64,000 nt of DNA from Brevundimonas sp. SORGH_AS_0993 (GTDB lineage: Bacteria; Pseudomonadota; Alphaproteobacteria; Caulobacterales; Caulobacteraceae): positions 129,001-193,000 of the forward strand of contig NZ_JAUTAH010000001.1 in the NCBI RefSeq assembly GCF_030818545.1, written 5' to 3'. This document shows, piece by piece, positions 1-64,000 of this stretch. A program made the translations under genes and the position numbers. Below the pieces are notes generated by a model. That model searched no databases and was not told where the DNA came from. It saw only the letters and a list, made by a program, of their open reading frames with translations. Position 1 is the first letter of the stretch. The number at the start of each line of letters is the position of its first letter.

Positions 1-615
1 GACCGTAGGATCCGGCGTCAGGACAATGGCCGACATGCCGACGAAGTGAAGCGTCAGCACGGTCAGCGACAGGCCGCCGGCGGTCACGCCGAGCCGGCCC
101 AGGCCGCCTCGGCGATAGAAGAAGGCGGTCGTAACGCCCATGGCGGCGGCCAGGACCAGGGATGCGGCGACAAGCGTTGGGTTCCAACTGATCTGGGCCG
201 GACCTCGAATGGCGGCCATGCCGAGATAATGCATGGCGCCGACGCCGCTGACGGCGATCAGGGCGACCAGTCCGCGCCACAGGCGCCCCTTGCCGATCAG
301 GGTCGCGCCGACGGTCAGCCCTACGGTGGCCAGGATGATCGCCAAGGACGCCGCCGTCAGAACCGGATCGTAGCGGACAGGCACGCCCGCCACGAAACCC
401 TGCATGGCGGTGTAGTGCGTCGCCCAGATCGCAAGGGCCGCCATGATCGAGCCGATGGCGACGAATCTCAGACGTTTGGCCGAATCGTTCGACCCGGTGC
501 GCTCCATGAGGAAGGTGGACGCCCCCAGGCCGACGAAGCAGATCAAGGCGGCGATCAGAGTGACGCGCCAATCATGCTCGCGTGTGATGCAGGAAATAAT
601 GCTGTTCACGGTCAT
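1..615 (-). CDS. MHYT-domain integral membrane sensor protein, N-terminal part (runs off the window)
   Basis: The minus strand is open from an ATG at 615 to the window edge (205 codons, no stop), so the 3' end is missing. The product is almost entirely hydrophobic helices carrying three spaced MHYT-type motifs: HYTAMQG, MHYLGM and LHFVGM. In this family these motifs are thought to bind a metal or a diatomic gas at the membrane. MHYT domains usually precede GGDEF/EAL or kinase modules, and the unseen part probably holds the output domain. The gene is divergent from phoR, with about 140 bp between the starts. Domain assignment is firm; output function is unknown. Confidence 0.85.
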   Translation of the reverse strand, partial: MTVNSIISCITREHDWRVTLIAALICFVGLGASTFLMERTGSNDSAKRLRFVAIGSIMAALAIWATHYTAMQGFVAGVPVRYDPVLTAASLAIILATVGLTVGATLIGKGRLWRGLVALIAVSGVGAMHYLGMAAIRGPAQISWNPTLVAASLVLAAAMGVTTAFFYRRGGLGRLGVTAGGLSLTVLTLHFVGMSAIVLTPDPTV

Positions 616-753
616 CCCTTTTCAGGTGTGACGATCCCAGAAAGTTCTAAAGAAAATGTGCGGTGCAAGCTTTCCCGTCGTGGGTTGTCGGCGCGCCGTC
701 ACAAAATCCGTGCAAGGATCAGGCGTCCCCACGTCTCTCGGTCTTCTCCAGGC

Positions 754-2157
754 ATGCCTTACGAAATCGCACCCTCGCCGGTCGCGCCGATCTCGACCTC
801 GCGGTTTTGGACGACGGGGGGCAGCATCGGAATGGCCATTCTGGTGCTGACGGTGCTGGCCTTCGTTCACCCGGATCTGTCGCCCTGGCTGTTGGGCGGC
901 GCCCTGCTGGTCGGGGCCACGGCCTGGGTGCTGAACGCGCCGCTGCGCGGCGGCGACACGGCGCCCGCTCGATCTCCCGCCGCGCCCGATCCGGAAACGT
1001 CGACGGGCGCGCTTCTGGACCGCGTATTCGAGAGTATCGACGATCCGCTGCTGGTTGTCAGCGGGGGAGAGCCCGACGACATCGCCGGACGGAGGATTGT
1101 AATGGCCAACGCCGCCGCCCGTGATCTGCTGCGCATCCAGCGTCAGGGCGCCCTGCTGGTTCAGGTGATCCGCGAGCCGGGCGTTCTGGAAGCGGTGGAC
1201 GAGGCCCTGTTCGGCGGTGTGTCGCGCACCACCGACTATACGACCGGGGGCCAGCGGGATCGTCGCTGGCGCGCCTGGACCCGGCCGCTGCCTGCCGAGG
1301 CAGGACAGACCGCCCAGGGGCAGGACCTAGCCCTGATCGTCCTGCGCGACGAGACGGACGCCCGTCGCATCGAAATGATGCGGGTCGATTTCCTGGCCAA
1401 CGCCAGCCACGAACTGCGCACGCCCCTGGCCTCGCTGAGCGGCTTTATCGAGACTTTGAAAGGCCATGCGCGCGAGGACGTGGCCGCCCGCGACCGTTTC
1501 CTCGACATCATGGGGGCCCAGGCCGACCGCATGAGCCGACTGGTCGCCGACCTGCTGTCGCTCAGCCGCATCGAACTGAACGAACATATTCCGCCGTCCG
1601 GGCGCGTCGATCTGGACCGCGCCGCCGCCGACGTGGTCGACGCCGTCAGCGTCCTGACCCAGGCCAGGGACGTCACCGTAAAACTGGATCAGGGCGAGGC
1701 GCGCGCCTCGGTCAGCGGCGATCGGGATGAAATCCTTCAGGTGGTTCAGAACCTGCTGGACAATGCGGTGAAATATTCGCCGTCAGGCGGGACGGTGGAG
1801 ATCGTCGTCCGTTCGGATCTGACGTTCGATCAGGTCTCGGCCGCGCGCGTGCCCGGCGCGACGCGCCTGCCATTGGTCACGCCGGACCGCAGTACGGACA
1901 TCGTCTATGCCGCCGTCACCGTGCGCGACCACGGCCCCGGCATGGCGCGCGAACATCTGCCGCGTCTGACCGAACGCTTCTATCGCGTCGAGGGGCAGAA
2001 GAGCGGCGAACGGCAGGGAACGGGCCTGGGCCTGGCCATCGTCAAACACATCGTCAACCGCCACCAGGGCGGTCTGATGGTTGAAAGCGCGCCCGGCGAC
2101 GGCGCCGCCTTCACCGCCTGGTTCCCCATGGTGGTGGAGCGCCGCGACCTGCGTTGA
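754..2157 (+). CDS. phoR: Phosphate regulon sensor histidine kinase PhoR
   Basis: This is the membrane histidine kinase that senses phosphate status through the Pst/PhoU complex and phosphorylates PhoB. The product has 467 residues from the ATG at 754; the frame stays open further upstream, but that stretch lies over the divergent MHYT gene and is not protein-like. Two N-terminal hydrophobic helices (about 22-38 and 45-62) are followed by a PAS-like region. The HisKA box is ASHELRTPLASL with His219, the N box is around N333-N337, and the G boxes are DHGPGMA and GTGLGLAI. It heads a phoR-pstC-pstA-pstB-phoU-phoB cluster, which fixes the assignment. A Pho box follows the gene, so the pst genes may also have their own promoter. 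Confidence 0.92.
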   Translation: MPYEIAPSPVAPISTSRFWTTGGSIGMAILVLTVLAFVHPDLSPWLLGGALLVGATAWVLNAPLRGGDTAPARSPAAPDPETSTGALLDRVFESIDDPLLVVSGGEPDDIAGRRIVMANAAARDLLRIQRQGALLVQVIREPGVLEAVDEALFGGVSRTTDYTTGGQRDRRWRAWTRPLPAEAGQTAQGQDLALIVLRDETDARRIEMMRVDFLANASHELRTPLASLSGFIETLKGHAREDVAARDRFLDIMGAQADRMSRLVADLLSLSRIELNEHIPPSGRVDLDRAAADVVDAVSVLTQARDVTVKLDQGEARASVSGDRDEILQVVQNLLDNAVKYSPSGGTVEIVVRSDLTFDQVSAARVPGATRLPLVTPDRSTDIVYAAVTVRDHGPGMAREHLPRLTERFYRVEGQKSGERQGTGLGLAIVKHIVNRHQGGLMVESAPGDGAAFTAWFPMVVERRDLR

Positions 2158-2171
2158 CGTGTCTGGCGTCG

Positions 2172-2189
2172 CTGTTACCGAACTGTCAT
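2172..2189 (+). promoter_or_regulatory. Pho box (PhoB-binding site) upstream of pstC
   Basis: Between phoR and pstC lies CTGTTAC-CGAA-CTGTCAT. This is two 7-bp half-sites in direct repeat separated by 4 bp, the layout of the classical Pho box (CTGTCAT-N4-CTGTCAT). The second half-site is perfect and the first has two differences. It lies about 107 bp before the pstC start, which fits an internal PhoB-activated promoter for pstCAB-phoU-phoB. Seen directly; function is inferred. Confidence 0.72.
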
Positions 2190-2295
2190 TTATCCGTCTT
2201 AATCCGCTGACCATTCGCGGGCAGTAGTCGCGCCACGGCGGGACCCCCGGTGATCCGGACCCTGTCGATTCGCGCCAGCCGCTCTCGGACCCCGG

Positions 2296-3726
2296 ATGAT
2301 CTGGATTTTTCTGCTGATCCTCGCCGCCCTCGGCGTCGCCGCCTATCTGGGCGGTCGCAACCTGGCGCGTCGGCGTTCGGTCGGGGCCAAGCCCCACTCT
2401 CGCCCCGGCCAGCACGGGGCCTACGCCCTGATCTGGGTCGCCGCGCCCGCCCTGCTGATGCTGATCCTGGCGTCCGTCTTCTCGACGCCGCTGGAGCGTC
2501 GTCTAACCGTCGTCGGCACGCCTGCCGCCGTTTCGGCGCTGGAGCCCTTCCGCCGCGACGCCTTCTTCGCCGACGCCCACCGCGTCGGTCGGGGAGAGCA
2601 GGCCCTGCAGATCTGGGAGCGCCCCCTGGCCGAGCAGTTGCCGGTCGAGGCGCGTCGCATGGTGGGTATCGAACGCACCCTGCAGTGGGGCGGGGCCGTC
2701 GCCGCCTTGCTGGCCGCGATCCTTGGCGGTCTGTTCGCCATGACCCAGATCAAGCCCAAGACCCGCGCTCGCAATCGCGTGGAGGGCTGGATCTACGGCG
2801 CCCTGTTCGTCTGTTCGGCCATCGCGGTCCTGACCACCATCGGCATCATCGCCTCCCTGGCCTTCGATTCCTTCCGCTTCTTCCAGAAGGTGCCGGTCTT
2901 CGACTTCCTGTTCGGCACGCAGTGGAGCCCGCAGATCGCCATCCGCGCCGATCAGGTGGGTTCTTCCGGCGCGTTCGGCGCCGTGCCCCTGTTCGCGGGC
3001 ACCCTGCTGATCATGGTCATCGCCATGTGCGTGGCCGCGCCCATCGGTCTGCTGTCGGCCATCTATCTGTCGGAATACTCCGGGCGCGGCATGCGCGCGG
3101 TGGTCAAGCCGCTGCTGGAGATCCTGGCCGGGGTGCCGACCGTGGTTTACGGCTTCTTCGCCGCCCTGACCGTCGGGCCGTTCCTGCGGGTCTTCTTCAA
3201 CGAGATCGGCCTGTTCCTGATCGGCGGTCCGCTGGACGGCCTGGGCCAATATCTGGCCCTGGTGCAGAACCAGATGGCCCTGACCGCCGGGGCGGTGATG
3301 GGCATCATGCTGATTCCCTTCGTTTCATCCCTGTCGGACGATATCCTGAACGCCGTGCCCCAGTCGCTGCGCGACGGCTCTTCGGCCATGGGCGCCACCA
3401 AGTCCGAAACGGTCAAGCGCGTCCTGCTGCCCGCCGCACTGCCGGGCATCGCCGGGGCCCTGCTGCTGGCCATGTCGCGCGCCATCGGCGAGACCATGAT
3501 CGTGACCATGGCCGCGGGCCTGGCCGCCAATCTCACCTTCAATCCGCTGGACACGGTCACGACCGTCACGGTCCAGATCGTGACCCTTCTGACCGGCGAC
3601 CAGGAGTTCAACAGCGCCAAGACGCTGTCGGCCTTCGGTCTTGGCCTGACCTTGTTCCTAGTGACGCTGATGCTGAACATCGTCGCCCACCGGATCGTCC
3701 AGACCTATCGGGAACAATATGACTGA
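2296..3726 (+). CDS. pstC: Phosphate ABC transporter permease PstC
   Basis: This is one of the two membrane subunits of the high-affinity phosphate importer PstSCAB. The product is 476 residues, much longer than the roughly 320-residue enterobacterial protein. The extra length is an N-terminal module with hydrophobic helices near 1-20, 40-60 and 130-155. The conserved permease domain follows, with the ATPase-contact loop around SLRDGSSAMGATKSETVKRVLLPAALPG shown as SAMGATKSETVKRV and LPAALPGIAG. The ATG at 2296 is taken as the start; it overlaps pstA at the other end by 8 bp, so translation is probably coupled. No pstS (periplasmic phosphate-binding protein) lies here, so it must be encoded elsewhere. 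Confidence 0.93.
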   Translation: MIWIFLLILAALGVAAYLGGRNLARRRSVGAKPHSRPGQHGAYALIWVAAPALLMLILASVFSTPLERRLTVVGTPAAVSALEPFRRDAFFADAHRVGRGEQALQIWERPLAEQLPVEARRMVGIERTLQWGGAVAALLAAILGGLFAMTQIKPKTRARNRVEGWIYGALFVCSAIAVLTTIGIIASLAFDSFRFFQKVPVFDFLFGTQWSPQIAIRADQVGSSGAFGAVPLFAGTLLIMVIAMCVAAPIGLLSAIYLSEYSGRGMRAVVKPLLEILAGVPTVVYGFFAALTVGPFLRVFFNEIGLFLIGGPLDGLGQYLALVQNQMALTAGAVMGIMLIPFVSSLSDDILNAVPQSLRDGSSAMGATKSETVKRVLLPAALPGIAGALLLAMSRAIGETMIVTMAAGLAANLTFNPLDTVTTVTVQIVTLLTGDQEFNSAKTLSAFGLGLTLFLVTLMLNIVAHRIVQTYREQYD

Positions 3727-5023
3727 CGCGACCCCCGACCAGATCGTCGGCGCGGCGGACGCCGATCGGCTGGCGCGACTGCGCGCGGGCCTGAAACGCC
3801 GCCATGCGCGCGAGGCCCGGTTCAAATGGTATGGCCGCCTGGCCATCGGCGCGGCCATGGTCTTTCTGGCTATCCTGTTGATCCGCATCGTGGAGCAGGG
3901 GCACACGGCCTTCTACGCCCACACCGTGACCATCCCGGTCTATATGGACCCGGCGCGGATCGACCGCGCCTATCCGCAAGGCTCCAACTTCGAGCAGTTG
4001 GCCGCCGAGCAGGAGCTGACCCGCTGGGGGATCGCCGACGACGCGGCCGGGACCCGGGCCGCCCAGATGAAGCGGCTCTTCTCGTCCGAACTGAAGTTCA
4101 CGGCCGCCGCACTGGTGGCCAAGCGGCCCGACGTCATCGGCCAGACCGTGCCGTTGGCCGTGCCCCTGTCGGACGATGCAGACCTGTTCCTGAAGGGCGA
4201 AATCTCAAAGGCGACGCCCGAGGATCAACGCCGCCTGACGGACCAGCAGATCGCCTGGCTGGAACGGATGAAGGCCGAGGGGGTGATCGGCGCCCACTTC
4301 AACACCGTCCTGTTCACCCAGGGCGATTCCACCCAGCCCGAGATGGCGGGCGTGCTGGGCGCGGTGGTCGGCTCGGCCCTGATGCTCCTGGTGACGGCCC
4401 TGATCGCCATCCCCCTGGGCGTCGGCGCGGCCATCTGGCTGGAGGAGTTCGCGCCCAAGAACAGGCTGACCGACATCATCGAGGTCAACATCAACAACCT
4501 GGCCGCCGTGCCCTCCATTGTTTACGGTCTCCTGGGTCTGGCCCTGTTCATCAACTGGATGCACCTGCCGCGCGCCAGTCCGATCGTCGGCGGTCTGGTT
4601 CTGGCGCTGATGGCCTTGCCTACCCTGGTCATCGCCACCCGCTCCTCGCTGAAGGCGGTGCCCCCCTCGATCCGCGAGGCGGCCCTGGCCATGGGCGCCT
4701 CGCGCACCCAGACGGTGTTCAGTCACGTCCTGCCGCTGGCCATGCCCGGCGTCATGACCGGCGCCATCATCTCCATGGCTCACGCCCTGGGCGAGACGGC
4801 GCCCCTTCTGCTGATCGGCATGGTCAGCTTCGTGCCGGGCGTGCCGCACGCCATCGACCAGCCGGTCGGGGCGCTGCCCTCGCTGATCTATATCTGGGAG
4901 AACGCCTCGGAGCGGGCGTTCCACGAACGCACCGCTGCGGCGATCATCGTCCTTCTGGTCTTCATGATCGTCATGAACGCGGCGGCCATCATCCTGAGGC
5001 GGCGCTTCGAGCGCCGGTGGTAA
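3719..5023 (+). CDS. pstA: Phosphate ABC transporter permease PstA
   Basis: This is the second permease subunit of the Pst phosphate importer. It has 434 residues against about 296 in E. coli. A first membrane helix near residues 40-60 is followed by a polar, probably periplasmic insert of roughly 150 residues. The canonical permease domain follows and begins around [13 protein letters not shown]. The EAA-type loop is visible as [20 protein letters not shown]. The start ATG lies inside the last codons of pstC (8-bp overlap) and pstB follows 4 bp after the stop, so this is a tight operon. The long insert appears to be typical of the alphaproteobacterial form. Confidence 0.93.
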
Positions 5024-5027
5024 GAGA

Positions 5028-5972
5028 ATGAAATTCCGTATCTTCCGCTCTGCCGACGACCAGTCGGGCGCCGGTTCCGCCGATCCGACCCAGGCGCCCC
5101 GCATGGGCGGTCAGGTCCTGCCTGACGTCACAGGCGCCGCGTCTGCGCGCGAACCGCGTCTGGAAGACGCCGCTCCCGCGACCGGCCCCGCCGTGGTCGA
5201 CACTCCGCCCGCCGGGCCGATCAAGATCGCCGCCCGCGACGTCTCGGTCTTCTACGGCGACAAGCAGGCGCTCTACGACGTCTCGATCGACATTCCGGAC
5301 AAGACCGTCACCGCCTTCATCGGCCCATCGGGTTGCGGCAAGTCGACCTTCCTGCGGACGATGAACCGCATGAACGACACCATCGCCGGGGCCCGTGTCG
5401 CCGGCCGGATCGCTATGGACGGCGAGGACATCAACGACCGCTCCATCGACCCGGTCCTGCTGCGGGCGCGCGTCGGCATGGTGTTCCAGCGCCCCAACCC
5501 CTTCCCCAAGTCGATCTACGAGAACGTCGCCTACGGTCCCAAGATCCACGGCCTGGTGTCTTCCAAGTCCGAGATGGACGGGGTGGTCGAAAGCGCCCTG
5601 AAACGCGCCGGTCTGTGGGAAGAGGTCGCCGATCGTCTTCAATCCTCGGCGATGGGTCTTTCGGGCGGGCAACAGCAGCGCCTTGTCATCGCCCGCGCCA
5701 TCGCCGTGAACCCCGAGGTCATCCTGATGGACGAGCCCTGCTCGGCCCTGGACCCCATCGCCACGGCGCGGATCGAGGAACTGATCGACGAACTGCGCGA
5801 GCGGTTCTGCATCGTCATCGTCACCCACTCGATGGCCCAGGCCGCACGGGTGTCGCAACGCACCGCCTTCTTCCACATGGGCCGCCTGATCGAGACGGGG
5901 GACACGGAAGACATCTTCCAGAACCCGCGCGAGCGGCGCACCCTGGACTACATCACGGGACGCTTCGGCTAA
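5028..5972 (+). CDS. pstB: Phosphate ABC transporter ATP-binding protein PstB
   Basis: This is the ATPase of the Pst importer. It has Walker A GPSGCGKS (residues 99-106), the ABC signature LSGGQQQR, Walker [14 protein letters not shown] and the switch His in VTHS. The 314-residue product carries about 65 N-terminal residues rich in Ala, Pro and Gly before the conserved core starts at [13 protein letters not shown]. PstB proteins are usually about 250-260 residues, so this is a low-complexity extension. An internal start nearer the core cannot be excluded, but the ATG at 5028 sits 4 bp after the pstA stop with AGAG upstream. Its TAA overlaps the phoU ATG by one base (TAATG). Confidence 0.95.
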
Positions 5973-6697
5973 TGAACCAGCACACGGTCAAGGCCTATGG
6001 CGACGAACTGAACCAGATCACGGCCGAGGTCGCCCGCATGGGCGGCCTGGCCGAGGCCCAGGTCGCCGACGCCGTCGATTCCGTCGCCCGCCGCGACATC
6101 GCCCTGGCGCGCGCGGTGGTCGAGCGCGACCTGAAACTCGACGCCCTGCACCGGGACATCGAGAAGAAGGCCATCCGCCTGATCGCCCTGCGTCAGCCGG
6201 TCGCCAGCGACCTGCGCCGCACCCTGGGGGCCATGAAGATCGCCACCGATCTGGAACGCACCGGCGACCTGGCCAAGAACATCGCCAAGCGCGCCCTGAT
6301 CCTGGCCGAGAGCGAGCCCATGCAGCCCCTGACCCGCTCCATCGAGCGTATGGGCAAGCTGGTCTCCACCCGCCTGCGCGACGTGCTGGACGCCTATACG
6401 GCGTCCGAGGTCGACCGGGCCGTGGCCGTCTGGCAGACCGACGACGAGGTGGACGAGCATTATAACGCTCTGTTCCGCGAGCTGCTGACCTACATGATGG
6501 GCGATCCGCGCATGATCGGCGCCTGCACCCATCTGTTGTTCATGGCCAAGAACCTGGAGCGGATCGGCGACCACGCGACCAATATCGCCGAGACCGTCCA
6601 CTACGAGATCACGGGCGACGAGATCGTGGGCGAACGCCCCCGCGCCCAGCCCACGGCCGCGGATTCCGATCCGACGCCTAACCTTCCCACGCACTGA
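5972..6697 (+). CDS. phoU: Phosphate signalling complex protein PhoU
   Basis: PhoU is a cytoplasmic regulator that links the Pst transporter to PhoR and holds PhoR in phosphatase mode when phosphate is plentiful. The ATG at 5972 overlaps the pstB stop by one base, giving 241 residues, the family's usual length. The two PhoU three-helix repeats are visible, each with its E/D-rich metal-binding motif: RRTLGAMKIATDLERTGDLAKNI in the first (key residues ATDLERTGD) and LLFMAKNLERIGDHATNI in the second. The last 25 residues or so are a poorly conserved polar tail. phoB follows 20 bp downstream. Confidence 0.95.
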   Translation: MNQHTVKAYGDELNQITAEVARMGGLAEAQVADAVDSVARRDIALARAVVERDLKLDALHRDIEKKAIRLIALRQPVASDLRRTLGAMKIATDLERTGDLAKNIAKRALILAESEPMQPLTRSIERMGKLVSTRLRDVLDAYTASEVDRAVAVWQTDDEVDEHYNALFRELLTYMMGDPRMIGACTHLLFMAKNLERIGDHATNIAETVHYEITGDEIVGERPRAQPTAADSDPTPNLPTH

Positions 6698-6717
6698 CCC
6701 GAGACCGGAGACCCGAC

Positions 6718-7410
6718 GTGCAGCCCTATATCCTTGTGATGGAAGACGAGGACGCGCTGGCGACCCTTCTTCAGTACAATCTCGAAAAGGAAGGCTATGA
6801 CGTCGCCGTCGCATCCGACGGCGAGGAAGGCATGCTCCAGATCGATGAGCGCTTGCCTGATCTGGTCCTGCTGGACTGGATGCTGCCCAAGCTGTCGGGC
6901 ATCGAGGTCTGCCGCCGCATCCGCGGCAAGGCCGAGACGCGCAATTTGCCGGTCATCATGCTGACCGCGCGCGGCGAGGAGAGCGACCGGGTCCGCGGCC
7001 TGGACACCGGCGCCGACGATTATCTGACCAAGCCCTTCTCGATGGTCGAACTGATCGCCCGCATCCGTGCGGTGCTGCGCCGCATCCGTCCGGGTCTGGC
7101 CGACGACCGGCTGAACCACGGCGACATCGTCGTGGACCGTGTCTCCCATCGGGTGAAGCGCAACGGCAAGGAGGTCCACCTGGGGCCGACCGAGTTCCGC
7201 CTGCTGGACCACTTCATGCAGCATCCGGGCCGGGTGTTCAGCCGCGAGCAGCTGCTGGACGCCGTCTGGGGCTCGGACGTCTATGTCGAGGCCCGCACGG
7301 TGGACGTCCATGTCGGCCGCCTGCGCAAGGCCCTGTCCATCGGCGACGACGCCGCCAACCCCATCCGCACCGTCCGCTCGGCCGGCTATTCGCTGGATCT
7401 GGAGGGCTGA
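6718..7410 (+). CDS. phoB: Phosphate regulon response regulator PhoB
   Basis: This is an OmpR/PhoB-family transcription factor that activates Pho-box promoters when phosphorylated by PhoR. It has 230 residues and starts at a GTG (6718). The receiver domain fills residues 1-120 with acidic pocket E9-D10, phospho-acceptor D53 (LLDWMLP) and conserved Lys in TKPFS. The winged-helix DNA-binding domain is at about 130-230, with the typical GPTEFRLL and RTVDVHVGRLRKAL signatures. It closes the phoR-pst-phoU cluster, and the Pho box before pstC is its likely local target. Confidence 0.95.
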   Translation: MQPYILVMEDEDALATLLQYNLEKEGYDVAVASDGEEGMLQIDERLPDLVLLDWMLPKLSGIEVCRRIRGKAETRNLPVIMLTARGEESDRVRGLDTGADDYLTKPFSMVELIARIRAVLRRIRPGLADDRLNHGDIVVDRVSHRVKRNGKEVHLGPTEFRLLDHFMQHPGRVFSREQLLDAVWGSDVYVEARTVDVHVGRLRKALSIGDDAANPIRTVRSAGYSLDLEG

Positions 7411-7456
7411 TCCCTGCTGTCGGCGCGCCTCGCGCAGCCCGAATTAAGCGTGAAGG

Positions 7457-7479
7457 ATGCTGACGGTTTTTGTCAGCAT
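7457..7479 (+). promoter_or_regulatory. Palindromic operator candidate before the GST gene (WYL-regulator type site A)
   Basis: The sequence is ATGCTGAC-GGTTTTT-GTCAGCAT, a perfect 8-bp inverted repeat with a 7-nt spacer, centred about 53 bp before the GST start. The same layout recurs at 59041-59062 and 59778-59798, on either side of a WYL-domain regulator gene, so I read it as a shared operator. It could also act as a weak terminator hairpin after phoB, but no T run follows the stem. Confidence 0.6.
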
Positions 7480-7520
7480 GGCGTGAGAGAGAGGGGCGTC
7501 AACCGCAAGGACCGCCCGCA

Positions 7521-8135
7521 ATGCGCCTCTACTATCACCCGCTTTCCACCTGCAGCCGTCGCGTTACTCTGGCGGCGCACCATCTCGGGATCGACCTGGA
7601 CCTTGTCGTGGTCGATCTGTTCCGCGACGAACAGAACGCCCCCGCCTTTCTGGCGATGAATCCCAATCACCGCGTGCCGGTGCTGGACGACAACGGCTTC
7701 GTGCTGTGGGAATCCTACGCCATCATGCAGTATCTGGCGGATATGACGCCCGGTCAGTCGCTGTGGCCGGCCGATCCGCAGGGGCGGGCAGACATCGGTC
7801 GCTGGCTGTTTTGGTGCGGCCAGGACTTCATGCCGGGCTGCAGCCTGTTGAACTGGGAAAATTCGATCAAGGCGCTGGGCGGCATGGGACCCGCCGACGC
7901 CGTCCAGGTCGCCCGTGGCGAAGCCCTGCTGGGCGCCGCTGCAGCCGTTCTGGATCGCCATCTGGAAGGGCGCACGTGGATCGGCGCGGATCTGTCGCTG
8001 GCGGACCTCGCTGTCGCCGCGCCCCTGGCGGATCAGTCGCGGGCGAGATTTCCCGTGTCCGATCTGGCCAATCTCCAACGCTGGTTCCGACAGGTCCAGG
8101 CGCTGGACTGCTGGCGGGCGACGGAACCGGCCTAG
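7521..8135 (+). CDS. Glutathione S-transferase family protein
   Basis: The 204-residue product begins MRLYYHPLSTCSRRV, a thioredoxin-fold GST N-terminus with the catalytic Ser/Cys region at STCSRR. The cis-Pro and glutathione-binding segment NHRVPVLDDN and the WESYAIMQYLAD motif follow. A helical C-terminal domain runs from about residue 90. GSTs conjugate or reduce electrophiles with glutathione in the cytosol; the substrate is unknown. The ATG at 7521 is chosen because the family consensus starts there. The gene is convergent with hslO, and the two stop codons overlap by 4 bp. The palindrome at 7457-7479 suggests control by a WYL regulator encoded far away. Confidence 0.88.
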   Translation: MRLYYHPLSTCSRRVTLAAHHLGIDLDLVVVDLFRDEQNAPAFLAMNPNHRVPVLDDNGFVLWESYAIMQYLADMTPGQSLWPADPQGRADIGRWLFWCGQDFMPGCSLLNWENSIKALGGMGPADAVQVARGEALLGAAAAVLDRHLEGRTWIGADLSLADLAVAAPLADQSRARFPVSDLANLQRWFRQVQALDCWRATEPA

Positions 8136-9079
8136 ATCTGGGCCGCCACGACCTCGTCGGGCGTCACTTCATAGACCTTGGCGCAGTATTCGCAGGTGAC
8201 GCGGATGGCGCCGTCGTCCTCAACCATGTCCGCCCGTTCGGCCGGATCGAAGGCGGCCAGCATGCCGGCGATCCGGTCCTTGGAGCAGCGGCAGATCGCG
8301 GTCAGGGGGCGCGCCCCTTCCAGACGCACGCCGTCCTCGTGGAACAGGCGGAACAGCAGGGTCTCGGGCGAGATCGTCGGGTCGATCAATTCGTCGTCGG
8401 CCAGGGTGCCGAACAGGGCGCGGGTGCGGTCCCACACCTCCTCGGTCGATCCGCGCGTCTCGTCGCCGGCGATGATCTGGATCATCGCCCCGCCGGCCCG
8501 CCATTGGGAACCGGCCTCGGTCTGAACCTCGCCCACGGCCAAGCGCACCTTGGTCGGCACCTGCTCGGACTGCTGGAAGTAATGTTCGGCGCACAGCGAC
8601 AGGCTCTCGCCCTCGATGGGGGTGATGCCTTGCGTCCGTTCGAAGTCCGGCCCGCGATCCAGGGTCATGACGAAGACCCCCTTGCCCAGCAGGGTCCGCG
8701 CGCCCGGCCGTGCGAAGCCTTGAGACGCCGCCGCCAACTCGGCCTCGTCATAGCGGCAATAGCCGCGCAGCGTCCCGTCCGTGCCATAGTCGGCCACGAC
8801 ATAGCGCACCGCCCCGTCGCCCTGGGCCTGGACCAGCAGCCGGCCGTCGAACTTCAGGCTGGACCCGATCAGGGCCGCCAGCGCGCAGGCCTCGCCCAGC
8901 AGGGCGGCGACCGGCTCGGGATAGGCATGGGCCGCCAGGATGGTGTCGATGGCGCCGCCCAGCCGCACCAGGCGACCGCGCACGGGCCAGCCGTCGATCT
9001 GGAAGGCGGCGGCCAGGTCGTCGGAAATCGGAGAGGCGGGCGCGTGATCGGTCACGGCGGGGTCCTTGGCGTTCGTCAT
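8132..9079 (-). CDS. hslO: Hsp33 redox-regulated holdase chaperone
   Basis: Hsp33 is a cytosolic chaperone activated by oxidative unfolding and holds unfolding proteins during oxidant stress. The product is 315 residues. The C-terminal zinc/redox centre is visible: the first pair is C-R-C in ICRCSKDRIAGML, and the second is C-E-Y-C about 30 residues later, the CxC...CxxC layout of the family. The N-terminal region has about 25 extra residues before the conserved core at DLAAAFQI. Its stop overlaps the converging GST stop. Confidence 0.9.
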   Translation of the reverse strand: MTNAKDPAVTDHAPASPISDDLAAAFQIDGWPVRGRLVRLGGAIDTILAAHAYPEPVAALLGEACALAALIGSSLKFDGRLLVQAQGDGAVRYVVADYGTDGTLRGYCRYDEAELAAASQGFARPGARTLLGKGVFVMTLDRGPDFERTQGITPIEGESLSLCAEHYFQQSEQVPTKVRLAVGEVQTEAGSQWRAGGAMIQIIAGDETRGSTEEVWDRTRALFGTLADDELIDPTISPETLLFRLFHEDGVRLEGARPLTAICRCSKDRIAGMLAAFDPAERADMVEDDGAIRVTCEYCAKVYEVTPDEVVAAQI

Positions 9080-9199
9080 TTCGGGATCGCGGCTATTTAG
9101 GCGCCCGGACCGCGCTTGATAAGGGGCAGGGGCGGCTGTGCGAAAGCTTCGCCGCAGCGGCGGAACCGATTACGGTGCGGTTCGCTCTTTGTCCGACAA

Positions 9200-9217
9200 G
9201 CGGAGCCGCCGCTCCGC
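9200..9217. other. Small perfect inverted repeat in the leader of the membrane-protein gene
   Basis: GCGGAGC-CGCC-GCTCCGC is a 7-bp perfect stem with a 4-nt loop in the space between hslO and the gene at 9252. It lies about 35 bp before that start codon, so it could fold in the mRNA leader. No function can be assigned. Confidence 0.4.
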
Positions 9218-9251
9218 GCTCGCTAACGTCCACGACGAAAAGGTTCAGCCG

Positions 9252-9771
9252 ATGATCCGCGACATCGACCCGATTGAAGAAATCCGCAAACACCCCGGCG
9301 TCACGGCGGGCGGCCTGGCGGCGCTCGTTCTCGGCGCGGCGGCTGTACTGTACCTGGCCCAGCGGACCGGCCCCACCCGTTATCAGCGGATCAAGCGTCG
9401 CATGGACCCGCGCGCCTGGGTGGATGCGGCCGATCTGCGCGGTCGCCTGCATGACGCGGTCGACGCCTTCCGCAGCCGGGCCGAGGATTTCGGCGACCGC
9501 GCGCGCCCGTCTCACCGACGACGCGCGCGGCCGCGCCGGCGACTGGGCTGACGACCTGTTCCGCAGCGCCCGCAAGACCACCAGGAAGGCCGCCAAGCGC
9601 GGCGGCGAGACCGCCCGCCATTACGCCGACGACGCCCTGGATTATGCGCGCGATCACCAACGCGAGGGCGGGGCGCTCCTGGCCGTCGCGGCCCTGGCCG
9701 CCGTCGTCGGCGCGGCGGTTCTGGAGACCCGCCGTCCCGACAGCCAGATCCGCCGCATCGCGCGCTTCTGA
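9252..9771 (+). CDS. Small two-helix membrane protein, YtxH-like; reading frame broken by an apparent +1 frameshift
   Basis: The protein starts MIRDIDPIEEIRKHPG, with a first membrane helix at about residues 20-38. The original frame leaves the coding pattern after FGDRAR. The sensible continuation (TDDARGRAGDWADDLF, then a Lys/Arg/Ala-rich amphipathic stretch and a C-terminal membrane helix near LLAVAALAAVVGAAVLE) lies in the +1 frame. Removing one C from the CCC at 9506-9508 restores a single 172-residue protein that reads FGDRARRLTDD. I therefore treat it as one gene with a likely sequencing overcall. The overall shape (membrane helix, charged amphipathic middle, membrane helix) is seen; function is unknown. 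A terminator hairpin follows at 9832. Confidence 0.65.
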
Positions 9772-9831
9772 CAATTTTCTTGCCGCCCGCCGACCGAATG
9801 GCGCGTTGGGCGGCATGGTTCGATCAAGGCG

Positions 9832-9862
9832 AAGCCGGGTTTGGTCACAACCCGGCTTTGCT
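9832..9862 (+). terminator. Terminator-like hairpin between the small membrane gene and serB-serA
   Basis: AAGCCGGGTT (9832-9841) pairs perfectly with AACCCGGCTT (9849-9858) around a 7-nt loop. A short T-rich stretch (TTTGCTGTGTCT) follows. It lies 60 bp after the upstream stop and 30 bp before the next start. Confidence 0.6.
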
Positions 9863-9892
9863 GTGTCTGCGAAGGCCGCTAAGACGCGGGCC

Positions 9893-11785
9893 ATGAGCGC
9901 GCGCCCGACCCTGATCTTCGACTTCGATTCGACCCTGGTGGATTTCGAAACCCTGGAAGCCCTAGCCGACATCGCCTTGGCGGGAACGACCGAGGCCGAG
10001 GCCATCCGCACCCAGATCGCGACCCTGACCGATCAGGCCATGGGCGGAGAGATCGCCTTTGGCGAAGCCTTGCGTCGCCGGCTGGCCCTGCTGCCCCTGA
10101 CGCGCGACCATGTGGCGGCCTTGGCTGAAACGGCGCCGGACCGGCTGACCCCGTCCTTCCGGCGCAACCTGGCCTTCTTCCAGCAGAACAAGGGGCGGGT
10201 CTTCATCCTGTCCGGCGGTTTCCGCGAGGTGATCGCGCCGGTGGCCGAACTTCTGGGCGTCGCCCCCGACCATGTCCTGTGCAACGACCTGGCCTATGAC
10301 GCCGAAGGTCGCGTCATCGGCGTGAACGGCGCCAATCCCTTGTCCGAAGCGGACGGAAAGCCCGCCGTGATTCACGGCCTGAACCTGTCGGGCCGGATCG
10401 TCATGGTCGGCGACGGCTGGAACGACGCCGAGGTCAAGCTGGCCGGCGCCGCCGACGCCTTCTACGCCTTCACGGAGGTGGTCCGCCGCGACCGGGTGGT
10501 GCAGGTCGCCGACGCCGAGGCCGCTTCCCTGGACGAAGTTCTGCACGCCGAGGGCCTGGTCGGCCGGTGGTCCTTCCCACGCAGCCGCATGAAGATGCTG
10601 CTTCTGGAGAACATCCACCCGGCCGCCGTCGAAAGGCTGGAGGAGGCGGGCTATTCCGTCGAAACGCAGAAGGGCGCGCTGGACGAAGACGATCTGATCG
10701 CCGCCATCAAGGGCGTTCATGTCCTGGGCATCCGCTCCAAGACCACGGTGACGCGCCGGGTGCTGGAAGAGGCGGACAAGCTGATGGCCGTCGCCGCCTT
10801 CTGCATCGGCACCAACCAGATCGACCTGGAGGCCGCCTCCGACCACGGGGTGGCGGTGTTCAACGCCCCCTATTCCAACACCCGTTCGGTGGTCGAACTG
10901 GCGGTCGGCCTGATGATCGTCCTGATGCGCGACGTGGTCGACAAGTCGGCGGCCATGCATCGGGGCCAGTGGAACAAGTCGGCGACGGGCTCCAAGGAGT
11001 TGCGGGGCAAGACCCTGGGCATCGTCGGATACGGCGCGATCGGCAGCCAGTTGTCCGTCCTGGCCGAAAACCTGGGCATGCGGGTTCTGTTCTATGACCT
11101 GTCGGAACGGCTGGCCCTGGGCAACGCCCGGCGGATGCGCTCGCTGGACGCGCTTCTGGGCGAAAGCGACGTCGTCACCCTGCATGTGGACGGCCGCAAG
11201 GAGAACACCGCGATCTTCGGCTCGGCCCAGTTCTCCCGGATGAAGGAAGGGGCCCTTTTCCTGAACCTGTCGCGCGGCCATATCGTCGATATCGGCGCCT
11301 TGGCCCAGGCCCTGGGCTCGGGCCGCGTCGCCGGCGCCGCCGTGGACGTTTTCCCCGAAGAGCCGCGCACCAACTCAGACCCGTTCGAAAGCCCGCTTCA
11401 GGGGCTGAAGAACATGATCCTGACGCCCCATATCGGCGGTTCGACCGAAGAGGCGCAGGAAGCCATCGCCGAGTTCGCGGCCGAGCGCCTGCTGGGCTAT
11501 CTGAACCGGGGCGACACCACCTTCAGCGTCAACCTGCCGAACGTCCAGTTGGCCGAGGTGTCCGGCGCGCACCGCATCCTGCACATCCACCGGAACCAGC
11601 CCGGCGTCCTGGCCGAACTGAACCGGGCGCTGGCGGCGGCGGGCCTGAACATCCTGGGCCAGCACCTGAAGACGGACGAGCGCACCGGCTATGTCATCAC
11701 CGACGTGGACCGCGACTACGACCCCGAAGCGCTTCGCACCCTGCGCGCCGTGCCCGGCACGCTGAAGTTCCGCACCCTGCATTAG
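9893..11785 (+). CDS. Bifunctional fusion: HAD-type phosphoserine phosphatase (SerB-like) + D-3-phosphoglycerate dehydrogenase (SerA)
   Basis: One uninterrupted 630-residue frame holds two serine-biosynthesis enzymes. Residues 1-225 are a HAD-IB phosphatase: motif I FDFDSTLV with D10 and D12, motif II LSGG, and motif IV GDGWND with D174. From about residue 233 (MKMLLLENIH) the rest matches SerA. It has the NAD fold GIVGYGAIGSQ, the Arg/Glu/His catalytic set in RGHIVD, DVFPEEP and TPHIGGST, and a C-terminal ACT domain from about residue 555 (HIHRNQPGVLAELN). There is no stop or spacer at the join. SerA makes the first step (3-phosphoglycerate oxidation) and SerB the last (phosphoserine hydrolysis), so the fusion skips the aminotransferase between them. 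The ATG at 9893 precedes the HAD motif by nine residues. Confidence 0.9.
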   Translation: MSARPTLIFDFDSTLVDFETLEALADIALAGTTEAEAIRTQIATLTDQAMGGEIAFGEALRRRLALLPLTRDHVAALAETAPDRLTPSFRRNLAFFQQNKGRVFILSGGFREVIAPVAELLGVAPDHVLCNDLAYDAEGRVIGVNGANPLSEADGKPAVIHGLNLSGRIVMVGDGWNDAEVKLAGAADAFYAFTEVVRRDRVVQVADAEAASLDEVLHAEGLVGRWSFPRSRMKMLLLENIHPAAVERLEEAGYSVETQKGALDEDDLIAAIKGVHVLGIRSKTTVTRRVLEEADKLMAVAAFCIGTNQIDLEAASDHGVAVFNAPYSNTRSVVELAVGLMIVLMRDVVDKSAAMHRGQWNKSATGSKELRGKTLGIVGYGAIGSQLSVLAENLGMRVLFYDLSERLALGNARRMRSLDALLGESDVVTLHVDGRKENTAIFGSAQFSRMKEGALFLNLSRGHIVDIGALAQALGSGRVAGAAVDVFPEEPRTNSDPFESPLQGLKNMILTPHIGGSTEEAQEAIAEFAAERLLGYLNRGDTTFSVNLPNVQLAEVSGAHRILHIHRNQPGVLAELNRALAAAGLNILGQHLKTDERTGYVITDVDRDYDPEALRTLRAVPGTLKFRTLH

Positions 11786-11897
11786 ATCACGGTCGCGTTT
11801 TTCTTCCGTAAGCTGACGCAGAGGCATCTTGCGCTCTGCGTCAACTGGCGCATCCTCCGCGTAACGGCCGCGATGCACGACGGCCTTGGGAGGATCC

Positions 11898-13705
11898 ATG
11901 TCACGCTTTCTCACCGGCGGCGCCGTCGCCGCCCTGGCTCTGGCCGCCTGCGCCTTCGCAGGCTCGGCCTCGGCCCAGACCTACAACCGCCTGGTCGTCT
12001 TTGGCGACAGCCTCAGCGACAACGGCAATCTGTATCTGATCTCGGGCGGAACACAGCCGCCATCGCCGCCCTATTACCAGGGCCGATTCTCCAGCGGGCG
12101 CGTGTGGACCGAGCTGCTGGGCTTCAACCCCGCCAACTTCAATGGCTCCGTCGGCGGCAGCATCAACTACGCCTTCGGCGGTTCGCGCACCGACGCCTCG
12201 GCCGGCGTGCCGTTCGGCATGCTGAACCAGCTTTCGCGCTACACCGCCGCCGGCGGCCGGTTCGGCCCGGGCGATCTGGTCACGGTCCTGGGCGGCGCCA
12301 ACGACATCTTTCAGGCCCTGCCGACGGCCGGCGCCTCGGCCAGCCCGGTCGCGGCCATGACCCCGGTGGTCACGGCGGCGGCGGCCAACGTCAACGGCCT
12401 GGTCAACACGGTGGCGGGCGCGGGGGCGGGGACCATCCTGGTCTCCAACCTGCCCAAGCTCAGCCTGACGCCTCAGTTCCGAGGCACGGCCGCTGCGCCT
12501 CTGGGCCGACTATTCCGCCACGACCTTCAACACGGCGCTGCAGACCAATCTGGTCGCCACCGCCGCGGCGCGTCCGGGCGCCAACATCGTCCTGATGGAC
12601 CTGTTCAAGGTCGGCGACACCCTGGCCGCCAATCCCGGCGCCTTCGGCGTGACCAACATCACCCAGCCCTGCTTCAACGGCGCGACCGTGTGCAGCAATC
12701 CGGACAGCTATTTCTACTTCGACGGCGTTCACCCCACGGCGGCCGGTCATCGGATCATCGCTCAACTGGCCAACGACTACCTCTATTACGGCGACCTGGG
12801 CGCCCAGACGGCGCTGCAGGGCGAGACGACCTATCGTCACCGCGAGGACGGGCTGGACGCGGCGGCCGAGGCCCTGTCGGGCCGCACGCCGTGGGAAGCG
12901 GGCGTGTCCGTGACCACGGCGGCCCTGGTCGACAGCGTCGACACCGATGCGCGCGGCCCCGTGACCTCTTCGTCCAGCGACGGCTGGGGCGCCCGCATCG
13001 CGCTGGAGGCCGGACCCTCGGCCAACTGGCGCTTCGGCCTGGCCGGCACGGCGAGGAAGACCGACGTGCAGAGCCGCAACCTGAACTTCAACGTCGAAAG
13101 CTTCGGCCTGGACGTCTATGGCGGGTGGCGCTCGGGCGACGTCTTCGTCAATGCGGCCGCCGGCGTGGCGCGTGACAATGTCGACGACATCGAACGCATC
13201 ACCAGCCTGGCGCCGATCGTCCACACGGCCGAGACCCGCGCCCTCAGCACAGGCGCGCGCCTGCAGGGCGGGATGTGGTTCGACTGGGGCGGCTTCGCCC
13301 TGTCGCCCCGCGCGGCCCTGGCTTATGTCGCCAGCGACGTGGACGGCTATGTCGAACAGGGCGTCGCGGCCCAGTACCAGTACGGCGACCGCACGGTGAA
13401 GGCCCTGACCGGCGAGGTGTCGCTTCGCGCCGAGGCCGAGATGGGCGGTTTCAACCTGTTCGCCGAGGGCGGCTATCGCGACGCCCTGGACGACAGTTCC
13501 GATCCCGGTCCGCGTCGGCATCTACAACAACCCGGCCCAGGTCCTGTCGCGCGAGGTCGACGATCCGTTCGGCGGTCAGATTCTGGCCTCGGCCGGGGTC
13601 GAGGGCGACGTGGGGCCGGTCCAGATCACCATCGGCTATCGCGGCCGTTTCGGCGACCACGCCGACAGCCACATGGGCGGCGTCCAGCTACGTCTGCCGC
13701 TGTAA
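11898..13705 (+). CDS. GDSL esterase autotransporter (EstA-like), with two apparent +1 frameshifts
   Basis: This is a secreted lipase/esterase on an outer-membrane beta-barrel. The ATG at 11898 follows GGGAGGA. The signal peptide is about 27 residues (ends ASAQ). The GDSL block has catalytic Ser38 (VFGDSLSDNG), GGANDIF is block III, and DGVHPTAAGH carries the Asp/His pair. A long beta-rich C-terminal half ends GGVQLRLPL, typical of autotransporter barrels. The frame breaks twice. Deleting one G at 12503-12505 gives TAAAPLADYSATTFN. Deleting one C at 13504-13506 gives DDSSDPVRVGIYNN. With both fixes the protein is 601 residues, the expected size. I judge these as sequence errors, but a true pseudogene is possible. 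Confidence 0.82.
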
Positions 13706-13730
13706 GGAAGACGGGCGGGGAAGGGGGCTT

Positions 13731-14327
13731 TCAGCGCCCCTTCTTCCGCACCCACATGGCGGCGTCCGCCTCGGTCAGCCAGATTTCGGGATCGGTGTGG
13801 CCGTCCCAGGCGCGCACCCCGAACGATCCGCCCAGCGGCGCGCGTTCGCCTTCCCAGACGAACCCTTCGGAGGCCAGGGCCTCGGACAACTGGCGCGCCT
13901 TGGCGCGGCCTTCCTCCAGCCCGGCGTTCAGCATCAGCAGGGCGAACTCGTCCCCGCCCATCCGGCCGACAGCGTCGGACTCGCGCAGATGCGTCAGCAA
14001 CAGGCGGGCCACCGTCACCAGGGCCGCGTCGCCGGCGGCGTGGCCCAGACGGTCGTTGACCCCCTTGAACCCGTCCATGTCCAGATACAGCAGGACCGCC
14101 GGCACATCGTGCCGCTGGCAATAGGCCATGGTCCGCTGCATGGCGGCCACGAAGCCGCGTCGATTGAGGGCCGGGGTCAGGACATCGTGATCGGCGGCGG
14201 CCTCGGCGGCGGCGGCGCGGGCCTTCCAGGCGTCCAGTTCGGCGCGGAGCCGTGCGATCTCGGCGGTCAGGTCGTGTTCGGCCACGTCGGTCACGGCGCA
14301 GGCAGGCTCCGATGGCGCGCGACTCAC
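13731..14327 (-). CDS. Diguanylate cyclase (GGDEF domain) with N-terminal coiled coil
   Basis: The product makes cyclic di-GMP from two GTP. It has 198 residues: about 50 residues of Ala/Glu-rich heptads (TAEIARLRAELDAWKAR) that look like a dimerising coiled coil, then one GGDEF domain. The active-site motif is intact (GRMGGDEF), and an RxxD inhibitory site (RESD) lies five residues before it, so feedback inhibition by c-di-GMP is expected. There is no membrane segment or sensory domain, so it is cytosolic and the input is unknown. It is convergent with the autotransporter gene. Confidence 0.88.
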   Translation of the reverse strand: MSRAPSEPACAVTDVAEHDLTAEIARLRAELDAWKARAAAAEAAADHDVLTPALNRRGFVAAMQRTMAYCQRHDVPAVLLYLDMDGFKGVNDRLGHAAGDAALVTVARLLLTHLRESDAVGRMGGDEFALLMLNAGLEEGRAKARQLSEALASEGFVWEGERAPLGGSFGVRAWDGHTDPEIWLTEADAAMWVRKKGR

Positions 14328-14423
14328 TCCGCGCGCGATTGAGCGATGGTAGAGCGTGAATCTCCCACTTAGAAGGGCGGTCTGGGCCGGAAACCGCCGC
14401 TCTGCGGGTCATCGCGCGCCTGT

Positions 14424-14476
14424 CCGGTTGCGGGCGCAGCGTCGGTGCTGTAACCGGCCCCTTTCCGCAAGGGGCC
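14424..14476 (+). promoter_or_regulatory. Two mutually exclusive hairpins in the purE leader
   Basis: GGCCCCTT (14456-14463) pairs perfectly with AAGGGGCC (14469-14476) over a 5-nt loop. Its right arm contains the only Shine-Dalgarno-like run (AAGGGG) before the purE ATG at 14485. CCGGTT (14424-14429) can instead pair with AACCGG (14452-14457), which shares two bases with the first stem. The arrangement could switch ribosome access. This is inference; no known riboswitch class was recognised. Confidence 0.35.
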
Positions 14477-14484
14477 CGACGGAT

Positions 14485-14976
14485 ATGGCGACTTCCGCAA
14501 CGCCGGTGGCGATCATCATGGGCAGCCGTTCGGACTGGCCGACGATGAAGCTGGCCGCCGATCGTCTGGATCAGCTGGGCGTGGCCTGGCAGGCCAAGGT
14601 CGTCAGCGCCCACCGCACGCCCCAGCGCCTGGTCCAGTTCGCCACGGGCGCCAGGGCCGCCGGATACAAGGTGATCATCGCCGGGGCCGGGGGCGCCGCC
14701 CATCTGCCGGGCATGGCCGCCTCCATGACCGAACTGCCGGTGCTGGGCGTGCCGGTCCAGTCCAAGGCGCTGAAGGGCATGGACAGCCTGTTGTCCATCG
14801 TCCAGATGCCCGCCGGAGTGCCGGTCGCCACCCTGGCGATCGGGGAGGCGGGCGCCGCCAACGCCGGCATCCTGGCCGCGCAGATCCTGGCCTTGTCGGA
14901 TGACGGCCTGGCCCGGCGCCTGGCCGATTTCCGCGCCGCCCAGACCGAATCCGTCGCCGAAACCGTCGAGGACTGA
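14485..14976 (+). CDS. purE: N5-carboxyaminoimidazole ribonucleotide mutase PurE
   Basis: PurE moves the carboxyl group of N5-CAIR to give CAIR in de novo purine synthesis. It has 163 residues, the family length. The substrate-binding motif [12 protein letters not shown] near the N-terminus, the SAHRTP loop and the [11 protein letters not shown] motif are all present. The ATG at 14485 is chosen because the fold begins four or five residues later; the open frame extends further upstream without homology. purK begins directly after the stop, as expected for this pair. Confidence 0.95.
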
Positions 14977-16059
14977 GTGCCCCAGCTTCCGCTTTCCCCC
15001 GGTTCCACCCTCGGCATTCTCGGCGGCGGCCAACTGGGCCGGATGCTCAGCCAGGCCGCCTCGCGCCTGGGTTTCGACGTGGTCGTCCTGGACCCCGAGC
15101 GCGACAGCCCCGCCGGCCGGGTCTCGGCCCATCAGATCGTCGCCGCCTATGACGACCCCGACGCCCTGACCGCCCTGGGCCGCGCCGCCGACGTCGTGAC
15201 GTTCGAGTTCGAAAATGTCCCGGCCGCCTCCATCGAGCGTCTGGCCGACGCCGGAGCCCTGGTCGCGCCAGGCCCCACGGCGCTGCGCGTGTCGCAGGAC
15301 CGGGTGGACGAAAAGACCTTCCTGAACGCCGTCGGCGCCCCGACGGTCGCCTTCGCCGTCGTCGACACTCTGGACGATCTGGTCGTCGGCCTGACGGAAC
15401 TGGGCCTGCCCGCCCTCCTGAAGACCCGCCGCGAAGGCTATGACGGCAAGGGCCAGGTCTGGATCCACGCCGTCGAGGACGCGCCCGCCGCCCTGGAAAG
15501 CCTGGGCGGCCGCGCCGCTATCCTTGAGGCCAAGGCGACCTTCGTGCGCGAACTGTCGGTCATCGCCGCCCGCGACTGGGACGGTCATATGACGGTCTAT
15601 CCGCTGGGCGAGAACCGGCACGAGGGCGGCGTCCTGCGCACCACCCTGGCCCCCGCCGCCGTGGACGAAAAAACGCAGGTTCGCGCCCGCGCCATAGCCG
15701 AGGCGATCCTGGACGGGCTGGATTATGTCGGCGTCCTGGGCGTCGAACTCTTCGACCTCGGCGACGACGTGCTTCTGGTCAACGAGATCGCCCCGCGCGT
15801 CCACAACACCGGCCACTGGACCCAGGACGGCTGCATCTGCGACCAGTTCGAACAGCATATCCGCGCCGTGACGGGCTGGCCCCTGGGACCCACGACCGCC
15901 TGCGCCCGCATCGAAATGACCAACCTGCTAGGCGACGAGATCGACCAGTGGCGCGTCCTGTCCGCCCAGGCCGACGAACGCCTGCACCTCTACGGCAAGG
16001 CCGAGGCCCGTCCCGGCCGCAAGATGGCCCATGTGAACCGGGTGCTGGGTTCGGTCTAA
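14977..16059 (+). CDS. purK: N5-carboxyaminoimidazole ribonucleotide synthetase PurK
   Basis: PurK is an ATP-grasp enzyme that carboxylates AIR with bicarbonate and ATP; PurE uses the product. The 360-residue protein starts at a GTG immediately after the purE TGA. The N-terminal GILGGGQLGRML motif, the ATP-grasp core (LLKTRREGYDGKGQ) and the catalytic end NEIAPRVHNTGHWT are present. Translation is almost certainly coupled to purE. A hairpin follows between it and the converging COQ9 gene. Confidence 0.95.
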   Translation: MPQLPLSPGSTLGILGGGQLGRMLSQAASRLGFDVVVLDPERDSPAGRVSAHQIVAAYDDPDALTALGRAADVVTFEFENVPAASIERLADAGALVAPGPTALRVSQDRVDEKTFLNAVGAPTVAFAVVDTLDDLVVGLTELGLPALLKTRREGYDGKGQVWIHAVEDAPAALESLGGRAAILEAKATFVRELSVIAARDWDGHMTVYPLGENRHEGGVLRTTLAPAAVDEKTQVRARAIAEAILDGLDYVGVLGVELFDLGDDVLLVNEIAPRVHNTGHWTQDGCICDQFEQHIRAVTGWPLGPTTACARIEMTNLLGDEIDQWRVLSAQADERLHLYGKAEARPGRKMAHVNRVLGSV

Positions 16060-16073
16060 CCAAGCCCCGCCCG

Positions 16074-16106
16074 CCGTCATCCTCGGATCAAGCCAGAGGA
16101 TGACGG
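16074..16106. repeat. Palindromic intergenic element between convergent purK and COQ9 genes
   Basis: CCGTCATCCTC (16074-16084) and GAGGATGACGG (16096-16106) form a perfect 11-bp inverted repeat with an 11-nt loop. It fits a bidirectional terminator. Similar GTCATCCTC palindromes are, to my recollection, dispersed through genomes of this group. Confidence 0.55.
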
Positions 16107-16117
16107 AGAATAGGGCG

Positions 16118-16765
16118 CTATGCCCGCGCCCCATACCGCACGCGGCTCAACACATCCGTCATCTTGCGCAGCGGCGCGTCGAAATCCTTGCCGGCCTTCC
16201 ATTTCTCGAAGGCCATGACGTTTTCGATCCGGCGGGCGACGAAGTCTTCCGCCGCCCTGCGCCCGTCGAACCAGCGCAGGGTCAGGGCGGGGATCAGTAT
16301 GCCCGACAGGATGGTCCGCTTCGAATAGTGGTTCCAGTCGGTCGCCTCGTCCCCGGCCCAGCGCCACAGGTGGTCGGCGCTGTCCCACGCCAGCTTCAGC
16401 CCCAGATCGGCGTTGACGGGCAGGGCCAGGAAGGCGGCGCAGCGGCGCGCAGCCTCCAGGTCGGCGGCGCCCGCCTCCATCCGCTCGGACACGGCGCGGG
16501 CGATTCGCTCGCGAATCTTCAGGCTGGCGGGATCGACGGCGCCGAGGGCTTCCAGCGCCCGCGCATCGTGCCGGCGCGACAACAGGGCGGCCAGATCGCG
16601 CGCGCCATTGGGCAGCAGCAGCTCCTCGTCCCCCAGCGACAGGCCGCAGGCTTCACTGGCCTCGCGCACCAGACGGGCGTTCCAGCCCAGGGCGGGCGCG
16701 CGGGCGAGGGCGGCGTCCAGCACGGCCTGTTCGGTGCGTTCGGCCCAGTCGGGGGTCTGTGTCAT
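16118..16765 (-). CDS. COQ9-family ubiquinone biosynthesis protein
   Basis: COQ9 is a TetR-fold lipid-binding protein that presents ubiquinone precursors to the hydroxylase COQ7 in mitochondria and alphaproteobacteria. The product has 215 residues from the ATG at 16765 ([20 protein letters not shown]). The family core is visible in the C-terminal half: [31 protein letters not shown], with key run [12 protein letters not shown], and a following VYxST-like region in [10 protein letters not shown] further upstream start would add an implausible Arg-rich extension. Family call is firm. Confidence 0.88.
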
Positions 16766-16950
16766 GGCGCCACCATACGCCCGTCGCGCCGGGGTTTCGA
16801 GCCTGCAAGAATGGTCGGACGATCTGGTCGCGCGATCTGGACACATGGGGGCGGGTCGTGTATCAGCGCGCCTTCATCCGAGAGCCCTGCTTTCGGGAGA
16901 GGATTTTATTTGTCTGCCCGTCTCCCTTCGAAAGGACGCGGCGGGCGGCC

Positions 16951-16968
16951 AAAGGAGAGTTTAACCTG
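16951..16968 (+). promoter_or_regulatory. Strong Shine-Dalgarno with apparent CTG start of rpsU
   Basis: AAAGGAGAG (16951-16959) lies at ideal distance from CTG at 16966-16968. No ATG, GTG or TTG occurs in frame near the conserved VQIFVRDNN beginning of S21, so CTG is the only plausible initiator there. Confidence 0.6.
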
Positions 16969-17208
16969 GTTCAGATTTTCGTCCGCGACAACAACGTCGA
17001 CCAAGCGCTGAAGGCCCTCAAGAAGAAGATGCAGCGCGAAGGCAGCTTCCGTGAAATGAAGCGCCACGTGCATTACGAAAAGCCGTCGGAAAAGCGCGCC
17101 CGTCAAAAGGCCGAAGCCGTCCGTCGCGCCCGCAAGCTGGCCCGCAAGCGCGCCCAGCGCGAAGGGCTGCTGCCCGCGCCCAAGCCGCGCGTCCCCGGCG
17201 GCCGTTAA
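16966..17208 (+). CDS. rpsU: 30S ribosomal protein S21
   Basis: S21 is a small basic protein of the 30S subunit, near the anti-Shine-Dalgarno end of 16S rRNA. Starting at CTG (read as Met), the protein is 80 residues and begins [20 protein letters not shown], matching the conserved start of the family exactly. It ends in a Lys/Arg-rich tail. The frame is open upstream, but that stretch is not S21-like and contains no usual start in the right place. A strong terminator follows at once, so it appears to be a single-gene transcript. A mis-called base in the start codon is the main alternative. Confidence 0.92.
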
Positions 17209-17246
17209 GACCCCTCCCGCAAGGGATTGGCGAAAGCCGATAGATC

Positions 17247-17284
17247 AAAGGCCGCCTCCGTTCGGAGGCGGCCTTTTTCTTTTC
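17247..17284 (+). terminator. Rho-independent terminator of rpsU
   Basis: AAAGGCCGCCTCCG (17247-17260) pairs with the CGGAGGCGGCCTTT run starting at 17263 around a 2-3 nt loop, followed by TTTTTCTTTT. It begins about 40 bp after the rpsU stop. Confidence 0.9.
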
Positions 17285-17432
17285 CTCCTTGCAAAGCGGG
17301 GAGGGGGACCGCGCGCAGCGTGGTGGAGGGGCGGTCGAAGCTGCGCTGATCTCGTCAGGACGCAGGGCCCCTTCGTCACGGCGCAGGAAGCGCCGCGCCA
17401 CCTCCCCATCGCTGCACGACAGGAAGGAGAAG
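17285..17432. repeat. Long imperfect palindromic intergenic repeat
   Basis: The left arm (about 17285-17333) contains GCGGGGAGGGGGACCGCGCG and a GGTGGAGG block. The right arm (about 17386-17432) contains the inverted pattern GCCGCGCCACCTCCCC and ends in AGGAAGGAGA, opposite CTCCTTGC at the left end. The whole can fold into one long hairpin. It sits in non-coding space between rpsU and the ABC permease stop. This kind of GGGGAGG/CCTCCCC element looks like a dispersed extragenic palindrome; no coding sequence is seen. Confidence 0.5.
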
Positions 17433-17437
17433 CCGGC

Positions 17438-18799
17438 TTACCCCCGCCCCGTCACGGCCCGTCCGAAGCTCTTCCAGCTCAGCTTCACGTCCGACAGGGC
17501 GCCGGCGCGGAAGGCGCGGCCGGCGATCCAGACCATCAGGGCGGCCATGGCGAACATCCCGATCAGCGTCAGGACGACCTCGATCAGCGGCGGATCGCTG
17601 GGCGCTCGCGCGCTCATCAGGAACGGGGTGAAGAAGGGAATCCACGACAGGATCCGCACCACCGGCGCGTCGGGACTGGTCAGGGCCATCTGCATGACCA
17701 GGATCGGCACGACCAGCACCATCATGATCGGCCCCATCAGGGTCTGGGCGTCGCGCGGCGTTTCGCAGAAGGCCCCGATGGCCGCGAACAGCACCGCATA
17801 CATCAGGTATCCGCCGACCATATAGGCGACGAAATAGAACATCAGCCCGCCGTGCAGCAGCACCTGGCCCGCCTGGGCCGCCACCTGGGGTGCGGCCGAC
17901 ACCAGGCCGAACGCCCCGATCCCGCCCCACACCCCCATCACCGTCAGGGTCAGCAACGCCACCCCCAGCACCTTACCCGTCAGCAACTCGGTCGCTGAGG
18001 CCGAGGACAGCAGCACCTCCAGGATTCGGTTCGACTTCTCCTCCATCACGCTGTTCAGCAGGATGGACGCTCCGGTGATCACCAGCGACCACAGAAGGAA
18101 GCCCGCCCCCAGGCCGATGAAGGTCGGCAGCCGGTCACGCAGCGATACCTCGCCTCCGCTGGCCGCATTGGGCGAGAAGGCTTTCACCTCTGGTCGGAAG
18201 TCCTGAATCTGCGCCACCAAGGCCGGGGCGACCCCGGCGGCCGTCAGGGCCTGGTCGCGATAGCCGTCGCGCAGGGCGCCGCGCACGAAGTCGCGCACTT
18301 CGCTGTCGGTGGCCCGGCGGGTCCAGACCTGGGCCTGGGGCTTGCCGTCGTCGCGGCTCAGAAAGACCACGGCGTCCAGCCGTTTGTCCTTGGCCGCCTC
18401 GCGGTCCAGCACGGCGCGCAGGGCCGCATCGCGCGCGGCGCCGGGCGCGGCCTCCGCGACGGCGGCCGGGGCGGGAACCAGCCGGATGCGCGGCGAATCC
18501 AGGGCGGCGGCGGCGTGTCCGGCGGCGGTCTGACCCGCGCCGGCGATCTCCTTCAACTTTGCGCTGCGTTTTTCGGCGTCTTCCTGCAGGGCCTCGCGGA
18601 CCTGGGCGGCCAGACCCGTAGCCTGGGGGCCTTCCTCGATCAGGGCGACGGTCTTCACCGGCTCGGACGAGCGCAGCAGCAGCGGAATCCCCCCGCCCAG
18701 CACCGCGAACAGCGGAAAGGCCAGCAGCGACAACCAGAAGCCCACCGTCTTGGCGTAGGCGACATATTCACGCCGCGCGATCAGAAGGATGCGTTTCAT
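17438..18799 (-). CDS. ABC-2 type exporter permease (NatB-like)
   Basis: This is the membrane subunit of an export ABC transporter. The ATG at 18799 gives 453 residues beginning MKRILLIARREYVAYAKTVGFW. One N-terminal membrane helix is followed by a large extracytoplasmic domain (about 45-240). Five or six helices follow in the C-terminal half, including the conserved region NSVMEEKSNRILEVLLSSAS. This layout is typical of NatB-type permeases of Na+ or drug exporters. Its ATG overlaps the stop of the ATPase gene by 4 bp (ATGA), so the two are translationally coupled. The substrate cannot be told. Confidence 0.87.
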   Translation of the reverse strand: MKRILLIARREYVAYAKTVGFWLSLLAFPLFAVLGGGIPLLLRSSEPVKTVALIEEGPQATGLAAQVREALQEDAEKRSAKLKEIAGAGQTAAGHAAAALDSPRIRLVPAPAAVAEAAPGAARDAALRAVLDREAAKDKRLDAVVFLSRDDGKPQAQVWTRRATDSEVRDFVRGALRDGYRDQALTAAGVAPALVAQIQDFRPEVKAFSPNAASGGEVSLRDRLPTFIGLGAGFLLWSLVITGASILLNSVMEEKSNRILEVLLSSASATELLTGKVLGVALLTLTVMGVWGGIGAFGLVSAAPQVAAQAGQVLLHGGLMFYFVAYMVGGYLMYAVLFAAIGAFCETPRDAQTLMGPIMMVLVVPILVMQMALTSPDAPVVRILSWIPFFTPFLMSARAPSDPPLIEVVLTLIGMFAMAALMVWIAGRAFRAGALSDVKLSWKSFGRAVTGRG

Positions 18800-19743
18800 T
18801 GGGCCGTCTCCTTGACCGCGGGCTGATCCGGTCGGTCGCCGGTCAGGCCGATGAAGGCGTCGTGCAGCGTCGGCTCCTTCAGGGCGAAGCCGCGCACGTC
18901 CAGCCCGCCCAGGAAGGCCGCCTTCAGCGCCTCCTGCCCGCCCGCGCCCGGCGACAGGGCGATCTTCAGTCGTCGGGGCGCGCCCGGTTCGGCGATCACC
19001 TCCACCCCGGCCACGCCGGGCAGGGCCGCCGCCGCCTGGGTCGTGATGTCGCCCTCCAGGTCCAGAAAGCGCGGCGCGGTGGCCTTGGCCTGGTCCACCG
19101 TTCCCTCGAACGCCTTTCGCCCGCGCGCCAGCAGCACGACCCGGTCGCACAGCCGCTCGGCGTGCTGCATGACGTGGGTGGAGAACAGCACCGTCGCCCC
19201 ATCCGCCGCCAGCCCCCGGATCATGGCCTCCAGCCCCTGCTGATTGACGGGGTCCAGGCCGGAGAAGGGCTCGTCCAAAATCACGAACTCGGGCCGATGT
19301 ACGACCGAGGCGATCAATTGCACCTTCTGCGCCATCCCCTTGGACAGCTCCTTCATCTTCTTGTTCTGCGCGGCGCCCAGGCCCTGCTGCTCCAGCATCT
19401 GGCGCGCGCGCGTCTTGCCCTCGGCGGTCGGCAGGCCCTTCAGGGCGCCGAAGAAGGCGATGGCCTCCACCGGGGTCATCTTCTTGTAGAGGCCCCGCTC
19501 CTCGGGCAGGAAGCCGATCCGGTCGCGCACCATCCGGCCGTCGGGCGCGCCCAGAATCTCGATCCGCCCCGCCGTCGCCGGCTGCAGCCCCAGGATCATC
19601 CGCAGCGTCGAGGTCTTGCCCGCGCCGTTCGGCCCCAGAAAGCCGCAGATCGACCCCTTGCCGACCTGAAAACTCAGATCGCGCACGGCGTCGAAATCGC
19701 CATATCGCTTGCTTACGTCTTCCAGCGTCAACGCCGCCGCCAT
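18796..19743 (-). CDS. ABC-2 type exporter ATP-binding protein (NatA-like)
   Basis: This is the ATPase partner of the downstream permease. It has 315 residues from the ATG at 19743 (MAAALTLEDVSKRYGDFDAV). Walker A is GPNGAGKTS, the Q loop is near FLPEERGLY, the signature is the variant LSKGMAQKVQ, Walker B is FVILDEPFSGLDP, and the H loop is FSTHVM. A C-terminal extension of about 80 residues (DUF4162-like) is present, as in NatA. The EERGLYKKMTPVEA segment is typical of this subfamily. Confidence 0.9.
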   Translation of the reverse strand: MAAALTLEDVSKRYGDFDAVRDLSFQVGKGSICGFLGPNGAGKTSTLRMILGLQPATAGRIEILGAPDGRMVRDRIGFLPEERGLYKKMTPVEAIAFFGALKGLPTAEGKTRARQMLEQQGLGAAQNKKMKELSKGMAQKVQLIASVVHRPEFVILDEPFSGLDPVNQQGLEAMIRGLAADGATVLFSTHVMQHAERLCDRVVLLARGRKAFEGTVDQAKATAPRFLDLEGDITTQAAAALPGVAGVEVIAEPGAPRRLKIALSPGAGGQEALKAAFLGGLDVRGFALKEPTLHDAFIGLTGDRPDQPAVKETAQ

Positions 19744-19801
19744 GCCGCCCCCCAGTGTTTTGAAGGCCAGCCTATGGCGACGCCGCGCTCTATGCCAGAG
19801 C

Positions 19802-21694
19802 CTACTTGAGCACGGGCAGATCGATATAGGAGGCGTCGGACCCGGCGTGGTGAATGGCGTTGTCGGCGACTCGGCCTTCACGCTCGCTCTCGTTCGGACC
19901 GCCGGTGTTCAGGTTGCGCACGAACTTGGGGAAGTTGGAGCTGCTTACTTCGATCCGGATGCGGTGGCCGGGCAAAAACGTGTTGCTGATGGTCATCGGC
20001 GTAGGCTGCACCGTCGCCACCTGGCCGGGCGTCAACGAGGTAGGCCGATCATAGCCATCGCGGTATCGCGCCCGCATGATGGTGTCGCCCAGGATATAGG
20101 CCGTTCCGTCCGGCGCAACGTCCACCAGCTTGACCGCGAAGTCCGTGTCCGGCGCCGAGGACGACACCTTCAAAACTGCGTCGATGAAGCCCGTGACCTG
20201 CATCGGCTGGTTCAGCGGCTCGGACGTATAGACCAGCACATCGTCGCGCGCTTCGATGGGCCGCTGGTCGAAGGCTCCGGCCGTGACCAGCCCTCCGTTG
20301 CAGCAGTCGCCCCCGCCGATGGTCTGGACCGGGTTCATGGGATCGTAGCGATAGCGATCGGCCGTTTCGCCGGGCGGCGGCGCTTCCAGGCTCAGCCGTC
20401 CATCGCCGTTCAGGCTGTTGGCCGCCCCGCCCGAGCGCAGATACATCCGCACCGTCTGCACGCCGGCCGGCGGCCATTGGGCGGCGGTGCGCCAGGCGTT
20501 CTCGCCCATGTTGAAGTACTGGACGTGGGGCGTGCTGTCCGGGAAGGCGCGGCGTTCGCCCTTCAGCCAGCGGTCGAACCAGGCGTGAACCAGGGCGTCG
20601 CTGTCGAAACTGGCGTCGCCCAGGTCGCGGTCGCCCGAGCGGAAGCCCGCCTTAAAGCCCGCAAAGGCGCAGTGGTTGTTCGGCCCCACCACCACATACT
20701 GGTTCTCGGCCGCCTCGCGGTCCTGGGCCGTCGTTCTGGCGTGGTTGAACAGCTCCATGTTCGGACCGATGGACACGTCGTACCAGCTGTTGAACCACAG
20801 CGACGGCACGCCCCAGCCCATGTCGTCGTGATAGAGGCCGCCCTGACGCCAGGCCGGATCGGCGGGCGTGCGGTCGATCAACTGCTCGAAGGTCGCGGGC
20901 GGCTCGCCCAGGTCCGCCAGCATCTGATCGACGGGCAGGTGGCGGATCTGGCTGGGCCAGTTCACCTCGGGCTTCTTGGCGTCCAGGTCGTTGTAGAGGA
21001 ACAGCCGCGCGCGGGTCTTCTGGTCGATGTCGGTCGGAATTTGGGCGCGCAGCGGATTGTCCACGCCGTACAGCCAGACGAAGAACAGGCTGCGTGGCAC
21101 GCCGCCTGTGTACCAGTTGCCCTGTTCCTGGAAGCGTCCGACCTTGCCGATGCCGGCGCCGGCCGCCTGGGGAACCATGGCGGCGTGGGCGGGGTGATTC
21201 TGCGCCGCCAGGGCCAGCTGCCATTCTGCGGACGACGAACAGCCCAGCGTCCCGACCTTGCCGTTCGACCAGGGCTGCGCCGCGATCCAGGTCAGAGCGT
21301 CGTAGCCGTCGGTCTGCGGATAGCCCAGAATCTGATAGTCGCCGCCCGAGAAGTAGCGCCCGCGCTCGTTTTCGATGACGAAGGCGTAGCCACGGTTGAC
21401 CCAGGTCAGGGCCGTGCGCGTCGTGCGGGCGTTGTTGGCCAGCTCGTTGTAGGGCGTCCGCACGAAGACCGTAGGCAGGGGCGCAGTAGCGTTCTTGGGG
21501 CGATAGACGTTGGTGGCCAGGCCGATCCCGTCGCGCATTGGGACCATCACCCCGATATCGACGTCGGCGATGCGCGACAGTTCGCTCTGCGCGGCGGCGT
21601 CGCTATAGCGGCCATAGTCCTGGGCCTCGGCCGCCATCGGCGACACCGCCAGAATGCTCGCGACCACGGCGGCGACGAAACGGTTCATCTTCAA
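19802..21694 (-). CDS. Secreted CocE/NonD-family hydrolase (peptidase S15-like)
   Basis: This is an alpha/beta hydrolase with a C-terminal jelly-roll domain, 630 residues. The N-terminal signal peptide (about 25 residues, cleaved after MAAEAQ) indicates export to the periplasm or beyond. The nucleophile Ser lies in the GCSSSAEWQ elbow and the oxyanion region near RTPYNE. The C-terminal beta domain from about residue 400 ends with the usual HRIRIEVSSSNFP and NLNTGG motifs. Family members cleave X-Pro dipeptides, glutaryl-cephalosporins or cocaine-like esters; the substrate here is unknown. It stands alone between the ABC exporter and an M23 peptidase gene. Confidence 0.85.
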   Translation of the reverse strand: MKMNRFVAAVVASILAVSPMAAEAQDYGRYSDAAAQSELSRIADVDIGVMVPMRDGIGLATNVYRPKNATAPLPTVFVRTPYNELANNARTTRTALTWVNRGYAFVIENERGRYFSGGDYQILGYPQTDGYDALTWIAAQPWSNGKVGTLGCSSSAEWQLALAAQNHPAHAAMVPQAAGAGIGKVGRFQEQGNWYTGGVPRSLFFVWLYGVDNPLRAQIPTDIDQKTRARLFLYNDLDAKKPEVNWPSQIRHLPVDQMLADLGEPPATFEQLIDRTPADPAWRQGGLYHDDMGWGVPSLWFNSWYDVSIGPNMELFNHARTTAQDREAAENQYVVVGPNNHCAFAGFKAGFRSGDRDLGDASFDSDALVHAWFDRWLKGERRAFPDSTPHVQYFNMGENAWRTAAQWPPAGVQTVRMYLRSGGAANSLNGDGRLSLEAPPPGETADRYRYDPMNPVQTIGGGDCCNGGLVTAGAFDQRPIEARDDVLVYTSEPLNQPMQVTGFIDAVLKVSSSAPDTDFAVKLVDVAPDGTAYILGDTIMRARYRDGYDRPTSLTPGQVATVQPTPMTISNTFLPGHRIRIEVSSSNFPKFVRNLNTGGPNESEREGRVADNAIHHAGSDASYIDLPVLK

Positions 21695-21756
21695 GCCCCT
21701 CCCAAAGGCGAGGCGAGGTTAGGCCGATCGGTCTCCTCGGTGCAAGCGGGGCGGCC

Positions 21757-22389
21757 TCAGCCCTGGGGCTTCACCGCGATCTGGAAAGGACGATCCATCA
21801 CCCTGGCTGGGTTGATCTGGGCGCCGTTGCGGCGCACCTCGAAATGCAGGTGCGGGCCGGTCGAATAGCCGGTGGAGCCGACCAGGCCGAGCCGCTGGCC
21901 GGACGTCACGGCATCGCCGCGCGCCACGTCCACGCGGCTGAGGTGGCCATAGAGGGTGGTCATGCCGTTCGGATGCGCCACCTCGATGAAGGCGCCATAG
22001 CCATCAGGGTCGAATCCGGTCCGCAGCACCTGTCCCTCGGCGGTGGTGAAGACCGACGTGCCCATCGGCGCAGCGATATCCACCCCCTTGTGCGCTCGGG
22101 CCTTGGCCTCGACGGCCAGTTTGCGCAGACCGAAGTCGGAGTTGACGGCGTAACCCTTCACCGGCGCGGTGAAGACGATCTGGCGCATCACGGGGCCGGC
22201 GGCCTCGGCCCTGGCCTGCAGCGGCGGGGCGACAGGCGCTGCGAGCGACGCCCTGGGCGCGGGCGTCGTCACGCCGGGGGCGAAGGCGGCGACGAACAGG
22301 GCCAGGGCGCTCAGGCCCAACGTCTGGCCCAAGTGGATCGACAGGGTCTTGCAACGCGCCATCGGCGCGTCGATCAGCAGGCGTCGCAT
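21757..22389 (-). CDS. M23-family (LytM-type) metalloendopeptidase
   Basis: This is a peptidoglycan-targeting zinc endopeptidase. It has 210 residues with an N-terminal hydrophobic segment (about 20-42) that could be a signal anchor. The LytM domain at about 75-205 has all zinc ligands: HKGVD (His, Asp) and GPHLHFEVR (second and third His), plus the YGHLS motif. With a complete active site it should be catalytic, unlike EnvC/NlpD-type activators. The ATG at 22389 is used; a second ATG ten codons in (MARCKTL) is also possible. It probably acts in the periplasm. Confidence 0.88.
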   Translation of the reverse strand: MRRLLIDAPMARCKTLSIHLGQTLGLSALALFVAAFAPGVTTPAPRASLAAPVAPPLQARAEAAGPVMRQIVFTAPVKGYAVNSDFGLRKLAVEAKARAHKGVDIAAPMGTSVFTTAEGQVLRTGFDPDGYGAFIEVAHPNGMTTLYGHLSRVDVARGDAVTSGQRLGLVGSTGYSTGPHLHFEVRRNGAQINPARVMDRPFQIAVKPQG

Positions 22390-22543
22390 TCGGCGGCGTC
22401 TCCGGCGTCTCTACGCGAGGGAGAAGTGGGGCGGGCGACATCAGAACGACGTCTAGCCCCGGCGAGGCCGGGCTTATGTCAGGCGGGTGGGGCGACTTTT
22501 GGACCCTGGCGGGGCGCCGGTGCGGAGGCTTTCGGGCGGTCGT

Positions 22544-22768
22544 TCAGGCGATGATGTCGGGCAGGATGCGGTCTTCGATCTTCACGATCTCGTCCTTCAG
22601 CGCCAGCTTCTTGCGCTTCAGCCGGGCGATCAGCAGCTGGTTGGGAATGGCGGCCTGGTTCAGGGCCTCGATGGAGGCGTCCAGATCGGCGTGTTCCTGG
22701 CGCAGCAGGCGGACGCGGTCATGAAGCGCGGCCTCCTCTTCGGTGATGTCCGGAATGTCGTCGTTCAT
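22544..22768 (-). CDS. Small YdcH/DUF465 family protein
   Basis: The product has 74 residues, nearly all helical and charged: MNDDIPDITEEEAALHDRVR and then LRQEHADLDASIEAL. The LKRKKLALKDEI motif is the hallmark of DUF465 (YdcH/SlyX-like small coiled coils). It is cytosolic, function unknown. A second member of the same family lies 1.2 kb away at 23982 in the opposite orientation, with the matching LKQKKLRLKEEI motif. Confidence 0.82.
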   Translation of the reverse strand: MNDDIPDITEEEAALHDRVRLLRQEHADLDASIEALNQAAIPNQLLIARLKRKKLALKDEIVKIEDRILPDIIA

Positions 22769-22804
22769 GATGCGATCCCCGACAAGGTTATAGCCACGAC
22801 CGCC

Positions 22805-23269
22805 TCAGGCCGGAAGGGCGTCGGCCAGGCGGATCAGCGCCGGACGCGGTGTCACCGGCGCCCAGATCCGCGCCGTGGCGACCAGGGCGTCCAGCGTCGG
22901 GCGCGGCGATCCGGCCGGCGGCGGCGCCAGGGCCTCCAGCGCCTCCAGCAGATGGCGTTCAGCCTCCAGCTCCAGCCCCTTGACGCGGTTGCGCACCGCC
23001 TCGCGCGGGCCGTCGTCGATGTCGGGGATCGGCGCCTTCAAGGTGCGGCGGATGGCCCTCAACGGCGCGACGACCACCCCGTCCCAGGCGCGGGCGGTGT
23101 CGCAGGCGGCCTCTATCGTTTCCGCGTCCGGTCGCCGCCCGGTCGCCGCGATCCAGGCCGACCACAGCAACAGGGGCGCGTTCTGTTCGTGGCTGTCCTG
23201 CAGGGCCAGGCACGCCTCGCTGACCTCGGGCGCGCCATAGGCCGCGACGGCCCAGTCCCACAACCTCAC
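22805..23269 (-). CDS. TIGR02444 family protein
   Basis: The 154-residue product starts at a GTG (23269) that overlaps the ubiX TGA by 4 bp, giving MRLWDWAVAAYGAPEVSEAC. The next motif, LALQDSHEQNAPLLLWSAWI, is the family signature. It is soluble, mostly helical and rich in Ala/Arg. Function is not known. The tight overlap says it is co-translated with ubiX, which hints at a link to the prenyl-flavin or ubiquinone pathway, but that is inference. Confidence 0.75.
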   Translation of the reverse strand: MRLWDWAVAAYGAPEVSEACLALQDSHEQNAPLLLWSAWIAATGRRPDAETIEAACDTARAWDGVVVAPLRAIRRTLKAPIPDIDDGPREAVRNRVKGLELEAERHLLEALEALAPPPAGSPRPTLDALVATARIWAPVTPRPALIRLADALPA

Positions 23270-23865
23270 TTCAGCCCGTCCCAGCGCTTCACCGCGCCCC
23301 AGTTCAGGCCGAACAGGTCCAGGGCCCGGCCGACCGACTGATCGACCATGGCGTCGATGGAAGCGGGCCGCGCATAGAAGGCGGGCAGGGGCGGGGCGAT
23401 GATCGCCCCCATCTCGGCCAGGGCCGTCATGGTCCGCAGATGGCCCAGGTGGAACGGCGTCTCGCGCACCATGAGAACCAGCGGCCGGCGTTCCTTCAGC
23501 ACGACATCGGCGGCGCGGGTCAGCAGGGTGGAGGTCACGCCGCTGGCGATCTCGCTCATCGTCCGCACCGAACAGGGCGCCACGATCATGCCGAGCGTCC
23601 GGAACGAGCCCGACGCGATGGCCGCCCCCACATCGGCCAGTTTGTGCGCCACCGACGCCTTGGCCGTCAGGTCTTCGGCCGTCAGATCGGTCTCCTGCGA
23701 CAATGTGAGCAGGGCGGCTTTCGTGACCACCAGATGGCTTTCGACGCCCAAGTCGTTCAGCGCATCCAGCACCCGTGCGCCATAGATCGCGCCCGAAGCC
23801 CCTGAAATTCCGACCACGATCCGGGCGGGCGGCGGCTGTACGGCTCCGTTCACAGGATTGTCCAT
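23266..23865 (-). CDS. ubiX: UbiX flavin prenyltransferase
   Basis: UbiX attaches dimethylallyl to FMN to make prenyl-FMN, the cofactor of the UbiD decarboxylase in ubiquinone synthesis. The ATG at 23865 gives 199 residues. The FMN-binding N-terminus RIVVGISGASGAIYGARVL, the TMSEIASGV loop, the ERRPLVLMVRETPFHLGHL segment (key residues RETP) and the C-terminal PAFYARPASIDAMVDQSVGR are all present. No ubiD lies in the window. It overlaps the following TIGR02444 gene by 4 bp. Confidence 0.92.
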   Translation of the reverse strand: MDNPVNGAVQPPPARIVVGISGASGAIYGARVLDALNDLGVESHLVVTKAALLTLSQETDLTAEDLTAKASVAHKLADVGAAIASGSFRTLGMIVAPCSVRTMSEIASGVTSTLLTRAADVVLKERRPLVLMVRETPFHLGHLRTMTALAEMGAIIAPPLPAFYARPASIDAMVDQSVGRALDLFGLNWGAVKRWDGLK

Positions 23866-23981
23866 TTTTGAGGCCAGCCTCCATCCCGTCCGGCGCGGCG
23901 GTCTGTCACCGGAATGTGATTCCACAGGCCGTCGAACCGGGCGCTCACTCTACTGGTCCCTAACCTGAGGAGGCGCAAGCC

Positions 23982-24155
23982 ATGACCATCGAGGCTCGTA
24001 TTCGCGAACTGGGTAATCGTCATCGGATGCTGGATCAGACGATCCAGAAGGAGCTTACCCGTCCGTCCGTGGACACGTTGCAGGTCAGGGAACTGAAGCA
24101 GAAGAAGCTTCGGCTCAAGGAAGAGATTTCCACTCTGGAGGCGCGCGCGACCTAA
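23982..24155 (+). CDS. Very small DUF465 (YdcH-like) protein
   Basis: The ATG at 23982 follows GAGGAGGCG at good distance. It opens a 57-residue frame beginning MTIEARIRELGNRHRMLDQT and containing VRELKQKKLRLKEEISTLEA. This is the DUF465 motif in a short coiled-coil protein, related to the product of the gene at 22544. A strong terminator follows at 24182, so it looks like a complete single-gene unit. The good ribosome site and the family motif make it convincing despite its size. Confidence 0.8.
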   Translation: MTIEARIRELGNRHRMLDQTIQKELTRPSVDTLQVRELKQKKLRLKEEISTLEARAT

Positions 24156-24181
24156 CCGCGTCGCCCCTTCCTGAAATGACG

Positions 24182-24220
24182 ACGGCCCCGGAGATCGCTC
24201 TCCGGGGCCGTTTTCGTTCG
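24182..24220. terminator. Strong hairpin terminator between DUF465 gene and trcR
   Basis: ACGGCCCCGGAGA (24182-24194) pairs with TCTCCGGGGCCGT (24199-24211) over a 4-nt loop and is followed by TTTCGTTC. It lies between the convergent DUF465 gene and trcR. The T run serves the plus strand; the stem could also stop trcR transcripts. Confidence 0.85.
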
Positions 24221-24236
24221 GATCGGGTCCGCGCGA

Positions 24237-24899
24237 TCAGTCGCGCTTGCCGAAGACGGATTCCGCCGTGGGCTCGGCGCCCGGACGCGCGCGTTCCTCG
24301 GGGACGAACTCGGGTTCGGCCTCTTCCACGACGGGCTGCAGGGTGCCGCCGCCGTTCTTGGCGTCGTCCTTGGCCTTCTTCTCGGCGGCCTTCTTGACCA
24401 CTTCGTCCAGCACCAGCTGGCCGACCAGGCCCAGGGTCACGGGATCGACCGGCTTGATGTTGGCGCTGTTCCAGTGGGTGCGGTTGCGCACGCTCTCGAT
24501 GGTCGACTTCGTCGTGCCCAGCAGTTTGGCGATCTGGGCGTCCGTCACTTCCGGGTGGTTGCGCACGAACCAGGCGATGGCGTCCGGGCGGTCCTGCCGA
24601 CGCGAGACGGGCGTGTATTTCGGCGCCGGCTTGGCCGACTTCAGCAGTTCGGCGTGACGGCTGACGATGGCCTTCATGCGATAGTTTTCGTCGGCCTGGG
24701 CCTTGTCCAGCTCTTCGCGGGTCAGCTGGCCGCCCGTGACGGGATCGACGCCGCGAATGTCGCGGGCCACGTCGCCGTCGGCGATGCCGCGCACTTCCAG
24801 CGGGTGCAGGCCGCAGAAGTCGGCGATCTGCTCGAAGCTGAGAGAGGTGTTGTCGACCAGCCAGACCGCAGTGGCCTTGGGCATCAGAATGTCGCTCAT
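24237..24899 (-). CDS. trcR: DUF1013 protein TrcR, RNA-polymerase-associated cell-cycle regulator
   Basis: The 220-residue protein begins MSDILMPKATAVWLVDNTSL and has two helix-turn-helix-like regions: SFEQIADFCGLHPLEVRGI at about 20-38 and TDAQIAKLLGTTKSTIESVR at about 118-137. The C-terminal third is acidic, Lys/Glu-rich and low in complexity. This architecture defines DUF1013. In Caulobacter the family member was named TrcR and reported to travel with RNA polymerase and influence cell-cycle promoters. The family call is secure; transfer of function is inference. Confidence 0.85.
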   Translation of the reverse strand: MSDILMPKATAVWLVDNTSLSFEQIADFCGLHPLEVRGIADGDVARDIRGVDPVTGGQLTREELDKAQADENYRMKAIVSRHAELLKSAKPAPKYTPVSRRQDRPDAIAWFVRNHPEVTDAQIAKLLGTTKSTIESVRNRTHWNSANIKPVDPVTLGLVGQLVLDEVVKKAAEKKAKDDAKNGGGTLQPVVEEAEPEFVPEERARPGAEPTAESVFGKRD

Positions 24900-24968
24900 G
24901 GGGCGTTCGTCCCGGTGTTATGAGGCCGCCGAGACAGAGGCTCGGCCAGCGTTGAAAACGACGGCGCC

Positions 24969-24991
24969 CGACCTTTCGGCCGGGCGCGAGA
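24969..24991. other. Hairpin in the trcR upstream region
   Basis: Upstream of trcR, GCGCCCG and CGGGCGC form a 7-bp inverted repeat around ACCTTTCGGC. It lies about 70 bp before the trcR start, in a region that is otherwise richer in A/T than its surroundings. It could be a leader hairpin or protein site; function not determinable. Confidence 0.3.
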
Positions 24992-25120
24992 CCTCGTCTA
25001 TAGGCTTATTCGCGGCAAAAGAAAACGTCGCCCGACAATCCCATACAGCAACGGTTCATCCGCCCTGACGCAACCTTCGCGGCAACGAAGCTTTTTCGGA
25101 ATCGGGAGAGGAGAACCACT

Positions 25121-25762
25121 ATGTCCATTCTGCTTGGCGCGGCCCTGGCCGCCGCGATGGCCTCGGGCCAGGATTACGGGCCGCAACGGGTCGCTCCGCG
25201 TGGGGGCTACGCCCAGTCGTGCTCCGAGGCGTTTGTAAACCGCGGCCGGCTCTATGCCGACTGCCGCGACATGCGGGGTCGGATGCGCGGCACGTCGATC
25301 GAAGTGGCGCGCTGCGGCGACGAAGAGATCAACAACGATAACGGCCTCTTGGTCTGCGGTCGTTTCCGGGGCGACTACGAAGACAGCGACCGGCCCGGTC
25401 GTCCGGGCGGCGGCTGGGGGCCAGGCAATGGAGGACCGGGCAATGGAGGGCCCGGCTGGGGCGGACCGGGCTGGGGCGGCCCTGGCGGCGGCCCTGGCGG
25501 CGGATGGCGCCAGCCCTCCATCACCGTCTATGACCAGCCCAATTTCCGAGGCTCCTCGCGGGAATTCACCTCGGAAGACCGCAACCTGGGCCGCACCCCC
25601 TTCAACGACCGCGTCGTCTCGGTCCGGGTAGAAGGCCGGTGGGAGGTCTGCACCGACGCCCAGTTCCGGGGCCGCTGCCGCGTGATCGACGGCGACGTGC
25701 GCCGTCTGGACGGCGCCTTCTCGCGCAGCATCTCGTCGCTGCGTCCGGTCGGCCGCTACTGA
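25121..25762 (+). CDS. Secreted protein with CVNH-like and beta/gamma-crystallin-like domains joined by a Gly-rich linker
   Basis: The 213-residue product has a short N-terminal signal-like segment (MSILLGAALAAAMASGQ). Residues about 30-85 resemble a cyanovirin-N homology domain: SCSEAFVNRGRLYADCRDMR, then TSIEVARC and NGLLVCG, with Cys spacing like that fold. A linker of about 40 residues made of Gly/Pro/Trp repeats (GNGGPGWGGPGWGG) follows. The C-terminal 80 residues carry a beta/gamma-crystallin-like pattern (SITVYDQPNFRGSSREFT, then RWEVCTDAQFRGRCRVI, two Greek-key strands). A sugar-binding plus calcium-binding extracellular role is possible but inferred. The start follows GGGAGAGGAG. Confidence 0.72.
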   Translation: MSILLGAALAAAMASGQDYGPQRVAPRGGYAQSCSEAFVNRGRLYADCRDMRGRMRGTSIEVARCGDEEINNDNGLLVCGRFRGDYEDSDRPGRPGGGWGPGNGGPGNGGPGWGGPGWGGPGGGPGGGWRQPSITVYDQPNFRGSSREFTSEDRNLGRTPFNDRVVSVRVEGRWEVCTDAQFRGRCRVIDGDVRRLDGAFSRSISSLRPVGRY

Positions 25763-26734
25763 TCAGACGGTCAGCACGATCTTGCCGACGTGATCGCCCG
25801 CTTCCAGCGCGCGGTGCGCGTCGGCGGCCCGGTCCAGGGGAAAGGTCGCCTGGACCGGCGGCCTGACCGCCCCTGACGCCGCCCACGGCCAGGCGGTCGC
25901 CTCCACGGCGGCCGTCAGCCGCGCCTTTTCGTCCGCCGGCCGGCTGCGCAGCGTCGATCCGGTCAGGACCAGCCGCTTCAGCATGATCCGCATCAGATCG
26001 ATCTCGACCAGCGATCCGGTCAGGCTGGCGATCACGACCCAGCGACCGCCGGGCTTCAGGGCCTTCAGGTTCAACTCGGCATAGTCGCGCCCCACCATGT
26101 CCAGAACCACGTCGGCCCCGCCCGCCTCGGCGATCTTCGCCGCCAGGTCGTCGATCCGGGCGTCCAGGCTGACGTCCGCGCCCAGAGCTCTGGCCGCCGC
26201 CGCCTTGTCCGCCCCGCGCGAGGTGGCGATGACCCGCGCGCCCGCCGCCTTGGCCATCTGGATGGCCGTGACGCCGATGCCGCTGGTCGCGCCATGGATC
26301 AGCAGGGTCTGGCCCGCCTTCAGGGCGCCCGCCTCGAACACATTGGCGAAGACGGTGAAGACCGTCTCGGGCAGGGCCGCCGCCTGGACATAGTCCAGAC
26401 CGTCGGGGATGGGCAGGACGTGGCGGGCGTCGACCAGCGCCGTCTCGGCGTATCCGCCCCCGCCCAAGAGGGCGCAGACCCGGTCGCCGACGCGCCAGCG
26501 CGTCACGTCCGCCCCCACCGCCGCGATCTCGCCGGAGACTTCCAGCCCCAGGATGTCCGACGCCCCGGGCGGCGGGGGATAGACGCCGTTCCGTTGCAGC
26601 AGGTCGGGGCGGTTCACGCCGGCCGCCCGCACGCGGATCGTCACCTGGCCCGCGCTGGGCTTCGGCTCGGGTCGTTCCGCCGGTTTCAGCGCCTCCGCCG
26701 GGCCTGATCCGTTCTCGATCTCGATCACCCGCAT
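25763..26734 (-). CDS. Zinc-free NAD(P)H:quinone oxidoreductase, PIG3-like
   Basis: This is a medium-chain dehydrogenase/reductase that reduces quinones or enones with NADPH. The ATG at 26734 gives 323 residues (MRVIEIENGSGPAEALKPAE). The N-terminal GroES-like domain has VNRPDLLQRNGVYPPPPGAS, typical of PIG3 enzymes. The nucleotide-binding motif is LIHGATSGIGVTAIQMAKA, close to the MDR variant of GxGxxG. There are no zinc-ligand cysteines. Its stop lies one base from the end of the crystallin-domain gene. Confidence 0.88.
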   Translation of the reverse strand: MRVIEIENGSGPAEALKPAERPEPKPSAGQVTIRVRAAGVNRPDLLQRNGVYPPPPGASDILGLEVSGEIAAVGADVTRWRVGDRVCALLGGGGYAETALVDARHVLPIPDGLDYVQAAALPETVFTVFANVFEAGALKAGQTLLIHGATSGIGVTAIQMAKAAGARVIATSRGADKAAAARALGADVSLDARIDDLAAKIAEAGGADVVLDMVGRDYAELNLKALKPGGRWVVIASLTGSLVEIDLMRIMLKRLVLTGSTLRSRPADEKARLTAAVEATAWPWAASGAVRPPVQATFPLDRAADAHRALEAGDHVGKIVLTV

Positions 26735-26788
26735 GGGGCCTCCGCTTGCATTCGTCAGTGTCCAGGCGTGAAATAGGGACGACGGCCC

Positions 26789-26815
26789 GTATTGGCACGA
26801 CTGGTATTGGCACGA
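26789..26815. repeat. 12-bp direct repeat in a divergent promoter region
   Basis: GTATTGGCACGA occurs twice (26789-26800 and 26804-26815), separated by CTG, between the quinone reductase gene and the divergent DUF1192 gene. The 15-bp period does not match one helical turn. TTGGCACG resembles part of a sigma-54 -24 element, but no GC pair is well placed for -12. Confidence 0.5.
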
Positions 26816-26836
26816 GTGCGCAGAAAGGCGACGACG

Positions 26837-27040
26837 ATGTTCGAAGATATCGAACCCCGCCCGCAACGTGGCGAACCCCTCCGCGCCCTGTCGCGCGAAG
26901 ACCTGGACGTCTATTCCATCGAGGATCTGGAGCAGCGCATATCCGCCCTGGAGGCCGAGATCGCGCGCGCCCGCGCCGCCATCGAAGCCAAACGCTCCAA
27001 GAAAAACGCCGCCGACGCCCTGTTCAACTTCGGCTCCTGA
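26837..27040 (+). CDS. DUF1192 family small protein
   Basis: The 67-residue product begins MFEDIEPRPQRGEPLRALSR and contains EDLDVYSIEDLEQRISALEA, the family signature, followed by a short coiled coil and a basic end. The ATG at 26837 is chosen because the homology starts there. The protein is cytosolic, of unknown function, found mainly in alphaproteobacteria. It precedes rcdA by about 100 bp in the same direction, which may mean joint transcription. Confidence 0.82.
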   Translation: MFEDIEPRPQRGEPLRALSREDLDVYSIEDLEQRISALEAEIARARAAIEAKRSKKNAADALFNFGS

Positions 27041-27136
27041 TCTCGCGCCAGCACGTGTTCCGTGGCATGACGATTGCAGATTTCAAGCGACAGGCGGCTT
27101 CGGCGGCCGATCGCAGTACGGACGCCCATACTTCTC

Positions 27137-27646
27137 ATGACCCTGTCTGAAACGACCCCGGCCGTCGCGGACCGCATGCGCACCGTCAACGACTTCGCCC
27201 GGTCGGAGTTGTTCGACCGCACCTTCCGCGAAGGCATGGAACTGGTCGAGGAGACGGCCGCCTATCTGGACGGCGAGGGGCGCCGGGATTCCAAGCTGCT
27301 GTCGCGCGCCGCCGCCCTGGCCTATGCCGCCGAAAGCATGAAGCTGACGACCCGGCTGATGCAGATCGCTTCCTGGCTTCTGGTCCAGCGCGCGGTGCGG
27401 GAAGGGGACATGAGCGCCGCCTCGGCGTGCGAGCCGCGCTACCGGCTGAGCGACCGCCAGATCGAGGACCGGCCCAGCCACGCCGAACTTCCCATCGCCC
27501 TGGTCGAATATCTGGTCCGGTCGGAAAAACTGTTCGACCGCGCCCTGCATCTGGATCGGCGCATGTATCTGGACGCCCAGGACGAGACGCCGGTGAACCC
27601 GGTCCTGAACCAACTGGGTCTGCTGGAGGCCGCCTTCCGCAACTGA
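27137..27646 (+). CDS. rcdA: RcdA-like DUF1465 protein (ClpXP adaptor for cell-cycle proteolysis)
   Basis: The 169-residue protein from the ATG at 27137 starts MTLSETTPAVADRMRTVNDF. The DUF1465 core follows: FDRTFREGMELVEETAAYLD, then SRAAALAYAAESMKLTTRLM and VQRAVREGDMS. In Caulobacter this family is RcdA, which with CpdR and PopA delivers CtrA and other substrates to ClpXP. The C-terminal part around NPVLNQLGLLEAAFRN is also typical. The family call is solid; the exact adaptor role is inferred from the Caulobacter protein. Confidence 0.87.
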   Translation: MTLSETTPAVADRMRTVNDFARSELFDRTFREGMELVEETAAYLDGEGRRDSKLLSRAAALAYAAESMKLTTRLMQIASWLLVQRAVREGDMSAASACEPRYRLSDRQIEDRPSHAELPIALVEYLVRSEKLFDRALHLDRRMYLDAQDETPVNPVLNQLGLLEAAFRN

Positions 27647-27690
27647 GGACGGACGCCCTCCCGCCAGAGGGGGAGGGGCGAACCGATCCC

Positions 27691-29253
27691 TTACGGCCCG
27701 ACGTCGTTCGCGTCGCGGCGGCCGTCGTCCACGGGCTTGGGCAGGTTCACGCCGATGCCCAGGGCCTGGGCCAGCTTGTCGTCGCGGCCATAGACGTCCT
27801 CGCGGAACGCCACCCGGCCCTGTCCGTCCACGAACGTCGTCCAGTACAGCAGCCGCACATTGATCTCCCGTCCGGTGGTGACGCGGGTGGTGTCGCGCGT
27901 GTCCTGGGCCGTGTCGAATTGGGCCAGTTTGGCAGGGTCGGGCGACAGCAGCAGCCGGGCGAAGTCCACCGCGTTCTGCACCCGCACGCAGCCGTGGCTG
28001 CGCTGGCGCATGGACAGGTTGAAGGCCGCCTTGGACGGGGTGTCGTGCAGGAAGATGGCGTAGCTGTCGCGCAGCTCGAACTTCACATAGCCCAGGGCCG
28101 AGCGCGGGCCGGCGCGTTGGACGACCATGCCGTCCTTCACATACATGTCGTTGGCGGCCAGATAGCCCGGCCCCTTGGGCAGGATTTCCCGACGCGCGAT
28201 GCCGGCGGGCACATACCAGGGCGGATTGGCCACGACGGAGGCGAAGGGCTTCTCCAGGCTTGGCGTCTGGTTCTCGACCGAGCCGACCACCACGCGGTTG
28301 GAGTGGACCGGCTTGCCGTCCTTCCAATAGACCATGATGGCGGCGGCGGTGTTCACCTCGATCCGCTCGGGGGCCAAGTCGCGCTTCAGCCAGCGGCGGC
28401 GTTCCAGGTTCAGGGCGATCTGGCGCGCCCGATCCTCGGCCGAGGCCGACAGCGACCGCTGCGTTCCCGTCCCGATCCGACCGTCGGCCCCCAGGCCGTG
28501 ACGCACCTGGAAGCCCTGAACCGCGCGTTGCAGTTCGGGGCCGTAGGTCAGGCCCTGCGCCTTCAACCGCGCCCCGTCGGCCGCGCTCAGGTCGCCTTCC
28601 GCCACCAGCCGGTCGATGATGATCGGGATGCGCCGGTCGCTCATGTTCGGCTCGATCGTCGCGCCGGGGACGAAGCGGGGCCAGCCGCCGCCGGCCGCCA
28701 GGCGGCGATAGCGGACATAGCCGGCCGACAGGTTCTGATAGCCGATGTCGGTGGGCGCCAGACCTTCGAACCAGTCCAAGAGGCCGGCGCCGGCCAGGGC
28801 GTCGGTCAGACCGCGCGGCAAGTCCACGCGGTTCTTCTGCATCTCCCACAGGTCTTCGACCGTCTCGGGCCGCACCTTGCCCTCGGCCAGGACGCGCGCA
28901 TAGGCCAGGGCCGCCGCCGTGGTCCGCAGGTCCGCGCTGGCCGGATCGGCCGCCAGGCCGACGAAGTCGAAATAGTCCGCGCCCGACAGGCCGTGACGGT
29001 CGGCTCGCGCCGAGACGGCGTTCAGCGCCCGGACGCGGTCGGCGTTCCACACCGGCCGCCAGCCGTTCATCTCGTAGAAGGCGCGCACATCGGCCTGCAG
29101 GGTTTCCGCCAGGCGCGAAATCTGATCGTTGAAGCTGTTGTAGAAGGCGGTCGCCGCAGGGCCGCGCTGCACGAAGACCTGTTGCGCGCGCGCCGTGGAG
29201 CCCAGGGTCACGGCCGCCGTGGCGACGCCCAGACCCAATTCCCGTCTATTCAT
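27691..29253 (-). CDS. L,D-transpeptidase, YcbB (LdtD)-like, exported
   Basis: This periplasmic enzyme makes 3-3 crosslinks in peptidoglycan. It has 520 residues. The N-terminal export signal has twin Arg near the start (MNRRELGLGVATAAVTLGST). A scaffold domain is followed by a peptidoglycan-binding module at about 245-280 (AVQGFQVRHGLGADGRIGTG). The YkuD catalytic domain holds the active-site Cys in QRSHGCVRVQNA with an upstream His in IFLHDTPSK. The domain order and length match the YcbB subfamily. It stands alone, between rcdA (convergent) and rpmE. Confidence 0.92.
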   Translation of the reverse strand: MNRRELGLGVATAAVTLGSTARAQQVFVQRGPAATAFYNSFNDQISRLAETLQADVRAFYEMNGWRPVWNADRVRALNAVSARADRHGLSGADYFDFVGLAADPASADLRTTAAALAYARVLAEGKVRPETVEDLWEMQKNRVDLPRGLTDALAGAGLLDWFEGLAPTDIGYQNLSAGYVRYRRLAAGGGWPRFVPGATIEPNMSDRRIPIIIDRLVAEGDLSAADGARLKAQGLTYGPELQRAVQGFQVRHGLGADGRIGTGTQRSLSASAEDRARQIALNLERRRWLKRDLAPERIEVNTAAAIMVYWKDGKPVHSNRVVVGSVENQTPSLEKPFASVVANPPWYVPAGIARREILPKGPGYLAANDMYVKDGMVVQRAGPRSALGYVKFELRDSYAIFLHDTPSKAAFNLSMRQRSHGCVRVQNAVDFARLLLSPDPAKLAQFDTAQDTRDTTRVTTGREINVRLLYWTTFVDGQGRVAFREDVYGRDDKLAQALGIGVNLPKPVDDGRRDANDVGP

Positions 29254-29351
29254 AACTCGTCCGCTTCTCGATCGGCGCGATCCCTGGGATCGTCGCCCTT
29301 TGTCTTGTCATACCCCGAACGCCGCCGATGTTATCGACGTTCCGGACAAAC

Positions 29352-29380
29352 AAAAAGCGCCGGCCTTTCGACCGACGCTC
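29352..29380 (-). terminator. Terminator of rpmE
   Basis: Read on the minus strand, AGCGTCGGT (29379-29371) pairs, with G-T pairs, with GGCCGGCGCT (29365-29356), followed by TTTTTG. It lies about 40 bp downstream of the rpmE stop. Confidence 0.75.
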
Positions 29381-29420
29381 TTCGTGACCAGAATGCTGCA
29401 GTTTGCCGCAGCCGAGGGCG

Positions 29421-29645
29421 TTACTTCTTGATGAAGCCGGCGAACTTGTTGTTGAAGCGCGAAACGCGGCCGCCCCGGTCCATCAACTGGGCGTTGCCGC
29501 CGGTCCAGGCCGGGTGCGTCGACGGGTCGATGTCCAGCGCCAGCTTGTCGCCTTCCTTCCCGTAGGTCGAACGGGTCTGATAGGTGCTGCCGTCGGTCAT
29601 CACCACGGTGATGAAGTGATAGTCGGGATGGGTATCGGGCTTCAT
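29421..29645 (-). CDS. rpmE: 50S ribosomal protein L31
   Basis: L31 binds the 50S subunit near the central protuberance bridge. The ATG at 29645 gives 74 residues: [20 protein letters not shown], then [16 protein letters not shown] and the end [12 protein letters not shown]. It lacks the CxxC zinc motif, so it belongs to the zinc-independent (C-minus) form, which is normal for many alphaproteobacteria. A terminator follows. The gene is divergent from the ABC exporter. Confidence 0.95.
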
Positions 29646-29781
29646 GGTCGTCGTCCGGTCTCTGGCGCGATGACGATGCCGACCGTCTGTGCGCGTGAAA
29701 TTGAGAATTCCGCTGAAAGGTCCAGCGGAAAAGAGCGCGGCGTTTACACCGAGGGGCGTTCCGGGGCAAGAGGCGGGCGCC

Positions 29782-31641
29782 ATGACCGATCTTCCTTCCG
29801 CCGCCGCCCCCGCCCCGAACCGCGTGGAGGCCCGGGGCCGACCCAGCGCCGGCGCCCTTCTGGCCGAACAGATGTCGGAAGCCGGAGAGAAGCGGGCCAA
29901 GCGTCGCGACATCCGCCCCCTGGCCCGGCTGATTCCCTACGCCCTGCGTCACAAGGGCCATGCCCTGATGGCGGTCTTCTGGCTGCTGCTGTCCACCGCC
30001 GCCTCTCTGGGCCTGACCGCCCTGGCGCGCGGCGCCATCGACCACGGGTTCGAGAACGGCGGGGCGCACCTGAATCTGTGGTTCCTGCTCCTGGGCGCCA
30101 ACGCCCTGTTCCTGGGTTTGGCGACGGCGGTTCGCTATTTCTACGTCACCCGCACGGGCGAGCGGGTGATCGCCGACCTTCGCAAGGGCCTGTTCGACCG
30201 CATCCTGACCCTGGACCCGGTCTTCTACGCCCATATGCGGACCGGCGAGGTCCTGTCACGCCTGACGACCGACATCGCCCTGGTCGAGACCCTGATGACC
30301 ACCTCGGTCTCTTATGCGCTGCGCAACTTCCTGACCCTGATCGGCGGGGTGATCCTGTTGTTCTTCGTCAGCCCCAAGCTGACGGGCTTCGTCCTCCTGA
30401 TCGTGCCCTTCCTGCTTGGGCCCATCTTCATCTTCGGCCGCAAGGTGCGAAAGCTGACTGTCGCGTCCCAGGATCGGTTCGCCAACGCCGTGGGCTTCGC
30501 CGGGGAAAGCGTGGACGCCATCGAAACGGTCCAGGCCTTCGGCCGCGAGGGCAGCACCATCGCCCGCTTCGGCGCGGCGGTGGAGGACGCCTTCTCCGCC
30601 TCCCTGACCCGGATGCGCGCCCGCGCGTGGATGACGGCCCTGATCATCGTCGTCATGTTCGGCGGCGTGACCCTGGTGCTGTGGCTGGGCGCCCAGGACG
30701 TGGTGAAGGGTTCGATGTCGCCCGGCGCCCTGCTGCAATTCGTGCTCCTGTCGGTCTTCGCCGCCGGGGCGGTGGGGGCTCTGGGCGAAAGCTGGGGCGA
30801 CGTGCAGAAGGCCGCCGGCGCCATGGAGCGGATCGAGGAGCTGATGCGGGCTGTGCCCGGCATCGCGCCGCCCGCCCATCTCGTCGCCCTGCCGCAGCCG
30901 CCGCGCGGCGAGGTGTCGATGTCCGCCGTCGGCTTCGCCTACCCGGGCCGCCCCGACCTGCCGGCGCTGAAGGGATTCAGCTTGACCGTCCGTCCGGGCG
31001 AGACGGTCGCCCTGGTCGGCCCGTCCGGGGCGGGCAAGTCCACGGTCTTCCGCCTGCTGCTGCGCTTTTACGATCCCCAGACCGGCCTGGTGTCGGTCGA
31101 TGGCGTGGACGTGCGCCAGGCCGATCCCGTCGCCGTGCGCGACCGTTTCGCCTGGGTCTCGCAGGAAACGCCCCTCTTCTCGGGCTCGGCGCTGGAGAAC
31201 ATCCGCTTCGGTCGCGAGGACGCCACCCTGGAAGAGGCCCGCGCCGTCGCCGAGAAGGCCCAGGCCCTGGGCTTCATCGACGCCCTGCCCGAAGGTTTCG
31301 ACACCCCTCTGGGCGAACGCGGCAAGAGCCTGTCGGGCGGTCAGCGCCAGCGCCTGGCCATCGCCCGCGCCCTGGTCCGCGACGCCCCCATCCTGTTGCT
31401 GGACGAGGCGACCAGCGCTCTGGACGCCGAAAGCGAACGGCTGGTCCAGACCGCGCTGGATCAGGCGATGGAGGAACGCACCACCCTGGTCATCGCCCAC
31501 CGCCTGGCCACTGTGCTTCGCGCCGACCGCATCGTGGTCATGGACGACGGCCGCGTGGTGGAGGAGGGGACGCACGACCAACTGGTCGCACAGGGCGGTC
31601 TCTACGCACGCCTGGCCGAACTCCAGTTCCGCGCGGGATAG
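29782..31641 (+). CDS. MsbA-like ABC exporter (fused permease-ATPase)
   Basis: The half-transporter has 619 residues from the ATG at 29782 ([20 protein letters not shown]). A Pro/Ala-rich cytosolic lead of about 60 residues precedes six membrane helices (about 65-350). The ATPase has Walker [10 protein letters not shown], signature [10 protein letters not shown], Walker [13 protein letters not shown] and H loop IAHRL. Members act as homodimers exporting lipids, peptides or drugs; lipid A export is done by a distinct MsbA, so the substrate is open. It is divergent from rpmE, with about 135 bp between starts. Confidence 0.9.
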
Positions 31642-31645
31642 ATCC

Positions 31646-31724
31646 AATTGCACACAGGGTGTGCAATTCGGCTTATGTAAAACAAGGGTTAGCTGAAATT
31701 GCACCATTTTCGACGGTGCAGTTT
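31646..31724. repeat. Two related inverted repeats in an A/T-rich convergent spacer
   Basis: AATTGCACAC (31646-31655) and GTGTGCAATT (31659-31668) form a perfect 10-bp palindrome with a 3-nt spacer. Forty bases on, AAATTGCACC (31696-31705) and GGTGCAGTTT (31715-31724) form a second, imperfect one. Both use the half-site AATTGCAC. The stretch to 31768 is clearly poorer in G+C than its neighbours. It may be a pair of bidirectional terminators, a protein-binding site or the remnant of a small element. Confidence 0.5.
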
Positions 31725-31768
31725 AATTGGGGGCCGGGCGCCGCGTCTTGGATATTATTTGATAAAAA

Positions 31769-32806
31769 TCAATGCTTTGTCAGGCCGCTGCGCGCCAGGG
31801 CCGGAAAGTCGCTGAAGATCGCATCGACCCCCGCCTGGGCGAAGGCGGCGGCGTAGCCCGCCATGTCGCCATGGTCCGCGATCCCTTGGCCGCGACGCCG
31901 CTCTGCGGGCAGGAAGGCGTTCTCGGCCCGCAGGGTCCAGACTACGACCTTCAGGCCCGCCGCATGGGCGTCGCCGACCAGGGCGCTGGACGTGGTCGTG
32001 CGGCCCTCGGCGTCGCGCGGCAGAACCAGGGTTGCCTCTGGCGCGACCCAGGCGGCGTAGGTCGCCGTGGTTTTCAGACCCTCGGGCGTGATCATGACGG
32101 CATAGGTCAGGTCCGGCCGATCCGCCGGCCCGCCCTCGGCCGCGACCAACTGGGCCAGGGGTGCGGCCACCCGTTTCGACAACCGCTCCAGGGGCCCGAC
32201 CTCGAAACACTGGACGATGATCGGGGCGTCCGCCGCCGTCAGGTTCAGCCGCGTCAGCGCCGTCACGAAGGCGTCCTCCATCGGCAGACCGAGGCCGGCG
32301 AAGTAGGACGGGTGTTTCAGCTCCGGCGCCACGCCTATGGTCCGTCCCGTTCGCGCCGACGCCGCGCGCGCGATGGCGACCACCTCGTCGAAGGTCAGGA
32401 TCGGCTCGCGTCCGTCATAGGCCGCGCTGCCGTGCCGGAAGGCAGGCAGCCGCTCCTTGGCCCGCAACGTCTTCAGCTCGGCCAGGGTGAAGTCCTCGGT
32501 GAACCAGCCGGTGATCGAAACGCCGTCGATGGTCTTGGTCGTCCTGCGATGCGCGAACTCCGGCCGGTCGGCCACGTCCGTCGTGCCGCCGATCTCGTTC
32601 TCGTGCCGATCCACGAAGACGCCGTCGCGCGTCATCACCAAATCCGGCTCGATCACGTCGGCCCCCTGTTCGATGGCCAGTTCATAGGCCGCGCGCGTGT
32701 GTTCGGGCCGCTCTCCCGAGGCGCCGCGATGGGCGATGATCAGCGGCTGGGCCAAGGCCGGCGTTCCCGTCAAAAGGATCAGGACGGTCAGAATGAAGCG
32801 GAACAT
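31769..32806 (-). CDS. glpQ: Glycerophosphodiester phosphodiesterase, exported (GlpQ-type)
   Basis: This enzyme hydrolyses deacylated phospholipids to glycerol-3-phosphate and an alcohol. It has 345 residues. The signal peptide is about 20 residues (ends TPALAQ), so it is periplasmic like GlpQ. The GDPD TIM-barrel motifs are present: IIAHRGASGERPEHT with the catalytic His, VIEPDLVMTRDG with the metal-binding Glu/Asp, and VDRHEN with the second catalytic His. The long insertion after the HEN motif (GTTDVADRPEFAHRRTTKTI) is typical of GlpQ rather than UgpQ. Confidence 0.92.
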   Translation of the reverse strand: MFRFILTVLILLTGTPALAQPLIIAHRGASGERPEHTRAAYELAIEQGADVIEPDLVMTRDGVFVDRHENEIGGTTDVADRPEFAHRRTTKTIDGVSITGWFTEDFTLAELKTLRAKERLPAFRHGSAAYDGREPILTFDEVVAIARAASARTGRTIGVAPELKHPSYFAGLGLPMEDAFVTALTRLNLTAADAPIIVQCFEVGPLERLSKRVAAPLAQLVAAEGGPADRPDLTYAVMITPEGLKTTATYAAWVAPEATLVLPRDAEGRTTTSSALVGDAHAAGLKVVVWTLRAENAFLPAERRRGQGIADHGDMAGYAAAFAQAGVDAIFSDFPALARSGLTKH

Positions 32807-32854
32807 GACCCCTGGATAGGGCCGCCCGGCGACAGGGCGATGACGAGGCCGCCC

Positions 32855-33661
32855 TTAAGCGCCTTGCAGCACCTTGCGGAGCTGCGGATGCAGTTCGGTG
32901 TTGGCGGCCAGGATCGACACCCCCGTCTTGGGATCGCCCTCGTCCTCGATGGTGGTGACGCGCCCGCCCGCCTCGGTGACGAACAGCACGCCCGCCGCCA
33001 CGTCCCACGGCTTCAGATTGCGTTCGTAATAGGCGTCGTACCGGCCCGCGGCGACCCAGGCGAAGTCCAGGGCGGCCGAGCCCAGACGGCGGATGCCGGC
33101 GACCCGCTGGCCCATGGCGTGGATGTCTTTGATGGCCTGGGCGTGGCCCGTCTTGCCGATGAAGGGCAGGCCGGTGGCGATCAGGCTTTCCGACAGGTCA
33201 CGACGGCCCGCGACGCGGATGCGCTGGTCGTTCAGATAGCAGCCCTTGCCCTTTTCGGCCCAGAACAGCTCGTTCATCACCGGATTGTAGGTGACGCCCG
33301 CTACGATCTCGGACGACCCGTCGGGCGCGCGCCGCTCCAGCCCCACAGTGATGGCGAAGTGCGGCATGGCGTGCATGAAGTTGGTGGTGCCGTCGATGGG
33401 ATCGACGATCCAAGTGTGGGACTTGTCCGTCCCTTCGACCATGCCCCGTTCCTCGCCCAGGAAGCCATAGCCGGGCCGGGCTTTCATCAGCAGTTCGAAC
33501 AGGGTGTCTTCCGCCTTCAGGTCGGCGGCGGTGACGAAGTCGCCCGGCCCCTTGCGCGACACCTGCAACTGCGACACCTCGCCGAAGTCGCGCATCATCG
33601 GGCGGCCGGTCTTGCGAACCGCGTCGATCATGACCTGAAGCAGGGCGGAAGCGAGGGCCAT
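32855..33661 (-). CDS. suhB: Inositol monophosphatase family protein (SuhB-like)
   Basis: This Mg-dependent phosphatase hydrolyses myo-inositol phosphates and related sugar phosphates. It has 268 residues, the family length. Metal-binding motif A is seen in GFLGEERGMVEGTDKSHTWI with WIVDPIDGTTNFMH, and motif B in KPWDVAAGVLFVTEAGG. In E. coli SuhB also acts in rRNA transcription antitermination. The 'SuhB' name is by family resemblance only; other IMPase members with different substrates are possible. The ATG at 33661 lies next to a repeat element. Confidence 0.88.
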   Translation of the reverse strand: MALASALLQVMIDAVRKTGRPMMRDFGEVSQLQVSRKGPGDFVTAADLKAEDTLFELLMKARPGYGFLGEERGMVEGTDKSHTWIVDPIDGTTNFMHAMPHFAITVGLERRAPDGSSEIVAGVTYNPVMNELFWAEKGKGCYLNDQRIRVAGRRDLSESLIATGLPFIGKTGHAQAIKDIHAMGQRVAGIRRLGSAALDFAWVAAGRYDAYYERNLKPWDVAAGVLFVTEAGGRVTTIEDEGDPKTGVSILAANTELHPQLRKVLQGA

Positions 33662-33672
33662 TGGCGTGTCTC

Positions 33673-33783
33673 AGTGGCGAGTGGTTAGTGGCGAGTGTCG
33701 AGCCGAACGAAGACTGCGGCGGATGGAGTGACCTGTGGGCTTACAATACTCGCCACTGGCCACTCGTCACTCGCCACTTCGAG
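33673..33783. repeat. Long imperfect inverted repeat built from AGTGGCGAGT units
   Basis: The left arm (33673-33702) reads AGTGGCGAGTGGTTAGTGGC and on to GAGTGTCGAG. The right arm (33748-33783) reads ACTCGCCACTGGCCACTCGT and on to CACTCGCCACTTCGAG. Each arm has two or three copies of AGTGGCGAGT or its inverse, so the 110-bp element folds into one long hairpin. It fills the gap between efp's stop and suhB's start and reaches within two bases of the efp stop. It is probably an extragenic palindromic repeat. Confidence 0.65.
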
Positions 33784-33784
33784 A

Positions 33785-34351
33785 TCAGTCCGCGCGGCGG
33801 ACGTATTCGCCGGTTGCGGTATCGACGACGATCTTCTCGCCGGCCGACATATAGGGCGGGATCATGATGCGCACGCCGTTCGACGCCGTGGCGGGCTTGT
33901 AGGAGGAGGAGGCGGTCTGCCCCTTCACGGTCGGCTCGGTCTCAGCGACTTCCAGAACCACATGGTCGGGCAGTTCCAGGCCGATGGGCCGGCCTTCGTG
34001 CGACTCGATCACCACCTTCATGCCCTCTTGCAGATAGGGGATGCGGTCTTCGCCGACCCAGTCCTTTTGCAGCTCGATCTGCTCGTAGGACTGGTCGTCC
34101 ATGAAGACCAGGCTGTCGCCGTTGTCGAACAGATAGGAATAGTCGCGCTGTTCCAGCGTCACGCGCTCGACCTTGTCTTCCGAGCGGAAGCGTTCGTTCA
34201 ACTTGTTGCCGGTTTCCAGATTCTTGGCTTCGACGTTGGCGAAGGCGCCGCCCTTGCCGGGCTTGACGTGGCTGGCCTTGGTGACGACCCACAGGCCGCC
34301 GTTGTGCTGCAGGACCATGCCGGGCTTGATGGTGTTGCCGTTGATCTTCAT
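33785..34351 (-). CDS. efp: Elongation factor P
   Basis: EF-P binds between P and E sites of the ribosome and relieves stalling at poly-proline. It has 188 residues with the three beta-barrel domains of the family ([20 protein letters not shown] at the start). The tip loop is [11 protein letters not shown]; its lysine (K33) is the residue modified by EpmA in E. coli. No epmA/epmB lies in the window. The C-terminal signature is present as TYKPA-like [19 protein letters not shown]. The gene is next to the inositol phosphatase, as in many alphaproteobacteria. Confidence 0.95.
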
Positions 34352-34452
34352 GGGGTCACATCGGAATTGGGGTGGCGCCCGCGCGCCCGTTCCGGTGCGT
34401 GGCGAAGGGCGCGATCCCTAGAGGAAGCCCCGCCAAAGGGCAAGGCGGAGGC

Positions 34453-35013
34453 TTAGTGCAGAGTGCGCGCGCCCGTCGCCTTCTCGGCCTTGCGATGCAG
34501 GAAGTTGCCCAGCCGCACGCCCGATCCGGCCGGGGCGGCCATCTTGCCCGCGCCCTCGTCCAGCTTGCGCGCCTCGTGGGCGAAGGCGGCCGCCAGACCC
34601 GCCGAGGACATGGCGGCCATGACCTGACGCGCCATCGAGGAGGGCCGCAGGCCCAGCCAGACCGCGTTCACCGTCTGCGCCGCCAGCCACAGTCCCATGG
34701 CGCGGGTCCGTTCGGGCCGGGGCGGGGCGTTCCACACCCGCACGGCCGACAGGGTGGTGGCCGAAAACACCGCCGGCAGGATCAGGCTGAAGGCGCCCCT
34801 GGGCTTTTCGGTGATCGGCAGGTCGCGGTTGCGGACATGCTTCAGATTTCGACGCGGTTTCAGCGCGCCCGAGGCGATGCCGTGGGCCAACAGGGCGAAC
34901 CCCACCGTCAGGGCGATACCGGTCACGACATGCACCGCGCTGCGTCCTTCGCTGTTCAGAAGGTCCGTGGCGGCGTCGCGCACGTCTTCCAGGGCGTCGT
35001 CGATATCGGTCAT
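34453..35013 (-). CDS. Integral membrane protein, possibly TspO-related
   Basis: The ATG at 35013 gives 186 residues (MTDIDDALEDVRDAATDLLN). A hydrophilic N-terminal stretch of about 35 residues precedes three or four hydrophobic helices: ALTVGFALLAHGIA, LILPAVFSATTLSAV, GLWLAAQTVNAVWLG and AMSSAGLAAAFAHEA. The segment with AQTVNAVWLG faintly resembles the AQLALNxxWS motif of tryptophan-rich sensory proteins, but few tryptophans are present, so that assignment is weak. No enzyme motif is visible. It precedes bfr on the other side of a 57-bp gap. Confidence 0.6.
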   Translation of the reverse strand: MTDIDDALEDVRDAATDLLNSEGRSAVHVVTGIALTVGFALLAHGIASGALKPRRNLKHVRNRDLPITEKPRGAFSLILPAVFSATTLSAVRVWNAPPRPERTRAMGLWLAAQTVNAVWLGLRPSSMARQVMAAMSSAGLAAAFAHEARKLDEGAGKMAAPAGSGVRLGNFLHRKAEKATGARTLH

Positions 35014-35070
35014 GGTCCGCTCCCGCTTGTCCGTGGACTGCAAATGGCCGGAGCGGACCCTGGTTCCGCC

Positions 35071-35571
35071 TCAGCCGCCGGTGGCGGCGCCGTCGGTCAC
35101 GATCTCCTTCATGGCCGACTGCAGATAGTTCTGCGCGCCCATCAGCTCGATCAGCTTGTGCTGGTTCTCCAGGAAGTCGATGTGTTCTTCGGTGTCGGCC
35201 AGGATTTTCATTAGAAGGTCGCGGCTGACGTAGTCGCGGGCTTCCTCGCACTGGGTCACGGCGGCGGCGGTGGCGACGCGGCTGTCCAGCTCCAGCTGCA
35301 GGTCGGCGCCCAGGCATTCGATCGGGTCTTCGCCGACCTTCAGCTTGTGCAGGTCCTGCAGGTTCGGCAGGCCGTCCAGAAACAGGATGCGCTTGATCAG
35401 CATGTCCGAGTGCTTCATCTCGCCGATCGACTCTTCGTAGATCACGTTGCCGAGATGAGCCAGGCCCCAACTTTCGAACATTCGGGCGTGCAGGAAATAC
35501 TGATTCACCGCCGTCAGTTCGTTGGTCAGCACCGCATTCAGCGTGCGGAGGATTGCGGGGTCGCCCCTCAT
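35071..35571 (-). CDS. bfr: Bacterioferritin
   Basis: This is a haem-containing ferritin that oxidises Fe(II) and stores Fe(III) in a 24-mer. It has 166 residues from the ATG at 35571 (MRGDPAILRTLNAVLTNELT). The di-iron ligands are visible: the first Glu in TNELTAVNQYFLHA, EESIGEMKHSDMLIKR (Glu-x2-His), and the second helix pair in DTEEHIDFLENQ. The haem-ligand Met lies in EEMKH-like EMKHSDM. The bfd gene is upstream in the same direction, and iron-box-like sequences lie between and before them. Confidence 0.94.
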   Translation of the reverse strand: MRGDPAILRTLNAVLTNELTAVNQYFLHARMFESWGLAHLGNVIYEESIGEMKHSDMLIKRILFLDGLPNLQDLHKLKVGEDPIECLGADLQLELDSRVATAAAVTQCEEARDYVSRDLLMKILADTEEHIDFLENQHKLIELMGAQNYLQSAMKEIVTDGAATGG

Positions 35572-35634
35572 GGCCTGGGTCCTTTGTCTCTGTACGGCGC
35601 AGTCGCCGTCTGTCGAGCCAGGCAATAGCACAGT

Positions 35635-35695
35635 AAAACTCGCGTTGTTTATTTGCGAGTTTTTATCACCACATTGATATTGCGAGTGATTTTCG
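35635..35695 (-). promoter_or_regulatory. bfr upstream region: hairpin and TTGCGAGT boxes
   Basis: AAAACTCGC (35635-35643) pairs perfectly with GCGAGTTTT (35655-35663), a possible bfd terminator or operator. TTGCGAGT occurs at 35653-35660 and again at 35680-35687, the second inside TTGCGAGTGATTTTCG. The pattern resembles TTGCGA-type iron-responsive (Fur-like) boxes of alphaproteobacteria. The stretch is A/T-rich and lies just before bfr. Regulatory role is inferred. Confidence 0.45.
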
Positions 35696-35715
35696 GATAC
35701 GGCGGCCGATAAGGA

Positions 35716-35919
35716 CTATTCGGCTGCGAGTGCGAACGCTTCGCGGTTGTCTTGGATCATCTGACGCATTTCACACACGCATTTGGCGCACTGGGCCTGG
35801 CACTGGTGGCGGGCGAAGATGTCGCGCGGACGCTGGGCGCCGGCCTCGATGGCCTGGGCGACGTCACGCTGGCGAAGACCGTTGCAGTTGCAGACGTACA
35901 CGAGAGGGCGGGCGCTCAC
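35716..35919 (-). CDS. bfd: Bacterioferritin-associated ferredoxin (Bfd-like [2Fe-2S] protein)
   Basis: Bfd reduces the ferric core of bacterioferritin so that iron can be released. Using the GTG at 35919, the product has 67 residues; an ATG 11 codons upstream is an alternative. The cluster cysteines are visible as VYVCNCN near the start and CQAQCAKC about 30 residues on, the order of the BFD/Fer2_BFD domain. The short spacing of the second set fits the family. The gene precedes bfr in the same direction by 145 bp. Confidence 0.88.
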
Positions 35920-35922
35920 TGA

Positions 35923-35973
35923 TTGCGACTGGTTCGCTATAGCAGGCCCCAAGGCGATTGCAAGTCGTTCTCA
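35923..35973 (-). promoter_or_regulatory. Candidate iron-regulator boxes upstream of bfd
   Basis: TTGCGACTGGTTCGC (35923-35937) and TTGCAAGTCGTTCTCA (35958-35973) lie just before the bfd start. The second is close to the TTGCGAATCATTCTCA form I associate with Fur-type boxes in this group. The assignment is by eye and the consensus is from memory. Confidence 0.38.
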
Positions 35974-36031
35974 GACCTTGCCGGGAACGGCGCCCGTTGA
36001 CGGATCGTCGCGGGCGAGGGCACTGAACGCC

Positions 36032-36697
36032 ATGGCCAAAGCTCCGCCCAAGACACCGACCGTTCCCGACCGTCCGCCCTGCCGGCTGTATCTGATCACC
36101 CCGCCGGCCATCCCTGACCTGGAGGCTTTCGCCGCGACCCTGGATCAGGCCCTTGCCGCCGGAGATGTGGCCGCCCTGCAAATCCGTCTGAAGCCGGCGC
36201 ACGAGGCCGCAATCCGCCAGGCGGTCGCGGTCCTGGCGCCGATCGCCCGGCGTCACGACGTGGCGGTGATTCTGAACGACCGGCCCGACCTAGCGCGGGC
36301 GACCGGCTGCGACGGCGTCCATATCGGCCAGGAGGACGGCTCCCTGGCCGAGGCGCGGCGGACGATGGGGCCGGACGCCATGATCGGCGTCACCTGCCAT
36401 GCGGACCGCGACCTGGCCTGGGATGCGGCCGAGGGCGGGGCCGACTATGTCGCCTTCGGCGCCTTCCATCCGACCGACACCAAGGACACGGTCCATCGTC
36501 CGTCGCCCGACCTGCTGACCGTCTGGCAGGAGACGGTAGAGGTCCCCTGCGTCGCCATCGGGGGGATCACCGTCGACAACTGCGCAGACCTGGCTCGCGC
36601 GGGGGCCGATTTCGTGGCGGTCAGCGCCGGGGTCTGGCGCCATCCCGAAGGTCCGGCCGCCGCAGTCAAGACCTTCAATCAACGATTGAAAATCTGA
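36032..36697 (+). CDS. thiE: Thiamine phosphate synthase
   Basis: ThiE joins hydroxymethylpyrimidine-PP and thiazole phosphate to give thiamine phosphate. It has 221 residues from the ATG at 36032 ([20 protein letters not shown]). TIM-barrel motifs include [47 protein letters not shown] and the phosphate-binding IGGITVDN. The loop [20 protein letters not shown] is close to the family's GPIFPTxTK motif. No other thi gene is nearby. An enzyme of the TenI subgroup remains possible. Confidence 0.85.
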
Positions 36698-36770
36698 TTC
36701 CATCCTCGACTTCAGGGGATATTAGGAACCCTGTGGTCTGGTCGTCGGTCAGTATCGTTCTGAGACCCCG

Positions 36771-38450
36771 ATGACCGCAAGCTCCGCGCTTCCCCTGGCG
36801 ATCGAAAGGCCCTCGGCCGACCCGCACCCGTCCGTCATCCGGGCGGGGGACGACGGCGCGCCCAGCGCCGCCCATCCGTTGGTTCCGGTCCTCATGGGCA
36901 TCGGAGTCGCCGTTCTGGTCGTCATGGCCGTCATGAACACGCGCAGTTCGGGGGCGGTCGCCGGCCTGTGGGGCGCGAACGGTCTGGCCGTCGGGGTCTG
37001 GCTGCGGACCGCGCGCGGCCGCCGTCAGGACGCTCTCTACGCCCTGGTCCTGAGCCTCAGCATCCTGATCGCCGAGCTGGTGGTCGGCAACAAGCCCGCC
37101 CTGTCCCTGATTTTCACCGCCGCCAGCATGCTGGAGGTCGTGACCGCCGTGGTCCTGGCCCGCCGGTTCGCCCCGACGCTGGACATGGGCACGCTCGGCG
37201 GCATGGTCCGGTTCCTGATCTGCGCGGCCCTGGTGGCCCCGATACCGGCCGCCGCCTTCAGTTCGCTGGCCCTCGACCAAATGGGGCCGCACGATCTGGT
37301 CGAGGGCTTCCAGACCTGGTGGTTCGGCCACGCGCTCGGCATCGCCGTGATCGGCGTGCTGATCCTGTCCCTGACCCCGTCGACCGTCGCGCGCCTGGGC
37401 ACGCCGCGCAAGCTGCTGGAGGGCGTCGTCCTGCTGAGCGCCGTGGTCGGCGTCTTCCTGGTCGGCTTTTCGGGGCAGCCCAAGCTGGGCTTCGTCATGA
37501 TCCCCGTGTTGCTGGCCGTCGCCGTGCGTTTGGGCGTCGCCGCCACCGGCGTCTCTCTTCTGGTTCTGGCCGTTCTGGTCGTCGGCGGGGCGATCGCAGG
37601 CGACGGCCCCTATACGGCCGGCCTGACATCCGGCGAGCAGGTGCTTCTGGCGCAGATGATGGTTCTGGTCGGCTTCTTGCCCATGCTTCCAATGGCCGCC
37701 GCTCTGGAAGAGCGTGATCGCCTGGCCGAAACCACCCAGGAGGGGCGTCGACGGGCCGAACGGGCGTCGGAGGCCAAGTCCCGCCTGCTGGCCAATGTAG
37801 CCCATGAGATCAAGAGCCCCGTGGCGGGCATCATCGGCATCGGCGACCTGTGGGCGCGCGGCGGTCTGGGCCCGGTCACGCCTCAGCAGGAAGAGATGGC
37901 CGACATGCTGGTCCGCACCGCCCGCCAGGTCGAGGCCCTGTCCCACGATCTGCTGGACGTCGCCCGCGCCGAGGCCGGCAGCGTCAAGGTCGAACTGCGT
38001 CCCACCGAGGTCTGCGGCCTGCTGGAGGACGTGCGCCGCGCCTCCCTGCTGCGCGCCGAGACCACCGAGGTCGAGATGGAGGTGGTCTGCGAGGGCGAGG
38101 GACTGATCGCCCTGGCCGATTCCCAACGCCTGGCCCAGGTGCTGCACAACCTGACCTCCAACGCCATCAAATACGGCGCCGCCGGCGGGCGCGTCGTGCT
38201 GCGCGCCACGCGCGTCCATGACGACATCCGGGTGGAGGTGATCGACTTCGGCCCCGGCCTGACGCCGCAGAAACAGGCCCAGCTGTTCGAACCCTTCAAC
38301 CGCCTGGGGCTGGAGCGTTCGACCATAGAAGGGCACGGCGTCGGCCTGGCCCTGGCCAAGCGGCTGATCGAGCTTCAGGGCGGCGTCATCGGCGTTCAGT
38401 CCACGCCGGGGCAGGGCGCGATCTTCTGGATTCAGATTCCGGCCGCGTGA
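36771..38450 (+). CDS. Membrane sensor histidine kinase with a MASE1-like N-terminal domain
   Basis: The product has 559 residues. After about 35 soluble residues, eight or so hydrophobic helices (about 38-320) form a MASE1-like membrane sensor. A linker (EERDRLAETTQEGRRRAERA) leads to HisKA with the phospho-His in LANVAHEIKSPVAGI. The ATPase domain has N box HNLTSNAIKYG, G1 DFGPGLT and G2 GHGVGLALAKRL. There is no receiver domain and no adjacent response regulator, so it is an orphan kinase. The signal is unknown. Confidence 0.87.
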   Translation: MTASSALPLAIERPSADPHPSVIRAGDDGAPSAAHPLVPVLMGIGVAVLVVMAVMNTRSSGAVAGLWGANGLAVGVWLRTARGRRQDALYALVLSLSILIAELVVGNKPALSLIFTAASMLEVVTAVVLARRFAPTLDMGTLGGMVRFLICAALVAPIPAAAFSSLALDQMGPHDLVEGFQTWWFGHALGIAVIGVLILSLTPSTVARLGTPRKLLEGVVLLSAVVGVFLVGFSGQPKLGFVMIPVLLAVAVRLGVAATGVSLLVLAVLVVGGAIAGDGPYTAGLTSGEQVLLAQMMVLVGFLPMLPMAAALEERDRLAETTQEGRRRAERASEAKSRLLANVAHEIKSPVAGIIGIGDLWARGGLGPVTPQQEEMADMLVRTARQVEALSHDLLDVARAEAGSVKVELRPTEVCGLLEDVRRASLLRAETTEVEMEVVCEGEGLIALADSQRLAQVLHNLTSNAIKYGAAGGRVVLRATRVHDDIRVEVIDFGPGLTPQKQAQLFEPFNRLGLERSTIEGHGVGLALAKRLIELQGGVIGVQSTPGQGAIFWIQIPAA

Positions 38451-38498
38451 TTCCCGGACGGCCTTGCCGATCCGCCGCTGCGGGGCCAAGGTCCGGCC

Positions 38499-39245
38499 AT
38501 GTCCATCCTCGTCCTCGCCGCCGCCCTTCTGTCCGGCCAGAGCGCCGCGCCGCGCACCGGCTCCGACTTGACCCGCGACCTGAACAGCGCCCCGCCCTCG
38601 GCCGTCCAGCCCCAGCGCCCGTCCGCCGCGCCTCCGGCGCCGACCCAGGCTCAAGCCCAGATCCAGGCCCCCGCGACGGCGCCGCGCCGCGCGCCCGCCG
38701 CCGCGCCGCGCACGACCCCCGCTGTTGCAACCCCGGCTCCTGCGGCCCAGGAGGGTCCTGCGACTCAGGTTCCTGCGACCCAGGCCCAGCCCGCGCCGCG
38801 TCCTGTGACTACGCCCCCGACCCCGGCTCAGGCTGCGCCCCCGCCTGAAAGTCAGCCGGAAGCGCCGCCGCCGCCTGCGCCTGCGCCCCTGACGGCCGAG
38901 GCCATCGCCGCCTTGCCCTTCCATCTGGAGCTGCCGGCCGATGCGGTCGTGACGGCCTCGCCCGCCGGCTCTGACGCCAATATCTATGCCGTGCGGCGCG
39001 GCGGGCGGACCCTGCTGATGATCTACGCCGGTCCGGCGTCGCAGTTTCCGATCTTCGACGGTCAGACGGTTCGCGCGGGCGGCCGCACGTCCGTCGTCGT
39101 GACCGAGGGCGGCCGACGCCTGGCGATGGAGCATCTGTTCCAGCGCGCGAGCGCCCCGACCGAGATCCACGTCTGGGTCGCCAGTCCCGACGGCCCCGAC
39201 CGCGATCTGGCCGAACGCATCGGCCAGTCGGTCGACGTCCGCTAG
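38499..39245 (+). CDS. Pro/Ala/Gln-rich protein with a small C-terminal globular domain
   Basis: The 248-residue product starts with a hydrophobic signal-like segment (MSILVLAAALLSGQSAA). About 110 residues of low-complexity Pro, Ala, Gln and Thr repeats follow (for example PAPTQAQAQIQAPATAP). A compact domain of about 110 residues begins at LTAEAIAALPFHLELPADAV. The shape suggests an exported protein with a flexible spacer to cross or span part of the envelope. I do not recognise the C-terminal domain. It lies 48 bp after the kinase gene and may be co-transcribed with it. Confidence 0.65.
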   Translation: MSILVLAAALLSGQSAAPRTGSDLTRDLNSAPPSAVQPQRPSAAPPAPTQAQAQIQAPATAPRRAPAAAPRTTPAVATPAPAAQEGPATQVPATQAQPAPRPVTTPPTPAQAAPPPESQPEAPPPPAPAPLTAEAIAALPFHLELPADAVVTASPAGSDANIYAVRRGGRTLLMIYAGPASQFPIFDGQTVRAGGRTSVVVTEGGRRLAMEHLFQRASAPTEIHVWVASPDGPDRDLAERIGQSVDVR

Positions 39246-39263
39246 AGCCTGATGGTTTAGGCC
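39243..39263 (+). repeat. TAGAGCCTGAT-type extragenic motif overlapping a stop codon
   Basis: TAGAGCCTGATGGTTTAG matches the dispersed motif seen at 40955, 42664 and 53179. The motif's first three bases are the TAG stop of the Pro/Ala-rich protein gene. Confidence 0.45.
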
Positions 39264-39267
39264 GTCG

Positions 39268-39609
39268 TCAGTCCTCGGACCAGACGGCCAATTCGGTCCC
39301 GGCCGGATCGGTGAAATGGAACCGTCGCCCGCCGGGGAAGGCGTAGATGGGCTTCACGATGCGCCCGCCCGCCGCCTCGACCTTGACCTGCATGGCCTCC
39401 AGGTCCTGGGCGTAGAGGACGGGCAGGGGGGCCGGCGTCCGGTCGGCGGGATCGGCGTCGAACCCGCCGTCCAGCCCCTGGTCGAAGGCGGCGTAGGTCG
39501 GGCCATAGTCGATGAAGGTCCAGCCGAAGGCCTGGCCATAGAAGGCTTTGGTCTGCGGCAGGACCGTCGCAGGCAGTTCGAGATAGTCCAGCTTTCCGTC
39601 TTCACGCAC
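39268..39609 (-). CDS. VOC-family (glyoxalase/bleomycin-resistance-like) protein
   Basis: With a GTG start at 39609 the product has 113 residues and reads MREDGKLDYLELPATVLPQT, the typical start of a single-domain VOC protein. The first beta-alpha-beta module has AFYGQAFGWTFIDYGPTYAAF; the second has VKVEAAGGRIVKPIYAFPGG and ends FHFTDPAGTELAVW. An ATG nine codons upstream (39636) is the other option. VOC proteins bind a divalent metal and act on small electrophiles or drugs; substrate unknown. It is unlike the VOC protein at 59843. Confidence 0.83.
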   Translation of the reverse strand: MREDGKLDYLELPATVLPQTKAFYGQAFGWTFIDYGPTYAAFDQGLDGGFDADPADRTPAPLPVLYAQDLEAMQVKVEAAGGRIVKPIYAFPGGRRFHFTDPAGTELAVWSED

Positions 39610-39707
39610 GGTTGATCTCCCGGATCGAAACGCCACCGCTCAGACCTCTTGCATGGCGACGAGTCCTGCGCAAACCTGCAAACGGTTCGCAGTTGCAGGA
39701 GTCGGCG

Positions 39708-39854
39708 ATGATCGTGATGACGACAGGGCTCGCGGGCCTGATGGCCCTGATGCGACAGGACGCCCGCCCCAGCCCGCGGCCGACCTCCGCCCCGCTGGCC
39801 GTCGCCTCGCTGACCGTCGCCGGGCGACGATCCGGTGGTCCGCGGCCGAACTGA
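39708..39854 (+). CDS. Possible small hypothetical protein
   Basis: An ATG at 39708 preceded by CAGGAG opens 48 codons (MIVMTTGLAGLMALMRQDAR...), with a short hydrophobic start and a Pro/Arg/Ser-rich rest. It ends 5 bp before the converging aroC stop. The ribosome site is good, but nothing in the sequence confirms a function and the composition could be chance in GC-rich DNA. Confidence 0.3.
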   Translation: MIVMTTGLAGLMALMRQDARPSPRPTSAPLAVASLTVAGRRSGGPRPN

Positions 39855-39859
39855 TCCGA

Positions 39860-40945
39860 TCAGCCGACCTGGGCCCGGTGCCTCAGGAAGGCGTCGGCCA
39901 GGACGCAGGCGGCCATCGCCTCCACCACCGGCACGGCGCGCAGGGCGACGCACGGGTCGTGGCGCCCCTTGGTCCTCAGATCGGTCTCGGCGCCGTCGCG
40001 CGTGACGGTCTGGCGCGGCGTCAGGATGGAGGAGGTGGGCTTGAACGCCACACGCGCTGTCACCGGCTGGCCCGTCGAAATCCCGCCCAGGACCCCGCCC
40101 GCCTGGTTCGACAGGAAGACCGGCCGTCCCTCGGCGTCCAGCCGCATCTGGTCGGCGTTCTCCTCGCCCGTCAGTTCGGCTGCGGCGAAGCCTGCGCCGA
40201 TCTCCACCCCCTTGGCCGCGTTGATCGACATCAGAGCGGCGGCTAGTTCGGAATCCAGCTTGCCGTAGATCGGCGCGCCCCAGCCGGCGGGAATCCCCGT
40301 CGCCTCCAGCGCCACCACCGCCCCGATGGAGGAGCCGGCCTTCCGCACCTCGTCCAGATAGGCTTCCCACGCCGGAACCACGGCGGCCGAGGCGGCGAAC
40401 AGCGGGTTGTCGTGCACGGCGTCGAAATCCACGGCCTCGGGCTCGATCCGGTGCGGTCCGATCTGCACCACGCCGGCCCTGATCTTCACGCCGTCGCCCA
40501 GCACCTTGCGGGCCACCGCCCCGGCCGCCACGCGGCTGGCCGTCTCGCGCGCCGAGGACCGGCCGCCGCCCCGGTGGTCGCGCACCCCGTATTTGGTCTG
40601 ATAGGCGAAGTCGGCATGGCCGGGCCGATAGGCGCGGACGATCTCTCCATAGTCCTTGGACCGCTGGTCCTCGTTCTCGATCAGGATGGAGAGGGGCGTC
40701 CCCGTCGTCACCGGCCCTGCGCCGTCGTCGAACACGCCCGACAGGATGCGCGCCGTGTCGCTTTCCCGGCGTTGGGTGACGAAGCGGCTGCCGCCGGGCT
40801 TGCGCTGGTCCAGCCAAGGCTGCAGATCGGCCTCGGTCAGCGGGATCATCGGCGGGCAGCCGTCCACGACGCAGCCGATGGCTGGGCCGTGGCTTTCGCC
40901 CCAGGTGGTCACGCGAAACAGATGGCCGAAGGTGTTGTGCGACAT
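39860..40945 (-). CDS. aroC: Chorismate synthase
   Basis: AroC converts EPSP to chorismate with reduced FMN, the last step of the shikimate pathway. It has 361 residues, the family length. Signatures present are [20 protein letters not shown] at the start, [21 protein letters not shown] with key run [16 protein letters not shown], and the C-terminal block [19 protein letters not shown]. No other aro gene lies nearby. The start lies 10 bp after a dispersed TAGAGCATGATCG motif. Confidence 0.96.
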
Positions 40946-40954
40946 GGGGCCGAC

Positions 40955-40983
40955 TTAGAGCATGATCGTTTCGGACGGAACCG
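40955..40983 (+). repeat. Copy of the AGAGC-TGATCGTTTC extragenic motif
   Basis: TTAGAGCATGATCGTTTCGG followed by ACGGAACCG lies between the aroC start and the J-domain gene's end. It is the fullest of four related copies in the window; the others are at 39243, 42664 and 53179. Confidence 0.55.
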
Positions 40984-41018
40984 CTGTTCGCCGCGGGCGC
41001 GGGCAAGAAACGTGCGCG

Positions 41019-41765
41019 TCAGGCCGCCAGCCGCTCGGGCGTCCACGCGCGGGTGAAGCGCAGCAACAGGTCTCCCGCCGCCGACGGCGTGTCCTGGGTA
41101 GGCGTCAGACTGACGAACAGATGCCCGGCCGGACGTGATCCGCGCGCGGGCAGGCCCAGCCCCTTCAGCCGCACCCGCACCGGCGCGGCCCTGTCGGGCG
41201 TGATCCAGGCCGAACGCGGCCCGGCGTGGGTTTCGATCTCGACCCGGCCGCCGTCGGCCATCGTCCGCCGTTCGACCGGCCAGGTCATGAACAGGTCGTC
41301 GCCCAGGACGGACAGCCCGTCCTGGGCCCGGATCAGAACCGGCAGATACAGGTCGCCGCCGTCCCTGGCCCCGCCTCTCAGCCTCAGATGATCGCCGGTC
41401 CTCAGGCCCGCCGGCGCCGCGATCCGCACCGTCCGGCCGCCCAGACCTGAGCCCAGACGCAGCTCGACCGGCGCGCCCGTCACCGCCTGCAGGGGGGTGA
41501 CGACCAGCACGGGCGCGGGCGGGGGACGATCCTGGGGCGCCGCCAGGGCGGGGCGCGCCGGCTGATGCGCCTGGATCAGGCGATAGGCGGCGATCACGCG
41601 GCGGAACCGCTCGGCGTCGCCCTGAACCTGGTCGGGCCGCGCCGCCTTGACCGCCGTGCGGAAGGCGGCCTTCAGCGCAGCCGCATCCGCGCCTTCGCTC
41701 AGCCCCAGCGTGGCCAGGGCGTCGCGGACGCCGGAGACGTCGATGGAAGAGGCGCGCGCGTTCAT
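41019..41765 (-). CDS. J-domain-like protein with DnaJ C-terminal domain, HPD motif lost
   Basis: The 248-residue protein has an N-terminal J-like domain (about 10-70: VRDALATLGLSEGADAAALK, then FRTAVKAARPDQ). The DnaJ C-terminal substrate-binding domain follows from about residue 85 (GAPVELRLGSGLGGRTVRIA, LRLRGGARDGGDLYLPV and GLGLPARG). In the J domain the essential His-Pro-Asp is Arg-Pro-Asp, so it is unlikely to stimulate DnaK in the usual way. There is no zinc-finger or Gly/Phe region. It could be a holdase or regulate another J protein. Upstream, between it and pdxH, lies a tandem-repeat array. Confidence 0.78.
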   Translation of the reverse strand: MNARASSIDVSGVRDALATLGLSEGADAAALKAAFRTAVKAARPDQVQGDAERFRRVIAAYRLIQAHQPARPALAAPQDRPPPAPVLVVTPLQAVTGAPVELRLGSGLGGRTVRIAAPAGLRTGDHLRLRGGARDGGDLYLPVLIRAQDGLSVLGDDLFMTWPVERRTMADGGRVEIETHAGPRSAWITPDRAAPVRVRLKGLGLPARGSRPAGHLFVSLTPTQDTPSAAGDLLLRFTRAWTPERLAA

Positions 41766-41820
41766 CTCCTCAAGCTTGGCCCGAACAGGGTCAACGCGCG
41801 GTTAACTGCTTTTTTGTTTG

Positions 41821-41927
41821 GCCTACCGTGCTTCGCGCTGCTTGAGGCCATTGTTCTGCGCCTACCGCGCGTTGCGCTGCTTGAGGCCATTGTTCTGCGC
41901 TTACCGCGCTTCGCGCTGCTTGAGGCC
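41821..41927. repeat. Tandem repeat array, 39-bp unit, about 2.7 copies
   Basis: Units start at 41821, 41860 and 41899. Each reads about GCCTACCGCGCTTCGCGCTG followed by CTTGAGGCCATTGTTCTGC; the third stops after TTGAGGCC. Copies differ at only a few positions. The inverse complement contains CTCAAGC and AGCGCGAAGCGCGGTA, shared with the array at 48601. It lies in the divergent space between the J-domain gene and pdxH. Confidence 0.85.
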
Positions 41928-41991
41928 GGGGCGCCGCCCGGTTTTGACTCGGATCATTTTCACCGCGCGCCAGAGCCGCTAGACCCCTCTC

Positions 41992-42666
41992 ATGACCGCA
42001 CCCGTGATCCCGCCCAGCCCGTCGCGTGAGGAATACGCCCGCGATTACGCCGCCGCCCTGGCCGCCAATGGCGACGAGACCCTCTTCGACCGGCCCGAGC
42101 CGATCGGCCTGTTCACCCAGTGGCTGGCAGAGGCCGGGGCGCATGAGATCAACGATCCCAACGCCATGACCCTGTCCACCCTGGACGCCGACGGCCTGCC
42201 CGACGCGCGGATCGTGCTGCTGAAGGACGTGGATGAGCGCGGCTTCACCTTCTATTCCAACCGCGAAAGCGCCAAGGGCCTGCAATTGGCCGTCCATCCC
42301 GTCGCCGCCCTGACGTTCCACTGGAAGAGCCTGCGCCGTCAGGTCCGGGTGCGTGGAACGGTCCAGCCCGTCACGACCGAGGAGGCCGACGCCTATTTCG
42401 CCAGCCGCGCGCGCGAAAGCCGCATCGGCGCCTGGGCCTCGGACCAGTCTCGCCCCCTGTCGGATCGCACCGTGCTGGAAGAGGCGGTGGGCCGCGAAAC
42501 CGCACGGTTCGACGGCCAGGACGTTCCACGTCCCGAACGCTGGACCGGCTGGCGCGTCGTGCCGACGGCGGTGGAGTTCTGGCGCGACCGGCCCTTCCGC
42601 CTGCACGACCGACTGCGCTTCACCCGCGACGGCGACGCCTGGACCCGCGAACGCCTCTGGCCCTAG
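41992..42666 (+). CDS. pdxH: Pyridoxamine/pyridoxine 5'-phosphate oxidase
   Basis: PdxH oxidises PNP or PMP to pyridoxal phosphate with FMN. It has 224 residues. Family motifs are NAMTLSTLDADGLPDARIVL, LKDVDERGFTFYSNRESAKG, and the C-terminal signature PTAVEFWRDRPFRLHDRLRF. The FMN-contact segment FHWKSLRRQVRVRG is also present. PLP serves enzymes encoded across the cell. The stop codon TAG forms part of a dispersed repeat. Confidence 0.95.
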   Translation: MTAPVIPPSPSREEYARDYAAALAANGDETLFDRPEPIGLFTQWLAEAGAHEINDPNAMTLSTLDADGLPDARIVLLKDVDERGFTFYSNRESAKGLQLAVHPVAALTFHWKSLRRQVRVRGTVQPVTTEEADAYFASRARESRIGAWASDQSRPLSDRTVLEEAVGRETARFDGQDVPRPERWTGWRVVPTAVEFWRDRPFRLHDRLRFTRDGDAWTRERLWP

Positions 42667-42691
42667 AGTCTGATCGTTTCAAGCGGGATCA
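42664..42691 (+). repeat. TAGAGTCTGATCGTTTC extragenic motif at the pdxH stop
   Basis: TAGAGTCTGATCGTTTCAAG followed by CGGGATCA starts at the pdxH stop codon and runs to the end of the converging queA gene. It matches the motif at 40955 over AGAG-N-CTGATCGTTTC. Confidence 0.55.
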
Positions 42692-43774
42692 CGCCCGGAA
42701 CAGCAGCGACCCGTCGCCATAGGAATAGAACCGATACCCCTCGGCCACCGCATGGGCATAGGCCGCCTTCATCGTCGCCTGGCCGGCGAAGGCGCTAACC
42801 AGCATGAACAGGGTCGATTTCGGCAGGTGGAAGTTGGTCATCAGCACATCGACCGCCCGGAACCGATAGCCGGGCGTGATGAAGATGGCCGTGTCGCCAT
42901 GGAACGGGCGGACCTCTCCATCCTCGGTCGTCGCGCTTTCCAGCAGCCTCAGCGACGTGGTGCCGACGCAGACGATGCGCCCGCCGTTCGCGTGGACGGC
43001 GTTCAGGGCGGCGGCGGTGGTGGCTGATACCTCGCCCCATTCTCTGTGCATCCTGTGGTCGGCCAGGTCGTCGGCCTTGACCGGCAGGAAGGTGCCGGCC
43101 CCGACGTGCAGCGTCACCGCATGGGTCGACACGCCGCGCGCGCGGATGGCGTCCAGCAGGGCAGGGGTGAAGTGAAGCCCGGCCGTCGGCGCCGCGACCG
43201 ACCCGTCGTGTTCGGCGAAGACGGTCTGATAGTCGGAACGGTCGCGGTCGTCCTCGGGCCGTTTGGCGGCGATATAGGGGGGCAGGGGCATGACCCCGAC
43301 ATCGCGGATGACATCGTCCAGCGCAGGACCCGACAGGTCGAACTTCAGCGTGACCAGACCGTCCTCGCCCTTGGCCTGGACCGTCGCATCCAGCCGCCCC
43401 AGGTCGCAGGCGGCGTCCCCCGCCGCGCCAAATCTTATCTTGTCCCCCGCCTTGATCCGCTTGCCCGGCTTCATGAACGCGGACCAGACGTCGGGCGCGT
43501 CGCGGTGATGCAGCGTCGCCTCCACCTCCACCGTCAGCCTCTCGCCCTCAGGGCTGATCCTTTGGCGCACGCCCGACAGCCGTGCCGGAATCACCCGCGT
43601 ATCGTTGAACACCAGGGCGTCGCCGGGACGCAGGAATTCCGGCAGGTCGCGCACGATCCGATCTTCCAAGGTCTCGCCCCGAACCACCAGCAGCCGGGCG
43701 GAATCACGCGGATCGGCCGGCCGCAGGGCGATGCGGTCCTCGGGCAGGTCGAAATCGAAATCGGCGGTCTTCAT
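42689..43774 (-). CDS. queA: S-adenosylmethionine:tRNA ribosyltransferase-isomerase QueA
   Basis: QueA transfers the ribosyl part of SAM to preQ1 in tRNA, giving epoxyqueuosine. It has 361 residues beginning [20 protein letters not shown]. Family motifs include [54 protein letters not shown] and the C-terminal [19 protein letters not shown]. With queC, queE and queD at 55-56.7 kb, several steps of queuosine synthesis are encoded in this window. tgt and queF/queG were not seen. Confidence 0.95.
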
Positions 43775-43945
43775 CGCGCGCTCTATAGGGGCGTCCGGCG
43801 GGCCGCGCCATGTCGCGGCGACCTGGGCGCGTATGGTCGATGCATCATGCCTTGTTTCCCCTGCGGATTTTCCGTCCCGCCCGCCATCTTCCGATCAAGC
43901 CTCGCCGCCGTGGTAAGCTGACGCACGGTCTTTGACAGCGTGATT

Positions 43946-44054
43946 TCGGACTAGTCGGACTGATCGGACTGTCTGGACTCTATTTTTCCAAAGTCCGGAT
44001 TTCGGACTGTTCGGACTGTTCGGACTGTTCGGACTCCGTTTTTCCGGAGTCCGG
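43946..44054. repeat. 9-bp tandem iterations (TCGGACTGT) with two hairpins
   Basis: TCGGACTGT or a near copy is repeated from 43946 to 43972 (three units) and from 44002 to 44028 (three exact units). Between and after lie GGACTCTATTTTTCCAAAGT-type and GGACTCCG-TTTTTC-CGGAGTCC hairpins; the latter (44031-44052) is a perfect 8-bp stem just beyond the dadA stop. The array fills the gap between queA and dadA. The period of nine would read in frame (Ser-Pro-Asn on the minus strand), but no gene is evident. Confidence 0.75.
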
Positions 44055-44057
44055 ATG

Positions 44058-45344
44058 TCAGTCGTAACCCGGCGCAAACGCCCCGGCCCAGGCGCCATAG
44101 CGGTTCAGCGACAGGTCCCGGGCCTCGATCTCGGGCGTCTTGCCGCCCATCAGGTCGGCCAGCACCCGGGCCGAGCCGCAGGACATGGTCCAGCCCAGGG
44201 TGCCGTGGCCGGTGTTCAGATACAGACCGGGGACACTGGCGGCCCCGATGACCGGCGTGCCGTCCGGCGTCATCGGCCGCAGCCCGGACCAGTAGCTGGC
44301 GCCCTTCAGGTCGCCGCCGCCGGGGAACAGGCTGCCGACCGACTGTTCCAGCGTCTCGCGGCGCAGGGCGGGCAGGCTGTTGTTATAGCCCGACAACTCG
44401 GCCATGCCGCCGACGCGGATGCGGTCTCCCAGGCGGGTGATCGCCACCTTGTAGCTTTCGTCCATGACGGTGGAGACGGGCGCCCGGTCGGCGTCCACGA
44501 TCCGGGCCGTGATCGAATAGCCCTTTACCGGATAGACCGGCAGATCGAGCCCCAGGGGCTTGGCCATCATCGGCGAATAGGATCCCAGCGCCAGAATCAC
44601 GGCGTCGGCGGTCAGGACGCCCTTGCTGGTCACGGCGCCGGTCGCGCGACCGTCCTGGGTCGTGATCGACCGGATTTCCGTTTCGTGGTGGAAGACGACG
44701 CCGCGCTGCGCCGCCAGCTTGGCCAAGGCGTTGGTGAACAGGAAGCAATCCCCCGTCTCGTCGTGCGGAAGGCGCAGTCCGCCCACGAAGCCGACGCCGG
44801 ACGCGGCCAGGCCCGGCTCGGCGGCGATGCAGCCGGCGGGGTCCAGCACCTCGCACGGCACCCCGGCGGCCTTCAGCACGTCCACGTCCTTGTGTACGTC
44901 GGCCAGTTGTTTCTCTGTGCGGAACAGTTGCAGCGTGCCCTGCTGGCGGCCGTCATAGGCGATGCCCGTCTCCCGACGCAGCAGGTCCAGTTGATCGCGG
45001 CTGTATTCGGCCAGTCGCACCATGCGGCTCTTGTTCAGCGCATACCGGGCGTGGGTGCAGTTCCTCAGCATGGCGACGGTCCAGCGCACCATGGCCATGT
45101 CCAGTTGGGGCCGGATGATCAGGGGCGCATGGCGCATCAAGAGCCATTTCATCGCCTTGACCGGGATCGAGGGCGCGGCCCACGGGGCGGAATAGCCGGG
45201 CGAGACCTGGCCCGCATTGGCGAAACTGGTCTCCAGCGCCGGACCCTGTTCGCGGTCCACCACCACGACCTCGTGGCCGGCCTGGCTCAGATACCAGGCG
45301 GTGGTGACGCCGATGACGCCAGAACCCAGAACCAGAACCCGCAT
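44058..45344 (-). CDS. dadA: D-amino acid dehydrogenase (FAD)
   Basis: DadA oxidises D-amino acids (mainly D-alanine) to 2-oxo acids at the membrane, passing electrons to quinone. It has 428 residues from the ATG at 45344. The FAD-binding N-terminus is [20 protein letters not shown], followed by [20 protein letters not shown]. The C-terminal ATP/FAD motif [20 protein letters not shown] is typical of DadA. A divergent Lrp/AsnC gene lies 134 bp away and is the probable regulator. No alanine racemase (dadX) follows. Confidence 0.92.
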
Positions 45345-45407
45345 ATCGACCTGCAATTTCGCCGTTTGAAGGTTCAGGATAGCCGCGCTTGTCTCGACGA
45401 TCCTGTC

Positions 45408-45457
45408 TGTTTGCGCAACAAGCGGCGACTGATAGGCTCCCGACGCAAGAATATGCG
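45408..45457. promoter_or_regulatory. Palindromes in the dadA-lrp divergent promoter region
   Basis: TGTT-TGCGC-AACA (45408-45420) and CGCA-AGAATA-TGCG (45444-45457) are perfect small inverted repeats between the two divergent starts. They are candidate sites for the Lrp/AsnC-type protein encoded on one side. The spacing of about 36 bp between centres is compatible with binding of a multimer. Inference only. Confidence 0.4.
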
Positions 45458-45478
45458 ACGAAAAGACGGATAATTGCG

Positions 45479-45925
45479 ATGCTGCTCGATCCCGTGGACC
45501 ACCGCCTGCTGCAACGGCTGCGCGCCGATGGGCGGATCAGCAATGCGGACCTGGCGGCGGCGGTGGGCCTGTCGCCCTCGGCCTGCCTGCGCCGCGTCCG
45601 TCGGCTGGAGGAGCGGGGCGTGATCCGCGGCTACGCCGCTATCCTGGCCAACGACGCCGACGACGGCGTGGTCGCCTATGTCGAGATCACGCTGGAGAAA
45701 CAGACCGACGACCATATGCGTCGGTTCGAGGCGGCGGTCAGGAACCACCCGGAGATTCGCGACTGCTATCTGATGGCGGGCGCGGCGGACTATATCGTCC
45801 GGGCCGTGGCGCCCGACATCGCCGCCTATGAGGTGATCCACAAGGATGTGTTGTCGCGCCTGCCGGGCGTGGCGCGCATCCATTCCAGCCTGGCGATCCG
45901 CAACGTCCTGGCGGCGCGGGGCTGA
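45479..45925 (+). CDS. Lrp/AsnC-family transcriptional regulator (probable dadA activator)
   Basis: The 148-residue protein from the ATG at 45479 begins [20 protein letters not shown]. The helix-turn-helix is at about 18-50 ([20 protein letters not shown]), with the AsnC signature [13 protein letters not shown]. The RAM effector-binding domain at about 65-145 has the [18 protein letters not shown] segment. Family members bind amino acids and often activate divergent catabolic genes; BkdR and DadR types are close. dadA is divergent, so D- or L-alanine is a plausible effector. Confidence 0.9.
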
Positions 45926-45955
45926 ACCTTCGCCGTCATGGCGGGTTGTGGCGAC

Positions 45956-46432
45956 ATGAAAGCCCTCGAACTCCTGCCTTCCGTCCTGATCGGCGCCGTC
46001 GCCAGCGCCCGGTCCATGACCCCGATGGCGGCCCTCGCCATCGCCGAACTGGCGCACAAGCCCTTGCCGGGCCGAGTCTTCCTGCTGAACCGCCCGCTGT
46101 TCAAGTTCGGCGCCCTGGCCATGGGTGTGGGCGAACTGCTGGGCGACAAGATGAAGACCGCCCCCGACCGCACGGTCTTCCTGGGCCTGCTGGCGCGGGT
46201 CATGAGCGCGGGGATAGCCGGCGCCGCCCTGGCGCCGCGCGGACGGGAAAGGCTGGGCGCCGGTCTGGCGGTCGGGACGGCCGTGCCCCTAGCCTATCTG
46301 ACGCTGGCCGGCCGCAAGAAGGCCATGGCCCGCATCGGCCAGACCAGGAGCGGCCTGATCGAGGACGCCCTGATCGCCGGCGCCGGCGCTCTGGTCGTCG
46401 GCCTGACAGTCTCGCGTGTCGGTCGCCGTTAG
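45956..46432 (+). CDS. DUF4126-like membrane protein
   Basis: The ATG at 45956 gives 158 residues; an ATG six codons upstream is also possible. It has several short hydrophobic helices with Gly/Ala-rich sequence: MKALELLPSVLIGAVASARS, FGALAMGVGELLGDKM, MSAGIAGAALAPRG and ALIAGAGALVVGLTV. The ARSMTPMAALA and GELLGDK motifs fit the DUF4126 group. Function is unknown. It follows lrp by about 30 bp in the same direction. Confidence 0.68.
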   Translation: MKALELLPSVLIGAVASARSMTPMAALAIAELAHKPLPGRVFLLNRPLFKFGALAMGVGELLGDKMKTAPDRTVFLGLLARVMSAGIAGAALAPRGRERLGAGLAVGTAVPLAYLTLAGRKKAMARIGQTRSGLIEDALIAGAGALVVGLTVSRVGRR

Positions 46433-46493
46433 GCCCTCGACAGCCGGCCGTCGCCGGCGATAGGTGAAGGGCGTTTTCGAAGGACCCATCGCC

Positions 46494-46838
46494 ATGATCA
46501 CCCGCATCCAGCCCGGCGCCCGCATGAGCGAGGCCGTCATCCACGGCGACACCATCTATCTGGCGGGCCAGGTCGGCGAACCCGGCGACGATGTCGTGGC
46601 CCAGACCAAAACGGCCCTGGCCGAGATCGACGCCCTGTTGGCCGAGGCGGGCAGCGACAAGTCCAAGATCCTGATGGCCCAGATCTGGCTGGCCGACATG
46701 GCCGATTTCGATGCGATGAACAGCGTCTGGGACGCCTGGGTCGACACCGCCAATCCGCCGGCCCGCGCCACGGGCGAAAGCCGTCTGGCCTCGCCCGACT
46801 ATCGGGTCGAGGTCATCGTCATCGCGGCGAAGGGCTGA
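46494..46838 (+). CDS. RidA-family imine/enamine deaminase
   Basis: RidA hydrolyses reactive imines and 2-aminoacrylate that arise from amino-acid breakdown. The ATG at 46494 follows GAAGGA and gives 114 residues ([20 protein letters not shown]). The family features are IYLAGQVGE, the Cys-free but conserved [20 protein letters not shown], and [20 protein letters not shown] with the active-site Arg in ART-like ARATGE. Three genes downstream of the dadA-lrp pair, it could clear the imino acids that DadA makes. Confidence 0.88.
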
Positions 46839-46902
46839 CAAGGGGCGGCAAAGGGCGGCGGAACGGTTGACCGCACGGTTCGCAGACTGCAAACCGCCGC
46901 CC

Positions 46903-48582
46903 ATGCTGCAGAACCTCGAAACCCTCGCCCGCGAGGCCAAGTCCTGGCCGTTTGAGCAAGCCCGCAACCTGTTGGCCCATGTGCTCAAGAAACGCCTGGA
47001 CGAGGGCGACCGCGCCGAGGCCCGCACCCTGATCGAGGCCGGCCGCACGGCCGAGGCCCTGGAGCGCTTCCCGGCCTTGCAGCGGCCGGTGATCCTGGAG
47101 ACAGGCTATGGTCCCTCGGGCCTGCCGCATATGGGCACCTTCGGCGAGGTGGCGCGCACGACCATGGTGCGCAACGCCTTTCGCGCCCTGACCGGCGACC
47201 GCTGGCCCACGCGGCTGATCGCCTTCAGCGACGACATGGACGGCCTGCGCAAGGTGCCGGAAGGCGTGCCGAACCCGGAGATGCTGCGCGAGGACCTGCA
47301 TCTGCCGTTGACCCGGGTGCGCGATCCCTTCGGCACGCACGACAGCTTCGGCGCCCATAACAACGCCCGCCTGCGCGCCTTTCTCGACGGGTTCGGCTTC
47401 GACTACGAGTTCATGTCCTCGACCGAGACCTACAGGTCCGGCCGGTTCGATGCGACCCTGCTGACCCTGCTGGAACGGTTCGACGCGGTCCAGGCCATCA
47501 TGCTGCCGACCCTGGGCGAGGAGCGACGCGCGACCTATTCGCCCTTCCTGCCCATCAGCCCGATCACCGGCCATGTGCTGCAGGTGCCGACCCTGGCGCG
47601 CGACGTCGAGAAGGGCACGATCACCTTCGAGGACCCGGCCGGCGCGCCCGGCAACCGCACCGAGGTTCCCGTGACCGGCGGCCATGTGAAGCTGCAATGG
47701 AAGCCGGACTGGGCCATGCGGTGGACCGCCCTGGACATCGACTACGAGATGTCGGGCAAGGACCTGATCGAGAGCGTGCGCGAAAGCTCAAAGGTCTGCC
47801 GCGCCCTGGGCGGCACGCCGCCCGAAGGCTTCAACTACGAGCTCTTCCTCGATATCGAGGGCAAGAAGATATCCAAGTCCAAGGGCAACGGCCTGACGAT
47901 GGACGAGTGGCTGCGCTACGGCACGCCCGAGAGCCTGTCCTGGTATATGTTCCAGTCGCCCAAGTCGGCCAAGAGCCTGCACTTCAACGTCATCCCGCGC
48001 GCCATCGACGACTATCTGGCCTTCATCGAAAGCTACAAGACCCAGGAGCCGGCCAAGCGGATCGACAACGCCGTCTGGTCGATCCATGCGGGCGATCCGC
48101 CGACCCACACCTCGCCGGTGTCCTTCGCCCTGCTGTTGAACCTGGTCGGCGTCGCCAACGCCTCCACCAAGGATCAACTGTGGGCCTATTTCGCCAAATA
48201 TCTGCCCGACGCCACGCCGCAGAACGAGCCGCTGCTGGACCGGCTGATGGACCATGCGCTGAACTATTACGAGGACTTCGTGAAGCCCTCGAAGTCCTAT
48301 CGCCGGCCCGACGACAAGGAGAAGGCGGCGCTGCTGGATTTGGCGGAAAGGCTGAAGGCCCTGCCTGCCGACACCACCGATGGCGAGCTGATCCAGAACG
48401 AGGTCTATGCGGTGGGCAAGGATCACGCCTTCGAACCGCTGCGCGCCTGGTTCGCCGCCCTCTATGAGGTGCTGCTGGGCGCCAGCCAGGGGCCGCGCTT
48501 CGGCTCCTTCGCCGCCATCTACGGCCTGCCGCAGACGATCGCCCTGATCGAGGCGGGCGCGAGGGGCGACTTGGCCGATTGA
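46903..48582 (+). CDS. lysK: Lysyl-tRNA synthetase, class I
   Basis: The enzyme charges tRNA-Lys. It is of the class I (archaeal and alphaproteobacterial) type, not the class II LysS of E. coli. It has 559 residues from the ATG at 46903 ([20 protein letters not shown]). The HIGH motif appears as [14 protein letters not shown], and KMSKS as [20 protein letters not shown] (key residues KISKS). An alpha-helix bundle C-terminal domain recognises the anticodon. The open frame extends 12 codons upstream, but homology starts at 46903. A large repeat array follows. Confidence 0.96.
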
Positions 48583-48600
48583 TCTCCTTGCCGTTCAAAC

Positions 48601-48812
48601 CGCGCGAAGGGCGGTAGTCGCTGCGTTGCGGCTCAAGTCGCGCGAAGGGCGGTAGTCGCTGCGTTGCGGCTCAAGTAGCGCGAAGGGCGGTAGTCGCTGC
48701 GTTGCGGCTCAAGTAGCGCGAAGCGCGGTAGCCGCTGCGTTGCGGCTCAAGTAGCGCGAAGCGCGGTAGCCGCTGCGTTGCGGCTCAAGTAGCGCGAAGC
48801 GCGGTAGCCGCT
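48601..48812. repeat. Tandem repeat array, 38-bp unit, about 5.6 copies
   Basis: Units start at 48601, 48639, 48677, 48715, 48753 and 48791 (last one partial). The later units read AGCGCGAAGCGCGGTAGCCG followed by CTGCGTTGCGGCTCAAGT. Units 1-3 have GGGCGGTAGTCG where 4-6 have GCGCGGTAGCCG, so variants spread in blocks. Each unit holds two small palindromes (GCGC-GAA-GCGC and AGCCGC-TGCGTT-GCGGCT). The 326-bp gap between lysK (48582) and the next start (48909) holds only this array and about 95 bp of promoter-like sequence. Confidence 0.92.
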
Positions 48813-48908
48813 ACAAAGATGAACGGAAAATAACGGCACGCTCTGGGAGCCTTCAGGTTCGACTGTGCATTGTCCCGCCATCGACAACGCGATGACAGGA
48901 GAACAGCC

Positions 48909-49382
48909 ATGTCGAAGAAGATCATGACCACGGGTCTGGCCACCGCCGCCGCCCTCGCCGCCCTTGTCACCGCCGCCCCGATGGCGGCGCAGGCTCAGGC
49001 CAACGGCATCACCAACTGCGACGCCCCCGGCGGGCGTCAGACGGCCGGCGCCCTGATCGGTGCGGTCATCGGCGGCGTGGTGGGCTCCAACGTGGCCCGT
49101 AACGAACGCACGGCCGGCACGGTGATCGGCGCGGGCGCCGGCGCTGCGGCCGGCTCCTACATCGGCTGCAACCAGCAGCGGACTCGCGCCGCCGCCACCG
49201 CTTCGAGCGGCCAGTATCGCGCCACGTCGAACCTGCGCATCCGCTCGGGCCCCGGAACCAACTATCGCGCGGCCGGCGCCCTGTCGGCGGGCCAGCCCTT
49301 CACGGCCATCGGCTCGCAGGGCGAGTGGATTCAGATCGCCGGCGGCGGCTGGGTGAACGCCCACTACGTCACGACCAACTAA
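48909..49382 (+). CDS. Exported glycine-zipper and bacterial SH3 domain protein
   Basis: The 157-residue protein starts at the ATG at 48909 after GACAGGAG. It has a signal peptide (MSKKIMTTGLATAAALAALV..., cleaved near MAAQAQ). A glycine zipper follows at about 45-85 (AGALIGAVIGGVVGSNVA, then GTVIGAGAGAAAGSYIG). The SH3b domain at about 105-155 has ATSNLRIRSGPGTNYRAAGA and GEWIQIAGGGWVNAHYV. The pair is typical of periplasmic or outer-membrane envelope proteins that bind peptidoglycan. Function unknown. Confidence 0.83.
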   Translation: MSKKIMTTGLATAAALAALVTAAPMAAQAQANGITNCDAPGGRQTAGALIGAVIGGVVGSNVARNERTAGTVIGAGAGAAAGSYIGCNQQRTRAAATASSGQYRATSNLRIRSGPGTNYRAAGALSAGQPFTAIGSQGEWIQIAGGGWVNAHYVTTN

Positions 49383-49485
49383 GATCAAAGGTGGCGGCCG
49401 ACTGATCGGGCGGGTCCTATCGCCCCGTCCTGTCCCGTTCGACGGTCGGCTGAAGGCTCGCGGTTTCGCCGTTCGAGCCGTCAAG

Positions 49486-49516
49486 GCCCCGTCCGGTTCG
49501 CCGGGCGGGGCTCTTT
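49486..49516 (+). terminator. Rho-independent terminator after the SH3 protein gene
   Basis: GCCCCGTCCGG (49486-49496) pairs with CCGGGCGGGGC (49501-49511) around TTCG, with one mismatch, followed by TCTTTA. It lies between convergent genes and abuts the S24 gene's stop. Confidence 0.8.
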
Positions 49517-50150
49517 ACTGGCTGACCCACAAGATCCGAGCCATCCATTCGATGTCGCCCCGCGCCACGATGCGGGGCGGATAGTCCGGATTGATCGAGG
49601 ACAGGGTGACGGCGCGCGCGGTCAGGCTGGAGATTTCCTTCGCCAACACTTCACCGGACGCCAGCCGTGCGACGACCCGGTCGCCGCGACGGACCTGCGC
49701 CGCGTCCCGGTCCACGATGACCCGGTCGCCCTCTCGATACAGGGGCGCCATGGAGTCGCCGCTGATCTGCAGGCTGAACAGGCTGTCCTTGGCCTTGGGC
49801 AGTTCGGTCTGTTCCCAGCCGTCGCCGGTAGGCAGGCCCGCATTGTCGAAGAAGCCGTCCTGTCCGGCGCGCGCCAGACCCAGCAACGGGATCGACACGG
49901 GGGCGTCGGAAGCGTCCCCCGCCAGGTCCGCGAATTCGCCCAGAGACAGATCGGTGGTCGCCAGCACCTGCATCAGGATTTCGGTCGAGGGCCAGCGCGG
50001 ACGAGGCGGATCGCCGGCGCCGAAGCGTTTGGAGGGGTTGAAACTGGTGGCGTCCAGTCCGGTCCGGCGCGCAAGTCCCGACGGCGTGAGACCCTCGCGG
50101 CGGGCCAGGGCGTCCACCGCATCCCAAAGTCTGGCATGCGTCAGGGTCAT
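49515..50150 (-). CDS. Helix-turn-helix repressor with S24 (LexA/CI-like) peptidase domain
   Basis: The 211-residue protein has an N-terminal HTH (about 1-70: MTLTHARLWDAVDALARREG, then TPSGLARRTGLDATSFNPSK). The C-terminal S24 domain (about 100-211) has the serine in SLQISGDSMAPLYREGDRVI and the lysine in SGEVLAKEISSLT. A possible self-cleavage Ala-Gly lies in LLGLARAGQDGF. That layout fits a repressor that self-cleaves on RecA-DNA, as in LexA, but no SOS box or prophage is seen here. It may be a chromosomal stress regulator common in this group. Confidence 0.82.
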   Translation of the reverse strand: MTLTHARLWDAVDALARREGLTPSGLARRTGLDATSFNPSKRFGAGDPPRPRWPSTEILMQVLATTDLSLGEFADLAGDASDAPVSIPLLGLARAGQDGFFDNAGLPTGDGWEQTELPKAKDSLFSLQISGDSMAPLYREGDRVIVDRDAAQVRRGDRVVARLASGEVLAKEISSLTARAVTLSSINPDYPPRIVARGDIEWMARILWVSQ

Positions 50151-50205
50151 GCGACGTCCCGAAATCGATTCGGGCCAGTTTAACCCAAAGAATAGGAATT
50201 TCTAC

Positions 50206-50634
50206 CTATTCGAAGCCCGCCGCCTTGCGGTTCTGCCAGGCCCAGAAGACGCCTACCGCCAAACAGGCGATGATCAGATATCCGTTCAGATTCATCACGG
50301 TGTAGAGCGACGTCCGCGATGTATGCGCATTGGTCAGGATCAGAATGTGGCTCATGACCGTGACCAGCTGGATCGCGGCCGCCCAGACGGGCCACGACCG
50401 TTTCGACCGCCACGCCAGGGCCGCGAACACCCCCAGCATGATCAGATCGATCAGGAACACGCCAATGGGGGCGTCATGGATCACGGGACCGTTTTCCTGC
50501 ATCACCAGAGAGGCGAACCAGGCGAGCAGATAGGCGCCGGCGCCGTTCTTTTCGCTTTTATCGCCCTTGAGAAAAGCGAATACCGCCATGGCCAGCATGA
50601 AGACGGCGCCGACGACGGCATAGATCATGTTCAT
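50206..50634 (-). CDS. Integral membrane protein of unknown function
   Basis: The 142-residue product has four clear membrane helices: MNMIYAVVGAVFMLAMAVFA, IGVFLIDLIMLGVFAALAW, WPVWAAAIQLVTVMSHILIL and NLNGYLIIACLAVGVFWAWQ. A segment with KSEKNGAGAYLLAWFASLVM lies between the first two. I do not recognise the family. A terminator hairpin upstream separates it from the gene at 50726, so it has its own promoter. The S24 regulator gene lies just downstream. Confidence 0.7.
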   Translation of the reverse strand: MNMIYAVVGAVFMLAMAVFAFLKGDKSEKNGAGAYLLAWFASLVMQENGPVIHDAPIGVFLIDLIMLGVFAALAWRSKRSWPVWAAAIQLVTVMSHILILTNAHTSRTSLYTVMNLNGYLIIACLAVGVFWAWQNRKAAGFE

Positions 50635-50636
50635 GC

Positions 50637-50670
50637 AAAATCGCCCCCGACGCTCTGACGTCGAGGGCGA
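50637..50670 (-). terminator. Terminator of the gene at 50726
   Basis: On the minus strand TCGCCCTCGACG pairs with CGTCGGGGGCGA (one mismatch) across a 6-nt loop, followed by TTTTGC. It lies about 55 bp after the stop of the hypothetical gene at 50726 and immediately before the start of the membrane-protein gene. Confidence 0.72.
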
Positions 50671-50725
50671 CTATGAACGGGTTTTGGTCAGGCCGAAATG
50701 GATTCAGCCAAACCTTACGTCGATT

Positions 50726-51076
50726 TCACCCAACCGAGCGCAGACGTTGCATCGGCCGGGCGTCCTTCGGATCCAGCCAATCGTCGGGCTTGCCGATCGG
50801 GCCGGCGGCGTAGGTTCCATAACCCATGCGGCGATGGTCCTTTTGCAACTCGGCGTGGCAGGCCACGATGGAGTCGCGCGCGGCGGCCAGGGCGGCGATG
50901 GTCTCCATCGCCTTGGCTTGCGAGGCGGAGCCCGCCACCGGCGAGATAGAGAGGGCGGCGCGGGCGCCGATAAACGATTGGATCAGTGTCGTCGCCTGGG
51001 TGATGGCGGCGTCGATGGCGTGTTCCGTCGCATGCAGATCGCCAGCAACGCTGGCGATGACTTCAGTTCGTTCCAT
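50726..51076 (-). CDS. Helical hypothetical protein
   Basis: The 116-residue product is mostly helical: MERTEVIASVAGDLHATEHA, then IDAAITQATTLIQSFIGARA and ASQAKAMETIAALAAARDSI. It has a polar C-terminal tail with a Gly/Pro-rich stretch (RRMGYGTYAAGPIGKPDDW). It has no signal peptide or membrane segment. I do not recognise it. The upstream region is A/T-rich and carries a TGGTTA/TAACCA inverted repeat (51112-51131). It ends at its own terminator. Confidence 0.65.
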   Translation of the reverse strand: MERTEVIASVAGDLHATEHAIDAAITQATTLIQSFIGARAALSISPVAGSASQAKAMETIAALAAARDSIVACHAELQKDHRRMGYGTYAAGPIGKPDDWLDPKDARPMQRLRSVG

Positions 51077-51111
51077 AAAGTGACCCCTCAGCCAGTTTTA
51101 CTACGACTGAA

Positions 51112-51131
51112 TGGTTATCACGATTTAACCA
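51112..51131. promoter_or_regulatory. TGGTTA...TAACCA palindrome in an A/T-rich spacer
   Basis: TGGTTA and TAACCA form a 6-bp perfect inverted repeat around TCACGATT, in the 138-bp spacer before the gene at 50726. TTAACC half-sites are reminiscent of CtrA half-sites, but the TTAA-N7-TTAA spacing is not met. A promoter element for the 50726 gene is likely here; its regulator is unknown. Confidence 0.35.
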
Positions 51132-51214
51132 TCCTTGGTAGAGCCTTGTTAAGACTGTCTGTCTCGTCTCGGCCGAGCCGCTGTCCGGGTGTCATTACGC
51201 TGCGGCTGGGTGGG

Positions 51215-51610
51215 TCATCCTGGATTGTCCAGCAGGAAGTGGGCGGTCAGGGAAGCGATGGGGGCGTCGCGCGCCTCCTGCCAGGCGTCGGCCTGAACGT
51301 GCGCGATCCGACGCCCGGCGCGACTGATGTGGGCGCGGGCGAAAACGTCGGTCGGCCGACCCGAGCGCAGATAGGCGACGGTGACGTTGATCGGCCGGGG
51401 CAGACGGGCTGACGGATAGCTGAGGGCCACCTGCGCCATGGCCGTCATCTCCAGGAGGGCGGCGGTCGATCCGCCGTGCAGGGCGGGCAGCATGGGATTG
51501 CCGATCAGCCGCTCGGCGAAGGGCATGATCACCGTGGCCTCGTCGCCGCTGACGACCAGACGAAGGTTCAGAAAGCGGGCGTAAGGCATGCGGTCCAGAA
51601 TATCGCTCAT
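51215..51610 (-). CDS. PaaI-type hotdog-fold thioesterase (second of a pair)
   Basis: The 131-residue protein from the ATG at 51610 starts MSDILDRMPYARFLNLRLVV. The hotdog fold core is visible in IGNPMLPALHGGSTAALLEM, with the catalytic-region HGG motif and acidic residue, and in the following strands NVTVAYLRSGRPTDVFARAH. Such enzymes hydrolyse acyl-CoA. The start overlaps the stop of the paired thioesterase gene by 4 bp, so the two are co-translated and may form a heteromer. Confidence 0.85.
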   Translation of the reverse strand: MSDILDRMPYARFLNLRLVVSGDEATVIMPFAERLIGNPMLPALHGGSTAALLEMTAMAQVALSYPSARLPRPINVTVAYLRSGRPTDVFARAHISRAGRRIAHVQADAWQEARDAPIASLTAHFLLDNPG

Positions 51611-52065
51611 GCCGCAGCCTCCGCCCGGACGACGCGGTCGCGCGGCTTGTTCAGCACATAGGCCGCCTGGGAGGCCGCGACAGGGTCGGCCGCCGTCTCC
51701 TCGAACGCCCAGGCGCGAACGAAGGCGATGGTCGGCGTCATCCGGTAGCAACGGGCCTGGGCGAAGAGATCCTGACGCGGCCGCGCCGCCCGCATGTAGT
51801 CCACGCGCAGATCCAGGGTGGCGATCGGCTGAAACTGGTCCAACACCGTCCAGACCGCCAGCCCGCCGATGTGGTCCAGCAGGGTCGTGACCAGCCCGCC
51901 GGCCAGGACGCCTGTGTCAGGGTCGCCCACCAGATCCTCGCGCCAGGGCACACGGATGCGGGGTTCGTCATCGTGCAGACCCTCGAAGGAGAAGCCCAGC
52001 GCACCGGTATGGGCGGCGCCGGCCGCCAGTTGCGGCAGGATGGTCGAGACGAAGTCGTCGGGCAT
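51607..52065 (-). CDS. PaaI-type hotdog-fold thioesterase (first of a pair)
   Basis: The 152-residue protein starts MPDDFVSTILPQLAAGAAHT. Its core LVGDPDTGVLAGGLVTTLLD holds the GG motif and helix of the hotdog fold, with LDLRVDYMRAARPRQDLFAQ as the next strand pair. It differs from its downstream partner mainly in having GG in place of HGG at the catalytic turn. The paired arrangement recurs in alphaproteobacteria. Substrate unknown; it acts in the cytosol. Confidence 0.84.
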   Translation of the reverse strand: MPDDFVSTILPQLAAGAAHTGALGFSFEGLHDDEPRIRVPWREDLVGDPDTGVLAGGLVTTLLDHIGGLAVWTVLDQFQPIATLDLRVDYMRAARPRQDLFAQARCYRMTPTIAFVRAWAFEETAADPVAASQAAYVLNKPRDRVVRAEAAA

Positions 52066-52151
52066 GGGCGATCCTTGGCGGCGCAGGACGGAATTCCGAG
52101 GGAATCCTGTATGGCTGCGGCGCCCGGCGGCGTCGAGAGCGTTAGAAGCCC

Positions 52152-53183
52152 ATGATCCGGCCCGAAGACCTGCTGCATCCCACGCCCGGCGGCCTCTATT
52201 GCCCGCCTGGCGACTTTTATGTCGATCCTGTCCGGCCGGTGGATCGCGCGGTCATCACCCACGGCCATTCCGACCATGCGCGTGCGGGCCATGGGGCGGT
52301 CCTGGCGACGCGCCAGACGCTGGCGATCATGGCCGAACGCTATGGCGAAGATTTCGCCCGCCGGACACAGGCGGTCGATTATGGTCAGACGACCGCGATC
52401 AACGGCGTGGCCCTTCGCCTGGCGCCGGCGGGGCACGTCCTGGGCTCGGCCCAGATCGAGGTGCGATGGAAGGGGCTGACCATGGTGGTGTCAGGCGACT
52501 ATAAGCGTCGCCGCGATCCGACCTGTCCGCCCTTCGAGCCCATGCCCTGCCACGTCTTCATTTCAGAGGCGACGTTCGGCCTGCCGGTCTTTCGTCATCC
52601 GCCGGCCGAGGAGGAGGTCGGGCGGTTGATCCGATCGCTGAAACAGTTTCCCCAGCGCGCGCACCTCGTGGGGGCCTACTCCCTGGGAAAGGCGCAGCGG
52701 ATCATCCGCCTGTTGCGAGAGGCGGGCTGGGAGCGGCCCATCTACACCCATGGCGCCATGGAGCGGTTGAACGCCCTCTATCAACGCGAAGGCGTCGATC
52801 TGGGCCCGCTGGCGCCCACGCGCGACCTGCCCAAGGGCGCTCTGGGCGGCGAGGTCGCCATCGCCCCGCCGTCGGCCATTCAGGATCGATGGGCGCGGCG
52901 TTTCGCGGACCCCGTGACGGCCTTCGCCTCAGGCTGGATGGGCGTCAGGGCGCGGGCTCGCCAGCGAGGCGTCGAACTGCCCTTGGTGGTGTCGGATCAC
53001 GCGGACTGGGCCGAACTGACGGCGACTTTCGAAGAACTGAGACCCGAAGAAATCTGGATTACCCATGGTCGCGAGGAGGGCTTGTTGCGCTGGGCCGAGA
53101 TCAACGGTCAGAAGGCGCGCGCCTTGCGCCTTGTCGGTTATGACGAAGAAGACGAGGAGCGGCTGGATGTCCGTCCCGACTGA
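52152..53183 (+). CDS. Ligase-associated MBL-fold DNA exonuclease
   Basis: The 343-residue protein is a metallo-beta-lactamase-fold nuclease with the HxHxDH motif as ITHGHSDHARAG. Later metal ligands are AGHVLGSA, VVSGDYKRR, and VVSDHADW near the C-terminus. It resembles the exonuclease found next to ATP-dependent DNA ligase (LigB/LigC-type) and the Lhr-like helicase in bacterial repair clusters. Neither partner is here: the next gene is a histidine kinase in the opposite direction. So either it acts alone or its partners are elsewhere. Confidence 0.82.
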   Translation: MIRPEDLLHPTPGGLYCPPGDFYVDPVRPVDRAVITHGHSDHARAGHGAVLATRQTLAIMAERYGEDFARRTQAVDYGQTTAINGVALRLAPAGHVLGSAQIEVRWKGLTMVVSGDYKRRRDPTCPPFEPMPCHVFISEATFGLPVFRHPPAEEEVGRLIRSLKQFPQRAHLVGAYSLGKAQRIIRLLREAGWERPIYTHGAMERLNALYQREGVDLGPLAPTRDLPKGALGGEVAIAPPSAIQDRWARRFADPVTAFASGWMGVRARARQRGVELPLVVSDHADWAELTATFEELRPEEIWITHGREEGLLRWAEINGQKARALRLVGYDEEDEERLDVRPD

Positions 53184-53194
53184 TCGTTTCAGCC
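53179..53194 (+). repeat. TGATCGTTTC motif at the exonuclease stop
   Basis: ACTGATCGTTTCAGCC overlaps the TGA stop of the exonuclease gene and the end of the converging kinase gene. It shares TGATCGTTTC with the copies at 40961 and 42671. It is the shortest member and may be chance. Confidence 0.35.
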
Positions 53195-54818
53195 GTGCGC
53201 CTGGCGCGGATCGGCGTCGTTTCTTGCAGCGGCTTCGGCCTCCGCTTGGGCGAGGGCGGCGTTCATCGCCATGCGAAGGCGTTCCGGCTTGATCGGTTTT
53301 TCGACGACGGCGGCCATTCCGATCGACAGATAGTGTTTGGCGTCGTCTGGATCTGCGTTCGCGGTCAGGGCGACGATGGGAATGCGGCTCACGGCGCCGT
53401 CCAGGGCGCGAATGGCCTGGGTCGCCTGAACGCCGTCCATGCGCGGCATCTTGATATCCATAAGGATCAGATCGTAACGGCTCTCCTGAACGGCGGCCAA
53501 GGCCCTCCAGTCCGTCTTCAGCCAGTTCCGAGCTGCAACCGAACATCTCGCACAGGGCCTGAGCCACCACGCGGTTGGTCGCATTGTCGTCGACGATCAG
53601 GATGTGCGGCGCCGACTTCAGGTTCAGTTCCGACAGGTCGGACACATTCGACGGGGCCTGCGCCTCGACGATGGCGCGGCGAGCGTTCAGGTCGAAGGCG
53701 AAGGTGGCACCTCGGCCCTTGTTGTTCTCGGCCCAGATACGGCCGTTCATCCGATCCACGATCTGGCGGCAGATCGACAGGCCCAAGCCCGCGCCGTCGG
53801 GGCCGGACCCGTGGACGAAGGGTTCGAACAGGGCCTCGATCCGGTCCTCGTCGACGCCGGGGCCGTCGTCGCGGACGCGGGCCTCCATTCGCACCTGATC
53901 GCCTTCGACCCAGGCCTTCAGACTGGTTTCCACTACGCCGTTGCGGGCGAATTTCAGGGCGTTGCCGATCAGATTGCTGAACACCTGCTTCAGGCGAACG
54001 CCGTCGATCATCGCGGCCAGTTCGGTGTCGCCTTCGTATCCCACCAAAAGGGTGACGCCGTCCTGAGAGGCGCGCGGCGCCCACAGGGCCTGGATTTCGT
54101 CCATCAGGGTGCGCAGCGGCGTGGGGACGGGCGATAGTTCCAGTTCTCCGGCCTCGGCCTTGGACAGGTCGACCGCGTCCTGGAGGATGCGCAACAGGGA
54201 CTCCGACGAGTCCATGATGGTCTGGACGTGGGCCTGGGCGGCGGCGTTCAGCGGTTGGCGACGCAGCAGTTCGGCGACGGCCAGCACCCCGTTCATCGGC
54301 GTGCGCAGCTCATGGCTCATGATGGCCAGGAACTGGCTCTTGGCGCGCGCGGCGGCCATGGCCTGGGCGCGGGTGTCGTTCAGGATGACGGCCTGGTCGG
54401 CGAGCAGGGCGTTCTGCTCGCGCTGAAGATCGTGAACGACCTGGAGCAGGGTGGCGGCCGTGCCGACGCCCTGATAAAGGCCGTTCTTGGTGACAATAAA
54501 GCCCCGCAGCAAAGCTGCAGGGCCGCCTCGGAGCATGATGTCGCAAAGAGCGTCCAGCCGGACGTGGCCCTCGACCACCGCTGGCTCGTCATCCATGGCG
54601 AAGGTGACGGGACGACCATCGTAGAGGGCGTGGCCGAAGCGTCCTGCGATCTTCTCAAGGAAGGCGGTGCGTTCGATCAGACCCAGCGGTCGGTCGTTCT
54701 CGATGACAGGGATGACCAGGGTGTCCGGCTCTTGGCGGAAACGTGCGAGCACTTCCTGACCCAGCGTCGCCGGGCCGACCGGGACGACCCGCTCGCAAAG
54801 ACTCTCAACTGTCGGCAT
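53189..54818 (-). CDS. Hybrid histidine kinase with CBS-like N-terminus and receiver domain; apparent +1 frameshift
   Basis: The protein starts at 54818 ([20 protein letters not shown]). Residues 1-125 look like a CBS pair-like regulatory region ([20 protein letters not shown]). A coiled linker follows. HisKA carries H169 in [15 protein letters not shown], and the ATPase has [19 protein letters not shown] and [10 protein letters not shown]. The receiver begins [18 protein letters not shown], but the frame breaks after LAEDGLEG. Removing one base from the CCC at 53503-53505 (GGG on the coding strand) rejoins it with [20 protein letters not shown], carrying the phospho-Asp. The repaired protein is 542 residues. 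I regard the break as a likely sequence error. Confidence 0.82.
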
Positions 54819-55010
54819 GCCGCCTGGAACTCCCTACAAATCCCAACCTGCACGACAGCGCTTGAGGAAACGTTAAGTGTCCCTCGAACGTCTTGCGGGC
54901 GCTGGATTTTTGCACCCCGGCGTCGGGTGGTGTATGAGCCCCGTCCGGCCGACATCGGCCTTCATCCCTTTGTGCATGCGCGCGGCCGACCGGCCGACCG
55001 CAGGTTTGTC

Positions 55011-55742
55011 ATGAGCGTCATCCTGGAAAAGACCCCCACATCGGCCCTGGTTCTCTTCTCCGGCGGACAGGACAGCGCGACCTGCCTGGCCTGGGCGCTA
55101 GAGCGGTTCGAACGGGTCGAAACGGTCGGCTTCGACTATGGCCAGCGCCACGCGGTGGAGATGCAGGCGCGCCAAACCGTGCGCGACGGCATGGCGAAGG
55201 CCCTCCCGAACTATGCCGAGCGACTGGGCGACGATCATGTGGTGGACCTGACCGGCTATGGCCGGATCGCCGAAAGCGCCCTGACCGCCGATCGCAAGAT
55301 CGAGATGGACGCGCGCGGCCTGCCCACGACCTTCGTGCCGGGCCGCAATCTGATCTTTCTGGTCGCGGCGGCGGCTCTGGCCGATCGGCGGGGCCTGGAG
55401 GTCCTGGTCGGCGGCATGTGCGAGACCGACTTCTCCGGCTATCCCGATTGTCGGCATGAAACGATGGAAGCGATGGCGCGGGCGCTGTCCCTGGGCTTGG
55501 ACAAGCCGGTGGCGATCGAGACGCCGTTGATGTGGCTGACCAAGGCCCAGACCTGGGATCTGGCCGACCGGATCGGCGGCGAGGCCCTGGTCGAACTGAT
55601 CGTCGAGGACAGCCATACCTGTTATCAGGGCGACCGCACGCATCGGCATGCCTGGGGCTACGGCTGCGGCGAATGTCCGGCTTGCGAGCTGCGCGCGGCG
55701 GGCCATGCGGAATGGGCCGTGTCCCAGAGCGCCAGGACGTGA
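55011..55742 (+). CDS. queC: 7-cyano-7-deazaguanine synthase QueC
   Basis: QueC converts carboxy-deazaguanine (CDG) and ammonia to preQ0 with ATP. It has 243 residues from the ATG at 55011. The ATP-pyrophosphatase P loop is [19 protein letters not shown], followed by GFDYGQRH. The zinc site is the Cys set [25 protein letters not shown], with key cysteines in GCGECPAC. It heads queC-queE-queD, joined by overlaps, so the order of enzymes is QueD, QueE, QueC in the pathway but not in the operon. The 190-bp leader was inspected for a preQ1 riboswitch and none was recognised. Confidence 0.95.
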
Positions 55743-56374
55743 CCTATTCGGCCAAGGAAGTCTTTCTGACGGTGCAGGGCGAGGGCGGGCAGGCGGGTCG
55801 TCCGGCGGTCTTCCTGCGGTTCGCCGGCTGCAATCTGTGGAGCGGGCGCGAGCAGGACCGCGCGAACGCCGTCTGCACCTTCTGCGATACGGATTTCGTC
55901 GGCGTGGACGGAGACGGCGGGGGCAAGTTCGCCACGGCGGAGCTGTTGGCCGATCATGTCGCGGCGATGTGGCGGGGGCGGGAAGGCGATCCGAAACTAG
56001 TGGTCTGCACCGGGGGCGAGCCTCTGCTTCAACTGGACCCGCCGTTGATCGGGGCCCTGCATGCGCGCGGCTTCGAGATCGCCATAGAATCCAACGGCGT
56101 ACTCGCCGCGCCGGACGGGATCGACTGGATCTGCGTCAGCCCCAAGGCCGATGCGCCGGTCGTCCAGACGCAGGGCCAGGAGCTGAAGCTGGTCTATCCG
56201 CAGGCCAAGGCCCTGCCCGAGCGGTTCGAGCTCCTGGATTTCGAGCGGTTCTGGCTTCAGCCCATGGACGGCCCCGACCAGGCGGCCAACACCGCCGCCG
56301 CCATCGAATACTGCCTGACCCACCCCCAATGGCGCCTGAGCGTCCAGACCCACAAATATATCGGCGTCCGCTAA
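55739..56374 (+). CDS. queE: 7-carboxy-7-deazaguanine synthase QueE
   Basis: QueE is a radical-SAM enzyme that turns carboxytetrahydropterin into CDG. The GTG at 55739 overlaps the queC TGA by 4 bp and gives 211 residues ([20 protein letters not shown]). The cluster cysteines follow the QueE pattern C-x14-C-x2-C: the first in [10 protein letters not shown], the pair in VCTFCDTDF. The SAM-binding motif [11 protein letters not shown] and the VSPKAD segment are present. Its TAA overlaps the queD ATG by one base (TAATG). Confidence 0.95.
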
Positions 56375-56742
56375 TGCCCGTCTTCGAGATCACCAAACAG
56401 GCCACCTTCGACGCCGCTCACCACTTTCCGAACGAGCCGGAGGGCAGCATCTATCGCCGAGTCCACGGCCATTCCTTCACGGTCGAGGCGACGGTGCGGT
56501 CCGAGGTGCTGGACGCCGAACACGGCTGGGTCGCGGACCTGGGCGCACTGGATCGGGCTCTGAAGGCGGCGGCGGAACAACTGGACCACGGCATGCTGAA
56601 CGAACATCCGGGACTTGAACTGCCCAGCCTGGAGAACCTGTGCCTGTGGTTCGCCAGGATGCTGAAGCCCGACTGGCCGGGGCTGTGCCGCATTCAGGTG
56701 GCGCGCCCGACCATCAACGAGCGTTGCGTACTGAGCCTGTGA
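56374..56742 (+). CDS. queD: 6-carboxytetrahydropterin synthase QueD
   Basis: QueD makes carboxytetrahydropterin from dihydroneopterin triphosphate, the first dedicated queuosine step. It has 122 residues beginning [20 protein letters not shown]. The zinc histidines are in FDAAHHF and VHGHSF, and the catalytic region DLGALDRALKAAAEQLDHGM and the end ARPTINERCVLSL fit the family. The gene ends only 15 bp before the broken end of an alpha/beta-hydrolase fragment on the other strand, which marks a past rearrangement. Confidence 0.95.
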   Translation: MPVFEITKQATFDAAHHFPNEPEGSIYRRVHGHSFTVEATVRSEVLDAEHGWVADLGALDRALKAAAEQLDHGMLNEHPGLELPSLENLCLWFARMLKPDWPGLCRIQVARPTINERCVLSL

Positions 56743-56756
56743 TCTTGGCGATCCGT

Positions 56757-56882
56757 CGCCATCGTCTCGCCCTCCCGCGTGGAGGCGACCCTGATCGGCC
56801 CCTTCGTCCGCAGGGCGGGGATCTGCGGGCCGAACAATTCGACGGTGCAGGTCAGGCCCGGAATCAGAACGATGGGCGTCAT
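56757..56882 (-). pseudogene. Truncated alpha/beta-hydrolase gene (N-terminal fragment only)
   Basis: From an ATG at 56882 the minus strand reads MTPIVLIPGLTCTVELFGPQ and continues IPALRTKGPIRVASTREGETMA. This is the clear beginning of an alpha/beta-hydrolase (first strand, HG-like oxyanion turn PGLT, second strand). Homology stops at about 56757, just past the queD stop, and the frame then runs into antisense queD sequence with a stop at 56694. The nucleophile, acid and His regions are missing, so it cannot be active. The start lies one base after the stop of the lipoprotein gene, showing the old gene order. Confidence 0.7.
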
Positions 56883-56883
56883 C

Positions 56884-57162
56884 TCAGCAGTTCTTGCCCT
56901 GGCGCTGGCGCTGTTCGCAGCGGCGTTGCTCACGCTCATAGTCGCGCCGCTCGCGCTCGCGGCGCAGCTTGGTCTCTTCGTCCGAGGTCGTGACGGCGTC
57001 GATACCCGCCCCGACGACGGCGCCCGTGGCCTTGGCTGCACCGCCCACGACCGCCGCCGTGCCGCCGACAACGGCGCCGACCAGACAACCTTGCAGCATC
57101 AGACAGCCGCCCAGGACGACGACGATTTGAGAGACGGCGAAAAGACGATTTCGACGACGCAT
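56884..57162 (-). CDS. Small probable lipoprotein with glycine zipper and charged tail
   Basis: The 92-residue product begins MRRRNRLFAVSQIVVVLGGC, and the lipobox-like LMLQGC places a cysteine near residue 26. A Gly/Ala/Val zipper follows (VGAVVGGTAAVVGGAAKATG). It ends in a Glu/Arg-rich tail (LRRERERRDYEREQRRCEQR). It is a typical small envelope lipoprotein of Caulobacterales, function unknown. The truncated hydrolase starts directly behind its stop. Confidence 0.68.
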   Translation of the reverse strand: MRRRNRLFAVSQIVVVLGGCLMLQGCLVGAVVGGTAAVVGGAAKATGAVVGAGIDAVTTSDEETKLRRERERRDYEREQRRCEQRQRQGKNC

Positions 57163-57229
57163 CCGGACTCCTCCGAAGACAGCGGATACCGGCCCGCGAT
57201 CCGAGGTTAGACCGAACCGCGTCGCGCCG

Positions 57230-58078
57230 TCAGCCCCCGCGTTGCGGCAGCAGGCGACGACGTTGGCGCGCCACGGCCAGCGGCGTTCCGTCCGCGCCCC
57301 AGGCGGTGGCTTCGTCCACCGTCCAGCCCAGGCCCAGATCCAGCATGGCGAACTCGAAAAAGGCCCACCCGTCCGGCGCCGTTTCGGGCGTCAGATCGGC
57401 CAGGATGTCGATGCGAAAATCGACCGTGGTCATGGCGACGGGCGCGGGGTCGAGCGTCCAGGCAGGCGGATAGAGGGCGTCCAGCAGGTAGCACAGCGTC
57501 GTTTCGTCCAGCGCTCGACCATCCCGCATCCGCATCCAGGTGCGTTCGACCGCCGGCTTGCCGGCATTGCCGCCCAGGATATGGGGGCCGCCGTCGAAAC
57601 GGTATTCGACGTGGCGCGCGAAATGCGGGGCCATGGGGCCGTCGATGGTCGCGGCGGCGTCCAGGCTGTCCAGCGACGGGGGCGGGCGATGCAGCGGCGA
57701 CAGCGGCGGGGTCTGACTGTCGCGCCCATAGGTGCCTGTGGCGTGATGGGTCGGCCGCCCGTCCTGATCGGCCTCGACCGAGGCGTAGAGGACATTGCGG
57801 CCGCCGCGCAGCAGGCGCGGACGAAACGCCAGGGGCGCGTCGAAGACGGCGGCCGACAGATACTGCACCGACAGGGTTCTTAACGGCGTCTCCAGCCCCA
57901 GCCCACGCCGCATCGACAGAGCGCACAGCGCCGCCAGCAGGCCGCCGAACGGAAAGCCCTTTTCCGAGGGCAGGGCGGCGGGGCCGTTCGAGAAACACCC
58001 CGGAACCACGGTCGTCAGCGCGCCGTCCTCGGGCGCAGCGAAAGCCAGAACGTCGTCCAAGGAAACCAGTGGTGTCAT
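57230..58078 (-). CDS. Thioesterase-family protein (TesB-like double hotdog)
   Basis: The 282-residue protein from the ATG at 58078 starts MTPLVSLDDVLAFAAPEDGA. The first hotdog repeat contains FPFGGLLAALCALSMRRGLG and TLSVQYLSAAVFDAPLAFRP. The second, from about residue 150, contains RTWMRMRDGRALDETTLCYL and MTTVDFRIDILADLTPETAP. This matches acyl-CoA thioesterase-like proteins. It is divergent from an HxlR regulator, and the shared spacer holds a TTGGCAA palindrome that suggests joint control. Confidence 0.82.
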   Translation of the reverse strand: MTPLVSLDDVLAFAAPEDGALTTVVPGCFSNGPAALPSEKGFPFGGLLAALCALSMRRGLGLETPLRTLSVQYLSAAVFDAPLAFRPRLLRGGRNVLYASVEADQDGRPTHHATGTYGRDSQTPPLSPLHRPPPSLDSLDAAATIDGPMAPHFARHVEYRFDGGPHILGGNAGKPAVERTWMRMRDGRALDETTLCYLLDALYPPAWTLDPAPVAMTTVDFRIDILADLTPETAPDGWAFFEFAMLDLGLGWTVDEATAWGADGTPLAVARQRRRLLPQRGG

Positions 58079-58188
58079 GGCGCGATCCTGCGTCAGGCGG
58101 CAAGAGGACGGAAGGCCCGATTCGGGGAATCGGACCTTCCGCCAGTCAAAGGAACAAGGACGACGCGCCGGGGAGTGCGGTTTGTCCG

Positions 58189-58239
58189 TTGCCAAACAAG
58201 ACTGACCTACTGCGTTCCGATTGGCAACCCTCTTGCCAA
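58189..58239. promoter_or_regulatory. HxlR-type operator in the thioesterase-hxlR divergent spacer
   Basis: TTGGCAA (58221-58227) and TTGCCAA (58233-58239) form a perfect 7-bp palindrome with a 5-nt spacer, 28 bp before the HxlR start. An extra half-site TTGCCAA lies at 58189-58195. This fits binding of a dimeric winged-helix HxlR protein controlling both genes. Confidence 0.65.
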
Positions 58240-58267
58240 CAGGCTGACGCGGGGTCACTTTCCATTC

Positions 58268-58756
58268 ATGGGACGCACCGCCGACTACAGCCGCCAAAGC
58301 TGCTCCATCGCCGCCACGCTGGAGGTGATCGGCGATCCGTGGACGCTTCTGGTCATCCGCGACGCCTTCAACGGCGTAACGCGCTTCGAACAGTGGCAGG
58401 ACAATCTAGGCGTGGCCCGCAACGTCCTGGCCGCCCGTCTGAAAAGCCTTGTCCAGCACGGGGTGCTGGAGCCGCGACCCTATTCCGAACGGCCGCCGCG
58501 CAACGAATATGTGCTGACGGCCAAGGGCAAGGACCTGTACGGGGTTTTGGTGACGCTGCACGGCTGGGGCGCCAAACACGTCTATGGCGACACCGACAGC
58601 GGTATCGACATGATCCACAAGACCTGCGGCCACACCCTGACGCCCCGCATCGCCTGCGGCTGCTGCGGCGAGATCGTCAAGCCGCGCGACATCCTACTGG
58701 TCCGCTCCGAGAACCGGCCGACAGTCGGGGACGTGATGCCGAAGGAAGCGGCGTAG
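58268..58756 (+). CDS. HxlR-family winged-helix transcriptional regulator
   Basis: The 162-residue protein from the ATG at 58268 starts MGRTADYSRQSCSIAATLEV. The HxlR domain follows: IGDPWTLLVIRDAFNGVTRF, then NVLAARLKSLVQHGVLEPRP and RNEYVLTAKGKDLYGVL. The conserved Cys near the N-terminus (SCSIA) may sense electrophiles, as in HypR and QorR. The C-terminal 45 residues have four more cysteines (KTCGHTLTPRIACGCCGEIV) that could bind metal. It likely represses the divergent thioesterase gene and itself. Confidence 0.9.
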   Translation: MGRTADYSRQSCSIAATLEVIGDPWTLLVIRDAFNGVTRFEQWQDNLGVARNVLAARLKSLVQHGVLEPRPYSERPPRNEYVLTAKGKDLYGVLVTLHGWGAKHVYGDTDSGIDMIHKTCGHTLTPRIACGCCGEIVKPRDILLVRSENRPTVGDVMPKEAA

Positions 58757-58773
58757 CTTGGTGCTCAAGCGTC

Positions 58774-59037
58774 TTGACTGATCTGCTCGTCAAATCGCTG
58801 ATCGGAACAGCCGTCATCGTGGCGGGCGTTTCTGGAGGGTGGGTTTACAAGCGGGAGGACGACTGCAGACGCCTGCTGGCTTCACTCAATCCTCAAGGCG
58901 ACGTCCAAGTGCGCAGGACCAGTGCTGGCGTCTGTTATTCCTGCCGCTCGGACGGGCCATCGTTTGACGTGATGTATCGCGTCTGTGCGACCGGTGATCG
59001 CGTCCCATCTAGCGCCGCGAGTGGGTCGAAGCTTTGA
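58774..59037 (+). CDS. Possible small membrane-anchored protein
   Basis: A TTG at 58774 opens 87 codons reading MTDLLVKSLIGTAVIVAGVS, one membrane helix, followed by a soluble tail with four cysteines (GGWVYKREDDCRRLLASLNP, VCYSCRSDGPSFDVMYRVCA). The start codon is uncertain and the sequence is less GC-rich than its neighbours. The Cys pairs and the anchor look real, but no family is recognised. It ends three bases before the WYL operator at 59041. Confidence 0.45.
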   Translation: MTDLLVKSLIGTAVIVAGVSGGWVYKREDDCRRLLASLNPQGDVQVRRTSAGVCYSCRSDGPSFDVMYRVCATGDRVPSSAASGSKL

Positions 59038-59040
59038 TTG

Positions 59041-59062
59041 ATGCTGCCGCTTTCTGGCAGCA
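59041..59062 (+). promoter_or_regulatory. WYL-regulator operator candidate, site B
   Basis: ATGCTGCC-GCTTTCT-GGCAGCA is a near-perfect palindrome with a 7-nt spacer, 20 bp before the WYL regulator's GTG start. It would overlap the regulator's own promoter, which suggests autoregulation. It matches sites at 7457 and 59778. Confidence 0.7.
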
Positions 59063-59081
59063 GGTCTGCTAGGGTCGGGGC

Positions 59082-59783
59082 GTGTCCCGATCCGAACGTC
59101 TTTTCGATCTGTTGAACGTGCTGCGGCGGCATCGTCGGCCTGTCAGCGGCAAGGTGCTGGCCCAGGAGATGGGCATTAGCCTGCGCACCCTCTATCGCGA
59201 CATCGCCAGCCTGCAGGCGCAGGGCGCGACCATCGAAGGCGAGCCGGGCGTCGGCTATGTGTTGCAACCGGGGTTCCTGTTGCCGCCCCTGATGTTTTCG
59301 CCCGAAGAAATCGAGGCTCTGGTCCTGGGGTCGCGCTGGGTGGTGGAGCGGACGGACGGACGGCTGCGGGACGCGGCGCTGAGCGCCCTGGCGCGGATCG
59401 GAGCGGTTCTGCCGCCCGATCTGCGCGACGAGATGGACAGTTCGGCCCTGTTCGTGGCGCCGGGCGCGCCCGCGCCGCTGGACACCGTCGATCCGGCGCT
59501 GCTGCGAAAAGCGATCCGCACCCAGACGCGGCTGACCCTGTTTTACAGCGACGAGGCGGGCGCGGCGTCGCAGCGGGTGGTCTGGCCCTTCGCCCTGGCC
59601 TTCTTCGACCGGGTCCGGCTGTTGCTGGCCTGGTGCGAACTGCGCCAGGATTTCCGCAGCTTCCGCACCGACCGCATCTCGGCCGTCGAACTGGGCCAGG
59701 GCCGGTATCCGCGCCGGCGACAGGCGCTGATGAAGGCTTGGCGGGAACGGGAGGCCAAGGCGCGCGGCGCTGAATGCTGCTGA
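59082..59783 (+). CDS. YafY-type HTH/WYL-domain transcriptional regulator
   Basis: The 233-residue protein starts at GTG 59082 (MSRSERLFDLLNVLRRHRRP). The N-terminal winged HTH is VSGKVLAQEMGISLRTLYRD with IASLQAQGATIEGEPGVGYV. The WYL domain follows from about residue 140 (RLTLFYSDEAGAASQRVVWP), with the C-terminal recognition part LLAWCELRQDFRSFRTDRIS. WYL domains bind small ligands or nucleic acids. Palindromes of the same type flank the gene on both sides, and the next gene is a VOC protein, a known pairing for YafY-like regulators. Confidence 0.88.
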   Translation: MSRSERLFDLLNVLRRHRRPVSGKVLAQEMGISLRTLYRDIASLQAQGATIEGEPGVGYVLQPGFLLPPLMFSPEEIEALVLGSRWVVERTDGRLRDAALSALARIGAVLPPDLRDEMDSSALFVAPGAPAPLDTVDPALLRKAIRTQTRLTLFYSDEAGAASQRVVWPFALAFFDRVRLLLAWCELRQDFRSFRTDRISAVELGQGRYPRRRQALMKAWREREAKARGAECC

Positions 59784-59799
59784 CGGAAGTTGGCAGCAT
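59778..59799 (+). promoter_or_regulatory. WYL-regulator operator candidate, site C
   Basis: TGCTGAC-GGAAGTT-GGCAGCA lies across the regulator's stop codon, 45 bp before the VOC gene's ATG. It has the same 7-nt spacer and arm pattern as sites A (7457) and B (59041), so it is well placed to control the VOC gene. Confidence 0.68.
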
Positions 59800-59842
59800 C
59801 GCGGTCTAGCCTTGTTCCTGTCGCACAGGACAGGAGGGCGCG

Positions 59843-60193
59843 ATGGATCAGAGCCGGGACATTCTGTTGGAGGTGGCGGACCCGGAGGCCAGCGCGCGCT
59901 TCTACGGTCGGCTGCTGCAGGGGCGGCCGGTGCAGGTCGGGCCGGATCGGGCGCTGTTGCTTCTGGCGTCGGGTCGCCGGCTGAGCCTGTGGCGGCGGTC
60001 CGCCGAGGCCAGGGAGGCCGGTCGGGCGGTGGGGTTTGCGGTGGATCGCGCCTCCGACGTCGATGACCTTCATGTGGACTGGTGGGACCGGGGCGCGCGC
60101 ATTCTGTCGCCGCCGTGCGACCTGCCGCAGGGACGGGGCTTTGTGGCCAGCGACCCGGACGGGCACCGGCTGTGCGTCTTCGCGGCGGCCTGA
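59843..60193 (+). CDS. VOC-family protein, probable target of the WYL regulator
   Basis: The 116-residue product begins MDQSRDILLEVADPEASARF, followed by YGRLLQGRPVQVGPDRALLL, a glyoxalase/bleomycin-resistance fold. The C-terminal module has FVASDPDGHRLCVFAA, with the usual DPDG turn. There are two beta-alpha-beta modules in one chain, so it probably acts as a dimer. The substrate is unknown. The start follows AGGAGGGCG. Together with the regulator it forms a likely two-gene unit. Confidence 0.87.
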   Translation: MDQSRDILLEVADPEASARFYGRLLQGRPVQVGPDRALLLLASGRRLSLWRRSAEAREAGRAVGFAVDRASDVDDLHVDWWDRGARILSPPCDLPQGRGFVASDPDGHRLCVFAAA

Positions 60194-60211
60194 AATCCTA
60201 GGTCTGAAATT

Positions 60212-61417
60212 CTAGACGGCGGTGGTCTCGGCGATGAAGCCGCCGCCCAGGACGCGGTCGGGATCGGCGGGGTCGTACAGGACGCAAGCCTGGCCGGGCG
60301 CCACGCCTTCTTCGCCTTGATCGAACACGACCGAGACGGCGTCATCGACGATCGCCAGACGGGCGGGCGAGGGCTGGCGGGTCGAACGGACACGCGCCAG
60401 GACAGGCGCACCGTCGTGGGCCGCCTCTTCCAGCGTGGCCTGCTCGCCCAGCCAGTTGGTTTCCTCCAACGTCAGGCGCGCGGTCAGCAGGGCCTCGCGG
60501 GGGCCGACGACGACGCGGCGGGTTTCGGGCTCCAGCTTGACGACGAACAGGGGCTCGCCCACGGCGACGTTCAGGCCCCGGCGCTGGCCGATGGTGTAGT
60601 CGGTGACGCCGGCGTGGGCGCCCAGCACCCTGCCGTCCATATGCACGATCTCGCCGGCCTCGCGTCCCTGGGGGCGCAGGCGGTCGATCAGGGTGCGATA
60701 GTCGCCGGACGGCACGAAACAGATGTCCTGACTGTCCGGCTTGGCCGCGATGCGCAGGCCCAGTTCGGCCGCGACGCCGCGCACCTGGGGCTTTTCCAGA
60801 TCGGCCAAGGGGAAGCGCAGATAGTCCAACTGGTCCTGGGTGGTGGCGAACAGGAAGTAGGACTGGTCGCGCGAATGATCGACTGCCTTGCGCATCTGCG
60901 AGCGGTTGCCGTGGATGGCGCGGCGGACGTAATGGCCCGTCGCCATGGCCTCCGCGCCCAGATCGCGGGCCACGTCCAAGAGATCGCGGAACTTGACCGT
61001 CTGATTGCAGCGGATGCAGGGAACCGGCGTCTGCCCCTTCAGATAACTGTCGGCGAATTGGTCGATCACTGCATCCTTGAACCGGCTCTCGTAGTCCAGG
61101 ACGTAGTGGGGGATGCCGATGGTCTCGGCCGCCAGGCGCGCGTCGTGAATGTCCTGGCCCGCGCAGCAGGCGCCTTTCTTCTTCAGGGCCGCGCCGTGGT
61201 CGTAGAGCTGCAGCGTCACGCCGACGACGTCATAGCCGGCCTTGTGCAGCAGGGCCGCCACCACGGTGGAGTCCACCCCGCCGGACATGGCTGCGACGAC
61301 TCGCGCGCCCACCGGCAGGCCGACGGCCGCCCGCGCGCTTTCGACCGCCGCATCCATGTCGGTGCGGCGAATGTCGGGGATGGGGCAGATGTCTTCGACC
61401 AAGGTCATCGCCGCCAT
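60212..61417 (-). CDS. mnmA: tRNA 2-thiouridylase MnmA
   Basis: MnmA puts sulfur on U34 of tRNA Lys, Glu and Gln. The 401-residue product has the PP-loop [20 protein letters not shown], the catalytic cysteines in [14 protein letters not shown] and [12 protein letters not shown], and the tRNA-contact segment [14 protein letters not shown]. The ATG at 61417 is used, but inner ATGs at 61408 and 61357 give shorter tails. The frame has no upstream Shine-Dalgarno of note. The sciP terminator lies between it and the start of sciP's transcript end. Confidence 0.95.
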
Positions 61418-61450
61418 TTAGGCCCGAACCGGCGCGATTTCGAGGCCCGC

Positions 61451-61487
61451 AACAAAAAGGGCCGCATCCGTCGCCGGATGCGGCCCT
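61451..61487 (-). terminator. Terminator of sciP
   Basis: On the minus strand GGGCCGCATCCG pairs with CGGATGCGGCCC across a 4-nt loop and is followed by TTTTTGTT. It lies about 20 bp after the sciP stop. Confidence 0.88.
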
Positions 61488-61507
61488 GATCGGGTCGAGG
61501 ATGCTTC

Positions 61508-61792
61508 CTAGGAGCGATAGTTCTGGATCCGCGTCGTTCGCAGGCCCTGCATGCCCCATTTGTCGATCGCCTTTTGCCAGGCGAGGAATTCTTCCGCCGT
61601 CAGCCGATACTTGGCCAGGGCGTCGTCCAGGCTGAGTAGGCCGCCGCGGACAGCGGCGACCACCTCGGCCTTGCGGCGGATCACCCATCGGTCCGTGTTG
61701 GCTGGCGGAAGGTCGTTCAGGGTCAGGGGCGTACCCGTCGGTCCGACCACATAGTGTTCGCCTTTGCTGTTCAGGCGTCGCTCTTGCAACAT
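61508..61792 (-). CDS. sciP: SciP (DUF1153), small CtrA inhibitory protein
   Basis: SciP in Caulobacter binds DNA or CtrA and blocks CtrA-activated transcription in the swarmer cell. The 94-residue product has the family sequence: EHYVVGPTGTPLTLNDLPPA, WVIRRKAEVVAAVRGGLLSL and YRLTAEEFLAWQKAIDKWGM. The middle holds the HTH (SLDDALAKYRLTAEEFLAW). It lies next to flgE, as I recall for Caulobacter. A CtrA-type box lies upstream at 61846, matching known CtrA activation of sciP there. Confidence 0.93.
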   Translation of the reverse strand: MLQERRLNSKGEHYVVGPTGTPLTLNDLPPANTDRWVIRRKAEVVAAVRGGLLSLDDALAKYRLTAEEFLAWQKAIDKWGMQGLRTTRIQNYRS

Positions 61793-61845
61793 GGTTCAGA
61801 CCTTTCTCACCAACACCGTACTGAAGCCAATGTAGCCAGGCGCCT

Positions 61846-61860
61846 CTAAGGGCCGTTTAA
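61846..61860 (-). promoter_or_regulatory. CtrA-type box upstream of sciP
   Basis: On the minus strand the sequence reads TTAA-ACGGCCC-TTAG, one mismatch from the CtrA consensus TTAA-N7-TTAA. It lies about 55-70 bp before the sciP ATG, in good range for a promoter element. In Caulobacter sciP is activated by CtrA. Function here is inferred. Confidence 0.6.
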
Positions 61861-61963
61861 GCGTCGTGGTGAAGGAACGGCTAAAATCCGTCCCCCGGCG
61901 AATGACTCTGTAAACCTTGGTTGCGCGGCGATTCATGAAGGCTAACGTCGATCTGACTGCCGA

Positions 61964-63730
61964 TCAGCGTTTGATGTTGATGAGTTCCGCCAGCATTTCG
62001 TCGGCGGTGGTGATGATCTTGGACGACGCGGAATAGGCCCTCTGAGTGGTGATCATGCCGGTGAACTCGGCCGAGATGTCCACGGTCGAGGCTTCCAGTT
62101 GCTTGGCTGCGATAGGGCCCGCGCCGCCCGTTCCCGCCGCCTTCAGATTGAAGGTGCCGGACTGGTTGCTGACCACATAGGCATTGCCGGACACTTCCTT
62201 CAGGCTGTCGGGACTGGGGAAGGTGGCGACCGCGACCTGGGCGATGCGGCGGGTCACGCCGTTGTCGAAGATGGCCGATACATAGCCGCTGTCGTCGATG
62301 CGGATTTCGCTCAGATTGCCGAAGGCGGTGCCGTTGGTGATGGTCGACTGGACCACCGAGGTGCTGTTCAACTGGCTGAGGCCGCCGGCCGAGGTGTTCA
62401 GGTCCAGGTTGACTGTCTGGGCGGCGATGCCCAGGCCGTCAGCCCACTTCACCTTGCCGTTGTCGGCAGCGTTGGCGGGGTCGATGGTGGTGGTCGGGTC
62501 GGATTGCAGGAACGACAGGCTGGCGTTCGACGGGTCGTCGAACAGGCCCTTGCCGGCAGACCAGGACTTCATCGTCTCGACGTCCAGCCGGCCGGAGGAG
62601 GTGAAGGCGACCAGGCCGGTCTTCACCTGGCCGTTGGAGTAGGGCGCGCCGGTGACGACGTCGCTGGCCGGAACAGAGACGATTTCCGCGTACCATTGGT
62701 TCGGCTGGTCGCTCTTCAGGAAGCGAACTTCCAGATTGCGCTGGCCGCCCTTGGAGTCCGACACCGGGATGTTCATCTTGAAGTCCGGCTTGACCCCGGC
62801 CGGATTGTTGGCGTCGGCGGTGTACATCGCCATGGAATTGGTCGTCGGATCGTACTTGGTCTTGGCCACGCCGTCGGTGGCCAGGCCGATCTGAGACAGG
62901 TTCAGCGTGAACGGCGTTCCCGGCCCGCTGGAGTTGGTGGGGGTTATCGTGATCTGCGAGGTGGTGGCCGTCGCCGAGCCATTGGTCCCGCCGCTGGGCG
63001 CGAAGCTGGTCAGGGCGCCGCTCGCGTCGTAAGTCGCCACGCCGGTGATCGTGGTGATCCCGCTTTTGAGGGTGACGTCGTAGGTGTTCGTGCCGGTCCG
63101 CTTATAGCCCACGCTGATGTCATGCGAGGCGGAGGCGCTGTCCTGAACGCCCGTGTAGGACTGGGCGCCAGCGGCGCTGGACACCTTCTGGGTGGAGTTC
63201 AGGTTGGCGTTGATCTGGACGCGGGTGGTCGGCTCGGCCGTGCCGCCCACCGAGCCGATATTGATCGAACGCAGGCGCGACAGGTCCGACGGGTCTGTGG
63301 AAATCTCGCCGTTGGCGTCCACCGGCCAGCCCTGCAGATACAGGCCCGCACTGTTCTTCAGATAGCCCAGCTTGTCGACGCGGAAGGAGCCGGCGCGGGT
63401 GAACATGCGCGTGTCCGTCGCCGCCGCCCCTTCCGGCTGGGTCGTGGTGACGAAGAAGCCTTGGCCGTTGATGGCCAGGTCGGTGCCCTCGGTCGTGCGC
63501 TGCAGCAGTCCGGTCTGGCTGACGAAGGTGCGGGTGTTGGCCGAGACGCCGCCGGCGGAATAGCTGCCGCCCGTCTGGGTCTGGCCGTTGACCAGGGTCT
63601 GGAACTCGGCCGAAGTCCGCTTGTAGCCGACGGTATTGACGTTGGCGATGTTCTGCGAGATCGCGGCCATCGCGGCGGAATTGGCGGCCAGGCCCGAGAC
63701 GCCGGCCATCATGGCGCTGTTGAGGCTCAT
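61964..63730 (-). CDS. flgE: Flagellar hook protein FlgE
   Basis: FlgE is the subunit of the hook, the universal joint outside the cell. It has 588 residues, close to the size of the Caulobacter protein. The N-terminal rod signature MSLNSAMMAGVSGLAANSAA with ISQNIANVNTVGYKR is clear. The middle is large and variable (Thr/Ser/Gly/Asn-rich). The C-terminal helix ends ASSKIITTADEMLAELINIK, the usual flagellar axial-protein tail. It follows flgD on the minus strand with a 49-bp gap and AGGAGCG before its ATG. Confidence 0.96.
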   Translation of the reverse strand: MSLNSAMMAGVSGLAANSAAMAAISQNIANVNTVGYKRTSAEFQTLVNGQTQTGGSYSAGGVSANTRTFVSQTGLLQRTTEGTDLAINGQGFFVTTTQPEGAAATDTRMFTRAGSFRVDKLGYLKNSAGLYLQGWPVDANGEISTDPSDLSRLRSINIGSVGGTAEPTTRVQINANLNSTQKVSSAAGAQSYTGVQDSASASHDISVGYKRTGTNTYDVTLKSGITTITGVATYDASGALTSFAPSGGTNGSATATTSQITITPTNSSGPGTPFTLNLSQIGLATDGVAKTKYDPTTNSMAMYTADANNPAGVKPDFKMNIPVSDSKGGQRNLEVRFLKSDQPNQWYAEIVSVPASDVVTGAPYSNGQVKTGLVAFTSSGRLDVETMKSWSAGKGLFDDPSNASLSFLQSDPTTTIDPANAADNGKVKWADGLGIAAQTVNLDLNTSAGGLSQLNSTSVVQSTITNGTAFGNLSEIRIDDSGYVSAIFDNGVTRRIAQVAVATFPSPDSLKEVSGNAYVVSNQSGTFNLKAAGTGGAGPIAAKQLEASTVDISAEFTGMITTQRAYSASSKIITTADEMLAELINIKR

Positions 63731-63779
63731 CGAAGAACGCTCCTAAAAAACAAAATCATCGGGAAGACGGCGATGCGCG

Positions 63780-64000
63780 TCATGCGGCCGCCTGCTCGGT
63801 GGAGGCGTTCGGATTCTCCGAACTGTTGGTGGAGTTCGCCTGCGACTTGATCTCGTTCAGCGAGATGACCGTCGAAAGCGGAAGGACGCTGTTCCCAACG
63901 ACCAGATAGGGCGCGCCGTCGTACATCTCGACGCCGGTGACGCGGCCCTGGGTCAGCGTCTGGGCGTCGACCTTGGCCCCCTTGGAGTCGGCGGCCGAAA
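63780..64000 (-). CDS. flgD: Flagellar hook assembly protein FlgD, C-terminal part (runs off the window)
   Basis: The minus strand is open from the window edge to a TGA at 63780-63782 (about 73 codons). It reads ...VDAQTLTQGRVTGVEMYDGA and on to YLVVGNSVLPLSTVISLNEI, ending in a Ser/Asn/Glu-rich tail. The pattern of a FlgD C-terminal beta domain (TQGRVTGVE...G.P.L.VG...IPLS.V..) is convincing, and the position directly before flgE fits. FlgD is the scaffold cap needed to assemble the hook. Confidence 0.85.
   Translation of the reverse strand, partial: SAADSKGAKVDAQTLTQGRVTGVEMYDGAPYLVVGNSVLPLSTVISLNEIKSQANSTNSSENPNASTEQAAA

Follow-up and report, generated by a model that had tools for sequence, protein, structure and literature searches.

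A single half-CVNH module joined to a βγ-crystallin domain in one member of a Caulobacteraceae bead family

We found that the gene at 25121..25762 (+) of the window, the whole 64,000-nucleotide stretch of Brevundimonas sp. SORGH_AS_0993 DNA that was analysed, encodes a 213-aa protein made of a half-CVNH module, a Gly/Pro/Trp linker and a βγ-crystallin domain, and that this protein is one member of a Caulobacteraceae bead family. Its most likely function would be to bind a surface or matrix glycan. The ORF and its conserved relatives mark a real gene: the start ATG sits 6 nt past an AGGAGA-type Shine-Dalgarno sequence, and the ORF is under purifying selection, with pairwise dN/dS of 0.04–0.45 and values below 1 wherever computable, across all comparisons and regions. 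The genome, a single 2.99-Mb contig, holds one copy. The N-terminus (residues 1–16; 25121..25168, +), MSILLGAALAAAMASG, is hydrophobic and has no basic n-region; reading the sequence, we considered it a putative export signal, and the B. diminuta orthologs begin with a classical MKK...AEAQ leader at the same place. The window protein is likely to be exported, either secreted or periplasmic. The Gly/Pro/Trp-rich linker described in the initial annotation was found as claimed (residues ~86–129; 25376..25507, +). It differs in length between orthologs and has the lowest confidence (pLDDT below 50) in the AlphaFold2 model of the protein, which was built from a 20-row alignment and is of modest confidence overall (mean pLDDT 61, pTM 0.40).

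The N-terminal domain had been described as CVNH-like, which was right in kind but too large in extent: by sequence comparison, it covers ~52 residues and amounts to just one of the two repeats that make up the CVNH fold. The module (residues 28–79; 25202..25357, +) was delimited using PF08881, conservation of its cysteines (C34, C48, C65 and C79) and A3, a module profile made from a 28-row alignment and searched against PDB sequences. With A3, cyanovirin-N chains were matched with an E of about 1e-14, and each ~50-residue half of cyanovirin-N (CVNH, PF08881; 1lom, 3ezm, 2jzj) aligns separately with nearly the whole 52-residue module, so the module corresponds to one repeat of a two-repeat domain. 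Shared between the cyanovirin-N halves and the module are the first Cys pair, the equivalents of N42/N93 and T7/T57, and an IxN-x-(D/N)-G hairpin. A second CVNH repeat is absent from the window protein, where Gly-rich linker takes up the following ~45 residues and PF08881 matches over profile positions 1–54 of 102; a full CVNH domain is ruled out by this half match, and a chance resemblance by the search of the module profile against PDB sequences. The search with CVNH and crystallin profiles that had been proposed as a check came out differently for the two halves of the protein, as PF00030 scored above its cut-off (49.2 bits against 25, E 5.7e-13) and PF08881 below (17.9 bits against 24.5). 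Many orthologs pass the PF08881 cut-off (for example, G072 with 31.2 bits), and matches above it occur in 69/299 family genomes. When modules were scanned alone, 25/28 matched PF08881, with the window’s trimmed 52-aa module among the three without a match. The NCBIfam mannose-binding lectin profile NF052356, for which the cut-off is 80 bits, scored 24.5 and matched with its second half alone (positions 52–101 of 103). At the level of the single repeat, we regard the homology of the module sequence to CVNH as secure. A phage origin of the module is unsupported, a search of 50,697 phage records at E 1e-3 having given 0 matches.

Compared to cyanovirin-N, the window protein has one half and carries two extra cysteines, C65 and C79, which are kept in 136/138 distinct modules; the first two cysteines are present in 138/138 and all four in 136/138. 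C34 presumably pairs with C48, as in cyanovirin-N, and C65 and C79 may form a second disulfide flanking the hairpin. In the AlphaFold2 model, the module has a short helix and five strands, with a block pLDDT of about 66–75. Cyanovirin was matched directly at the fold level in just one case, the model of L021, a relative with two modules, for which Foldseek placed cyanovirin structures near the top (E 5.7e-6, with an rmsd of about 16 Å over 143 columns). The L021 model is itself of low confidence (pLDDT 59.5), and we read this result as each predicted half matching but the pair being packed unlike cyanovirin. VIA-align was uninformative on the module fold, since for both models crystallins filled the matches listed, with no cyanovirin among them.

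Two module positions align with residues of cyanovirin-N that contact sugar, Ser33 (25217..25219, +) with Thr7/Thr57 and Asn72 (25334..25336, +) with Asn42/Asn93, as identified from the A3 alignment to PDB sequences and from conservation: position 72 is Asn in 136/138 distinct modules and position 33 is Ser or Thr in 133/138. The place equivalent to D44 is Asn or Asp in 128/138, whereas the place equivalent to V43 (position 73), between those of N42 and D44, is highly variable across the 138 modules, and the E41-equivalent place is likewise variable and not conserved. Dimannose binding by cyanovirin-N is lost with N42A and drops to the low mM range with T57A (excerpts of PMC8091458). These conserved contact positions back the proposal of the initial annotation that the protein might bind glycans or exopolysaccharide, and we infer that it may do so. 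As N42 and T57 of one cyanovirin-N site lie in different repeats in the alignment, the two sides present in a single half add up to exactly one site, which could be either closed within the monomer or shared by two swapped chains. A special case of sugar binding, overlapping with it in confidence, is that the half works solely as a strand-swapped pair that rebuilds a full two-site CVNH domain, giving a bivalent crosslinker. We consider this quite possible but lean against it: the origin of the two contact residues in different repeats favors it, as does the domain swapping of wild-type cyanovirin-N in crystals (also from the excerpts of PMC8091458), while the odd module numbers among relatives (1 and 3) and their spacers of 8–37 residues are better suited to autonomous units, and the two-module L021 model, at its low confidence, appears to hold the halves apart.

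The C-terminal half is firmly assigned by profile and predicted model to the βγ-crystallins, with a double Greek-key fold, confirming the crystallin-like domain expected there. The domain covers residues 130–213 (25508..25759, +), was delimited by PF00030 and VIA-align, and contains a conserved Cys pair, C177/C186. Structure prediction had been suggested as a check, with the lack of a fold match as the unfavorable outcome, and for this half a match was found: the predicted model aligns to 2bv2_A with Z 13.9 and an rmsd of 1.6 Å over 79 residues, and to the archaeal M-crystallin 3hz2_A with Z 13.2, and the crystallin part has a pLDDT of mostly 70–82 by ten-residue block. Microbial βγ-crystallins (M-crystallin 3hz2 and Flavobacterium 3hzb) and Ciona 2bv2 thus have a fold like that predicted for the window domain, and share N/D-N/D-x-x-S/T-S motifs with most relatives of the window protein; they differ from the window domain in that the latter is fused to a half-CVNH module and is missing canonical ligands at one putative calcium site. 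The crystallin fold is also shared by I36/SMPI-type inhibitors, which raises the alternative that the C-terminal domain is functionally a protease inhibitor with the half-CVNH module as its targeting part. In its favor, PF03995 (Inhibitor_I36) reaches 21.2 bits, just above its 21.1 cut-off, but we consider this alternative very improbable: the score is far under that of PF00030 over the same residues, and canonical calcium motifs are kept in 66/87 relatives. The βγ-crystallin signature is Y/F-xxxx-Y/F-x-G in both keys (as given in part of PMC8639718); in the window protein, the first key, YDQPNFRG, fits this pattern, and the second, CTDAQFRG, begins with Cys instead of Y/F. The crystallin half of the window protein has evolved faster than those of its neighbors (dN/dS of 0.24–0.45 in pairs including the window, against 0.09–0.24 in other pairs).

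Each calcium ion in a βγ-crystallin is held by position 2 of one motif and position 5 of the other. The motif consensus is N/D-N/D-X1-X2-S/T-S (parts of PMC8639718 and PMC3551895). In comparison with relatives, the first motif of the window protein (NDRVVS, residues 162–167; 25604..25621, +) has Val in place of Ser at position 5, and the second (SRSISS, residues 201–206; 25721..25738, +) has Ser-Arg in place of the N/D-N/D pair. Lens crystallins are also without canonical calcium motifs, so such absence does not exclude membership of the fold family. For 87 distinct crystallin domains encoded in the same ORF as a module, we scored both motifs at position 2 for N/D and at position 5 for S/T. 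All four positions were canonical in 66; motif-1 position 5 and motif-2 position 2 were lost together in 13, including the window protein, and motif-1 position 5 alone in 5; motif-1 position 2 and motif-2 position 5 were lost together in 2 (L055 and a paralog in L025), and motif-1 position 2 alone in 1. No other combination of losses occurred among the 87. Considering how positions 2 and 5 are shared across motifs, all 21 noncanonical cases amount to loss at one putative site, and in the sampled domains both putative sites were never lost together. The pairing of ligand losses gives a Fisher p of 8e-12 with kinship ignored; on a tree built without the motif columns, at least three changes are needed per site, and with so few independent events (about three per site) tree-corrected tests cannot reach significance. 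The loss in the window protein looks recent, as the nearest rows of the tree keep both predicted sites, and one calcium site may remain. The description of this domain as often calcium binding therefore agrees with most relatives, which keep both motifs, but less well with the window copy, which is without canonical ligands at one of the two putative sites.

The initial annotation had also called the combination of the two domains unusual, but searches of genus and family genomes ruled this out in the sense of rare. The whole protein matched 114/121 genus genomes at E 1e-3, some via the crystallin part alone, and nearly all sampled Brevundimonas carry the module–crystallin fusion, which is also common in Caulobacteraceae. 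With the module profile, 140/249 family genomes matched, in 10/22 genera, as did 11/385 class genomes and 11/398 phylum genomes (the source genome and its congeners are included in all of these counts); among the genomes listed, at least 52 of the same genus had a match and at least 4 did not. Our family sample (24 named loci, 40 regions chosen from the genus search and further loci from the family, class and phylum searches) leans to Brevundimonas, and the relatives fetched by name were nearly all from this genus. Profile searches of the fetched loci yielded 111 distinct ORFs, with one module in 88, two in 15, three in 7 and six in 1. In one set of 61 ORFs, 56 had a module plus a crystallin domain, 3 had two modules plus crystallin and 2 had a module only (one of these, L023, being cut by a contig end). 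In a set of 50 ORFs from other genomes, there were 23 with module plus crystallin, 5 with two modules plus crystallin, 7 with a module only, 6 with two modules, 6 with three modules, 1 with six modules, 1 with three modules plus crystallin, and 1 with two modules and two overlapping crystallin matches, which are probably one domain. Repeated modules are separated by Gly-rich spacers of 8–37 residues, in contrast to the short hinge of cyanovirin-N. Some loci contain tandem genes: two module–crystallin genes lie in tandem at L025 (4803-6286), and L072 (1377-3600) has a row of a module–crystallin ORF, a module-bearing ORF and another module–crystallin ORF. Elsewhere in Brevundimonas genomes, L148, L149 and L150 are ORFs of 111–115 aa in which a single half-CVNH module stands without a crystallin domain, which makes them good candidates for the minimal module. 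Outside Brevundimonas, L045, L046, L131 and L154 join a single half-CVNH module to other kinds of C-terminal part.

The locus between trcR and the dehydrogenase gene is conserved across sampled Brevundimonas. TrcR (PF06242; 24237..24899, −), named in Pfam as a cell-cycle transcription regulator, is the divergent neighbor, and a zinc-type alcohol dehydrogenase/quinone-oxidoreductase-like protein (25763..26797, −) is convergent and abutting; each is adjacent in 63/64 loci (several of which are the same genome under two ids), and the one exception for each is a contig end. No glycan-synthesis gene lies next to 25121-25762, the neighbors being these two genes. Upstream, an alignment of 54 upstream regions and a genome search identified a conserved element, TACAGCnnnGGTTCAT (25044..25059, +), whose one exact match in the genome is at this position. 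As a regulon motif in this genome it was rejected: in addition to the single exact match, there was one match with a mismatch, compared to one for a reversed control pattern. In the leader (25044-25120), 28 of the 50 relatives with a full leader have a stem of at least 5 pairs before the ribosome-binding site (shuffled mean 3.8/50, maximum 7 in 20 shuffles), at the same place and with sequences that change yet stay complementary across relatives; the stem is degenerate in the window copy. RNA control or an mRNA-stability hairpin is a possible explanation of this pattern. Nothing above cut-off was found in Rfam around the gene, and no sigma-70-type promoter was found for it. On the minus strand, upstream of trcR, 24963-24988 contains a GC-rich stem-loop and, after it, a T-rich stretch; all Rfam matches there fell below threshold.

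Considering these observations together, the reading we favor, at about even odds, is that the window protein is a secreted or periplasmic lectin-like protein with one sugar site and a calcium-stabilised crystallin partner. In such a protein, the half-CVNH module would be a 52-residue disulfide-bonded β unit holding both sides of one cyanovirin-type sugar site, formed by the Ser/Thr preceding the first Cys and by the Asn-x-(Asn/Asp)-Gly hairpin. The flexible Gly/Pro/Trp linker would tie it to the βγ-crystallin domain, which would be stabilised by its disulfide-capable Cys and, in this species, by calcium at the one remaining site, and which would anchor or present the module. The ligand could be a mannose-like or related glycan in the cell’s own envelope, capsule or extracellular matrix, or on a neighbor. 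One module would provide one site per chain, and relatives with two to six modules would gain valency; such beads-on-a-string relatives, being typical of avidity, argue for a lectin role. Also in its favor are the homology to both cyanovirin-N halves, the conserved contact positions beside the variable position 73, the predicted helix and strands of the module, the crystallin fold, the one-site pattern of calcium-ligand loss, the purifying selection and the fixed locus. Counting against it are the variable E41 place, the absence of an adjoining glycan-synthesis gene, the modest model confidence, the rmsd of about 16 Å in the L021 match, the small number of independent ligand losses and the lack of a basic n-region, and the contact residues could perhaps be conserved for turn geometry. 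An unlikely alternative, though one with evidence on its side, is a structural or stress protein of the kind exemplified by protein S and spherulin 3a, in which disulfide- and calcium-stabilised β-domains hold or protect the envelope with no sugar recognition. The neighborhood without a glycan gene and the two extra Cys in the module are consistent with this, as is the literature on microbial βγ-crystallins, which are known chiefly as domains that calcium stabilises (PMC8639718). However, it is exactly the cyanovirin contact residues that are conserved, with a variable position beside them, and it is the module that has been multiplied repeatedly, rather than the crystallin part. The lectin reading also has a bolder form, which we hold as doubtful: the cyanovirin repeat would have become an autonomous, ~52-residue, two-disulfide minimal lectin bead with its own complete sugar site, used singly or strung together and linked to a βγ-crystallin domain tuned by calcium, and would serve Caulobacteraceae as a system for binding surface glycans throughout the genus. 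From the alignments and models we infer, without choosing, that the half may close on itself or may swap with a second chain.

Parts of this arrangement resemble known proteins. The caulollins of Caulobacter crescentus, reportedly described by Jobby and Sharma in 2007 as members of the βγ-crystallin superfamily that gain structure on calcium binding, come from the same bacterial family and the same superfamily as the window protein; the likeness is drawn from the title of that paper, which names no CVNH part. A CVNH-LysM lectin (PDB 2l9y), said in a reference title to come from Magnaporthe oryzae, also fuses a CVNH unit to another domain, but it is fungal and combines a full CVNH domain with LysM, whereas the window protein is bacterial and combines a half-CVNH module with a crystallin domain. 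Among the titles and abstracts listed in searches of the open-access literature, none dealt with a CVNH–crystallin fusion, a weak indication that no such paper exists.

In cyanovirin-N, an antiviral lectin that has been studied, the two halves interlock. If the half is indeed autonomous, few natural lectin folds would be smaller, and one half of the cyanovirin pseudo-dimer would prove able to exist by itself. A naturally occurring lone half, held together by its additional Cys pair, would offer a minimal scaffold ready for use and would allow the evolution of the fold to be tested directly. The crystallin partner adds what may be a natural calcium experiment, in which one putative site was lost several times, and both never, in the 87 sampled domains.
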